Below, piece after piece: positions 1 to 42,718 of a stretch of 42,718 nt of DNA (within the stretch, counting starts at the first letter, position 1; each line of letters begins with the position of its first letter). A program made the translations under genes and the position numbers. The notes beneath the pieces were generated by a model. The model ran no database searches. It saw nothing but the letters and a program-made list of their open reading frames with translations, and was not told the origin of the DNA. The stretch is taken from contig CAMDWT010000012.1 of assembly GCA_945877505.1 (NCBI GenBank), positions 1-42,718 on the forward strand. Direction: 5' to 3'. The DNA is from Crenothrix polyspora (GTDB lineage Bacteria > Pseudomonadota > Gammaproteobacteria > Methylococcales > Methylomonadaceae).

Positions 1-199
1 TACTGGCTTTAACTTGCCATTCATTTATTATCTTAATACTATTATTGTAAGCTTCAATATTACTCTGCTCAATAACAGGAGGCAATGGCTCATCTCCACA
101 CTTACTGGCCACCCAACTTCCATTTATGAAAGTCCCTGACATTGCAATAGGACCATAACCAATGATAAGCAAACTAGTCATTATTATTTTTCTTAACAT
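1..199 (-). CDS. Small exported protein, 5' part only (C-terminus beyond window)
   Basis: An open frame of 66 codons runs off the left edge. It starts with ATG at 199, preceded by an AAGGGG ribosome site. The product begins MLRKIIMTSLLIIGYGPIAM, a short basic N-terminus followed by a hydrophobic stretch, which looks like a signal peptide with cleavage near residues 20-22. The visible mature part contains Trp, one Cys and a run of Asn/Ile residues. I do not recognise the family. It diverges from the gene at 298, so the roughly 100 bases between them should hold both promoters. Only the start, the frame and the likely export can be supported. Confidence 0.6.
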   Translation of the reverse strand, partial: MLRKIIMTSLLIIGYGPIAMSGTFINGSWVASKCGDEPLPPVIEQSNIEAYNNSIKIINEWQVKAS

Positions 200-297
200 T
201 TAATACCCCTTCTCTATGTTGAAATCAGTGCAGATTAACCTGAAACTTTTTCAATCAATGATATTCTAATTGTTTTTAATGCACTATCGTTTTAAAA

Positions 298-1434
298 ATG
301 GAAGTAATACAAATTAATAGTATGTCTCAAGTTGATTCTACATCATGGAATCAACTTGCCGGTGATGCTGACCCTTTTTTACGTCATGAATTTTTATTAG
401 CACTGGAGCAAAGCGGTTCAGTTTGTCAGAAAAGTGGGTGGATACCAGCACATTTATTGGTTTTAGATGACGACAGCTTAATTGCTTTTATGCCCCTGTA
501 TCTTAAAAATCATTCTTGGGGCGAATACGTTTTCGATCACCAATGGGCTGAAGCTTATCATCAACAAGGTCTTGAATACTACCCAAAATGGTTAACTGCT
601 ATTCCGTTAACACCTTGTCAAGGCACGCGTATTGTTATTAAAGAATCGATCAGCTCACTTAAGGTCACCCAAGCATTATTATCCTTCATCAAACAACTTT
701 CAGAGCAACATAATGTTTCGTCCTGGCATTGCCTGTTTCCGACGCTACAAGAAGCAGAACTCCTTAAATCATTAGAATTAAGTATTCGTGAAGGAGTCCA
801 GTTTCAATGGTTCAATAATCATTATCAAGATTTTGACGCTTTTCTACAAACATTAAATACCAGCAAACGTAAGATGATAAAGCGTGAGCGAAGACGAATT
901 CAGGAGCAAGATATTCGTTTATTACGTATTTCTGGTGCTAAAGTCAGCCCGTTGCAATGGCAAATATTTTATAATTTCTACTCAATAACTTATCTAAAAA
1001 AAGGCTCACAACCCTATTTAAACTTGGCTTTTTTTCAACAAATAGCGGCCGCAATGGGCGAACAACTTTTACTCGTGCTTGCCTTTAAAGATGACCTGCC
1101 CATTGCCGCCGCTTTAAGCTTTATCGGCAGAGAAACCCTATATGGTCGCTATTGGGGCTGTGATGAAGAATACAATAACCTACATTTTGAGACTTGTTAT
1201 TATCAAGGCTTGGATTATTGCATTGAAAATGGTTTGCAACGATTTGATTCAGGCGCTCAAGGCGAACATAAAATTGCACGCGGTTTTGAACCTATCACCA
1301 CTTATTCTGCGCATTGGTTAAAAGACAAACGATTTGCAAAAGCCATTGAGGACTTTGTCACGGAAGAAAAAATAATGCTGACGCGTTATAAGCAAAAGGC
1401 ATCTACTTACCTGCCGTTTAAACAAGAACGCTAA
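298..1434 (+). CDS. FemAB/GNAT-like protein of the COG3146 (DUF482) family
   Basis: This 378-residue protein resembles the family annotated as 'peptidogalycan biosynthesis protein', a double-GNAT fold related to FemAB aminoacyltransferases. The first half has the substrate-facing sequence GWIPAHLLVLDDD and the conserved stretch PLTPCQGTRIV (about residues 103-113). The middle has the basic block SKRKMIKRERRRI (about 190-202). The second half contains LFETCYYQG-like and RFDSGAQGEHKIARGF (about 316-331) motifs typical of the family. There is no signal peptide or membrane segment, so it should be cytoplasmic. The ATG at 298 has no strong ribosome site. The natural substrate of this family is not established, and a role in peptidoglycan is by homology only. 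Rubredoxin follows after 91 bases in the same direction. Confidence 0.8.
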   Translation: MEVIQINSMSQVDSTSWNQLAGDADPFLRHEFLLALEQSGSVCQKSGWIPAHLLVLDDDSLIAFMPLYLKNHSWGEYVFDHQWAEAYHQQGLEYYPKWLTAIPLTPCQGTRIVIKESISSLKVTQALLSFIKQLSEQHNVSSWHCLFPTLQEAELLKSLELSIREGVQFQWFNNHYQDFDAFLQTLNTSKRKMIKRERRRIQEQDIRLLRISGAKVSPLQWQIFYNFYSITYLKKGSQPYLNLAFFQQIAAAMGEQLLLVLAFKDDLPIAAALSFIGRETLYGRYWGCDEEYNNLHFETCYYQGLDYCIENGLQRFDSGAQGEHKIARGFEPITTYSAHWLKDKRFAKAIEDFVTEEKIMLTRYKQKASTYLPFKQER

Positions 1435-1525
1435 CTATGATTGAAAATTACTATAAAACTGTTATATTCAGGTAAGGTTTGTACCTTATAAAAATTATTT
1501 TAATTATTAACGCTGAGAAAGACTA

Positions 1526-1696
1526 ATGACTGATTTTAAAAAATACGTATGCGATGTTTGCGATCATATCTACGATGAAGAAGAAGGTGACGAAGAATCA
1601 GGAATTGCACCTGGCACATTATGGGCAGATGTACCGTCCGACTGGTCTTGTCCAGAATGTGGCGTAGGAAAAGAAGATTTTGTACTCTTAGATTAA
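1526..1696 (+). CDS. Rubredoxin
   Basis: This 56-residue protein carries the two iron-binding CxxC pairs, Cys9/Cys12 (YVCDVCDHIYD) and Cys42/Cys45 (SCPECGVGKEDF), that hold a single Fe(SCys)4 centre. The length, the early Tyr and the GIAPGTLWADVPSDWSCP segment are typical of small single-domain rubredoxins. It is a soluble one-electron carrier in the cytoplasm. In aerobic gammaproteobacteria such proteins serve alkane hydroxylases, oxidative stress reductases or other oxidases; the partner is not in this window. A GAGAAAGA stretch precedes the ATG. A hairpin terminator follows the stop, so the gene appears to end its own transcript. Confidence 0.95.
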   Translation: MTDFKKYVCDVCDHIYDEEEGDEESGIAPGTLWADVPSDWSCPECGVGKEDFVLLD

Positions 1697-1703
1697 GTCA
1701 TTC

Positions 1704-1750
1704 TAAGCTGGCCTTTCGTTATGAATTATCCAGCCAGCTTATTATTTTTC
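1704..1750 (+). terminator. Rho-independent terminator after rubredoxin
   Basis: A 9-base perfect inverted repeat (TAAGCTGGC at 1704-1712 with GCCAGCTTA at 1733-1741) has a 20-base loop and is followed by TTATTTTTC. It lies 8 bases after the rubredoxin stop codon, which fits termination of that transcript. Confidence 0.75.
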
Positions 1751-1838
1751 GCTTAATGTCAGAAAGGTCACCTTAAACTGATCTTGTTCTCTGCAGCGAT
1801 TACCACTCCGATCCCTCGATACCTAAAAATTTCAAAAC

Positions 1839-2492
1839 ATGACCCAACACAGTTACTCTGAGGGAGAGAAAACGGCCATCTACCGTGCCATTTATGAGCG
1901 CAGAGATATGCGCCATTTTTTATCAACGGCCATTGCTCCCGATATCTTAACTCGCCTACTTGACGCAGCGCATCATGCTCCCAGTGTTGGCTTTATGCAA
2001 CCTTGGCGCTTTATCCGAATAACGTGCCCAACACTACGCATAGCCATTCATGACCTTGTAGAACAAGAGCGCCTTTGCACCGCGACTGCTCTAAATGAGC
2101 GTGAAGATGCCTTTATGAAGCTAAAAGTTGAAGGCATTATGGAATGCTCAGTTGTATTAATCGCCGCCTTATGTGAGCAGCGCGAGCAGTATGTTTTCGG
2201 TCGGCGCACCATGCCAGATATGGATTTAGCGTCTTTATCCTGCGCAATCCAAAATATGTGGCTGGCAGCTCGAGCAGAAGGTTTAGGTTTAGGTTGGGTA
2301 TCTATGTTTGAACCGACGGCCTTAAAATCGCTATTAAATATGCCAGATGATAGCCAGCCCATCGCAATTTTATGCTTGGGGCATGTTGATAAGTTTTACG
2401 ACAAACCCATGTTAGAACAGCAACAATGGGAAAATCGTAAGGATCTAAATACTCTGCTCTATGAAAACACTTGGAATACGCCGTGCCCTTAA
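1839..2492 (+). CDS. bluB: 5,6-dimethylbenzimidazole synthase BluB
   Basis: BluB is a flavin-destroying enzyme of the nitroreductase fold. It consumes FMNH2 and oxygen to make 5,6-dimethylbenzimidazole, the lower ligand of cobalamin. The 217-residue product has the family's N-terminal RRDMRHF motif (residues 21-27), the flavin-binding APSVGFMQPW segment (47-56) and the GLGLGWVSMF segment near residue 150. The length is usual for the family. The last 22 bases overlap the start region of cobT, the enzyme that uses its product, so the two are almost certainly co-translated. No cobalamin riboswitch was recognised in the 140 bases upstream. Corrin-ring synthesis genes are not present here, so the pair may serve either de novo synthesis or salvage and remodelling. 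Confidence 0.93.
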   Translation: MTQHSYSEGEKTAIYRAIYERRDMRHFLSTAIAPDILTRLLDAAHHAPSVGFMQPWRFIRITCPTLRIAIHDLVEQERLCTATALNEREDAFMKLKVEGIMECSVVLIAALCEQREQYVFGRRTMPDMDLASLSCAIQNMWLAARAEGLGLGWVSMFEPTALKSLLNMPDDSQPIAILCLGHVDKFYDKPMLEQQQWENRKDLNTLLYENTWNTPCP

Positions 2493-3520
2493 ATTTTGTC
2501 ATCAATCCACTCTCTGAAAAACTAAGTTTATCGTTACAAAAAAAAATAGACCAGAAAACTAAGCCCTTGGGGGCATTAGGTCAAATCGAAACGCTGGCCC
2601 TTCAAATTGGACGCTGTCAAAACACACTAACACCATGCTTAAATAACCCCACCCTTTTAATATTTGCCGGTGATCACGGCATTGTGGAGGCTGGGGTCAG
2701 TGCTTATCCTCAAGTTGTTACGGCGCAAATGATCACCAATTTCTTGTCAGGTGGCGCCGCTATCAGTGTATTTGCACGACAACATCAACTAAAACTACTG
2801 ATTGTCGATGCGGGGGTTAATGCCAACTTACCGGATCATCCTCAGCTCATTAATGCAAAAATAAACTTCGGCACCCATAACTTTTTATCGAATGTAGCGA
2901 TGACTAGCGAAGCCTGCAATAAAGCCTTAAAAGCGGGCGCGGAAATAGTTTCACAGCAACATAAAATGAATTGTAACGTGATTGGTTTTGGTGAAATGGG
3001 CATAGGAAACACCTCATCTGCTGCCCTACTTATGCATTGTTTAACCAAGATTCCTTTAGATCAATGTGCGGGCCGAGGAACAGGTCTAAATGATGAACAA
3101 TTTCAACTTAAATTGACGCTATTACAGCAAGCTCTAAACACTCATAAGAACATATTATCGCCTCTAGCGGTTTTAAATACCTTTGGTGGTTATGAAATTG
3201 CGATGATGGTCGGCGCCTATCTTAAGGCCGCAGAACTCGGGATGTTAATTATGGTTGATGGTTTTATAGCCAGTTCTGCCTTATTAGTCGCTTATCAACT
3301 GTATCCACAAATTCTCGCCTATTGTGTATTTAGTCATGTTTCTAATGAACAAGGCCATTTAGCATTATTAAATTATTTTAACGTAAAGGCTCTATTAAAT
3401 ATGGACTTACGCCTAGGCGAAGGCTCTGGAATTGGTTTAGCTTATCCACTACTGCAATCAGCTGTTATTTTTCTCAATGAAATGGCCACTTTTTCAGAAG
3501 CAGGTGTTGATCAGTCATAA
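2471..3520 (+). CDS. cobT: Nicotinate-nucleotide--dimethylbenzimidazole phosphoribosyltransferase CobT
   Basis: CobT transfers phosphoribose from nicotinate mononucleotide to dimethylbenzimidazole, giving alpha-ribazole phosphate for the cobalamin nucleotide loop. Diagnostic sequences are KPLGALGQIE (residues 31-40), FAGDHGIVEAGVSAYP, GFGEMGIGNTSSAALL and LRLGEGSGIGLAYPLLQ. Glu317 sits where the catalytic base of the Salmonella enzyme lies. The 349-residue length is normal. The frame opens with TTG at 2471; a GTG at 2483 is an alternative, and neither has a convincing ribosome site because both lie inside bluB. Overlap with bluB suggests translational coupling. The gene ends 21 bases from the convergent PLD-like gene. 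Confidence 0.93.
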   Translation: MEYAVPLNFVINPLSEKLSLSLQKKIDQKTKPLGALGQIETLALQIGRCQNTLTPCLNNPTLLIFAGDHGIVEAGVSAYPQVVTAQMITNFLSGGAAISVFARQHQLKLLIVDAGVNANLPDHPQLINAKINFGTHNFLSNVAMTSEACNKALKAGAEIVSQQHKMNCNVIGFGEMGIGNTSSAALLMHCLTKIPLDQCAGRGTGLNDEQFQLKLTLLQQALNTHKNILSPLAVLNTFGGYEIAMMVGAYLKAAELGMLIMVDGFIASSALLVAYQLYPQILAYCVFSHVSNEQGHLALLNYFNVKALLNMDLRLGEGSGIGLAYPLLQSAVIFLNEMATFSEAGVDQS

Positions 3521-3541
3521 TACAAGCGTATTAAAATGACA

Positions 3542-5137
3542 TTAATAATAAACCCTGAATGATTGTTGAATTTCTTCAAATTCAAATAAATACGGTTGTG
3601 CGACTTGACGGTTATTAACCACAACCAGTAAATCATGTGAAAAAACTGACGTGTTATACCAGTTAAAGCTCCCTTCTATGACAATAGCATCATCAATCAC
3701 ACAATATTTAGAATGGATCGGTGAATAAGGTACAGGATGATCATCTTGCCCGTAAACCAGTCCTACTATAATACCAGCCTCTTTTAGGCGATTAACGGCA
3801 GGCAATAAAGGGCGATTAAGCTCATCAATCATCGATCTTTCCACACCAACACGACCTTGCCTTGCTAAATGTCCATTAAAAAGCACATGGACATACACCC
3901 CCCTATTTTTGGCGTTAATTAAGGCCTCAACCACGCTATCATGATGCTCGCCCAATAAATCACCCATTAAAAACAAGCTCAACTTAATGGAGTGCTTAGC
4001 ATGATGAATTTCAGCCAAAATAGCATGATGAGGCCGATATGGCTGACCATTAAGCATCATCTGCCGACCAAAGGTATAAAGTAAATTAAAATGACTTAAA
4101 GGATCAATACCGTATTTTTGATTAACACCCCCACGCTGACTCTGAAAAATATTATCCAGCAATCGACAAACGCCTTTGGAATGAAACGTCATTCCAGACT
4201 CCCAATTAGCCCACCAACGATCGAACGTGATATTAAATGAACCTAATATACAATCTTCATCATTAAAAATGACAAACTTAGTGTGCATATCCGGCTCAAC
4301 CTCAATAAGATGATGCCTGGGCGTACAAAAAACACCTATCAGTTCAATGTTAGCCTGTTTTAATCGAGCATAATTATGACTATTAGTCAGCGTCATTTTT
4401 CGCCAATCTACGATACACTGCACCAAAACACCCTGATGAGAGGCATACACTAAATGAGAAATAAAGTCAGAATCATCAATGCAATCTACGCTAACTTTTA
4501 TGGTGCATAAGCGCTCAGGGTTCTCCCATTTACTGCGAATCACTGTATCGATATGATCATGAATATAACGTTTAGGATGATACGGATGGTAGTGCTGACC
4601 TTTGGTGAATTTTGGCGTAAGATTTAACGATTCAAAATGATGATTATACCAATCTACATCACTCTGCAATACGCAGGCATTCAGCTCATAAGTTTGATAA
4701 TCGTTAGGCGTTGACCATTCATTATTAATCCGCCTATATTGCGGATGGCCATCATGTGTTTGAAATCTATCCATAAAAATGTACTCTTTTTCGGATGAGA
4801 TAGAGTGTTCATGTAAATGAATAATATACGAAAACTTAATACAGTTAATAGCACCTAAATTATTACTAAAAGGCAGAATATAAAAATCACGTGTACAACG
4901 CTTATGCCTATCCGATTGAATCTCAAAAGCATCCGTATCGACTATATATGTTTCACATAAACCATGATCACGATAAACCTTAATAATTACTTTTACGTTT
5001 GCCTGTATACCGTAACATAGATCAAATTCTATTCTGCCCCAGCGGACGTTAAAATTTTCATTAAAATCATTAACTCTTTGAAAATAGCCACCCAAATCCC
5101 CATGAACGGGTATGGCGTAGTGTTCTGCTATTGGCAT
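3542..5137 (-). CDS. Phospholipase D-like (double HKD) protein, distal gene of the glycogen cluster
   Basis: This 531-residue protein has two complete phospholipase D-superfamily half-sites: His285-Thr-Lys287 followed by GSFN at 299-302, and His475-Ser-Lys477 followed by GSFNWYN at 489-495. The superfamily forms a phosphohistidine intermediate and cleaves phosphodiesters in lipids, nucleic acids or other substrates; the substrate here cannot be read from the motifs. Residues 1-180 are unassigned. They contain alternating hydrophobic stretches that could form a beta-sandwich, but lack the YWDNN motif of the upstream neighbour. No signal peptide or membrane helix is visible, so a cytoplasmic location is likely. 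The ATG at 5137 has a clear AAGGAG ribosome site. It lies 84 bases after the CBM21-EEP gene in the same direction, so the two probably form one transcript downstream of glgA. Confidence 0.85.
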   Translation of the reverse strand: MPIAEHYAIPVHGDLGGYFQRVNDFNENFNVRWGRIEFDLCYGIQANVKVIIKVYRDHGLCETYIVDTDAFEIQSDRHKRCTRDFYILPFSNNLGAINCIKFSYIIHLHEHSISSEKEYIFMDRFQTHDGHPQYRRINNEWSTPNDYQTYELNACVLQSDVDWYNHHFESLNLTPKFTKGQHYHPYHPKRYIHDHIDTVIRSKWENPERLCTIKVSVDCIDDSDFISHLVYASHQGVLVQCIVDWRKMTLTNSHNYARLKQANIELIGVFCTPRHHLIEVEPDMHTKFVIFNDEDCILGSFNITFDRWWANWESGMTFHSKGVCRLLDNIFQSQRGGVNQKYGIDPLSHFNLLYTFGRQMMLNGQPYRPHHAILAEIHHAKHSIKLSLFLMGDLLGEHHDSVVEALINAKNRGVYVHVLFNGHLARQGRVGVERSMIDELNRPLLPAVNRLKEAGIIVGLVYGQDDHPVPYSPIHSKYCVIDDAIVIEGSFNWYNTSVFSHDLLVVVNNRQVAQPYLFEFEEIQQSFRVYY

Positions 5138-5221
5138 GTCTATCTCCTTGTACTTATATTCTTTATTAAAGATGTAGCGTCCACAAAATCGTCTACCGTT
5201 CTCGCCACTTTACAAAAAGTG

Positions 5222-6727
5222 CTACCCTGCTTCAAAAGTCATAAGATAGCCACAATGATCAGAGACTCGGCCATAGTCTTCGTCAGTAAAAAGAATATTT
5301 GCTGCGATAATTTTCAGCTGACTGTCTTTCTTCATAAATAAATAATCAATTCTGTAATCCTCAGCAATGCTATGTTGCCAATAAGGATCATTTACTTTGA
5401 ATATTTTTGAAGCGGTGCCTTGAGAATTAAACGTTAAAAAGGGGTCTTCATAGTTGTTATTATTTACAACGAGATCATAGCCTTCTGAACCGACTGTAAT
5501 ATTGAAATCGCCACATAATAAGGTACCTTTTACTTCGTTTGTTTGATTATCAGATGCCCACTGGCTTAAACGTGTGAATTGCTCTGAAAAACCGTCATCC
5601 CACCAACTCAAATGCACTGAATAAATATTAAATAGACCTAAAAAAGGAACATTAACCTGAGCCATGACAACCCTTCTTGTATGAATATTGTCCGGACTAT
5701 GACTATTGGAAACGAATTTAGAGGCTTGGTGTAAAATCGGATATCGACTTAGGATCGCAACACCTTCACGGTATTTATCAAAGCCTAAGTGTGACCAGTC
5801 GGTATAGAGATGAAATGGCTGAGGAAGTTGATCATTAATAATTTTGGCTGCATTGGTGCTCCAATCTCCCTGTCCATTATTCCAAAGCTCTGCGACTTCT
5901 TGTAGACAAATAATATCGGCATTTTGCTCATTAATCGCCTTGGCAATTTGTGAAAATTTAAAACGCTGATTATCTTCCTGATAACAATGTAAATTAAGCA
6001 TTAAAATACTTAAGGGTTTATGCCTCAACGAGTAGTTGTTGCCTTTATTATTATCCCAATAAGTTTGCTCAGCCGTTTCACAACAGATAAGGTATTGAAC
6101 ACTGAAGGCACTATCTAATTTAATTTTCCCTTGCCAAATTTCTGAACCATATTGATTTGGATTTCTGGCATTACTCGCAGTTTCCTCATCCCAATAATGT
6201 CTATTAAAGTGACACGAAGTTTTATGTGTGTGTCGCCAATTATCAGTGCTCCAATGGAGAGTAACCGCACTAACTTGAATGGCTTGTTTAACTGAAACAA
6301 CAACAGAAATTTGATTTTGATCGTCTAGTAATTGGCTCTCGAAACCAATGTTTTGCATTACTTCGGTGGTTAAAACCTTTACGCCTGAGTCGGCTTGACT
6401 AGAATAATTAAGTCCTTCGTTATTGTCCCAATATTCGCAACCTAGTGTTTGATATCGCAAAGCAAAAACAATATTGCCTGGAAGTGATTTAACCGAAGAG
6501 CCAACACAACTAACATGAGCGGTCCAATATTCTTTATTAGGTTCTAAATTGCTATGATAACTTGCTGATAACGCTTGCCAATGGCCATCTTCACCGGCCC
6601 AAACCACCTCACACTGCTTATCATGGCTTATATTCTCTAGCACTATATAAAAAGACACGTTCTGGCACAGTCTCTTTTTTTTTCTTGAAATTACATTTTC
6701 AACATACAGCAATTGAACCTCATTCAC
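5222..6727 (-). CDS. Endonuclease/exonuclease/phosphatase-fold enzyme with two N-terminal CBM21-like glycogen-binding modules
   Basis: The 501-residue product has three parts. Residues about 1-115 and 130-235 are two beta-rich modules, each ending in the hallmark of glycogen/starch-binding family CBM21 (and related CBM53): YWDNNEGLNY at 99-108 and YWDNNKGNNY at 223-232. Residues about 240-501 are an EEP (DNase I/inositol-phosphatase/sphingomyelinase) domain with all core residues visible: Asn245 in LNLH, Glu277 in CLQEV, His372 in SVHLSWW, Asp407 and Asn409 in GDFN, Asp461 in RIDYLF, and Ser489-Asp490-His491. The enzyme should therefore be an active metal-dependent phosphoesterase. There is no signal peptide. 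The GTG at 6727 is preceded by GGGGGCG, a fair ribosome site. It follows glgA by 148 bases in the same direction. A role on intracellular glycogen is inferred from the CBMs and neighbours; the substrate is unknown. Confidence 0.85.
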   Translation of the reverse strand: MNEVQLLYVENVISRKKKRLCQNVSFYIVLENISHDKQCEVVWAGEDGHWQALSASYHSNLEPNKEYWTAHVSCVGSSVKSLPGNIVFALRYQTLGCEYWDNNEGLNYSSQADSGVKVLTTEVMQNIGFESQLLDDQNQISVVVSVKQAIQVSAVTLHWSTDNWRHTHKTSCHFNRHYWDEETASNARNPNQYGSEIWQGKIKLDSAFSVQYLICCETAEQTYWDNNKGNNYSLRHKPLSILMLNLHCYQEDNQRFKFSQIAKAINEQNADIICLQEVAELWNNGQGDWSTNAAKIINDQLPQPFHLYTDWSHLGFDKYREGVAILSRYPILHQASKFVSNSHSPDNIHTRRVVMAQVNVPFLGLFNIYSVHLSWWDDGFSEQFTRLSQWASDNQTNEVKGTLLCGDFNITVGSEGYDLVVNNNNYEDPFLTFNSQGTASKIFKVNDPYWQHSIAEDYRIDYLFMKKDSQLKIIAANILFTDEDYGRVSDHCGYLMTFEAG

Positions 6728-6875
6728 TGGTCGCCCCCATTACTCACACCATGAAAAGCGATTGATTGACGCCTTTTACACTCAAGAAACGCTCTCATTA
6801 CTCATCTCATGCCTCAGATATCGTTAACGTTACGCGTTGATATGACCGCCCCTAAAGCGACTATCGTCGCTACGA

Positions 6876-8309
6876 TTAAATTTTCTCATATAATTCAAGA
6901 TATTCTTGGGCACTACGTTGCCACGAAAAATTCTTATTCATAGCATTGGTTTGCATTTTTTTCCAAGTATCCGGCATACTGTATAAAATTAGAGTTCGTT
7001 TTATCGCTTCTAACAACGCACTCGCACTCGCTTCACTAAAGACAATCCCACTTGCTGTTTTATCCGCTAGCGTTGTTGGCAAACTATCCATGACAGTGTC
7101 TGCTAAGCCTCCGGTTTTCCTGACGATCGGAATAGTTCCATAACGCTGACTATACATTTGATTCAAACCACAAGGTTCAAAACGCGAGGGCATCAAGAAC
7201 ACATCCGCACCCGCTTCTATAAGATGCGCTAATGCCTCATCATAACCAATTTGAACAGCTATCTTATCGGGATACAACAAGGCTAAGTCTTTTAACTGTT
7301 TCTCAAACTCTTTATCGCCACTACCCAGCAATACAAATTGAATATCCATTGTCATCATTTCAGGCAGACATTCTAATATCATATCTATGCCTTTTTGCGC
7401 CACTAAGCGACCAATCAAACCAAACAGCGGAATATCACCTTTAACTGGCAGTGAAAATTTAGTCTGTAAAGCAACTTTATTTAACTGTTTCTTATCGAGT
7501 GTTGACAGAGAATATGTTTGGGCTATGTAAGGATCTTTCTCAGCATCCCATTGATCCAGATCAATACCATTAATGATCCCGCCCAAAAATTCTTTTCGAT
7601 GCTCTAAAAGTCCTTCAAGTCCATACCCAAATTCCGCCGTCTGTATTTCTAGCGCATACGTTGGACTAACCGTTGTAATATAATCCGCATAAACCAAACC
7701 GCCTTTAATAAAAGACAACATGCCATGGAACTCAAGTCCCGCAGGATGCCATAATTGACCTGGGATATTTAAGGTAGCTGCTGCACTCGCAGGAAACAAA
7801 CCCTGATAAGCCATATTATGGATGGTGAAAATAGTCGATGGGCGATCATTTTCAAAGGATAACAAAGCAGGAACTAATCCACTTTGCCAATCATTACAAT
7901 GAACCACATCAGGCTTCCAATCCTGATTAACCCTATCCATAGCTGCTTCAACGGCGATACGGCAAAATAGCCCAAACCGTTCCGCATTATTAGCCCACGA
8001 CTCACCTTGTTCATCAACGTAAGGATTACCTGGGTAATTAAAGTAGCTTGGATAATCAACCAGCCAAACGATAACCTGACTATCAGGCATGCGTGTTTCT
8101 AGGATATTGATATTCCTGTTATCAACACGAATAGAACACATGAAGCGGACACTTTCACTGGTCTTTAAAGCTTGATAATTGGGTATAATCAGCCTTATAT
8201 CTTGTGATAATTCAGCTAATGCCTTGGGTAAACTGCCGCAAACATCGGCAAGCCCACCCGTCTTAATTAATGGGTGGGCTTCACTAGTAACAAATAGTAT
8301 TTTTTTCAT
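6876..8309 (-). CDS. glgA: Glycogen synthase (ADP-glucose) GlgA
   Basis: GlgA is a GT5 glycosyltransferase that adds glucose from ADP-glucose to the non-reducing ends of growing alpha-1,4-glucan in the cytoplasm. The 477-residue protein starts MKKILFVTSEAHPLIKTGGL, which includes the ADP-glucose binding KTGGL loop at residues 16-20. Later come the GLIGRLVAQKGIDM segment and the C-terminal RFEPCGLNQMYSQRYG and KTGGLADTV motifs that close the GT-B active site. The length is the usual one for bacterial GlgA. The ATG at 8309 has no clear ribosome site. It lies 92 bases after glgB on the same strand, with a hairpin between them, and is followed by the EEP and PLD-like genes. Confidence 0.97.
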   Translation of the reverse strand: MKKILFVTSEAHPLIKTGGLADVCGSLPKALAELSQDIRLIIPNYQALKTSESVRFMCSIRVDNRNINILETRMPDSQVIVWLVDYPSYFNYPGNPYVDEQGESWANNAERFGLFCRIAVEAAMDRVNQDWKPDVVHCNDWQSGLVPALLSFENDRPSTIFTIHNMAYQGLFPASAAATLNIPGQLWHPAGLEFHGMLSFIKGGLVYADYITTVSPTYALEIQTAEFGYGLEGLLEHRKEFLGGIINGIDLDQWDAEKDPYIAQTYSLSTLDKKQLNKVALQTKFSLPVKGDIPLFGLIGRLVAQKGIDMILECLPEMMTMDIQFVLLGSGDKEFEKQLKDLALLYPDKIAVQIGYDEALAHLIEAGADVFLMPSRFEPCGLNQMYSQRYGTIPIVRKTGGLADTVMDSLPTTLADKTASGIVFSEASASALLEAIKRTLILYSMPDTWKKMQTNAMNKNFSWQRSAQEYLELYEKI

Positions 8310-8355
8310 ATGATTCTATGATCACTTAAATAACATCAAATGCAAGCTGTTACAT

Positions 8356-8386
8356 AAAAAGGTAAGTTAATCATTAACCTTACCTC
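8356..8386 (-). terminator. Hairpin with T-run between glgB and glgA
   Basis: Read on the minus strand, AGGTAAGGTTAAT and ATTAACTTACCT form a 12-base stem with one bulged base and a one- to three-base loop, followed directly by TTTTT. It lies about 15-45 bases after the glgB stop. It could end part of the glgB transcript, so that glgA and its followers are made at a lower level or from a promoter between here and glgA. Confidence 0.5.
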
Positions 8387-8401
8387 CTATCTTTCGCTTA
8401 C

Positions 8402-10780
8402 TTATAATTTTAAGATTAACGCTCCCAAAGGTGGCAGGTTAAGTTTGATTGAGTGCGGTTGATTCATCCACACTATAGCCTCTGATCCAACAGCGGCATT
8501 GCCTACATTACTACCATCATAATATTTTGAATCAGAATTAAAAATCTCAGTATAAGTGCCTTCATCAGGCACTCCAAGTCGATAATTCTCTCTAGGAACC
8601 GGTGTAAAATTTAAAACAACAATTAAGTCTTCAAATTTACTTTTGCGTCGATAACTAATAATTGAATTTTCTACATCATGGCAATCAATCCATTCAAAGC
8701 CTTGAGATTCAAAATCATGAGCAAACAAAGCGGGATGTGTTTTATATAAATAATTCAAATCGGTTACTAGTGTTGAAACACCCTTATGATGAGGGTAGTC
8801 TAAAACATACCAATCCAAATCTTTACTCGCATTCCATTCTGTACCTTGTCCAAATTCACAGCCCATAAACAAAAGTTTTTTACCGGGATAGGTATACATG
8901 AAGGTGTAAAGTAATCGTAAATTAGCAAAACGTTGCCATTCATCTCCTGGCATTTTGTTAAGCAATGAACCTTTTCCATGCACCACCTCATCATGTGAAA
9001 AAGGTAGGGTGAAGTTTTCTGTAAAGGCGTAAAGCATCCCAAAAGTAAGACTATCGTGATGATATTTACGATGAATGGGCTCCTCACTCATATACGACAG
9101 CACATCATGCATCCAACCCATATTCCATTTCATGGAAAATCCTAAACCACCCGTCCATGTTGGTCGCGTTACTTGGGGCCATGAAGTAGACTCTTCTGCC
9201 ATCATCACAGTGCCCGGATGAAGATCATGAGTAACCGCATTGAGCTCTCTGAAAAAATCAATCGCTTCTAAATTCTCATTGCTACCATACATATTAGGTA
9301 TCCAATCATTCTCTTCCCGAGAATAATCTAGATAAAGCATAGAAGCAACGGCATCAACTCTTAAACCATCCAGATGAAACTCTTCCAACCAAAAGTTAGC
9401 ACTCGCTAACAAAAAGTTCTTTACTTCATTTCGACCATAGTTATAGATAAGCGTGCCCCAATCACGATGCTCGCCTTTACGAGGGTCTTCATGTTCATAA
9501 AGCGCACTGCCATCGAAACGAGCTAGCGCAAAGGCATCTTTAGGGAAATGGGCAGGAACCCAATCCAAAATAACGCCAATACCATTTTGGTGACAGGTAT
9601 CGATAAAATAACGAAAATCATCAGGAGATCCATGTCGACTGGTCGGTGCAAAATAACCCGTTGTTTGATAACCCCATGAACCATCAAAAGGATGCTCGGT
9701 AATGGGTAACAATTCAATGTGTGTAAAACCCATCTGTTTAACATAATTAACAAGCTCTACTGCAAGCGTTCTATACGATAAGAAGTTGCCGAGGTTATCA
9801 CGTCGCCATGATCCTAAATGGACTTCATAAATCGACATCGGCTCATGTAGCCAATCATGTTTAATCCGTTGTGTCATCCATTGCTTATCTTGCCAACTAT
9901 AGCTTTTTTCTTTCACTACAATAGAAGACGTATTGGGTCGGAATTCAAACTGTTGCCCGTAGGGATCTGTCTTTAATAAAATTTCCTTCGTATAACGGTT
10001 CAAAATCTCAAATTTATATAAAGAACCTGCTTTTAAACCTGGCAGAAATATTTCCCAAATTCCGCTCCCACCAAGACTCCGCATAGGATGACAACGCCCA
10101 TCCCAACGATTGAAATCGCCAACCACACTAACTCGACCTGCATTGGGTGCCCAGAGCGTAAATAAAACACCATCAACACCATCGACATTATGTAAATGTC
10201 CCCCTAATTTTTTATAGATATGCCAGTGCTTACCTTCTCCAAACAAATGTTGGTCAAATTCTGGTAATTGGGTGCCAAAGTCATAAGAATCATAGTTTTC
10301 ATGACTATAACCATTTTTATCTACCCATAGTATTTTGTAATGCGCTGGCAATTCAGCATCTTTAATAAAACATTCAAAAAAATCGGTACCCGGAAGACGA
10401 CATAACTCCGCACCGTTATGACTAAGATGAACTGTTTCTGCGTAGGGTAGATAAACGGTAATATTAAGTTGATCGTTTTTAATATGACGACCTAAGACTG
10501 AAAAAGGATCATGGTGCTTTGCTTCGCTAATTTTCAAAGCGTCCGCATCAAGTTTACTTGGCGGTGCTTTTACAGTCTGATCTTCCGTTGCTTTGACTAT
10601 GGGAAGCTTATCTTTTTTTATGGCTACTGCCTTAGGTTTTATAGTTTTCTTAGGTGTCGTTAGCGGTTTAGTCGCGGCCATTTTTTTTGGAATTTCAGCG
10701 TCTGGCGTCATTACTTCCGGTTTTTCTGAGATTGATTGTATAAGCTCAGAGTCAAGTGTATTAATAGAACGCTTTTTCAC
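8402..10780 (-). CDS. glgB: 1,4-alpha-glucan branching enzyme GlgB with a long basic N-terminal tail
   Basis: GlgB is a GH13 enzyme that cuts alpha-1,4 chains and re-attaches them as alpha-1,6 branches in glycogen. In this 792-residue protein an N-terminal CBM48-type region includes [20 protein letters not shown] (about 207-226). The catalytic barrel has the nucleophile Asp476 in [10 protein letters not shown], the acid Glu529/530 in MMAEES and Asp597 in [12 protein letters not shown]. Residues 1-84 are rich in Lys, Pro, Thr and Ala, and precede the usual start of homology ([11 protein letters not shown]). The protein is thus about 60 residues longer than the E. coli enzyme. The frame starts with GTG at 10780 with GAGG about ten bases upstream; internal Met codons at residues 24 and 34 are alternatives. 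It diverges from glgC. Confidence 0.96.
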
Positions 10781-10876
10781 TTTGAATGGCCTCGGTGTAG
10801 TAGTAGAATGAATGTTGAGTTAATCTTACCAAAATAACAAACAGTTGTAATATCTATATCAACATGGAGATGAAAT
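10781..10876. promoter_or_regulatory. Divergent regulatory region between glgB and glgC
   Basis: This 96-base stretch separates the divergent glgB and glgC genes and must contain or overlap both start regions. For glgC, TTACCA at 10826-10831 and TAATAT at 10848-10853 have a 16-base spacer and resemble a weak sigma-70 promoter, matching four of six bases in each box. GGAGATGA at 10866-10873 is the glgC ribosome site. No clear operator palindrome was seen. The assignment is tentative. Confidence 0.35.
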
Positions 10877-12157
10877 ATGTCAGAGCCAAGTAATTACCAA
10901 CATGATCATAATGTTGGTCATTTAACACGTAATACGATTGCACTAATTTTAGCGGGTGGTCGTGGCTCAAGATTGATGAACATGACGGATTGGCGGGCTA
11001 AACCCGCTGTACCTTTTGGCGGTAAGTTTAGAATTATTGATTTCCCTTTGTCTAATTGTGTTAATTCTGGCATACGCAAAATTGGCATACTCACCCAATA
11101 CAAGTCGGATTCTTTAATTCGTCATATTCAACAAGGATGGGGGTTTTTACGCGGTGAATTTGGTGAATATGTCGATTTAATGCCCGCGCAACAAAGACAT
11201 GATGAAAACTCTTGGTATAAAGGAACCGCTGACGCTATCTTTCAAAACATTGATATTCTGCGTAGTCGTAACCCCGCACACATTTTAGTCTTAGCCGGTG
11301 ATCATATCTATAAAATGGATTATGGTGCAATGCTGGCTGATCATATTCAAAAGAAAGCTGATTTAACGATTGGTTGTTTAGAGGTTTCACTTGAAGAAGC
11401 AACCGCCTTTGGCGTTATGGATGTTGATGCAAACCGACGCGTTAAGGCTTTTGTAGAAAAACCCGAACACCCCCCCGTTATGCCTGGAAGAACTGATACC
11501 GCCTTGGCATCGATGGGTATTTATATTTTTAATGCTGGTTTTCTTTTTGAGCAATTACTTAAAGATGCTGACAATAAAGATTCCACAAATGATTTTGGGA
11601 AAGATATCATACCTGCTGTCATTGATAAATATAACGTGAATGCTTATCCATTTCTGGACTTACAAAGTGGTGCACAAAGTTATTGGCGTGATGTAGGGAC
11701 AATTGACGCCTACTGGACAGCCAATATGGAATTGATCGGTGTTAATCCTGGCTTGAATCTTTATGATAATACTTGGCCCATCTGGACTAACCAAGAACAA
11801 ACACCCCCCGCTAAATTTGTATTTGATGATGATGAAAGGCGCGGACTAGCGGTTGACTCGATGGTTTCAGGCGGCTGTGTCATCTCTGGAGCCACCGTAC
11901 GGCACTCTTTGTTATTCTCAAATGTGCGGGTCAATTCCTTTACTTCTGTTAAGGATTCTATTGTCTTACCCCAAGTTAATATCGCTCGCCATTGCAGGAT
12001 TACTAAAGCAATCATTGAAAAAGGCTGTGACATTCCGGAAGGAACTATTATCGGTGAAAACAGAATAGACGACGAAAAAAGATTTCATGTAAGCGCAGGA
12101 GGCGTGGTCTTAGTCACCCCTGATATGTTGGGGCAAAAATTACACTATGTTCGATAA
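10877..12157 (+). CDS. glgC: Glucose-1-phosphate adenylyltransferase GlgC
   Basis: GlgC (ADP-glucose pyrophosphorylase) makes ADP-glucose and pyrophosphate from ATP and glucose 1-phosphate. It is the committed, allosterically controlled step of bacterial glycogen synthesis. The 426-residue protein has the nucleotide-binding [11 protein letters not shown] motif at residues 23-33, the [19 protein letters not shown] segment, [12 protein letters not shown], and the sugar-phosphate site VEKPEHPP. The C-terminal third is a left-handed beta-helix containing the [20 protein letters not shown] repeats. The length is usual. The ATG at 10877 has GGAG eight to eleven bases upstream. It is divergent from glgB and followed, after a 292-base gap containing a palindrome and a terminator, by malQ. 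Confidence 0.97.
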
Positions 12158-12228
12158 ATATTTTTTAAAAGGTATTTAACAACAACCCTGTAGGTTGAAG
12201 TTAATTAATTTAATACTACTATTGTATC

Positions 12229-12245
12229 TAGGTAACGGTTACCTA
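12229..12245. promoter_or_regulatory. Perfect 17-base palindrome, possible repressor operator
   Basis: TAGGTAACGGTTACCTA is two 8-base arms around one central base, in the glgC-malQ gap. Its size and central CG resemble LacI/GalR-family operators, which often control maltodextrin genes, but no such regulator is in the window. The identification as an operator is inference. Confidence 0.4.
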
Positions 12246-12363
12246 ACGCTGCCGAACATCAATTTAATGAGCTGGTCGTAAAAATGAGTATTTTTGAAAC
12301 ATAATTCAGGCATAATTTGGCCAATTTATAGCGACTATTAGGCAAAAAGTCTCCAACTTATTT

Positions 12364-12400
12364 AAGGTCATCATTCTCTCAATAGAATGATGACTTTTTA
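12364..12400 (+). terminator. Strong intrinsic terminator just upstream of malQ
   Basis: An 11-base perfect stem (GTCATCATTCT at 12367-12377, AGAATGATGAC at 12384-12394) has a 6-base loop, is extended by A-T pairs, and is followed by TTTTT. It ends only about 50 bases before the preferred malQ start. It lies about 200 bases after glgC, so it either ends the glgC transcript or acts as an attenuator in the malQ leader. Confidence 0.85.
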
Positions 12401-12449
12401 GGTTGAGAAATGTGGTTCCTAAGTATTGAAATTAAACAGAGGCTTAAGC

Positions 12450-13925
12450 GTGAATAACCTTTTAAATAAACGAAGAACTGGCGTTCTATTACACATCACG
12501 TCTTTGCCCGGAAATGATAAACAAGGCAATCTGGGTAAGGATGCCTATCACTTCATAAATTTTTTACACGACTCAGGGATCACTGTCTGGCAGACCCTGC
12601 CCTTAGGAATGACTCATGCAGATGGATCCCCTTATCAATGCTTGTCCGCTCATGCTGGCAATCCAGCGTTAATAGATATAGATGCCCTAGTAGAGCTTGG
12701 CTGGTTAAAACCCGCTGAGCAATGTGATGAATGTAAAGGTTCTTTTGTATTTAACAAAAGCTGTCTGATTGCAAAGGTTTTTAAAGGTTTTTTAACGCGA
12801 GCGACCCCAGCCGATAAAGATGATTTTGTAACATTCTGCAAAGAAAAAGCCTTTTGGCTAGATGATTTCGCCTTGTTTATGTCGCTTAGAAATGTCTTTA
12901 ATCAAAGTTCATGGAATCAATGGCCTAAACCTTTCAAAGAAAGAGATATAGAAGCGCTTAATGAAGCTAGGCACCGTTTAGCTGAAGACATTGACGGTAT
13001 TAAATTCGAGCAGTATGTTTTTTTTAGACAATGGATGACTTTAAAAGCTTATGCAAATGAGCGGGGCGTCCTTTTATTTGGTGATATTCCTATATTTGTA
13101 TCCTATGACAGCGCCGATGTGTGGGCAAATCGTAAGGTATTCAAACTAAATAAGTCAGGTGAAATGTCGGTTGTTGCCGGCGTTCCTCCAGATTACTTTT
13201 CTGCCACAGGTCAACGCTGGGGAAATCCGCATTATGATTGGAGCTATCTAAATGCAACGGGCTTTACTTGGTGGGTAGAGCGCATGAAAACTCAACTTGA
13301 ACAATTTGATATTTTACGTATTGATCATTTTCGAGGATTAGAAGCTGCTTGGGAAATTCCTGCAGACGAACCAACGGCGCAAAATGGCGCCTGGGTTAAA
13401 GCGCCCGGAAGCGCTCTACTAGGGGCTATAAAAAAACAACTAGGTTCCATTCCTTTAGTTGCTGAAGACTTGGGCATCATTACTGATGAAGTTGAAGCCT
13501 TACGAGATGAATTTAATCTACCTGGCATGAAAATATTACAATTTGCTTTTGGTAGTGGCCCAGAAAATCCTTATTTACCTTGTCATTACAATAAAAACTG
13601 CGTTGTTTATACGGGTACGCATGATAACGACACAACCATAGGCTGGACAAGGACTATGGGCGAGCATGAAAGAAACTTTGCTTATGACTATTTAGCTAAT
13701 CACTCAGGTTCACTACATTATTCGTTAATTCAAGCTGCTTTAGGATCAGTCGCCAATCTTGCTATAATTCCTATGCAGGATATTCTTGAGTTAGGTTCTG
13801 ATGCAAGAATGAATACTCCAGGTACGGTCATTGGTAACTGGAACTGGCGTTTTCAATGGGATCAACTATCGCATAATCAAGCGTCAAGATTTACTCATTT
13901 AGTTTCTTTATATAATCGTAAGTAA
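12450..13925 (+). CDS. malQ: 4-alpha-glucanotransferase MalQ (amylomaltase)
   Basis: MalQ is a GH77 enzyme that moves maltodextrin segments between alpha-1,4-glucan chains. Next to glgABC it probably recycles short chains released during glycogen turnover. The roughly 490-residue product starts with the usual RRTGVLLHITSLPG, then has GDIPIFVSYDSADVWA, the nucleophile region ILRIDHFRGLEAAWEIP, the acid/base region LVAEDLGIIT, and THDNDTTIGW. These features match bacterial amylomaltases of about 500 residues. I prefer GTG at 12450, because AGAGG lies about eight bases upstream and homology begins just after it. An in-frame TTG at 12426 would add eight residues and lacks such a site. The gene converges on the XoxJ-like gene. 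Confidence 0.95.
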   Translation: MNNLLNKRRTGVLLHITSLPGNDKQGNLGKDAYHFINFLHDSGITVWQTLPLGMTHADGSPYQCLSAHAGNPALIDIDALVELGWLKPAEQCDECKGSFVFNKSCLIAKVFKGFLTRATPADKDDFVTFCKEKAFWLDDFALFMSLRNVFNQSSWNQWPKPFKERDIEALNEARHRLAEDIDGIKFEQYVFFRQWMTLKAYANERGVLLFGDIPIFVSYDSADVWANRKVFKLNKSGEMSVVAGVPPDYFSATGQRWGNPHYDWSYLNATGFTWWVERMKTQLEQFDILRIDHFRGLEAAWEIPADEPTAQNGAWVKAPGSALLGAIKKQLGSIPLVAEDLGIITDEVEALRDEFNLPGMKILQFAFGSGPENPYLPCHYNKNCVVYTGTHDNDTTIGWTRTMGEHERNFAYDYLANHSGSLHYSLIQAALGSVANLAIIPMQDILELGSDARMNTPGTVIGNWNWRFQWDQLSHNQASRFTHLVSLYNRK

Positions 13926-13926
13926 G

Positions 13927-13963
13927 GCGTTTAGATTTATGCTTATTGCTTAAATCTAAACGC
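13927..13963. terminator. Bidirectional hairpin between malQ and the XoxJ-like gene
   Basis: A 13-base perfect inverted repeat (GCGTTTAGATTTA at 13927-13939 and TAAATCTAAACGC at 13951-13963) has an 11-base loop in the gap between two convergent genes. It lacks a long T-run on either side, so termination could be weak or factor-assisted, but its place and perfection fit a shared terminator. Confidence 0.6.
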
Positions 13964-13987
13964 TCATAAGATGCTTTATATTCGCCC

Positions 13988-14842
13988 TTAATGTTGCCCT
14001 CTAGGCGTTTCTTTTGTGATAGGCAGCAAAGGCACTTCATAATCCCTAATAATTGCCTGAATCTGCTCTGCTTTACTTACGATCAATTTATCAAGTAACA
14101 ACTTCTTATCTTTATCGGCCTTTCTAACACCCATTGACATAGCATAATCAAACTTGATTCCTGGAGTAGATATCATTGGAATCATTGTGTAACTATTCTT
14201 TGGGCTTTGTGTTGTCACATAAGCTGCAACCGGACCCCACAATATAACCATATCTATTTTTTTAGCTTTAAAATCCTTGTCTATTTGCATGGCAACATTA
14301 TTCTCACTATCACCCGACATTGATTGATAAGAAATACCTTGATCAAGTAAGCCATTTTGTTGCATCCATGTCGTTCCAGGACCACGATCAAACATGGCTA
14401 TTTTTAAAGATTCCTGTCTCTGTAAAGGCAAGGCACTTAATTGCGCAGCCTCTTTAATATCGTCCCAACCTCGCCCCTTTGCAATTAAAAGCACATAAGT
14501 AGAGTGATAATAAGGCACTGTGGTTAATGTTAAATCATAACCTGCAGGTACACCCATAACGACATCACATTTAAATTTATCACTCTCCGCATCCCAATCA
14601 TTGACGGATGCAGTTAGAGTATTGCGAATAAAACCAATACGTTGAGCAAACCAAGTGTACTCAACATCTTGTCCTAAGGCTTGCGCGAATAGCTCTGCAA
14701 TCTTATTTTCAAAACCATCTTGGTTTTTTGTAGAGTAAGGTGGATTAAGCGGATCGGCGCACACTTTAAATTTTTCTTTTGCAACCGCTGGTAGCATTAA
14801 CGAAGCTAAACATAACGCTAAGAGTACTTTTGTAATGCTCAT
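13988..14842 (-). CDS. MxaJ/XoxJ-type periplasmic binding protein (quinoprotein dehydrogenase-associated)
   Basis: The 284-residue product has a cleavable signal peptide (MSITKVLLALCLASLMLPAVA, likely cut after residue 21) and an amino-acid-binding-protein fold. Typical sequences are FKVCADPLNPPYS near the mature N-terminus, DVVMGVPAGYDL, YHSTYVL and DMVILWGPVAAY. These match the family of substrate-binding-like proteins associated with PQQ alcohol dehydrogenases, which includes MxaJ and XoxJ. XoxJ is thought to help maturation of the lanthanide methanol dehydrogenase XoxF in the periplasm. No dehydrogenase or cytochrome gene lies beside it, so it is an orphan copy here. It is the strongest sign of a methylotrophic host. 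ATG at 14842 is preceded by an AAAGGAAA ribosome site. Whether it is MxaJ, XoxJ or a third paralogue cannot be decided. Confidence 0.82.
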   Translation of the reverse strand: MSITKVLLALCLASLMLPAVAKEKFKVCADPLNPPYSTKNQDGFENKIAELFAQALGQDVEYTWFAQRIGFIRNTLTASVNDWDAESDKFKCDVVMGVPAGYDLTLTTVPYYHSTYVLLIAKGRGWDDIKEAAQLSALPLQRQESLKIAMFDRGPGTTWMQQNGLLDQGISYQSMSGDSENNVAMQIDKDFKAKKIDMVILWGPVAAYVTTQSPKNSYTMIPMISTPGIKFDYAMSMGVRKADKDKKLLLDKLIVSKAEQIQAIIRDYEVPLLPITKETPRGQH

Positions 14843-14888
14843 TTGTTATTTCCTTTTAAAACAAGATTAGATGCTCGGTAAATCACAA

Positions 14889-14927
14889 GCAAAAAAAAAG
14901 CTTATCAAACTGATAAGCCTTATTTTT
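14889..14927 (-). terminator. Terminator after the tRNA genes
   Basis: The 8-base stem GCTTATCA/TGATAAGC (14900-14907, 14911-14918) with a 3-base loop is followed on the minus strand by nine T residues. It lies directly after the distal tRNA-Glu, so it should end the gltX-tRNA transcript before the XoxJ-like gene. The other strand also has a T-rich tail. Confidence 0.8.
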
Positions 14928-15003
14928 TGGCGTCCCCAAGGGGGTTCGAACCCCTGTTACCGCCGTGAAAGGGCAGTGTCCTAGGCCGCTAGACGATGGG
15001 GAC
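14928..15003 (-). tRNA. tRNA-Glu(TTC), copy 1
   Basis: On the minus strand a complete cloverleaf can be drawn: acceptor GTCCCC/GGGGAC, discriminator G, encoded CCA end, TTCGA in the T-loop, and anticodon loop with TTC in CTTTCAC. The gene is identical over 76 bases to the copy at 15108-15183. It is downstream of, and co-oriented with, gltX, which encodes the enzyme that charges it. Confidence 0.97.
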
Positions 15004-15107
15004 TAAAACTGGTTTAGTCTGGCCTAATAAATCTAATCCCGGAAGATGAGATGGAAAACTAAATTTTTCAAACTATTATGGATCTGTACATCAAGAGCCA
15101 AAAAAAA

Positions 15108-15183
15108 TGGCGTCCCCAAGGGGGTTCGAACCCCTGTTACCGCCGTGAAAGGGCAGTGTCCTAGGCCGCTAGACGATGGGGAC
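15108..15183 (-). tRNA. tRNA-Glu(TTC), copy 2
   Basis: The 76-base gene has the same sequence as copy 1, offset by exactly 180 bases, including the encoded CCA. The flanks differ on both sides, so only the gene itself is duplicated or kept identical. It lies between tRNA-Ala and the other tRNA-Glu and is probably cut from a common precursor. Confidence 0.97.
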
Positions 15184-15208
15184 TAGCAATTTTAATTATC
15201 TTTATTTT

Positions 15209-15284
15209 TGGTGGAGCCAAGCGGAATCGAACCGCTGACCTCAACACTGCCAGTGTTGCGCTCTACCAATTGAGCTATGGCCCC
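15209..15284 (-). tRNA. tRNA-Ala(GGC)
   Basis: On the minus strand the gene begins GGGGCCATAGCTCAATTGG and ends GGCTCC-A-CCA. The anticodon arm CAACA-CTGGCAG-TGTTG gives anticodon GGC. The acceptor has the G3:U70 pair expected for tRNA-Ala (GGGGCC against GGCTCC). It lies 46 bases after the gltX stop, first in a three-tRNA cluster. Confidence 0.96.
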
Positions 15285-15330
15285 AAGTAAAGAACGGGCA
15301 TTCTACAGTAAATATCCATATAATCCAATA

Positions 15331-16734
15331 CTATTTTAAACTTCTTATGTAATTAATGGCTTTTTCTATTCTACGTAATGTTTTTTCTTGCCCAAGTAAT
15401 GACAAAGTAATATCTATAGCTGGAGAAACGCCTGAGCCACATACTGCAACTCGCAGCGGTTGAGCCACCTTACCCATATTCAGCCCCAACACCTCGGCAA
15501 GGTCCGTAATGATTTGATGGGCAACTTCTCCAGTCCACTCTGACACATTTACAAATTCATCGTGTAATCGAGCCAAAACCTCATCAGAACCCGCTGTAAA
15601 ATTCTTTTTAACGGCTTTATCATCATACGCATCAAAATCTTTATAAAAATAAACACTGGATGCCGCCATCTCAACCAAGGTTTTACTCCGCTCTCTTTGC
15701 GCATTGACCAGATCAACTAAATTTGGCCCCTCAGCTGGATCAATACCTAATTGCCCCATATGCCAACTTAAATGACGTGCTACGTGAACTGGATCGCTAT
15801 TCATAATGTATTGGTGATTCAACCATAACAATTTTTCCATGTTAAACGTTGATGCAGAAACATTGACGTCATCTAATTCAAAATATTCAACCATTTCATC
15901 AATCGTAAATATTTCCTGATCACCATGAGACCAACCAAGACGAACCAGATAATTAAGCAATGCCTCCGGCAAATAGCCCTCATCACGAAACTGCATCACA
16001 CTGACAGCACCGTGTCGCTTAGACAAACGCGCGCCGTCTGCCCCCAAAATCATTGGTAAATGCGCATATTCTGGAACAACAGCACCTAAAGCCTTAAGGA
16101 TGTTCATCTGCCTAGGTGTATTGTTGATATGATCATCGCCACGAATAACATGAGTGACCCGCATATCCATATCATCGACAACCACGGTTAAATTATAGGT
16201 TGGCGTTCCATCGCCCCTTGCAATGATCAAATCATCCAGCTCTTTATTTGCAACTACAATATCACCCTTAACAAGATCAACTATAGTTACCACGCCATCC
16301 ACTGGATTTTTAAAACGAATAACGGACTCCTTTGACGGGTCTAACGCACCAGAATCCCTGCACTTTCCATTGTAGCGGGGCTTTTGTTTGTTAGCCATTT
16401 GATCAGCACGTAACTGCTCTAATTCATCTTTACTACAATAGCAATAGTAGGCATCACCTTGTGCCAATAACTGCTGAATTATTTCTTTGTATCGATCAAA
16501 ATGCTGAGTTTGATAAAAAGGTCCCGCATCATAGTCTAGACCCAACCATGACATTCCTTCAAGAATCGCGTTAACAGATTCCTGCGTTGAACGCTCCAAA
16601 TCTGTATCTTCGATCCTTAAAATAAATTTTCCGCCATGTTTTCGCGCATAAAGCCATGAAAACAGAGCAGTTCGTGCTCCACCGACATGTAAATAACCTG
16701 TTGGACTCGGGGCAAATCGGGTTGTTATACTCAT
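15331..16734 (-). CDS. gltX: Glutamyl-tRNA synthetase GltX
   Basis: This class I synthetase charges tRNA-Glu with glutamate in the cytoplasm. The 467-residue protein has the HIGH-type motif [15 protein letters not shown] (His16-Val-Gly-Gly), the FILRIEDTD segment and the KMSKS-type motif [11 protein letters not shown] Cys pair in YCYCSKDEL and a further Cys in YNGKCRD look like the zinc-binding insert of discriminating or E. coli-type enzymes. The C-terminal helical anticodon domain is complete. It follows the Sel1-repeat gene by 7 bases on the same strand and is followed by tRNA-Ala and two tRNA-Glu genes, an order also known from Pseudomonas. The enzyme and its substrate tRNA may therefore share a transcript. 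Confidence 0.97.
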
Positions 16735-16741
16735 GATAATA

Positions 16742-17209
16742 TTATTTAGTTAATAAGATTTTTTTAGCGTACTCTGTTGGAATTTGTTTAGCGGCGCTTA
16801 AGCGCATAGCTTGATAACTAAACGCAACACTGCCCTTAGCAACATTATTTTTCCCTAAAATAGCTAATGAAGTTGTATTGCCTTGGGCAGCGGCCTTCTC
16901 ATACCATTGTGTTGCCATTTTTACATCGTTATTTACGCCGAGACCTCGATCATACATTGCCGCAATAATCACCTCAGCTTCAATATTTCCTTGGTGGGCC
17001 GCTTTTAAAATCCACTCAGCCGCACTTTGCTCATTTTTTTCAACACCACTCCCCAGCAAATACATCGCGCCGAGTTTAAGCTGTGACTTCACATCACCAT
17101 GCCCTGCAGCATTAACTAAGTGCGAATATTCTAGTGATTCTTCCGCGTGTGCACTTAGACACAATGACAGCAAGCTAGAGAAAAAAAACAATCTAATTGT
17201 CGTATACAT
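16742..17209 (-). CDS. Exported Sel1-like repeat protein
   Basis: The 155-residue product starts with a signal peptide ([22 protein letters not shown], cut near residue 22). About three Sel1-type TPR repeats follow, seen as [40 protein letters not shown] and [16 protein letters not shown]. Such solenoids usually mediate protein-protein contacts in the periplasm or at the envelope; no enzyme motif is present. The ATG at 17209 has an AAGGAG ribosome site. The stop lies only 7 bases before the gltX start, so the two genes are likely co-transcribed, although no functional link is known. The partner cannot be inferred. Confidence 0.8.
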
Positions 17210-17333
17210 TTAAGTAACTCCTTAACCTTATATTCACTAAAAATCAGCACATTCAACCCGTGTATATTATCAACTCAAGTATCAATAAGAATAGCCTCGT
17301 GCCGACTTGCATTGCTATAAACTATCAATCAAC

Positions 17334-18608
17334 TCATTCGATAATTTTTAACCCACCCATATAGGGCAGTAATGCTTCAGGAATATGAATACGCCCTTGA
17401 TCATCCTGAAAATTCTCCATCACCGCAATAAGTGTCCTACCCGCTGCCAAACCTGAACCATTCAAAGTGTGAGCCAATTCAGGCTTACCTGTTTCTGGAT
17501 TACGCCATCTTGCTTGTAATCGACGCGCCTGAAAATCCTTAAAATTACTGCAAGAAGAAATTTCCCGATAAGCGCCCTGCCCCGGCAGCCAAACCTCAAG
17601 ATCATAGGTTTTTGATGATGAAAAGCCGGTGTCACCCGCACATAACAACATTTTTCGATAAGGTAAGTTTAATTTCTTAAGAATATTTTCTGCGTGAACC
17701 GTTAGGTCTTCATGTGCCTTAGCTGAATCTTCAGGCCTTACGATCTGCACTAACTCAACCTTTTCAAATTGATGCTGACGAATCATTCCCCGCACATCAC
17801 GCCCATAAGCTCCAGCCTCGCTCCTAAAGCATGGACTATGACAAACAAATTTAAGCGGCAAATCCTTAGCATCAATAATTACGTCTCTTACCCTATTTGT
17901 GACCGGAACTTCTGCTGTGGGTATTAAATACAATACAGGATCATTACTGGCCTTAAACAAATCATTCTCAAATTTCGGCAACTGGCCTGTGCCCCGCAAA
18001 CTTTCTGCATTGACTAAAAATGGGACGTAAGTTTCAGTATAACCATGTTCAGCCACATGCATATCCAACATTAATTGGATAATGGCACGCTGTAACCTTG
18101 CTAAAGGGCCGCTAAGCACAACAAAACGACTACTGGCTATTTTCGCACCTAACTCAAAATCAATCCCTTTGAGTTTAGCGCCCAAATCAACATGATCTTT
18201 AGGTTCAAAATTAAATGAGGGAACAACACCCCAGCGGTCAATTTCAATATTACAATCTTCTGACTTCCCCTCTGGCACGCTTACGTCTAAAATATTTGGC
18301 ATACCCTCCATTAACGCTTCCATTTCATACTGAATCTCAACTAATTCAGTTTCAGCTGCCTTAAGTTTATCACCCAAATGTTGCACTTGCGCCAACAAAG
18401 GTTCTACATCTTCACCCTTAGCTTTTGCCTGACCAATTGCTTTTGATCGACTATTTCGCTCGTTTTGCAACTCCTGAGTATTAATCTGAACCGCTTTACG
18501 CCTAGCTTCAAGCTTTAGATAAGACTCCGGATTAAAAACAAATGAACGCCTGTCTAATTGCTCTTTAATAAACTCAAGATCAGTTCTAAATAAACGAGGG
18601 TCTAGCAT
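17334..18608 (-). CDS. serS: Seryl-tRNA synthetase SerS
   Basis: This class II synthetase charges tRNA-Ser (and tRNA-Sec where present). The 424-residue protein begins [18 protein letters not shown] and has the N-terminal antiparallel coiled-coil arm that grips the long variable arm of tRNA-Ser (about residues 30-105, rich in Glu, Lys and Gln). The catalytic domain shows TAEVPVTN, motif 2 ([20 protein letters not shown]) and motif 3 ([20 protein letters not shown]). The length is usual. The downstream Sel1 gene begins 124 bases later on the same strand and has its own ribosome site. Confidence 0.97.
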
Positions 18609-18964
18609 GACAAATTTTTACCTTGTATAAATATATAAATCATATTGAAGTTATGTAATAGCTAATAAGAGGTATTGCATAACGCATTGGTTTCTTTGAC
18701 ACATACGTTCACTATGTCAACATGTTAAATGAGAGAGTATTTGAGGAAATATCGAGCCTAAATAAAACAAGCTTTCTAACAAAACATCGCCGATTAATAG
18801 TTAGCGTCAACAATATTTCAGCAAGTATAGAAGTGTTTAAAAATATATATGACTGCACATCAGGTTTCAAACCAACCCGACTCACTTATAGCCATATTAT
18901 GAATTAGCTAGGATCATTGGCCGTATATAGAAGCCAAAGCCCTATAAAAACTTACTTAAACTTA
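18609..18964. other. Gene-free gap between serS and the winged-helix gene
   Basis: This 356-base AT-rich gap should hold the serS promoter on the minus strand. An imperfect inverted repeat, TTGACACATA against TATGTCAA, lies at 18696-18720. A 61-codon plus-strand frame at 18722-18907 lacks a ribosome site and recognisable motifs and is not called. I see no RNA gene, terminator or repeat family here. Confidence 0.5.
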
Positions 18965-19171
18965 TTATAGCAACGAGATTGTTTCAGCACGGTTGATTAT
19001 TGCGATGTTTATTTTACCTTCTTGGGCTAACCAACCGATACCTCGCTGAATATCTTTCTCATTTATTTTTGTTTCTTTAATCAGTTTTGAAGTGCTAATC
19101 GGTCCATTTTTATCTAGATATTTCCATATTTCGCCCGCTGTATTGCCAACAAATTCAGACATTTCTATCAC
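18965..19171 (-). CDS. Small winged-helix DNA-binding protein (DUF2582-like)
   Basis: The 68-residue product reads as a single winged-helix unit: TAGEIWKYLDKNGPIS (helix 1), TSKLIKETKINEKDIQRGIGWLAQEGKI (helices 2 and 3, with the recognition helix around residues 40-55), and a final beta-wing, NIAIINRAETISL. This matches the short winged-helix family annotated as DUF2582, whose members are about 70 residues. A ribosome site AAGGTGA precedes ATG at 19171. It lies 125 bases after lysC on the same strand. It takes the place where csrA often follows lysC in related genomes. It may bind DNA, but no target is known. Confidence 0.8.
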   Translation of the reverse strand: MIEMSEFVGNTAGEIWKYLDKNGPISTSKLIKETKINEKDIQRGIGWLAQEGKINIAIINRAETISLL

Positions 19172-19296
19172 CTTAGAGTTATAAATTTATTAAATTTCAC
19201 TTTGATAGCTATCTATAAAGACTCTGCTATTTTTGTGATAATAGTTCTAGACTTTTCTTAATTTAAAACGCAAACTTTGCTTGAAAAAAAGGACAA

Positions 19297-20526
19297 CTAC
19301 CCTTCTTGAGTAACTTTATCTAACTCAAATGCTGCATGCAATGCCCTTACAGCAAGCTCCATATATTTCTCATCAACAACCACTGAGATTTTTATTTCTG
19401 ACGTCGCAATCATCCGAATATTGATACCTTCAGCCGCAAGTGTCTTAAACATGGTACTTGCAATACCGGCATGTGATCTCATGCCCACACCAACGATCGA
19501 TACTTTTACAATCGTATTATCACCCGTTACTTTTCTTGCACCTAATTCTATACACGTACCCTCAAGTATAGCTTTAGCACAATCATAATCATTACGATGC
19601 ACGGTAAACGTAAAATCTGTAGTGGCATCGTCAGCAATATTCTGAACTATCATATCCACTTCAATATTGGCATCAGCAACAGGGCCCAAAATCTTAAAAG
19701 CGATCCCTGGTAAATCGGGGACACCCGTTATAGTTAATTTTGCTTCATCTCTATTAAAAGCGATGCCCGAAATTAAAGCGCTTTCCATTTGTGATTCCTC
19801 GTAGGTGATCAGCGTGCCACACCCTGCTTTAAATGATGATAATACGCGTAACGCAACATTGTATTTACCGGCGAATTCGACGGATCTTATTTGTAAAACT
19901 TTTGAACCTAAACTAGCCATTTCCAGCATTTCTTCAAAGGTAATTTGAGCAAGTCTTCGCGCTTTAGGTTCAACACGTGGATCTGTCGTATAAACGCCAT
20001 CAACATCCGTATAGATATGACATTCATCCGCTTTTAAAGCCGCTGCTAAAGCAACAGCTGTCGTATCCGAACCTCCTCGACCCAACGTAGTAATATTACC
20101 ATTTTCATCAACCCCCTGAAAACCCGCAACGACCACGACTTTCCCTGAGTCAAGATCCGCACGTATTTTAACGTCATCAATATCACGAATCCTTGCTTTA
20201 GTGTAAGCGCTATCCGTTAATATCCTAACCTGAGCACCCGTATATGAAACGGCCGCACAGCCTAGTTCATGCAACGCCATACTCAGCAACGCCACGGTCA
20301 CTTGCTCTCCCGTAGAAATTAAAACGTCCATTTCTCTATCACTTGGTTGCGACTGCATTTCTTTTGCCAGCGCAATTAAACGATTTGTTTCGCCGCTCAT
20401 CGCTGACAAAACCACAATAATTTGATCACCCAAGTCCTGAGCTATTTTTACCTTTTCGGCGACAGCCTTAATACGTTCTACCGAACCTACTGACGTACCA
20501 CCAAATTTATATACATATAATGCCAT
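19297..20526 (-). CDS. lysC: Aspartate kinase LysC
   Basis: LysC phosphorylates aspartate, the first step to lysine, threonine, methionine and diaminopimelate. The 409-residue protein starts MALYVYKFGGTSVG with the KFGGTS ATP/aspartate motif at residues 7-12. It also has LSTGEQVTVALLSMAL, TLGRGGSDTTAVALAAAL and IYTDVDGVYTTDPR. Two C-terminal ACT domains (from about residue 265) provide feedback control. The protein is monofunctional, with no homoserine dehydrogenase fused. It follows alaS by 18 bases on the same strand and is the last gene of the recA-recX-alaS-lysC block. Feedback by lysine, alone or with threonine, is expected from the family. Confidence 0.96.
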   Translation of the reverse strand: MALYVYKFGGTSVGSVERIKAVAEKVKIAQDLGDQIIVVLSAMSGETNRLIALAKEMQSQPSDREMDVLISTGEQVTVALLSMALHELGCAAVSYTGAQVRILTDSAYTKARIRDIDDVKIRADLDSGKVVVVAGFQGVDENGNITTLGRGGSDTTAVALAAALKADECHIYTDVDGVYTTDPRVEPKARRLAQITFEEMLEMASLGSKVLQIRSVEFAGKYNVALRVLSSFKAGCGTLITYEESQMESALISGIAFNRDEAKLTITGVPDLPGIAFKILGPVADANIEVDMIVQNIADDATTDFTFTVHRNDYDCAKAILEGTCIELGARKVTGDNTIVKVSIVGVGMRSHAGIASTMFKTLAAEGINIRMIATSEIKISVVVDEKYMELAVRALHAAFELDKVTQEG

Positions 20527-20544
20527 TCAAAAAACCTTTTTTAC

Positions 20545-23151
20545 TTATAAACGAGCTTGTATCCAAGCAGGCACTCCTGCCAACGCCACCGCCAACTCTG
20601 CTGGATTATTACCCCCAGCCATAGCCAAATCAGGCTTCCCACCGCCTTTCCCACCGACCTGAGTCGCCACAAAATTGACCAGCTCACCGGCTTTTATTTG
20701 CCCCACAGAATCTTTAGAGACAACGGCAATCAAGTTAACCTTGTCATCTTCAACAACTGCCAAAACAATTGCACAAGTGCCCAACTTATTTTTCAATTGA
20801 TCAGCCAGATCCCTTAAAGATTTGCTATCAACATCATTAAGTTTAACCGCCAGCACTTTAATTCCATTAACATCAATTGCTTGAGCACTAAGCTCGTCCC
20901 CTGCAGAACTTGCTAACTTTGAATTTAGTCGTTCAATCTGCTTCTCTAATAACTTCGTTTTTTCAAGTAATTGTTCAACCTTATCGGCTGTTTTATCGAC
21001 TGAACTTTTTAACAAGCTGGCAATACTTGACAATGCTTTATCACGATTTGCTACCCATTCCACACAAACTGCCCCCGTAACCCCTTCTATACGCCTAACA
21101 CCCGCAGCCACACCAGTCTCGCTGATAATTTTGAAAAAGCCAATATCTCCAGCCCTTTCAACATGTGTACCGCCACATAGTTCGGTCGAGAACTCACCTA
21201 TTTGTAGAACCCTAACTTCTGCACCATACTTTTCACCAAACAAAGCCATGGCGCCAGCTTGCACCGCTAAATCTTTAGCCATTGTTTTAGCTGTAACGGG
21301 GGTATTTAAGCGAATTTGTTCATTAACTATTCTCTCAAGGGCTATCATTTGTTCCGGCGACACAGGTTCAAAATGTGAAAAGTCAAAACGTAAACGCTCC
21401 TCATCAACCAACGATCCTTTTTGACTAACATGATCGCCTAAGACTTGTCTTAAAGCCGCATGCAGTAAATGCGTTGCTGAATGATTGAGCTCAGTTGACT
21501 TTCTTTTTTCAGCACTTACGAGTGCATCGCATAATTCACCTTTATTTAAGACACCTGAAATCAATATCCCTTTATGTAAAAAAAGATTACCACCTTGCTT
21601 TTGAGTATCTGTCACATCAAAAATAGCACCGGCTGTCGTTATGCGACCACAATCACCCGCTTGACCACCAGACTCAGCGTAAAAAGGTGTTTTATCTAAA
21701 ACAACCAGACCCTCATCTCCAGCTTGCAAACTATCGCACGCCTGACCTTGCTTAAAGAGTGCAACGACCTGCGCTTGGTTATCCAAACACTCATAACCTG
21801 TAAATTCAGTCTGACTATCCAGCTTTATGTCTTGACTATATCCAGCACCAAAGCCACTTGCAGAGCGAGCTCTTTCTCTTTGGGCTGTCATAGCGACTTC
21901 AAAACCGGCGAGATCAACCGTTAAATTATTTTCACGTGCAAAATCGGCCGTTAAGTCGACAGGGAACCCATAGGTATCATAAAGTTGAAATACCGTCTCA
22001 CCAGGGATAACGGAGCCCTCCATTTTAGAGACGCAAGCTTCAAGAATCTTCATGCCCTGCACCAAAGTCTCTGCAAAACGCTCTTCTTCTTTCTTTAATA
22101 TCTGTTCAACATGCGATTGAGCGGCTTTGAGCTCGGGGAACGCTTCGCCCATCTCTTCAACTAAAGGTGCAACTAACTTATAGAAAAATACACCTTGTAT
22201 ACCTAATCGATAGCCATGCCGGATCGCACGTCGAATAATGCGGCGGAGAACATAACCCCTACCTTCATTGGATGGCATTACACCATCTGCGACCAAAAAG
22301 GCACAAGATCTTATATGGTCAGCAACAACCCGTAAAGAACTTTGACTTAAATCAGTTGTACCAACAATTTGCGCAGCAGTCTTTAAAACTGATTGAAATA
22401 AATCAATCTCATAATTATTATGAACGCCTTGTAAGACTGCGCTAATTCGCTCTAAACCCATGCCCGTATCAACTGAGGGCTTAGGCAGCGGTGTTAATGT
22501 ACCGTCAGCCGACCTATCATACTGCATGAACACTAAATTCCAGACTTCAATATAGCGATCGCCATCCTCATCCGCAGAACCCGGAGGTCCACCAGGAATT
22601 TCTTCACCATGATCGTAAAATATTTCTGTACAAGGACCACAAGGCCCAACATCACCCATAGACCAGAAATTATCTTTTGCACCTATTCGTGAGAGCCTTT
22701 CTGGTGAAATACCAATCTCTTGTAACCAAATATTTTCAGCTTCTAAATCTTCATCAAAAACCGTGACCCATAATTTACTGGCTGGTATTTCCAATTCTTT
22801 AGTTAAAAAATCCCACGCAAAATGAATAGCTTCTTTTTTGAAATAATCGCCAAAACTAAAGTTACCCAACATTTCAAAAAAAGTATGATGCCTTGCCGTG
22901 TAACCAACATTCTCGAGGTCGTTATGTTTTCCACCTGCACGAACACAACGCTGACTAGTGACCGCTTTATTGTACTCACGCTGCTCTCTACCTAAAAACA
23001 GATCTTTAAACTGAACCATTCCTGCATTAGTAAATAATAAGGTTGGATCGTTAACAGGAATAAGAGAACTTGAAGGCTCTATGGAATGTCCACGTTGGTG
23101 AAAAAATTCCAGGAAGGCGGTGCGCAATTCAGCGCTAGTCATTTTTTTCAT
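20545..23151 (-). CDS. alaS: Alanyl-tRNA synthetase AlaS
   Basis: This class II synthetase charges tRNA-Ala and proofreads Ser and Gly. The 868-residue protein has the N-terminal aminoacylation domain ([54 protein letters not shown]). The editing domain has the zinc motifs [12 protein letters not shown] and CGGTHV. A coiled coil lies near residues 700-745, and a Gly-rich C-terminal DHHA1 domain ([15 protein letters not shown]) ends the protein. The length is usual for E. coli-type AlaS. It lies 36 bases after recX and 18 bases before lysC. Its substrate, tRNA-Ala, is encoded about 5 kb away in the same window. Confidence 0.98.
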
Positions 23152-23187
23152 GGTAATAAGTGATTTTAAAATGGTACGTAGCGTACC

Positions 23188-23667
23188 CTACAATTTAATA
23201 TTCAAATGGTCTAACAAAGCACTAATCATAGCGCCTGAAAAGCCGCGATGAAGTAAAAATCGACTGCGTCTTGCCCATTCTTGACGATCCATAAGCAATT
23301 CATAGCCATATTTTTTAATATAAACCTGCTCCAGCAATTCCATCCAACTCCCGCTGGCTTTCAATATGATCTCATCTAGAATAAAGGCATCAATGCCTTT
23401 TTTCTTAAGTTCATAAGTAATCCAAAGAGGACCGTAGCCCTTTTGGATACGATAGCGTGCATAACTCTCAGCATATCTTGCATCACTCTGCCAACCTTGA
23501 AGAACTAATGCTTCAATAACAGGCAAAATAATATCCTTAGAATAGCCTTTTTCTAACAGTTTATTTAACAATTCCTTTTGACTATGTTCTCTACGTGATA
23601 ATAATCCAATACAAACTTGATTTATTTTCGCCGTACTAACATGTATTTCATCCTTATCTTCATTCAC
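23188..23667 (-). CDS. recX: RecA regulator RecX
   Basis: RecX binds the RecA filament and limits its ATPase and strand-exchange activity. The 159-residue all-helical protein shows the three tandem three-helix repeats of the family: LLSRREHSQKELLNKLLEKG, QGWQSDARYAESYARYRIQKGYGPLWITYELKKKGI (quoted here only by its start and end) and the C-terminal RRSRFLLHRGFSGAMISALL. Length and order, 27 bases after recA, are those expected. Co-transcription with recA would keep the inhibitor in step with its target. The start codon at 23667 follows the recA stop closely. Confidence 0.93.
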   Translation of the reverse strand: MNEDKDEIHVSTAKINQVCIGLLSRREHSQKELLNKLLEKGYSKDIILPVIEALVLQGWQSDARYAESYARYRIQKGYGPLWITYELKKKGIDAFILDEIILKASGSWMELLEQVYIKKYGYELLMDRQEWARRSRFLLHRGFSGAMISALLDHLNIKL

Positions 23668-23694
23668 TGGTATTGATTAAATAATGACGTCTAA

Positions 23695-24726
23695 CTAAAT
23701 TTCATCCATTACAGGTGCTTCCAACACCGGCACTAATTTACTAAAAGCCTCTGCCCTTATTTTAAGTTCAATTTCTTTTGCTTTTTCTGGGTGCTCTTTA
23801 AGAAAAGCTTTTACATTATCTTTGCCTTGACCAATCTTTTCATCGCCATAGCTATACCAAGATCCTGCCTTTTGAATAAAGCCGTAACTAACACCTAGAT
23901 CGACTAATTCACCTAGAAAAGAAATACCTTCTCCGTATAAAATCTCAAATTCTGCTTGTCTAAAAGGTGGGGCAACTTTATTTTTTACTACTTTTACTCT
24001 AGTTTCATTGCCTATAACTTCATCGCCTTTCTTAACTGAGCCAATACGACGAATATCCAAGCGTACTGAAGCATAAAACTTAAGAGCATTACCTCCCGTA
24101 GTCGTTTCGGGACTACCAAACATAACCCCAATTTTCATTCTTATCTGATTAATAAAGATAACCAAGGTATTAGAGCGCTTAATATTACCCGTTAATTTAC
24201 GTAAAGCTTGAGACATTAATCGTGCTTGCAAGCCCATATGAGAATCCCCCATATCGCCTTCAATTTCTGCTTTAGGTGTTAAAGCGGCCACCGAATCGAT
24301 TACAACTACATCCACTGCACCCGAACGAACCAGCATATCTGTGATTTCAAGGGCCTGCTCACCCGTATCTGGTTGAGAGACTAATAATTCATCGACATTA
24401 ACACCAATTTTTTCTGCATAACTTGGGTCTAAGGCATGTTCCGCATCCACAAAGGCAGCCGTACCCCCCAACTTTTGCATTTCGGCAATCACTTGCAATG
24501 TCAGTGTCGTCTTACCAGAAGACTCAGGGCCGTATATTTCGACAACTCTTCCTCGAGGCAAGCCCCCGCAACCTAGCGCTATATCTAAGCCTAGAGAGCC
24601 CGTAGAGACCACATCGATATCACGAGATGCCGCCACATCCCCCATGCGCATCACAGATCCTTTACCAAACTGCTTCTCTATCTGCATCAATGCAGCACCT
24701 AGTGCTTTCTTTTTGTTCTCATCCAT
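23695..24726 (-). CDS. recA: Recombinase RecA
   Basis: RecA forms filaments on single-stranded DNA, carries out strand exchange and triggers LexA self-cleavage. The 343-residue protein has the Walker A motif GPESSGKTT at residues 66-74, the Walker B region [12 protein letters not shown], loop L1 around [18 protein letters not shown] and loop L2 around [20 protein letters not shown]. The acidic C-terminal tail is short (APVMDEI). The gene heads a recA-recX-alaS-lysC block. No E. coli-type SOS box (CTG-N10-CAG) was found by eye in the 140 bases upstream; control may use a divergent LexA site or differ altogether. Confidence 0.98.
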
Positions 24727-24866
24727 TATAAATACCTTTAGGTTAGAAAATAGTCGACTGATTAAGTATTAATTATTACATAGACGCTAAATGGCCGATA
24801 GTCTTGATTTACCACAAAAACCCTCTCTATAAATTTTTTGGTTTCATCGGCTTAAAGATATAGACT

Positions 24867-25643
24867 CTAAAAAGTATCAGCCTTATCTCGTGCACCCTTA
24901 GCGCCTTTTAAATCACCTTGAACCTCACGCGCCCTAGCCACTAACAACCAACTATGCTTTTTCATTAGCGTATCATTAGAAGCCAATAATGCTGCTTTTT
25001 TTGCCAGTTCTTCCGCCAATCGGGGTTTCGACTGCTTTAATTTTAATAGCGCCAATTTGTAGTACAACGTTGCATTGCGTGGCTCTATCCTAATTGCCCG
25101 TTCGATTGTTGTGGTTGCCGAATCAATATCCCCAGACACACTACTTTGGTTTGCAGTTAAAGCAAGTGCGCTGACCGCCGGCGATAAAGTCGCAAACTTT
25201 TCTAAAGGTTGAAAAGTAGACGCTTGCGGAACCAAAACCTCTGGCTTTTGTAGAGCGGGCAAAGAAATCGGCGCTCCCTCATTTTGAATTACCTGCTCTT
25301 GCCCTAGGGGAGCAACGAGGTTACCTAAATCTGGCTCCACCATTAATGAATCTTGTATTTGCCGCCCTGATTCAAGAATTAATGCATCAGGATCCACCGA
25401 CTCAACTGTTGATGTGATAGGCGCATGCTCTTCTAATGGTTTTATTTTAACTGTTTCTGGCGTCTCTTGAACTATGACGTCTGTTTTTACAGGCTTAATT
25501 TTTTTAGGTTTTGGTAAAGGAGGTGTTACGTTATTATTCACAACAACACCACTTCCATAAAGAGGTGCAGGTGGTTGCGTCGCAGAACACCCAACTATCA
25601 AGAGGGGTAACGTAGCTAATAATAAAAGTTGTTTACTTAACAT
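24867..25643 (-). CDS. TPR-containing lipoprotein
   Basis: The 258-residue product starts MLSKQLLLLATLPLLIVGCS with a lipobox (IVGC, Cys19), so it should be a lipid-anchored envelope protein. Residues 20-140 are low in predicted order and rich in Pro, Val, Lys and Glu. The C-terminal part, about 165-258, has two to three TPR-like helix pairs (ERAIRIEPRNATLYYKLALL; KPRLAEELAKKAALLAS; HSWLLVARAREVQGDLKGAK). I do not recognise a named member. It lies between recA and ssb on the same strand, with gaps of 140 and 145 bases, so it probably has its own promoter. A role in protein contacts at the outer membrane is plausible but unproven. Confidence 0.8.
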   Translation of the reverse strand: MLSKQLLLLATLPLLIVGCSATQPPAPLYGSGVVVNNNVTPPLPKPKKIKPVKTDVIVQETPETVKIKPLEEHAPITSTVESVDPDALILESGRQIQDSLMVEPDLGNLVAPLGQEQVIQNEGAPISLPALQKPEVLVPQASTFQPLEKFATLSPAVSALALTANQSSVSGDIDSATTTIERAIRIEPRNATLYYKLALLKLKQSKPRLAEELAKKAALLASNDTLMKKHSWLLVARAREVQGDLKGAKGARDKADTF

Positions 25644-25788
25644 ATGCTATAAAAACTTAATCCTATTTCATTCAGAATTGATTTGCCGAAGCAATCTACC
25701 AATAAAATGTTTTTGCCATTTAAAAGTACTGACTGTTAGTTTAGACAAGGACTAAGAATTTAACAAAAAAATAAAAATTTAAACGTTA

Positions 25789-26268
25789 TCAGAATGGGAT
25801 ATCGTCATCAAAATCTTCGTATGAAGGCGGCGCTGGTGGCATCGTATTAGACGCATTTGAGGGCGCTTGATAAGTCGGCTTAGATGAAGAGGCACTTGGG
25901 CCTGAAGCGACTTGGTCACCACCAAAATTTGCCGTACCACCCGTACGACTATCTAACATATGCATTTCTGTAGCAATTATTTCAGTGGTATAACGATCCA
26001 GTCCATCTTGACCTTGCCACTTACGAGTTTGCAGTCGACCTTCAACATAAACCTGCCCCCCTTTTTTAAGATATTCTCCGGCTATTTCTGCTAAACGATT
26101 AAAAAAAACAACTCTATGCCATTCCGTTGACTCTTTTTTCTCACCCGCTTTATCTTTCCATCTAAAATTAGTCGCCAATGTTATATTCGCAACCGCACCA
26201 CCCGTTGGCATATAACGAACTTCAGGGTCAGCACCCAATCTTCCAATCAACGTAACTTTATTAAGCAT
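25789..26268 (-). CDS. ssb: Single-stranded DNA-binding protein SSB
   Basis: SSB coats single-stranded DNA during replication, recombination and repair. The 159-residue protein has the N-terminal OB fold ([20 protein letters not shown], then [30 protein letters not shown]). A Gly/Ser/Pro/Ala-rich linker follows (about 112-149), and the protein ends with the conserved acidic tip DFDDDIPF that recruits partner proteins. The ATG at 26268 has a textbook AGGAGG ribosome site four bases upstream. In many gammaproteobacteria ssb is next to uvrA; here it is instead divergent from yaeQ. Confidence 0.97.
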
Positions 26269-26604
26269 TTATCCTCCTAAATTTTTAATCGGTTTTTTAA
26301 AAAAACGAGTTCCCACAAAAGCTTTAATTCTTAATTTGCCTTATAGTGCCTCTTATGGCAGAGAATTTGCCCTCCTATAGGGCTCAAAATTAATTGATAT
26401 ATTAATCCATCAAGCAACACTTATTAAAAATAACGAATGAACTTTAATAAGCATATAGTAACCGAACATTCACTATAAATTGAAATAATTACACCCGTAA
26501 TCCACTCTATTAATAGAAAAATTCTTATTAAAATTTAACGACAAAATACTCCAGCTGTAAAATCTGATAAAATGCTCTAATTAAATCATACGCAAAAACA
26601 TTCA
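26269..26604. other. Divergent intergenic region between ssb and yaeQ
   Basis: This 336-base, very AT-rich stretch must hold the promoters of ssb (minus) and yaeQ (plus). The ssb ribosome site AGGAGG is at its left end. A short hairpin, GCCCT-CCTAT-AGGGC, lies at 26369-26383, and a run of T then A (CGGTTTTTTAAAAAAACG) lies near 26289. I found no SOS box, RNA gene or open frame with support. Confidence 0.5.
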
Positions 26605-27144
26605 ATGGCGCTTAAGTCAACCATCTACAAAGCAGACTGCCAGATAGTCGATATTGACAGGGGTTATTACCAGCCACATAGCCTTACTATTGCGCTACAT
26701 CCCTCTGAAACTGAAGAACGTATGATGGTAAGATTACTTGCCTTCGTAATAAATGCCCATGAACACTTACAATTTTCTAAAGGCCTAAGTTCAGAAGATG
26801 AACCTGATATTTGGCAAAAAAACCTGACAGATGACATTGAATTATGGATAGACGTCGGGATGCCGGATGAAAAACGTATACGCAAAGCCTCCAATAGAGC
26901 TGAGAAAGTCATCATCTACAGTTATGGTGGGCGCAATATGGTTTGGTGGAAGCAAATCGAGCCTAAACTCAAACGCTTTACCAATGTAACCGTTATTAAC
27001 CTTCCAAAAGCCGCCACTGACGAATTATCACAACTAACAAAAAGAGCGATGCAATTAAACATCAATCTCCAAGACGGACAGATTTGGATAAGTGATGATC
27101 AACATACCGCTCATATTGAACCTGAAATATGGCTTAATTACTAA
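26605..27144 (+). CDS. YaeQ family protein
   Basis: The 179-residue protein matches the YaeQ family (PF07152), which has a PD-(D/E)XK nuclease-like fold. Typical sequences are MALKSTIYKADCQIVDIDRGYY at the start, LALHPSETEERMMVRLLAF-like at 30-50 (here IALHPSETEERMMVRLLAF), SSEDEPDIW, and ELWIDVGMPDEKRIRKASNRA, which includes the acidic WIDVG part of the putative active site. E. coli YaeQ was reported as a suppressor affecting haemolysin expression in an rfaH background, but its reaction is unknown. The stop is 42 bases before the ybiT start, so both may be co-transcribed. No clear ribosome site precedes the ATG. Confidence 0.9.
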   Translation: MALKSTIYKADCQIVDIDRGYYQPHSLTIALHPSETEERMMVRLLAFVINAHEHLQFSKGLSSEDEPDIWQKNLTDDIELWIDVGMPDEKRIRKASNRAEKVIIYSYGGRNMVWWKQIEPKLKRFTNVTVINLPKAATDELSQLTKRAMQLNINLQDGQIWISDDQHTAHIEPEIWLNY

Positions 27145-27186
27145 ATAGCAAAAACCAATCTTACCTTCACTCTTGAGAATAATACC

Positions 27187-28773
27187 TTGATTTCTACTGC
27201 AAATATTACCATGCAATTTGGGGCAAAACCCCTATTTGAAAATGTCTCCGTCAAATTTGGTGACGGCAATCGATACGGCCTAATTGGTGCAAATGGTTGT
27301 GGCAAATCAACCTTCATGAAAATATTGAGTGGTGATCTGGAACCCTCTGCTGGTAATGTCAGCCTAAGTCCTAATGAACGTTTGGGTAATTTACGCCAAG
27401 ATCAATTCGCTTATGAAGACTATCGCGTCCTTGATGTCGTGCTCATGGGCCACGCCGAAATGTGGGCCGCTATGTCAGAAAGAGATGCTATTTATGCAAA
27501 TCTTGAAGCCACTGAAGATGATTACATGCACGCCGCTGAACTCGAAACCGTCTTCGCAGAATTTAATGGCTACACTGCAGAATCACGTGCGGGGGAAATC
27601 TTGTTAGGCCTTGATATTCCACTTGAACAACACACTGGATTAATGAGTGCTGTAGCCCCTGGTTGGAAACTGCGGGTTTTATTGGCTCAAGCATTGTTTT
27701 CCAATCCTGACATCATGCTCCTTGATGAACCAACCAACAATCTTGATATCAATACCATTCGTTGGCTTGAAGATATTCTAAACCAACGCAACTGCACCAT
27801 GATCATCATCTCGCATGATCGACATTTTTTAAATAGTGTTTGCACGCACATGGCGGACATGGACTATGGCGAATTGCGTGTTTATCCAGGTAATTATGAT
27901 GATTACATGGTCGCCGTAACAGAAGTGAGAGATCGCTTGTTAGCTGGAAATGCCAAGAAAAAAGTTCAGATTGCTGAGTTACAAACCTTTGTGAGTCGCT
28001 TCTCAGCCAATGCTTCAAAAGCTAAACAGGCAACTTCTCGCGCTAAACAATTGGACAAAATAAAACTGGATGAAGTTAAACCGTCCAGTCGAGTTAATCC
28101 ATTTTTGCGCTTTGACCAAACGAAAAAGTTGCACCGTTTAGCCCTCGAAGTCGAAAATTTGAGCAAAGGTTATGACGGCAATCCTTTATTCAAGAATCTA
28201 AACTTAATGGTTCCCGTCGGTGAGCGCATTGCGGTCATTGGCCCAAACGGCATCGGCAAATCAACCTTACTTCGCACGCTGGTTGGTGATTTAAAACCAG
28301 ATAGTGGAGAAGTTAAATGGTCAGAAAACTCAGAAGTGGGTTATTTTGCCCAAGATCATGCGGATGATTTTGCAGAAAATATGACACTGATTGAATGGAT
28401 GAATCAATGGCGTAAAGAATCTGATGACGACCAAGCTATTCGTGGCACATTAGGACGTTTATTATTCACCGCTGACGATATCAATAAATCAGTTAAAGTT
28501 ATTTCAGGTGGCGAACAAGGGCGTATGCTCTTTGGCAAATTGATTCTGCAAAAAAACAACATCATGGTGATGGATGAACCAACTAACCATCTTGATATGG
28601 AATCAATTGAATCACTAAACACCGCTTTAGAAAATTACCCAGGCACCTTGATTTTCGTCAGTCATGATAGAGAATTTGTTTCTTCACTAGCGACACGCAT
28701 TATTGAACTAACGCCTAATGGTATTGTTGATTTTAATGGTAATTATGAGGATTATTTAAATAGCCAAGGATAG
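27187..28773 (+). CDS. ybiT: ABC-F family ATPase YbiT
   Basis: ABC-F proteins have two ATPase domains without membrane parts and act on the ribosome. The 528-residue product has Walker A motifs GANGCGKST (about 34-42) and GPNGIGKST, and the second-half signature [13 protein letters not shown] with Walker [13 protein letters not shown] helical inter-domain linker lies near residues 240-310. The N-terminus ([19 protein letters not shown]) aligns closely with E. coli YbiT and supports the TTG start at 27187, for which no better in-frame start exists. It may modulate translation at stalled ribosomes. A strong terminator follows. Confidence 0.93.
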
Positions 28774-28808
28774 CGCTTACTCAAGTTTACTAATATCTGT
28801 AAAAAATT

Positions 28809-28846
28809 AAGTAGGGTTTATCACCTCCCGTAAACCCTACTTTTTG
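28809..28846 (+). terminator. Strong intrinsic terminator after ybiT
   Basis: A perfect 12-base stem (AAGTAGGGTTTA at 28809-28820 and TAAACCCTACTT at 28831-28842) has a 10-base loop and ends in TTTTTG. It lies 35 bases after the ybiT stop and before the isomerase gene. Confidence 0.9.
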
Positions 28847-29034
28847 TTACACTAAGCCTCTCAAGTTCAAAAATAATGGATGACACCCTTTTATTTTAAC
28901 TTCACGATTAAAGCCCTACGAAATTATTCTAGCGCCTATCAATTTAGAAATAAGATGTCCATTGCTTCAAAACCATTCACACCCTATGATTGCATCAATA
29001 AATAATTTACTGATAATTCACCTTAGGTGTATTT

Positions 29035-31452
29035 ATGGATAAAACCAAGAAAATGACAACTAAAAAGCCTCTATTTTTGCTATTTCTATTCATTTGCGGC
29101 TGTAGTTCCATTTTTTATAAATCCATAGATTATCGAGCTCTATATGGTCCTAGCTCACCAAAACAGCGTCAATTGACCTCAGAGGAAGCGATCCTCAGTC
29201 AAGAACAACATAAAGTCTCTTTTTATAATGACGTAAAACCAATTCTTGATTCACGCTGTGTCTCATGCCATGGCTGTTACGATGCACCTTGTCAGTTAAA
29301 GCTGGGCTCTATTGAAGGCTTGGATCGAGGAGCAACTAATCAACTCGTCTATGACTCAAGCCGACTGATTGCGACCACTCCCACTCGACTTTTTATTGAT
29401 GAAACAACAACTGAAGGGTGGCGAAATAAGGATTTTTATCCTATTTTGAATGAACGTATTGATACGAAAACAGCTAATACAGACAATTCAATTTTAGCCA
29501 AGCTTCTAGCGCTAAAACGTCTTAACCCCCTACCTGTATCGGGTAAATTAGACAGCGATTTTAATCTTGAATTAGACCACACATTACAATGCCCTACTGT
29601 CGAAGATTTCCCCACATATGAACACGAACACCCAAAATGGGGGATGCCTTACGCCATGCCAGGCCTTTCCATTAATGAAGAAAAGACCCTTATAAAATGG
29701 CTAGAAGAAGGTGCTAAAGTTGAGCCACGAAAACCGCTACCAACTCAAACCCTTAACACAATTATTAAATGGGAGAACTATCTTAATGGCTCCTCATTAA
29801 AACAAAAACTAGTCTTTAGATATATTTATGAGCACCTGTTTATCGGGCATATTCATTTTGAAGGACATCCCGATAATGAGTTTTTTCGGCTAGTTCGCTC
29901 TAAAACTAAAGCCGGACTTCCTATAGAAGAAATTAATACGGCAAGACCCTATGATGACCCAGGAAAAGACAATTTTTATTACCGACTAAAGCCTGTTACA
30001 GAAACCATTATCGACAAAACACATTTCGTTTATGAATTAAGCGACCAAAAGATGCAACGTTACAATGAGCTTTTCTTTAAAGAGGATTATCAAGTAAACA
30101 TACTTCCCTCATATCAACCAGACGTTGCGGCCAATCCCTTTAAAGCCTTCATTGAAATCCCGAATGTCTCAAAATACCAATTTTTACTGGATGATGCGGA
30201 ATACTTTGTGAGCGGTTTTACTAAAGGACCGGTCTGTCGAGGAGAAATAGCAACAGAAAGCATAAGAGATCAATTTTGGGTTGTTTTTATTCAGCCGGGT
30301 CAGTTTTATCCCAAAAAAGCAGCTGAATTTCTTGCTAAAAACCATCAAACCCTTGGATTGCCGGGAGAGGAAGCCGATAAAATTGGTTTATTTGGATGGA
30401 CTAATTATGATGATTTTGGCAGGCAATATCTCACAAATAAAGATATCTTCATAAATGAAGTATTAAGTAATGGGCAAGGATTAAACATAAATGACATCTG
30501 GGATGGCGATGGTAACAATAAAAATGCAGCGCTCACCATATTTAGGCATTTTAATAGTGCAACAGTGGCTAAAGGTTTTATAGGTAAAACACCTTTAACC
30601 GGCTGGGTGCTTGATTATCCGATTTTTGAACGATTACATTATTTATTAGTAGCTGGCTTTAATATATACGGCACGGCGGGGCACCAAATAGCAAGCAGAA
30701 CTTATATGGACCTATTACGCCAAGATGCTGAAGATAATTTTTTACGCTTTATGCCGGCCATGCAAAGACAAGCCATCTATAAAACATGGTACGACGGTTC
30801 AATTAGTTGGCGCACGGCAAAGACTTTATTTAGTATTGCTCATGAATCCCAAGTTAAGTACAAAACCACTAATTACAAAAAAGAATTTTTTGATCAAATC
30901 AGACAACGATTAGGTCATGCTGCTGATTCTGTCTATAGCCTTAATCAATGTCTTGATAATACTTGTATTAGCACCGACACATCATCCACTCAGCAGTTAG
31001 TGGATAAAGCATTGCAACAACTGGCAAACAGTAAAGGCTCTGAAATAAGCGCATTACCTGAGATGTCTTTATTGAGAGTAAAAACAGATAATCCAGACTA
31101 CGATTTGATTTACACCTTGTTAATTAATAAGGCCTACAGCAATATATCTAAAATCTTATCTGATGGCTCCCTTAGACGACCCAATGAAGATACCGTTACG
31201 ATTTATCGAGGCTTTATAGGTAGCTACCCTAACTTTTTCTTTCGCGTGGACAGCAGTCAAATAAATGAATTTATTAATAGTCTTCAACACGCTAAATCTG
31301 AAACAGATTTAGACAATTTCTACAGTCAGTTTGGTATACGCAGAACTAACCCAGAAATCTGGCAACAAGCTGACTGGTTCAATCTTCAACATATTAAGTA
31401 TCGAGGCGCAAAAGCGGGGTTATTAGATATGAGTCGCTATGAGAATCTTTAG
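29035..31452 (+). CDS. cti: Fatty acid cis/trans isomerase Cti (periplasmic c-type cytochrome)
   Basis: Cti converts cis-unsaturated fatty acids of membrane phospholipids to the trans form without a shift of the bond. The change stiffens the membrane under solvent, heat or salt stress. The 805-residue protein starts with a signal sequence ending in a lipobox-like FICGC (Cys23). It carries a haem-binding motif CVSCH (Cys75, Cys78, His79) inside the family sequence SRCVSCHGCYDAPCQLKLGS. Length and the long downstream region match Pseudomonas and Methylococcus Cti. It is preceded by the ybiT terminator and about 190 bases of leader, and is followed by a small exported protein. Activity should not need ATP, so it is usually constitutive and post-translationally controlled. 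Confidence 0.95.
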   Translation: MDKTKKMTTKKPLFLLFLFICGCSSIFYKSIDYRALYGPSSPKQRQLTSEEAILSQEQHKVSFYNDVKPILDSRCVSCHGCYDAPCQLKLGSIEGLDRGATNQLVYDSSRLIATTPTRLFIDETTTEGWRNKDFYPILNERIDTKTANTDNSILAKLLALKRLNPLPVSGKLDSDFNLELDHTLQCPTVEDFPTYEHEHPKWGMPYAMPGLSINEEKTLIKWLEEGAKVEPRKPLPTQTLNTIIKWENYLNGSSLKQKLVFRYIYEHLFIGHIHFEGHPDNEFFRLVRSKTKAGLPIEEINTARPYDDPGKDNFYYRLKPVTETIIDKTHFVYELSDQKMQRYNELFFKEDYQVNILPSYQPDVAANPFKAFIEIPNVSKYQFLLDDAEYFVSGFTKGPVCRGEIATESIRDQFWVVFIQPGQFYPKKAAEFLAKNHQTLGLPGEEADKIGLFGWTNYDDFGRQYLTNKDIFINEVLSNGQGLNINDIWDGDGNNKNAALTIFRHFNSATVAKGFIGKTPLTGWVLDYPIFERLHYLLVAGFNIYGTAGHQIASRTYMDLLRQDAEDNFLRFMPAMQRQAIYKTWYDGSISWRTAKTLFSIAHESQVKYKTTNYKKEFFDQIRQRLGHAADSVYSLNQCLDNTCISTDTSSTQQLVDKALQQLANSKGSEISALPEMSLLRVKTDNPDYDLIYTLLINKAYSNISKILSDGSLRRPNEDTVTIYRGFIGSYPNFFFRVDSSQINEFINSLQHAKSETDLDNFYSQFGIRRTNPEIWQQADWFNLQHIKYRGAKAGLLDMSRYENL

Positions 31453-31623
31453 GCTTAGTGATTTTAACGTAGCGATAACAGGAACCTCTAGCCATTTGCC
31501 TCTAGACTTTTTTAGGTTAGCGCTGAGCTAGGTCATATTAATTGAGTTATTAATATATCTTTCATTATCCTGCGAGTAGAATGAGTGGACAAAAATTAAT
31601 TTCAATGAAGGGAACAAATAATC

Positions 31624-32010
31624 ATGAAAAAAATAAAGCTAGCCGCCCTATTCTTAGGTCTCTCTGCGTTTGGATGCGCAGCTTATGCCGATGTTACATT
31701 ACAATCTAAAGAGGAAGTAGAAGGCGCTTGGAAACTGCAATCAACCAAAAATTCCTTAACTGATAAACAAGCCATAGATCGCGAAGATACCTGGGTTTTT
31801 AAAGATAGCAAAGTCACTATTTTACATATTCCACGAGAAGGATCTTACTATGACCAACCCCCCGTATCTTACGAAATAGAAGACGGTAAGTTAAAGGTGG
31901 CTATTATAGGTAGCAGTAGATTTGATCTGTTTTCAGTCATAGAAAAAAATGACAACAGCATGACCTTAAAAGGAAAGTATGGCGGTTATTATTACTTCAA
32001 TAAGAAATAA
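31624..32010 (+). CDS. Small exported protein, possible lipocalin-like beta-barrel
   Basis: The 128-residue product starts with a signal sequence (MKKIKLAALFLGLSAFGCAAYA) that could be cleaved after AYA at residue 22 or, less likely, processed as a lipoprotein at Cys18. The mature part has the pattern VEGAWKLQST at its start, followed by alternating short beta-strands (DTWVFKDSKVTILHI; ISYEIEDGKLKVAI-like; SMTLKGKYGGYYYF). This resembles small lipocalin-like or META-type barrels, but I do not recognise a family. The upstream GAAGGGA ribosome site is good. It stands alone between cti and selO, followed by a long inverted repeat. Confidence 0.75.
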   Translation: MKKIKLAALFLGLSAFGCAAYADVTLQSKEEVEGAWKLQSTKNSLTDKQAIDREDTWVFKDSKVTILHIPREGSYYDQPPVSYEIEDGKLKVAIIGSSRFDLFSVIEKNDNSMTLKGKYGGYYYFNKK

Positions 32011-32040
32011 CGGCGACTAATTTAAATTAGCTCATTGTGC

Positions 32041-32083
32041 ACTTAATAACTCTCTGAATTCATAACGGCGAGAGTTATTAAGT
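32041..32083. repeat. Perfect 14-base inverted repeat after the small exported gene
   Basis: ACTTAATAACTCTC (32041-32054) and GAGAGTTATTAAGT (32070-32083) are perfect complements around a 15-base loop. No T-run follows on the plus strand. It lies 30 bases after a stop codon, so it may be a factor-dependent terminator, an mRNA-stabilising 3' hairpin or a binding site. Confidence 0.55.
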
Positions 32084-32255
32084 AGCCATTAACGTAGATT
32101 AAACTAAGATATCAATTATGTAATAAACCATTTTAATGATGGCAGAAATTAACGATCGACTATGTCCTGTAATAAATTAAACCCACTCTCAACACTCAGT
32201 TAGCTATTTACTTTCTAGATTTTTTACCCTAACCCCCAACACATTCTAATTACCG

Positions 32256-33878
32256 ATGAAGTCTCAGACCAAGCTCACTAACCTCGATGAGTTAGTTTTT
32301 GATAATTGTTTCATACGTGAATTACCTGCTGACGAAGAAACCCTTAATAACCGCCGTCAAGTTATCGGGGCTTGTTACTCTCGCGTAAAACCCACTGCCG
32401 TCAAAAAACCTCAACGAGTTGCCTATTCCAAAGAAGTTGCTGCTTTACTGAATTTAAGCGAAGAGGCTTGTGAAGCGGATAATTTCACTAAAACCTTGTC
32501 CGGCAACGCTCTTTTAACAGGTATGGATCCTTATGCCACCTGTTACGGTGGCCACCAATTTGGTAACTGGGCAGGTCAACTGGGTGATGGCCGCGCCATC
32601 AATCTCGGAGAAATAATTAATCATAGCGGTGAACGCTGGGCCTTACAACTTAAAGGAGCGGGGCCTACACCTTACTCCAGAAACGCTGATGGTTTAGCTG
32701 TTTTACGATCCTCTGTGCGAGAATTTTTATGCAGTGAAGCCATGCATCATTTGGGCGCTCCTACAACACGAGCGTTAAGCTTAATGTTGACAGGTGAAAG
32801 TGTTATTAGGGACATGTTTTATACTGGTCATCCGAAAGCCGAACCAGGTGCTGTTGTCTGCCGTGTTGCCCCTTCATTTACTCGATTTGGCAGCTTTCAA
32901 ATCTTGACCGCTCGCCAAGATATAAGCTTACTTAAGAAACTAGTCGACTACACCATTCGCACCGACTTTCCCCATTTAGGCACGCCAACACCTTCTACTT
33001 ATATTGACTGGTTTACTGAAATCTGTAAAAAAACAGCTGAGATGATCTTACATTGGCAACGTATTGGCTTTGTTCATGGCGTTATGAATACTGATAATAT
33101 GTCAATACTGGGATTAACGATTGATTATGGTCCCTACGGCTGGCTAGAAAATTATGATCCGAACTGGACACCCAATACAACTGACTCTCAAGAGCGCCGT
33201 TATCGTTTTGGCAATCAACCACAAATCGCTTTTTGGAATCTGGGGCAACTTGCCAACGCTATTTATCCACTTATTGAGCAAGCAGAGCCACTTCAACAAG
33301 CAATGAATGTTTACACAAAGACCTTTGAGACCGGCTGGCAAGATATGATGGCAAGTAAATTAGGGCTGAAAGCTTATAACCCCGAAACTGATGATGATCT
33401 ATTTTCAGAACTCTTGGCTTTATTGCAATTAGTAGAAACTGATATGACTCTTTTTTACCGTCAATTAGCCAAAATAGACTGTAGTTTATCAATACCCCTA
33501 AATGACGCTGATTTTAATGCCGCGTTTATTCACTTATCGCCCAGCTATTACGTACTTGAACAACTAACCCCGAGCTATAAAACCCATTTGAACAATTGGC
33601 TTAATCGATACAGTCAACGCATCCAAAACGATAAGACAAGCAATGCCGCTAGATACCAACAAATGTCCAAGGTTAATCCTAAATATATCCTGCGCAATTA
33701 CCTTGCACAACTTGCCATTGATGAAGCAGAAAATGGTGACTTTTCAATGATCAATGAATTGCTGGAGCTATTACGGCACCCCTATGAGGAGCAAATCGAT
33801 AAAGAAAAATTTGCCGCTAAACGGCCTGATTGGGCGAGACAACGCGCTGGCTGTTCAATGCTCTCTTGTAGCTCATAA
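32256..33878 (+). CDS. selO: Protein adenylyltransferase SelO (YdiU)
   Basis: SelO is a pseudokinase-fold enzyme that flips ATP and transfers AMP to Ser, Thr or Tyr of target proteins, with a role in redox homeostasis. The 540-residue product has the family motifs GGHQFGNWAGQLGDGRAINL (about 97-116), QLKGAGPTPYSRNADG and LRSSVREFLCSEAMHHLG. FVHGVMNTDNMSILGLTIDYGPYG contains the Asn and Asp that bind metal. The C-terminus is SMLSCSS, with the conserved penultimate-region Cys that replaces selenocysteine of animal SelO and forms a regulatory disulphide. The length is slightly above E. coli SelO. It stands 86 bases before valS on the same strand. Confidence 0.95.
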   Translation: MKSQTKLTNLDELVFDNCFIRELPADEETLNNRRQVIGACYSRVKPTAVKKPQRVAYSKEVAALLNLSEEACEADNFTKTLSGNALLTGMDPYATCYGGHQFGNWAGQLGDGRAINLGEIINHSGERWALQLKGAGPTPYSRNADGLAVLRSSVREFLCSEAMHHLGAPTTRALSLMLTGESVIRDMFYTGHPKAEPGAVVCRVAPSFTRFGSFQILTARQDISLLKKLVDYTIRTDFPHLGTPTPSTYIDWFTEICKKTAEMILHWQRIGFVHGVMNTDNMSILGLTIDYGPYGWLENYDPNWTPNTTDSQERRYRFGNQPQIAFWNLGQLANAIYPLIEQAEPLQQAMNVYTKTFETGWQDMMASKLGLKAYNPETDDDLFSELLALLQLVETDMTLFYRQLAKIDCSLSIPLNDADFNAAFIHLSPSYYVLEQLTPSYKTHLNNWLNRYSQRIQNDKTSNAARYQQMSKVNPKYILRNYLAQLAIDEAENGDFSMINELLELLRHPYEEQIDKEKFAAKRPDWARQRAGCSMLSCSS

Positions 33879-33964
33879 CGATAAATTTAAAGCGACCAAC
33901 CTGATTCCTGACATTAATCCTGTTAAAATAAAGCCTATTTAACGCAAACTCATAGCATTCTTAC

Positions 33965-36775
33965 ATGGAAAAAACATACGCCCCTCATTCAATTGAACAA
34001 CGCTGGTATCAAAACTGGGAAGAAAAAGGTTATTTTGCAGCCCAATCTGAAGGTGAATCCTATTGCATCATGATTCCACCACCCAATGTAACCGGTAGTT
34101 TACACATGGGGCATGCCTTTCAAGATACCATTATGGATGCGCTAACGCGCTACCATCGAATGAAAGGTTACAACACCCTATGGCAACCAGGGACTGACCA
34201 TGCGGGTATTGCTACACAAATGGTAGTTGAGCGCCTTTGTAATGCAGAAGGTAAAACTCGACACGATTACGGTCGAGAAAAATTTCTCGAAAAAGTATGG
34301 CAGTGGAAAGAGGAATCAGGCGGCACCATTACTCGTCAACTTCGTCGCATGGGTTCTTCACTAGATTGGGATAGAGAACGCTTTACTATGGATGAGGGCA
34401 TGTCTGACGCCGTACAGGAAGTTTTTATACAACTCTATGAAGAAGGTTTGATTTATCGCGGTAAACGCCTTGTTAATTGGGATCCGGTCTTACACACTGC
34501 TGTTTCTGATCTAGAAGTACTCTCCGAAGAGGAAAATGGCTCAATGTGGCACTTGCGCTATCCTTTATCAAAGGGTCAAGGGTACTTAGTTGTCGCAACC
34601 ACGCGTCCTGAAACCATGCTAGGTGATGCCGCCGTTGCGATACACCCCAATGATGATCGCTACAAACATTTACTAGGCGAATTTGTTGAACTACCTTTAA
34701 CTGGACGAAGAATTCCAATTATTGCAGATGAATACGTTGATCCAGAATTTGGCACCGGTTGCGTCAAAATAACGCCTGCCCATGATTTTAATGACTACGA
34801 TGTTTGGACACGCCACCGCCATACTTCGGTTATTCAAGAACTTCCTCATGGCGGCTTAATTAACATTTTCACAATTGATGCAACGATTCGTGATAATGAA
34901 GAGGATGAGAACACCTTAATCCCTACAAAATATTGCGGCCTTGAACGATTTGCTGCGCGTAAACAGATCATATCTGACCTTACCGATGTGGGTTTACTTG
35001 AAAAAATAGTGGATCATAAACTCATGGTCCCAAGAGGCGACCGAACTAATAGTGTCATAGAGCCTTTACTCACTGATCAATGGTACGTAAAAGTCGGACC
35101 CTTGGCTGAACCTGCGATTGCCGCTGTTGAAAATGGCGATATTAAGTTTGTTCCAGACAACTGGAAAAATACTTATTTTGACTGGATGCGTAATATTCAA
35201 GACTGGTGTATTTCACGACAAATCTGGTGGGGACATAGGATACCGGCATGGTATGACGATCTAGGCAATATATATGTCGGCAATTCTGAGCAAAGCATCC
35301 GTGACAAACACCAACTACCGGCTGACTATGCTTTAAAACAAGACGAAGATGTATTAGATACATGGTTTTCATCTGCACTATGGCCTTTCTCAACACTAGG
35401 TTGGCCAGAAAACACAGAAGAACTCTCCAAACATTATCCCACCAGCGTCTTAGTGACTGGTTTTGACATTATTTTCTTCTGGGTAGCCCGAATGATTATG
35501 ATGGGCTTAAAGTTTCAAGGTGCAGTACCCTTTAAAGAAGTTTACATCCACGGTTTGGTGCGTGATGCCGAAGGCCAAAAAATGTCTAAATCTAAAGGTA
35601 ATGTCCTTGATCCGATTGATATCATAGACGGTATAACTTTAGAGGCTTTAATTGCAAAACGTACCGCGGGTATGATGCAACCGCATTTAGCTAAGAAAAT
35701 AGAACAAGATACCCGCAAACATTTTCCTGATGGCATTCAATCTTACGGTACCGATGCCTTACGCTTCACTTTTGCCTCATTAGCCTCAACGGGAAGAGAT
35801 ATTCGTTTTGATCTTGCCCGTACCGAAGGTTATCGCAATTTTTGCAACAAACTTTGGAATGCCGCTCGTTATGTTCTCATGAACACAGAGGAGCATGATA
35901 ATGGCCTAACTAATGCCCCTTGTGCTTATACGCAAGTTGATCGTTGGATTATCTCTAGATTAAATCAAGTCATCGCAACGACTAGCAACGCTATTGAAAA
36001 CTATCGTTTTGATTTAGCCGCGCAAGCGCTTTATGAATTCACTTGGAATGAATACTGCGACTGGTATCTCGAATTAGCAAAAATATCCTTACAATCTGAT
36101 GATCTCGATCTACAACGTGGAACCCGCAAAACCTTATTAACCGTTTTAGAAACTATTTTACGCTTGTCGCACCCTATTATGCCTTTCATCACAGAGGAAA
36201 TCTGGCAACGTGTTGCACCATTAGCCGGTATTACAGCTGACACTATCATGTTACAAGCTTATCCAGTTGCTGAAGAAGAAAGTATCGACAACACCGCTAT
36301 TACAGAAATCAATTGGGTGATGAACTTTATTCTGGGTGTCCGTCGTATTCGGGGTGAAATGAATATTGCGCCAGGTAAACCATTACCTGTATTACTACAA
36401 AATGGCTCTACTCTTGACAAGGATTATCTAAGTAATAGCCAACTCTATTTACAAAAACTGGGCCGCTTAGAATCTATAACTTGGTTAAATACAGATGACG
36501 TCACGCCTGAATCGGCTATTGCTTTAATTGGTGAATTGAAAATCTTAATACCAATGGCCGGCTTAATTGATAAAGTAGCTGAGCTTGCGCGCCTAGAAAA
36601 AGAGATCCAGAAAATCAAAAATGATTTACCCAGAATTGAAGGTAAATTAAGTAACCCAACGTTTATTGATAAAGCACCTCCGGAAGTTATAGACAAAGAA
36701 AAAGCTAAACTAGCGGATTTACTGTCAAATCTTAATAATCTTGAGCAACAACACACTAAAATACAATCTCTATAA
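33965..36775 (+). CDS. valS: Valyl-tRNA synthetase ValS
   Basis: This class I synthetase charges tRNA-Val and edits mischarged Thr. The 936-residue protein has [18 protein letters not shown], with the HIGH-type motif His47-Met-Gly-His50. The editing domain has [18 protein letters not shown] and [21 protein letters not shown]. The KMSKS motif lies in [15 protein letters not shown] tRNA anticodon domain and the C-terminal coiled coil (about residues 865-930, rich in Leu, Lys and Glu) that is typical of ValS complete it. The length is normal. No strong ribosome site precedes the ATG at 33965. Confidence 0.98.
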
Positions 36776-36928
36776 TTAAAGCACTAAAAATAATCTATAC
36801 TGCTATCAATATTATGCAGAAGTTAAGTCTATACAACGGGGTTAGGGCAAATTACACTAACCCACCTTATACTATTTTAGTATGTAACTGTTTCACGCAT
36901 CTATAACATTAAATTTAAATAACATTAT

Positions 36929-38647
36929 ATGTCACCTAACGCACCAACAGACCTTCAATTAAGTGCTTTTATTAAGCACTTAATTGAAGAGGGGTTACTT
37001 TCTGAAAATGAAGCAAATATTCATAATGAGAGAGCGCAAAAAACAAAAACCCCGATGTTGAGTTACCTTGTTGCCAATAAAATTATCGATGCTCACGTTA
37101 TCGCAATGAAGGCTTCGGTTGAATATGGTGTTCCTTTATTTGATCTTAATGCGATAGATCTTCGAAATCTCCCAATACATTTACTTAATGAAAAATTAAT
37201 ACGTAAACATAAAGCGCTCCCTCTTTTTGTTCGCGGTAAAACATTATTTATAGCCCTATCAGATCCAACTAATATACTAGCTTTAGACGAAATTAAATTT
37301 CATAGTCAACTTAATACTGAAACCATTCTAGTAGAAGAAGACAAACTGCTTAAGGCCATTGAAGCTTCAATGGAAGCCATAGAAACCTCAATAACCGAAC
37401 AGCTTGATGATGACCTTGAAAATCTAGACTTTACCGGTGGCGGTGATGATATGTCCGTAAAAATGGACATAGACACTGAAATTGATGACGCTCCTATTGT
37501 TAGATTTGTTAATAAAATCTTATTGGATGCCATAAAAAAAGGCGCTTCAGATATACACATGGAGCCTTATGAAAATAACTTCCGTATTCGTTTTAGAGCG
37601 GATGGTATGCTCTACCAAACAGCGAGCCCGCCACCCAACATTGCCAATAGAATTATTTCTAGAATCAAAGTAATGGCTAAAATGGATATTGCCGAAAGAC
37701 GCGTACCCCAGGATGGACGTATAAAAATAAAGCTCTCCAAACAAAGTGCTATAGATTTCCGAGTCAATACCTGCCCTACTCTATTCGGAGAGAAGGTTGT
37801 TTTGCGTATTTTGGATCCTACCAGCGCTCAAATTGGCATTGAAAAGCTTGGTTTTGAGCCTGAACAAGAAAAACTTTTCCTAAATGCAATCAACAAACCT
37901 TATGGGATGGTTTTAGTCACTGGCCCTACAGGAAGTGGTAAAACAGTTACTCTTTATACCGGCTTAAACATACTTAACAGTATTGAACGTAATATATGTA
38001 CAGCAGAAGATCCCGTCGAAATAACAGTAGAGGGTATCAATCAAGTCAATATGAATGTTAAAGCAGGCTTAACATTTGCCAATGCCTTGCGAGCGTTTCT
38101 TCGTCAAGATCCAGATATTATTATGGTCGGTGAAATTCGCGACTTAGAAACTGCAGAAATAGCCGTCAAAGCGGCTCAAACTGGCCACTTAGTTTTATCG
38201 ACTCTGCATACCAATGATGCCCCGCAAACGTTGAATCGTCTGATGCAAATGGGCATAGAACCCTTCAATATAGTTTCCGCTGTTATTTTAATTATGGCTC
38301 AGCGTCTAGCTAGACGTTTATGCGAACACTGCAAAGTACCCGCTGACTTTCCTGACAATATTCTTCTCTCGGCTGGCTTTAAAGATGATGAATTAAAAAG
38401 TTTAAAAATATTCAGTCCTGTTGGTTGTGAGCGTTGTACCAATGGCTACAAAGGTCGAGTAGGTATTTACCAAGTCATGACCTTAAGTGAAAAAATGCGG
38501 GCACTTATACTCAATTGTGGTAATGCTATGCAATTGGCAGAACAATCCAAATTAGAAGGCATCAATGATTTACGTGCTTCAGGCTTGAATAAGGTTCGCA
38601 TGGGCATTACCAGCTTAGAAGAAATTGATAGAGTGACCAAGGAATAA
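36929..38647 (+). CDS. pilB: Type IV pilus assembly ATPase PilB
   Basis: PilB is the hexameric cytoplasmic ATPase that powers extension of type IV pili. The 572-residue protein has an N-terminal MshEN/T2SSE-N domain, followed by the catalytic domain with Walker A GPTGSGKT (332-339). The Asp box contains AEDPVEI, Walker B is DIIMVGEIRDLETAEIA, and the His box is TGHLVLSTLHTND. A tetracysteine zinc site follows as CEHC and CERC near residues 468-499, typical of PilB rather than the retraction ATPase PilT. It starts the pilB-pilC-pilD set, with pilC beginning two bases after its stop. No major pilin gene (pilA) lies in the 153 bases upstream. Confidence 0.96.
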   Translation: MSPNAPTDLQLSAFIKHLIEEGLLSENEANIHNERAQKTKTPMLSYLVANKIIDAHVIAMKASVEYGVPLFDLNAIDLRNLPIHLLNEKLIRKHKALPLFVRGKTLFIALSDPTNILALDEIKFHSQLNTETILVEEDKLLKAIEASMEAIETSITEQLDDDLENLDFTGGGDDMSVKMDIDTEIDDAPIVRFVNKILLDAIKKGASDIHMEPYENNFRIRFRADGMLYQTASPPPNIANRIISRIKVMAKMDIAERRVPQDGRIKIKLSKQSAIDFRVNTCPTLFGEKVVLRILDPTSAQIGIEKLGFEPEQEKLFLNAINKPYGMVLVTGPTGSGKTVTLYTGLNILNSIERNICTAEDPVEITVEGINQVNMNVKAGLTFANALRAFLRQDPDIIMVGEIRDLETAEIAVKAAQTGHLVLSTLHTNDAPQTLNRLMQMGIEPFNIVSAVILIMAQRLARRLCEHCKVPADFPDNILLSAGFKDDELKSLKIFSPVGCERCTNGYKGRVGIYQVMTLSEKMRALILNCGNAMQLAEQSKLEGINDLRASGLNKVRMGITSLEEIDRVTKE

Positions 38648-38649
38648 AA

Positions 38650-39870
38650 ATGATAGATAAATCAGATCAAATTGACTTTCTCTGGGAAGGTATCGATAAA
38701 AACAAAAAAAAAATAAAGGGGATTATTCCTGCCAAAAGTGAACTAATAGCAAAAACCGAACTGAGGCGACAAGGTTTTATCGTTACCAAAGTAAGAAAAA
38801 AGCCCAAGCCACTATTTAGTGCACGAGTAAAAGCAATAACACCCGGAGATATTGCTGTTTTTTCAAGGCAATTAGCGACCATGTTGGGCGCGGGCATTCC
38901 TCTGGTCCAATCCTTCGACATTATTGGCAAAGGCCATGAAAATCCAAGCATGCAGAACATGCTATTAAGTATAAAAGCCAATATTGAAAGTGGCGATACT
39001 CTCGCTGAAGCACTAAAAAAAAACCCACTTCATTTTGATGAGTTATTTTGTAATTTGGTAGATGCTGGCGAACATGCTGGGATACTAGAAACACTTTTGG
39101 ATAAAGTTGCTACTTACAAAGAAAAAACAGAGTCCATGAAGAAAAAAATAAAGAAAGCGCTGACCTATCCGGTTGCCGTTATAGTGGTCGCCTTTATCGT
39201 TACAGCCATACTACTACTCTTTGTTGTGCCCGTATTTGAAGACATGTTCAAAAGTTTTGGCGCCGACTTACCCGGTTTCACACGAATGGTTGTAGACATG
39301 TCTGAATGGCTAAAATCTTGGTGGTGGATAGTTCTGGGAATTATTATTTCATCAGTTTATATCTTTATTTACTTCAAAAAGCGCTCAAAAGCCTTTAATC
39401 ATTTCCTCGATAAAACTTTATTACAAGTACCTGTGGTCGGTCTAATTTTAAATAAATCAGCTATTGCACGATTTTCAAGAACTTTATCAACCATGTCGGC
39501 TGCCGGCGTCCCTTTAGTAGATGCGCTAGAGTCTGTAGCGGGTGCCTGTGGTAATATCATTTATTCTGAAGCTGTTTTCAAAATGCGTGAAGAGGTCGCC
39601 ACCGGACAGCGACTCAAGTACGCCATGCAGCAAACCAATCTCTTCCCCCACATGGTCCAACAAATGGTGGCCATAGGTGAAGAATCAGGCTCTATGGATG
39701 CAATGCTTGCCAAGGTTGCAGATTTCTATGAAGAAGAAGTGGATAATTTAGTGGATAACCTAAGTAGCTTAATGGAGCCCATTATCATGGTTATATTAGG
39801 GATTCTGATCGGCGGTTTAATCGTCGCCATGTATTTACCTATTTTCAAAATGGGTGCGGCTGTAGGCTAA
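38650..39870 (+). CDS. pilC: Type IV pilus inner-membrane platform protein PilC
   Basis: PilC is the inner-membrane platform protein on which PilB works. The 406-residue product has two repeated GspF domains. The first contains VFSRQLATMLGAGIPLVQSF and the second RFSRTLSTMSAAGVPLVDAL. Three membrane helices lie near residues 175-195, 220-242 and 373-400. The ribosome site AAGGA lies inside the pilB end, and the gap is two bases, so translation is coupled. Two long A-runs occur inside the coding sequence: ten A residues at 38704-38713 and nine at 39015-39023. These are possible sites of slippage. Confidence 0.96.
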   Translation: MIDKSDQIDFLWEGIDKNKKKIKGIIPAKSELIAKTELRRQGFIVTKVRKKPKPLFSARVKAITPGDIAVFSRQLATMLGAGIPLVQSFDIIGKGHENPSMQNMLLSIKANIESGDTLAEALKKNPLHFDELFCNLVDAGEHAGILETLLDKVATYKEKTESMKKKIKKALTYPVAVIVVAFIVTAILLLFVVPVFEDMFKSFGADLPGFTRMVVDMSEWLKSWWWIVLGIIISSVYIFIYFKKRSKAFNHFLDKTLLQVPVVGLILNKSAIARFSRTLSTMSAAGVPLVDALESVAGACGNIIYSEAVFKMREEVATGQRLKYAMQQTNLFPHMVQQMVAIGEESGSMDAMLAKVADFYEEEVDNLVDNLSSLMEPIIMVILGILIGGLIVAMYLPIFKMGAAVG

Positions 39871-39951
39871 TATTGGTATGTTTCTACTCTATTTCTGGCC
39901 TTTAAAATGGTTCCAAAACCGTTCAATCATTTAAGCTAAAATTAAAAATTT

Positions 39952-40830
39952 ATGACCGATAGTCTTACTATATTCTTACAATTACCCTATTTCTTAGTTA
40001 GTTTGGTTTTTGTAATAGGTTTAATGATAGGCAGTTTTCTTAATGTTGTCATTTACCGATTACCGATTATCCTTCATAGGAACTGGCGCAGTGAATGCAC
40101 AGACTATTTACAAATTGACGCAAGCAATACCCTGCAGCTTGAACCTTTCAATTTAGCACTACCTTTATCCCATTGCCCTAATTGCCATGTACCTATTAAG
40201 TTCTACCATAACATACCCGTTATTAGTTACTTTTTACTAAAGGGTAGATGCTCAGCCTGTCAAAGCAAGATCTCCCTCCGGTATCCAGTTATTGAACTCT
40301 TTACCGGTTTAACCTCAGCCATAGTTGCTTGGCATTTTGGCTATACTCTGGAAACTGTATTTGCCTTAATTCTGACCTGGTCTTTAATTAGCCTTAGCTT
40401 TATAGATATAGATCACCAATTATTACCTGATAATATTACCCTACCCATACTTTGGCTAGGCATAGCTTTAAGTCTATTTGGCTATTTTACGGATACCCAT
40501 GCGAGTATTATCGGAACAATTGCTGGCTACTTAAGCCTCTGGAGCCTCTATCATTTGTTCAAAATCCTAACTAAAAAAGAAGGCATGGGCTATGGTGATT
40601 TCAAATTACTGGCTTTATTAGGTGCTTGGCTAGGCTGGCACTATTTACCCCTTATCATTTTGTTATCATCTTTAGTGGGCACCATTATTGGTTTACTGAT
40701 GATTTCTTTAAATAAACAGGATCGTAACGCGCCTATACCCTTTGGCCCTTATTTAGCCGTTTCTGGCTGGCTGGCGTTAATATGGGGTAATGATCTGAAT
40801 ACCTTTTATTTCAATAGCGCAGGTTTTTAA
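39952..40830 (+). CDS. pilD: Prepilin peptidase/N-methyltransferase PilD
   Basis: PilD cuts the leader of type IV prepilins and pseudopilins and methylates the new N-terminus in the inner membrane. The 292-residue protein has a cytoplasmic zinc site with Cys75/Cys78 and Cys100/Cys103 (HCPNC and RCSAC), and several hydrophobic helices. The two aspartates of the aspartyl protease site are seen in FIDIDHQLLPD (about 150-160) and GMGYGDFKLL (Asp216). The length is usual for bifunctional enzymes. It follows pilC by 81 bases, and coaE starts four bases after its stop. It likely also serves any type II secretion system in the cell. Confidence 0.95.
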   Translation: MTDSLTIFLQLPYFLVSLVFVIGLMIGSFLNVVIYRLPIILHRNWRSECTDYLQIDASNTLQLEPFNLALPLSHCPNCHVPIKFYHNIPVISYFLLKGRCSACQSKISLRYPVIELFTGLTSAIVAWHFGYTLETVFALILTWSLISLSFIDIDHQLLPDNITLPILWLGIALSLFGYFTDTHASIIGTIAGYLSLWSLYHLFKILTKKEGMGYGDFKLLALLGAWLGWHYLPLIILLSSLVGTIIGLLMISLNKQDRNAPIPFGPYLAVSGWLALIWGNDLNTFYFNSAGF

Positions 40831-40834
40831 ACGC

Positions 40835-41455
40835 ATGCTAAAAATCGGACTGACCGGTGGCATTTGCTGTGGCAAATCAACAGTCTCTCGTATTTTCGAA
40901 ACGTTAAACATACCGGTTATAGATGCTGATGAGATAGCACACCAATTAGTTGCTATCGGTCAACCTGCCCTTGCTGAACTAAAGAGATTATTTAGTTCAA
41001 ACATACTAAACAAGGATGGTAGTCTCAATAGAAGCATGCTCCGTGAACTTATTTTTTCTGATCCTGAAAAAAAGCAGTTATTAGAAAACCTGCTCCATCC
41101 CTTAATATATGAAGCTCTAAATGAAGCCGTTAAACAAATAAAAAACACGCCCTATTGTATTATTTGTGTTCCACTATTGTTAGAAACCAATATGACCCAT
41201 CTTGTTGACCGTATATTAGTTGTCGACTGCTCCGTTGAAACACAAATCATGCGACTACAAAAACGTGACAATATGTCTTTAAAAAGCATACAATCAATAA
41301 TAGATAATCAAGTAACTCGCACTTTCAGAAGAGCTAAGGCAGATGATCTTATCGATAATTCAGAAACTAACAATCGACTTGCAGAACACATTAAAACACT
41401 GCACAATTTCTACCATTCATTAAGCACTCGCCAGGATAAACTTGTCTGTGAATAA
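40835..41455 (+). CDS. coaE: Dephospho-CoA kinase CoaE
   Basis: CoaE phosphorylates the 3'-hydroxyl of dephospho-CoA, the last step in coenzyme A synthesis. The 206-residue protein has the P-loop GLTGGICCGKST (residues 5-16), then VIDADEIAHQLV and LHPLIYEAL. CVPLLLETNM and a lid segment with RLQKRDNMS complete the site. It is placed between pilD and zapD as in Pseudomonas and related genera, with the downstream gene overlapping its end by 14 bases if the TTG start of zapD is used. Coupled translation with both neighbours is likely. The link to pili is positional only. Confidence 0.95.
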   Translation: MLKIGLTGGICCGKSTVSRIFETLNIPVIDADEIAHQLVAIGQPALAELKRLFSSNILNKDGSLNRSMLRELIFSDPEKKQLLENLLHPLIYEALNEAVKQIKNTPYCIICVPLLLETNMTHLVDRILVVDCSVETQIMRLQKRDNMSLKSIQSIIDNQVTRTFRRAKADDLIDNSETNNRLAEHIKTLHNFYHSLSTRQDKLVCE

Positions 41456-42218
41456 CACTATTACTTATGAATTTCCACTTAATGAACGCTTCCGTGTTTT
41501 CATAAGACTCGAACAACTTTTCTTACAATTCGTCCATTTCTCGGCCGGGACTTCCATGGCTGACAAACGTGCAGCCATCGCTGTTTTACTAGATATTATG
41601 TCAATTTTCAAACGTAATGATTTGAAATCTGAAATCCTCAAAGAGCTCAGTCGACAAGCATCAGTGCTTAATAAAATGGCCAGTAGTGAAGGTGTTGATA
41701 AAGCAAAATTGGATGTTATCCTCGATCAACTAGGACAACTTACCAAAAAAATTCAACTCATTACTGGGAAAATCGGTGATGATATTATTGACAATGCGTT
41801 ATTCAAAAGCATTGCGCAACGCAGTTCCATTCCTGGCGGAACCTGTTCATTTGATTTGCCTGAGTATCACTATTGGTTAGAACAAGAGGCGTCTATCTGT
41901 GCAAATGATCTCCGTAATTGGGGCAAGCCTTTTATTGAAATCCATACTGCAATCGATTTTATGCTCAATTTTATTCGTCATAGCAGATCAGGCAAAGCTG
42001 AAACGGCTATTACCGGTTTTTTCCAGATCACCTTAGATAAAAACCAACCTTTTCAACTTATCAAAGTAACCCTGGATAGTTCATTGCCCTATTTTGCTGA
42101 AATTAGTGGGGGCAAGCATCGATGTAACATCCGTTTTATGGAAACGATTGGCGATAACAATCGACCAACACAAAGTACTAAGGACATTCCCTTCACGCTG
42201 ACCTGTTGTTTATTCTAA
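41442..42218 (+). CDS. zapD: Cell division protein ZapD
   Basis: ZapD binds the C-terminus of FtsZ and bundles its filaments at the division ring. The 258-residue protein matches ZapD (formerly YacF) by its early [19 protein letters not shown] segment, the long helical first half, and the beta-rich half with [18 protein letters not shown] and [22 protein letters not shown]. The start is uncertain: TTG at 41442 lies five bases after AGGA, while GTG at 41448 is a stronger codon but 11 bases away. Its stop TAA overlaps the yacG ATG by one base, giving a TAATG coupling. Confidence 0.92.
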
Positions 42219-42424
42219 TGTCATCCATTGCTAAGTCTATTATTGTAAAATGTCCAACCTGTAAATGCCCCGTTAGCTGGATACCTGAACAGTTGTACAA
42301 ACCTTTTTGTAGTGAACGTTGCAGGTTGATTGATTTAGGGGGTTGGGCAATGGAAGAGAAAAGAATTCCTGGCGAATCACTCGACTTAGAACTGGATGAT
42401 AATGAAGATCATTTTTTTCAATAA
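42218..42424 (+). CDS. yacG: DNA gyrase inhibitor YacG
   Basis: YacG is a small zinc protein that binds GyrB and blocks DNA binding by gyrase. The 68-residue product has the four zinc ligands Cys12/Cys15 (KCPTCK) and Cys31/Cys35 ([14 protein letters not shown]), followed by the conserved [11 protein letters not shown] segment and an acidic tail. I chose ATG at 42218, which overlaps the zapD stop as TAATG and gives the usual length, over an in-frame TTG at 42206. Order after coaE and zapD is typical of the gammaproteobacteria. Confidence 0.95.
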
Positions 42425-42556
42425 CACTTTTTAAGCTGACTGTTATTCGCTTGCAAAAATACACACCAAGCCAGATAACGGTTACAACGTCTCACGAAAG
42501 CAAAGTCAATTACCCTATTTTTGTAGTCAACGGTTAACTATTAGAGAGACATTATT

Positions 42557-42718
42557 ATGAAGAAAATAACACCATTATTAGCTGTCATCCTTATTATGTC
42601 TTATATCACGCCCGCCAGTGCGCACGCTATCAGCGATCAAAGCACTGATTTAATAGCGGGCTTACTACACCCCTTCATAGGAATAGATCACTTACTTACA
42701 ATAATTGCTGTGGGTCTT
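42557..42718 (+). CDS. HupE/UreJ-family metal permease, N-terminal part (runs off window)
   Basis: The visible 54 codons encode a signal-like helix (MKKITPLLAVILIMSYITPA) ending in an AxA-type site before a His-bearing mature start (SAHAISDQS). The family hallmark GLLHPFIGIDHLLTIIAVGL follows, in which conserved His and Asp residues line the metal path. HupE/UreJ proteins import nickel, or in some species cobalt, across the inner membrane for hydrogenase, urease or cobalamin. A GAGAGA stretch lies upstream of ATG at 42557. No hydrogenase or urease gene is visible, so the metal and purpose stay open. It starts 132 bases after yacG. Confidence 0.85.
   Translation, partial: MKKITPLLAVILIMSYITPASAHAISDQSTDLIAGLLHPFIGIDHLLTIIAVGL

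What the first reader, a model, noticed from the sequence alone, without database searches (positions are those of the whole stretch)
5222..6727. A phosphoesterase with two eukaryote-like glycogen-binding modules next to glgA
The protein joins two CBM21-like modules, each with a YWDNNxGxNY motif as in glycogen-targeting subunits of animal protein phosphatase 1, to an EEP domain with every catalytic residue visible. It has no export signal and follows glgB-glgA. Carbohydrate-bound EEP enzymes are unusual: known members act on DNA, inositol phosphates or sphingomyelin. The design recalls laforin (CBM20 plus a phosphatase), which removes phosphate from animal glycogen. A bacterial glycogen-phosphate esterase is therefore a reasonable hypothesis. 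Alternatives are a glycogen-stored nuclease or a phospholipid enzyme held at granules.
Basis: partly seen in the sequence, partly recalled or inferred. Interest (0 to 1): 0.85.

Follow-up and report, generated by a model that had tools for sequence, protein, structure and literature searches.

The report
Glycogen-binding sugar-phosphatase with conserved partner
Methane-eating bacteria carry an enzyme that looks built to sit on glycogen and strip phosphate from it, nearly always kept together with a second phosphate-ester enzyme; such a job has been described in animals, plants and protists.

Summary
The gene (minus strand, 5222-6727, 501 aa) encodes two CBM21 modules (Pfam E 7.9e-18) and an intact EEP domain (E 6.4e-16), third in a same-strand run glgB-glgA-gene-PLD. 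The modules' closest solved relatives are glycogen-targeting subunits of animal PP1 and Rhizopus glucoamylase. CBM21 occurs nowhere else in this genome and in none of 397 other Pseudomonadota drawn.

(1) The EEP domain's only strong solved relative is 3TEB, also the best hit of EEPs encoded right behind sugar-PTS genes, the arrangement of MapP, a maltose 6'-phosphate phosphatase. A glycogen-phosphate esterase is thus a specific prediction. (2) The gene has a near-obligate PLD-like partner: of 151 family genomes 95 have both, 2 only the EEP gene, 2 only the PLD gene, 52 neither; adjacent in 87 of 95. The pair also occurs in Accumulibacter, Pseudomaricurvus and, 7.6 kb apart, SAR324. A monoesterase alone does not explain this partner. 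Activity, substrate and even phosphate on these glycogens are untested.

The parts
5222..6727 (-). CBM21-CBM21-EEP protein, 501 aa, GTG start
6401..6661 (-). CBM21 module 1 (W50 and W100 align with W47 and Y94 of Rhizopus glucoamylase; Y83 of that protein aligns with A89)
   Evidence: that W47, Y83 and Y94 form a sugar site is recalled
6026..6349 (-). CBM21 module 2 (closest to PPP1R3C/PPP1R3B)
6404..6433 (-). YWDNNEGLNY motif of module 1
6032..6061 (-). YWDNNKGNNY motif of module 2
5231..6013 (-). EEP catalytic domain (residues 239-499), MapP/3TEB type
3542..5137 (-). Partner: PLD-like protein, 531 aa; N-terminal all-beta domain (about 1-146) and two HKD-type motifs
4232..4285 (-). PLD motif 1, H285-x-K287 ... 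N292 (N in place of D) ... GSFN
3662..3715 (-). PLD motif 2, H475-x-K477 ... D482 ... GSFN (complete HKD)
6876..8309 (-). glgA, glycogen synthase, upstream in the same run of genes
   Evidence: named by reading; no family search on it
8402..10780 (-). glgB, branching enzyme
   Evidence: read from sequence; relatives
10877..12157 (+). glgC, divergent
   Evidence: read from sequence

Best explanation
A cytosolic, glycogen-anchored phosphoesterase. The tandem CBM21 modules hold it on glycogen (inferred from family), and a metal-dependent EEP domain of the MapP type removes phosphate monoesters, most likely at C6 of glucosyl units, from glycogen or the phosphorylated maltodextrins released from it (inferred). 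It would be a bacterial, non-homologous counterpart of the eukaryotic glucan phosphatases SEX4 and laforin. The PLD-like neighbour is taken to work on the same material: PLD-fold enzymes mostly act on phosphodiesters (recalled), so it may first open a phosphodiester-linked group on the glucan, leaving the monoester that the EEP enzyme removes. Shown: domains, intact EEP motifs, glycogen-gene context, near-obligate pairing with the PLD gene. Inferred: binding, activity, substrate, order of steps.
For: CBM21 x2 with PP1-subunit and glucoamylase relatives. In the PDB the profile of the whole protein hits 3TEB at 111 bits and the next EEP entry at 16.9 bits. Three EEPs encoded directly behind PTS IIBC genes, with a GH65, beta-phosphoglucomutase or alpha-glucosidase gene near, match the domain at 29-32%; the two of these that were searched hit 3TEB at 233 and 132 bits. 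PMC3737437 passages place mapP behind malT and in the EEP family. Segment H-x-(S/G)-W-W-x-D...F shared with the PTS-linked EEPs. A tree groups CBM21-EEP, solo and PTS-linked EEPs against 7 other EEPs of the family, 100/100. Glycogen genes beside it in 9 of 14 loci; where the pair is split on one contig (G089, G094) the EEP gene stays with GH57 genes. Pairing with PLD 95/2/2/52.
Against: No purified activity. Phosphate on bacterial glycogen is treated as an open matter (PMC13011383 passages). No glucan water dikinase-like writer: the two PPDK_N proteins in the genome look like PEP synthase (by length only) and pyruvate phosphate dikinase. MapP identity of the PTS-linked EEPs rests on context, not assay; 3TEB is of unknown function and lacks the SWW segment; the tree join of CBM21-EEPs with PTS-linked EEPs is weak (86/58) with long branches. 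Only two of three recalled site I aromatics of a studied CBM21 are kept in module 1. A monoesterase does not by itself need a PLD partner. Of 141 family genomes with a glgA match 47 lack a CBM21-EEP match, and 3 of the 97 carriers lack a glgA match at 1e-60, so it is neither required for glycogen synthesis nor strictly tied to this glgA.
Confidence: 0.48

Rival explanations
1. A glycogen-held nuclease pair: EEP and PLD both cut DNA or RNA near the granule, for salvage or protection.
Against: EEP scores 29.4 bits against the exoDNase III model whose cut-off is 182.55; glycogen genes rather than defence genes beside it; no PADLOC hit for the EEP protein; the PLD model is poor (pLDDT 55.7), so its fold matches are weak guides.
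Confidence: 0.15
2. Soluble maltodextrin-phosphate or maltose 6'-phosphate is the substrate; the CBMs only place the enzyme where such dextrins are released.
For: MapP-type EEP.
Against: No PTS gene is seen beside the gene in the window (by reading; PTS genes elsewhere in the genome were not sought); methanotrophs are not known to import maltose by PTS (recalled); two CBMs point to a polymer.
Confidence: 0.17
3. A phospholipid system at the granule-membrane border: PLD plus a sphingomyelinase-like EEP attach glycogen to membranes or release it.
Against: No membrane segment seen by reading; the EEP sequence is far from sphingomyelinases (8j2f 13.2 bits); glycogen binding would be an odd lure for a lipase.
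Confidence: 0.08
4. The PLD partner is the writer: a phosphoryl or phosphodiester transferase that modifies glycogen (polyphosphate kinase is a PLD-fold phosphotransferase), and the EEP enzyme is the eraser.
For: Pairing as a unit; weak profile and fold matches of the PLD protein to polyphosphate kinase; one carrier belongs to Accumulibacter, which stores glycogen and polyphosphate (its physiology is recalled).
Against: Matches are weak (TM about 0.2) and the model is poor; no donor is known.
Confidence: 0.08

Closest known systems
SEX4 (plant and green-algal glucan phosphatase)
   Same: CBM21-type module joined to a phosphatase that dephosphorylates alpha-glucan (PMC2714694 passages)
   Different: Catalytic domain here is EEP, not dual-specificity phosphatase; two CBM21 at the N-terminus, not one at the C-terminus; bacterial
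Laforin
   Different: CBM20 and dual-specificity phosphatase in laforin; no shared catalytic fold
MapP, maltose 6'-phosphate phosphatase
   Same: EEP domain type; PTS-linked EEPs in the mapP arrangement are 29-32% identical
   Different: The PTS-linked EEPs are about 260-275 aa, too short for a CBM21 pair, and sit behind a PTS gene; this one sits with glycogen genes and a PLD gene
BT3783 mannosyl-6-phosphatase (4C1R)
   Different: Only 16% identical, 11.8 bits
PP1 glycogen-targeting subunits (PPP1R3A/B/C)
   Same: CBM21 with a WDNNxGxNY-like end
   Different: Those recruit a separate protein phosphatase (recalled); here the enzyme is in the same chain
DISARM DrmC and NucT-like PLD proteins (for the partner)
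   Same: PLD-like domains
   Different: No DISARM genes recognised beside it; far below the DrmC cut-off (41.2 of 133 bits); extra N-terminal beta domain

Membership tests
CBM21 | Pfam CBM_21 above gathering score | tested here: met
   65.2 bits against 28.9; both modules over the cut-off
CBM21 | Binds glycogen or starch | not testable with these tools
   two of three recalled site I aromatics kept in module 1; no binding assay
EEP superfamily | Pfam Exo_endo_phos and catalytic N, E, H, D/N, D, D/H residues | tested here: met
MapP-type EEP | Closest by sequence to EEPs of the mapP arrangement and 3TEB rather than to other EEP classes | tested here: met
   E. faecalis MapP itself was not in hand and the tree outgroup covers one other EEP type
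MapP-type EEP | Hydrolyses maltose 6'-phosphate | not testable with these tools
   no assay
SEX4/laforin glucan phosphatases | Dual-specificity phosphatase domain | tested here: not met
   Pfam finds only CBM_21 and Exo_endo_phos over cut-off
SEX4/laforin glucan phosphatases | Glucan-binding module and phosphatase in one chain | tested here: inconclusive
   module and phosphoesterase domain present; phosphatase activity unknown
Exodeoxyribonuclease III | TIGR00195 above cut-off | tested here: not met
   29.4 of 182.55 bits
PLD superfamily (partner) | Pfam PLDc_2 above gathering score | tested here: met
   117.4 bits against 27, two stretches
PLD superfamily (partner) | Both HxKx4Dx6GSxN motifs complete | tested here: not met
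   second motif complete; first has N for D in 12 of 12 rows; such a change is tolerated in some members (recalled)
DISARM DrmC (partner) | NF038319 above cut-off | tested here: not met
   41.2 of 133 bits

The most novel reading that the evidence does not exclude
The first bacterial glucan phosphatase system: a two-enzyme pair, a CBM21-anchored MapP-type EEP monoesterase and a PLD-fold phosphodiesterase (or transferase), that edits phosphate esters or diesters on glycogen, evolved independently of SEX4 and laforin and passed between lineages as a unit. It would mean that glycogen of methanotrophs is covalently phosphorylated and that this is controlled.
Probability: 0.35. Interest if true: 0.88.

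Novelty: new variant of a known kind. Interest (0 to 1): 0.74.

Why it matters
A 2009 survey concluded that no bacterial protein joins a carbohydrate-binding and a phosphatase domain and that a bacterial glucan phosphatase is unlikely (PMC2714694, passages); a 2025 paper still calls phosphate on glycogen of such organisms a matter of speculation (PMC13011383, passages). This gene and its partner give a concrete place to test both: measure glycogen phosphate in a cultured carrier with and without the genes. It may also supply a small, independently evolved tool enzyme for the chemistry that fails in Lafora disease.

Tried and rejected
PLD partner's N-terminal beta domain as a hidden CBM21: looked alike by eye, but profile comparison gave 1.0% and 0.7% probability, no PDB hit and one chance-level Pfam hit in 1 of 12 members. 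Rejected on sequence; the fold was not searched alone.

A glycogen-phosphate writer of the glucan water dikinase type: two PPDK_N proteins in the own genome, one of 807 aa frame length taken as PEP synthase without reading it, one read as pyruvate phosphate dikinase. Other kinds of writer were not sought.

Anti-phage defence: no PADLOC match for the EEP protein; DrmC match of the PLD protein below the curated cut-off; no defence genes recognised beside it. Dropped.

Promoters and terminators around the genes: numbers as in shuffled sequence (26 against 26.8; 5 against 5.3), so nothing was concluded on transcription units.

Fold check of the CBM modules by structure search: the EEP domain filled the list, so the CBM fold rests on sequence profiles and on the beta-rich predicted segments.

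Original MapP paper (PMC3633101): not held. The ten paper searches listed no paper on this protein as far as titles and abstract starts show; two of them found nothing at all, and most of the others showed only part of their hits (one search matched over a million papers and is worthless as a negative). So 'not in print' holds only for that open-access library and those terms.

Full report
OBSERVATION. The ORF at 5222-6727 lies on the minus strand, 501 aa from a GTG at 6727. Most relatives align from the same first residue. Pfam finds CBM_21 (E 7.9e-18, two stretches) and Exo_endo_phos (E 6.4e-16). In a whole-genome search both CBM21 modules pass the family cut-off, at 6401-6661 and 6026-6349, and no other CBM21 was found in the genome. 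CBM21 was found in none of 397 other Pseudomonadota genomes in an even draw and in none of 14 control genomes. The modules match each other. Module 1 is nearest Rhizopus glucoamylase (1.5e-7) and PPP1R3C (3.7e-7); module 2 is nearest PPP1R3C (1.6e-9) and PPP1R3B (3.5e-7). Of three aromatic residues that I recall as a sugar site of the Rhizopus module (W47, Y83, Y94), two align with aromatics here (W50, W100) and one with A89.

WHICH EEP. Searching the PDB with the profile of 15 sequences, 3TEB scores 111 bits and the next EEP 16.9 bits. In plasmids, 72 records hold a relative of the EEP domain. The three that I opened, from Enterococcus, Leclercia and Priestia, all sit directly behind a PTS IIBC gene, with a GH65, alpha-glucosidase or beta-phosphoglucomutase gene near. 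Passages of PMC3737437 describe this order for malT-mapP of E. faecalis, name MapP a maltose-6-phosphate phosphatase and say that it had been taken for an EEP family protein of unknown function; the original paper was not held and its title was seen in reference lists. Two of the three PTS-linked EEPs were searched against the PDB and hit 3TEB best (233 and 132 bits). They share with the window protein the catalytic motif segments and a stretch H-x-(S/G)-W-W-x-D...F; the solo EEPs keep HLSW and 3TEB lacks it. A tree of 25 rows (8 of the 15 CBM21-EEPs, 6 solo EEPs, 3 PTS-linked, 3TEB and 7 other EEPs of the family) puts the first four kinds on one side of a 100/100 branch; within it the joining of CBM21-EEPs with PTS-linked EEPs is weak (86/58), three rows have long branches and the program warns about them. 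The outgroup covers one EEP type only. ExoIII models score far under their cut-offs. So the domain is best read as MapP-like; that the plasmid proteins are MapP is by context.

NEIGHBOURS. In the window glgB, glgA, this gene and a PLD-like gene run on the minus strand (148 bp between glgA and the gene, 84 bp before PLD), with glgC divergent. Of 14 loci in named genomes nine have glycogen genes beside the EEP gene: glgB-glgA in L001-L004; a GH57 branching enzyme and a DUF4912-type gene in L006, L007, L009, L010 and L012, with an isoamylase-type debranching enzyme (GlgX-like) in L006, L007 and L012, and glgA-glgB-glgC beyond the PLD gene in L010 (Pfam was run on L006, L009, L010 and L012 genes in part, the rest read by likeness). 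L005 is too short to tell; in L008, L011, L013 and L014 I saw none. glgA lies within 6 kb in at least 29 of 97 family genomes (only 33 glgA rows were entered, so this is a lower bound).

THE PARTNER. Among 151 genomes of the family, 105 gave any match to the protein; eight of these have only weak or solo EEP matches and were dropped, leaving 97 (including G145, cut by a contig end, and G133, whose match covers only residues 206-499). The PLD protein is in 97. Both: 95; EEP only: G032, G076; PLD only: G068, G123; neither: 52. In all four exceptions the gene lies within 213 bases of a contig start on the side where its partner would be (read). Fisher p is 1.7e-35, without correction for kinship. 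In 87 of 95 the PLD gene follows on the same strand, 20-501 bp between the matches. Six of the other eight have the two genes on different contigs; G089 and G094 have them truly apart, the EEP gene then staying with GH57 (G089) or GH57, DUF4912 and GlgX (G094). In the named loci the PLD gene is next in 11 of 14; L003 and L007 end too early, and in the SAR324 genome it begins 7.6 kb downstream at the end of the contig, judged from matching contig length and coordinates. Outside the family the protein is rare: 0 of 397 in the phylum draw at 1e-40; in the family of the Accumulibacter genome 5 of 150 match, 3 of them full length, the centre among them; in the order of Pseudomaricurvus 1 of 184, the centre itself. 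The PLD protein likewise is in 0 of 397 at 1e-20. In the Accumulibacter genome and the two other full-length carriers of that family the two genes are adjacent. Patchy spread of both genes together suggests transfer as a unit (inference). The PLD protein is the more conserved of the two (mean column identity 84% over 12 rows against 70% over 15). Its second HKD motif is complete, the first has N for D in 12 of 12. Its model is poor (55.7); the nearest folds are Nuc, NucT, a phospholipase D, Zucchini, PLD4 and FAM83B.

MECHANISM. The best reading is a glycogen-anchored MapP-type phosphomonoesterase that works with a PLD-fold phosphodiesterase on phosphate carried by glycogen. A possible diester, glucose-1-phosphate linked to C6, is recalled from animal glycogen work and comes from no call. 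Against: no known phosphate on these glycogens and no writer found. Also, 47 of 141 family genomes with glgA lack the gene, and 3 of 97 carriers (G072, G121, G125) lack a glgA match at 1e-60. Nuclease, soluble-dextrin, lipid and writer-eraser readings are listed as rivals.

KNOWN OR NEW. The parts are known; the joining of CBM21 with a MapP-type EEP and the PLD partner was not described in any paper that my searches listed (open-access library, capped lists, titles and abstract starts, plus the passages cited). PMC2714694 passages state that bacteria lack proteins with both a carbohydrate-binding and a phosphatase domain. PMC13401447 passages report a strongly transcribed 'maltose 6-phosphate phosphatase' in methanotrophic mussel symbionts, listed there with transporters; it may be this gene or the solo EEP, not checked.

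Noticed in passing
L068:4279-5067, L068:5190-5972, L069:4226-5029: Double-CBM21 proteins without EEP, with signal-peptide-like starts (by eye), two in tandem and one apart, in a genome of the Accumulibacter family (G559); G672 has the same set of matches.
   Followed up: partly
L048-L053 (solo EEP, about 280 aa): About 34 of 151 family genomes (rows read, capped list) also carry a separate EEP of the same clade without CBM; the six opened are 33-38% identical and no glycogen genes were recognised beside them.
   Followed up: partly
window 4700-5137 (minus), N-terminal 146 residues of the PLD protein: Conserved, predicted all-beta domain with no PDB match and no credible Pfam match.
   Followed up: partly
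L006:3320-4285, L009:3692-4357, L010:270-1166: DUF4912 proteins (L010 read by likeness) next to GH57 branching enzymes beside the EEP gene; possibly a glycogen protein of unknown role.
   Followed up: no
G000:C4:60849-62276 (L066:8850-10283): A second glgA, 66% identical, away from the glg cluster and without EEP or PLD gene beside it.
   Followed up: no
PMC13401447: Strong transcription of a gene annotated maltose 6-phosphate phosphatase in methanotrophic endosymbionts of deep-sea mussels (passages).
   Followed up: no
G133:C36:76081-76929: A match that covers only the EEP part (open frame 286 aa), still next to the PLD gene; the CBM part may be lost or frameshifted.
   Followed up: no
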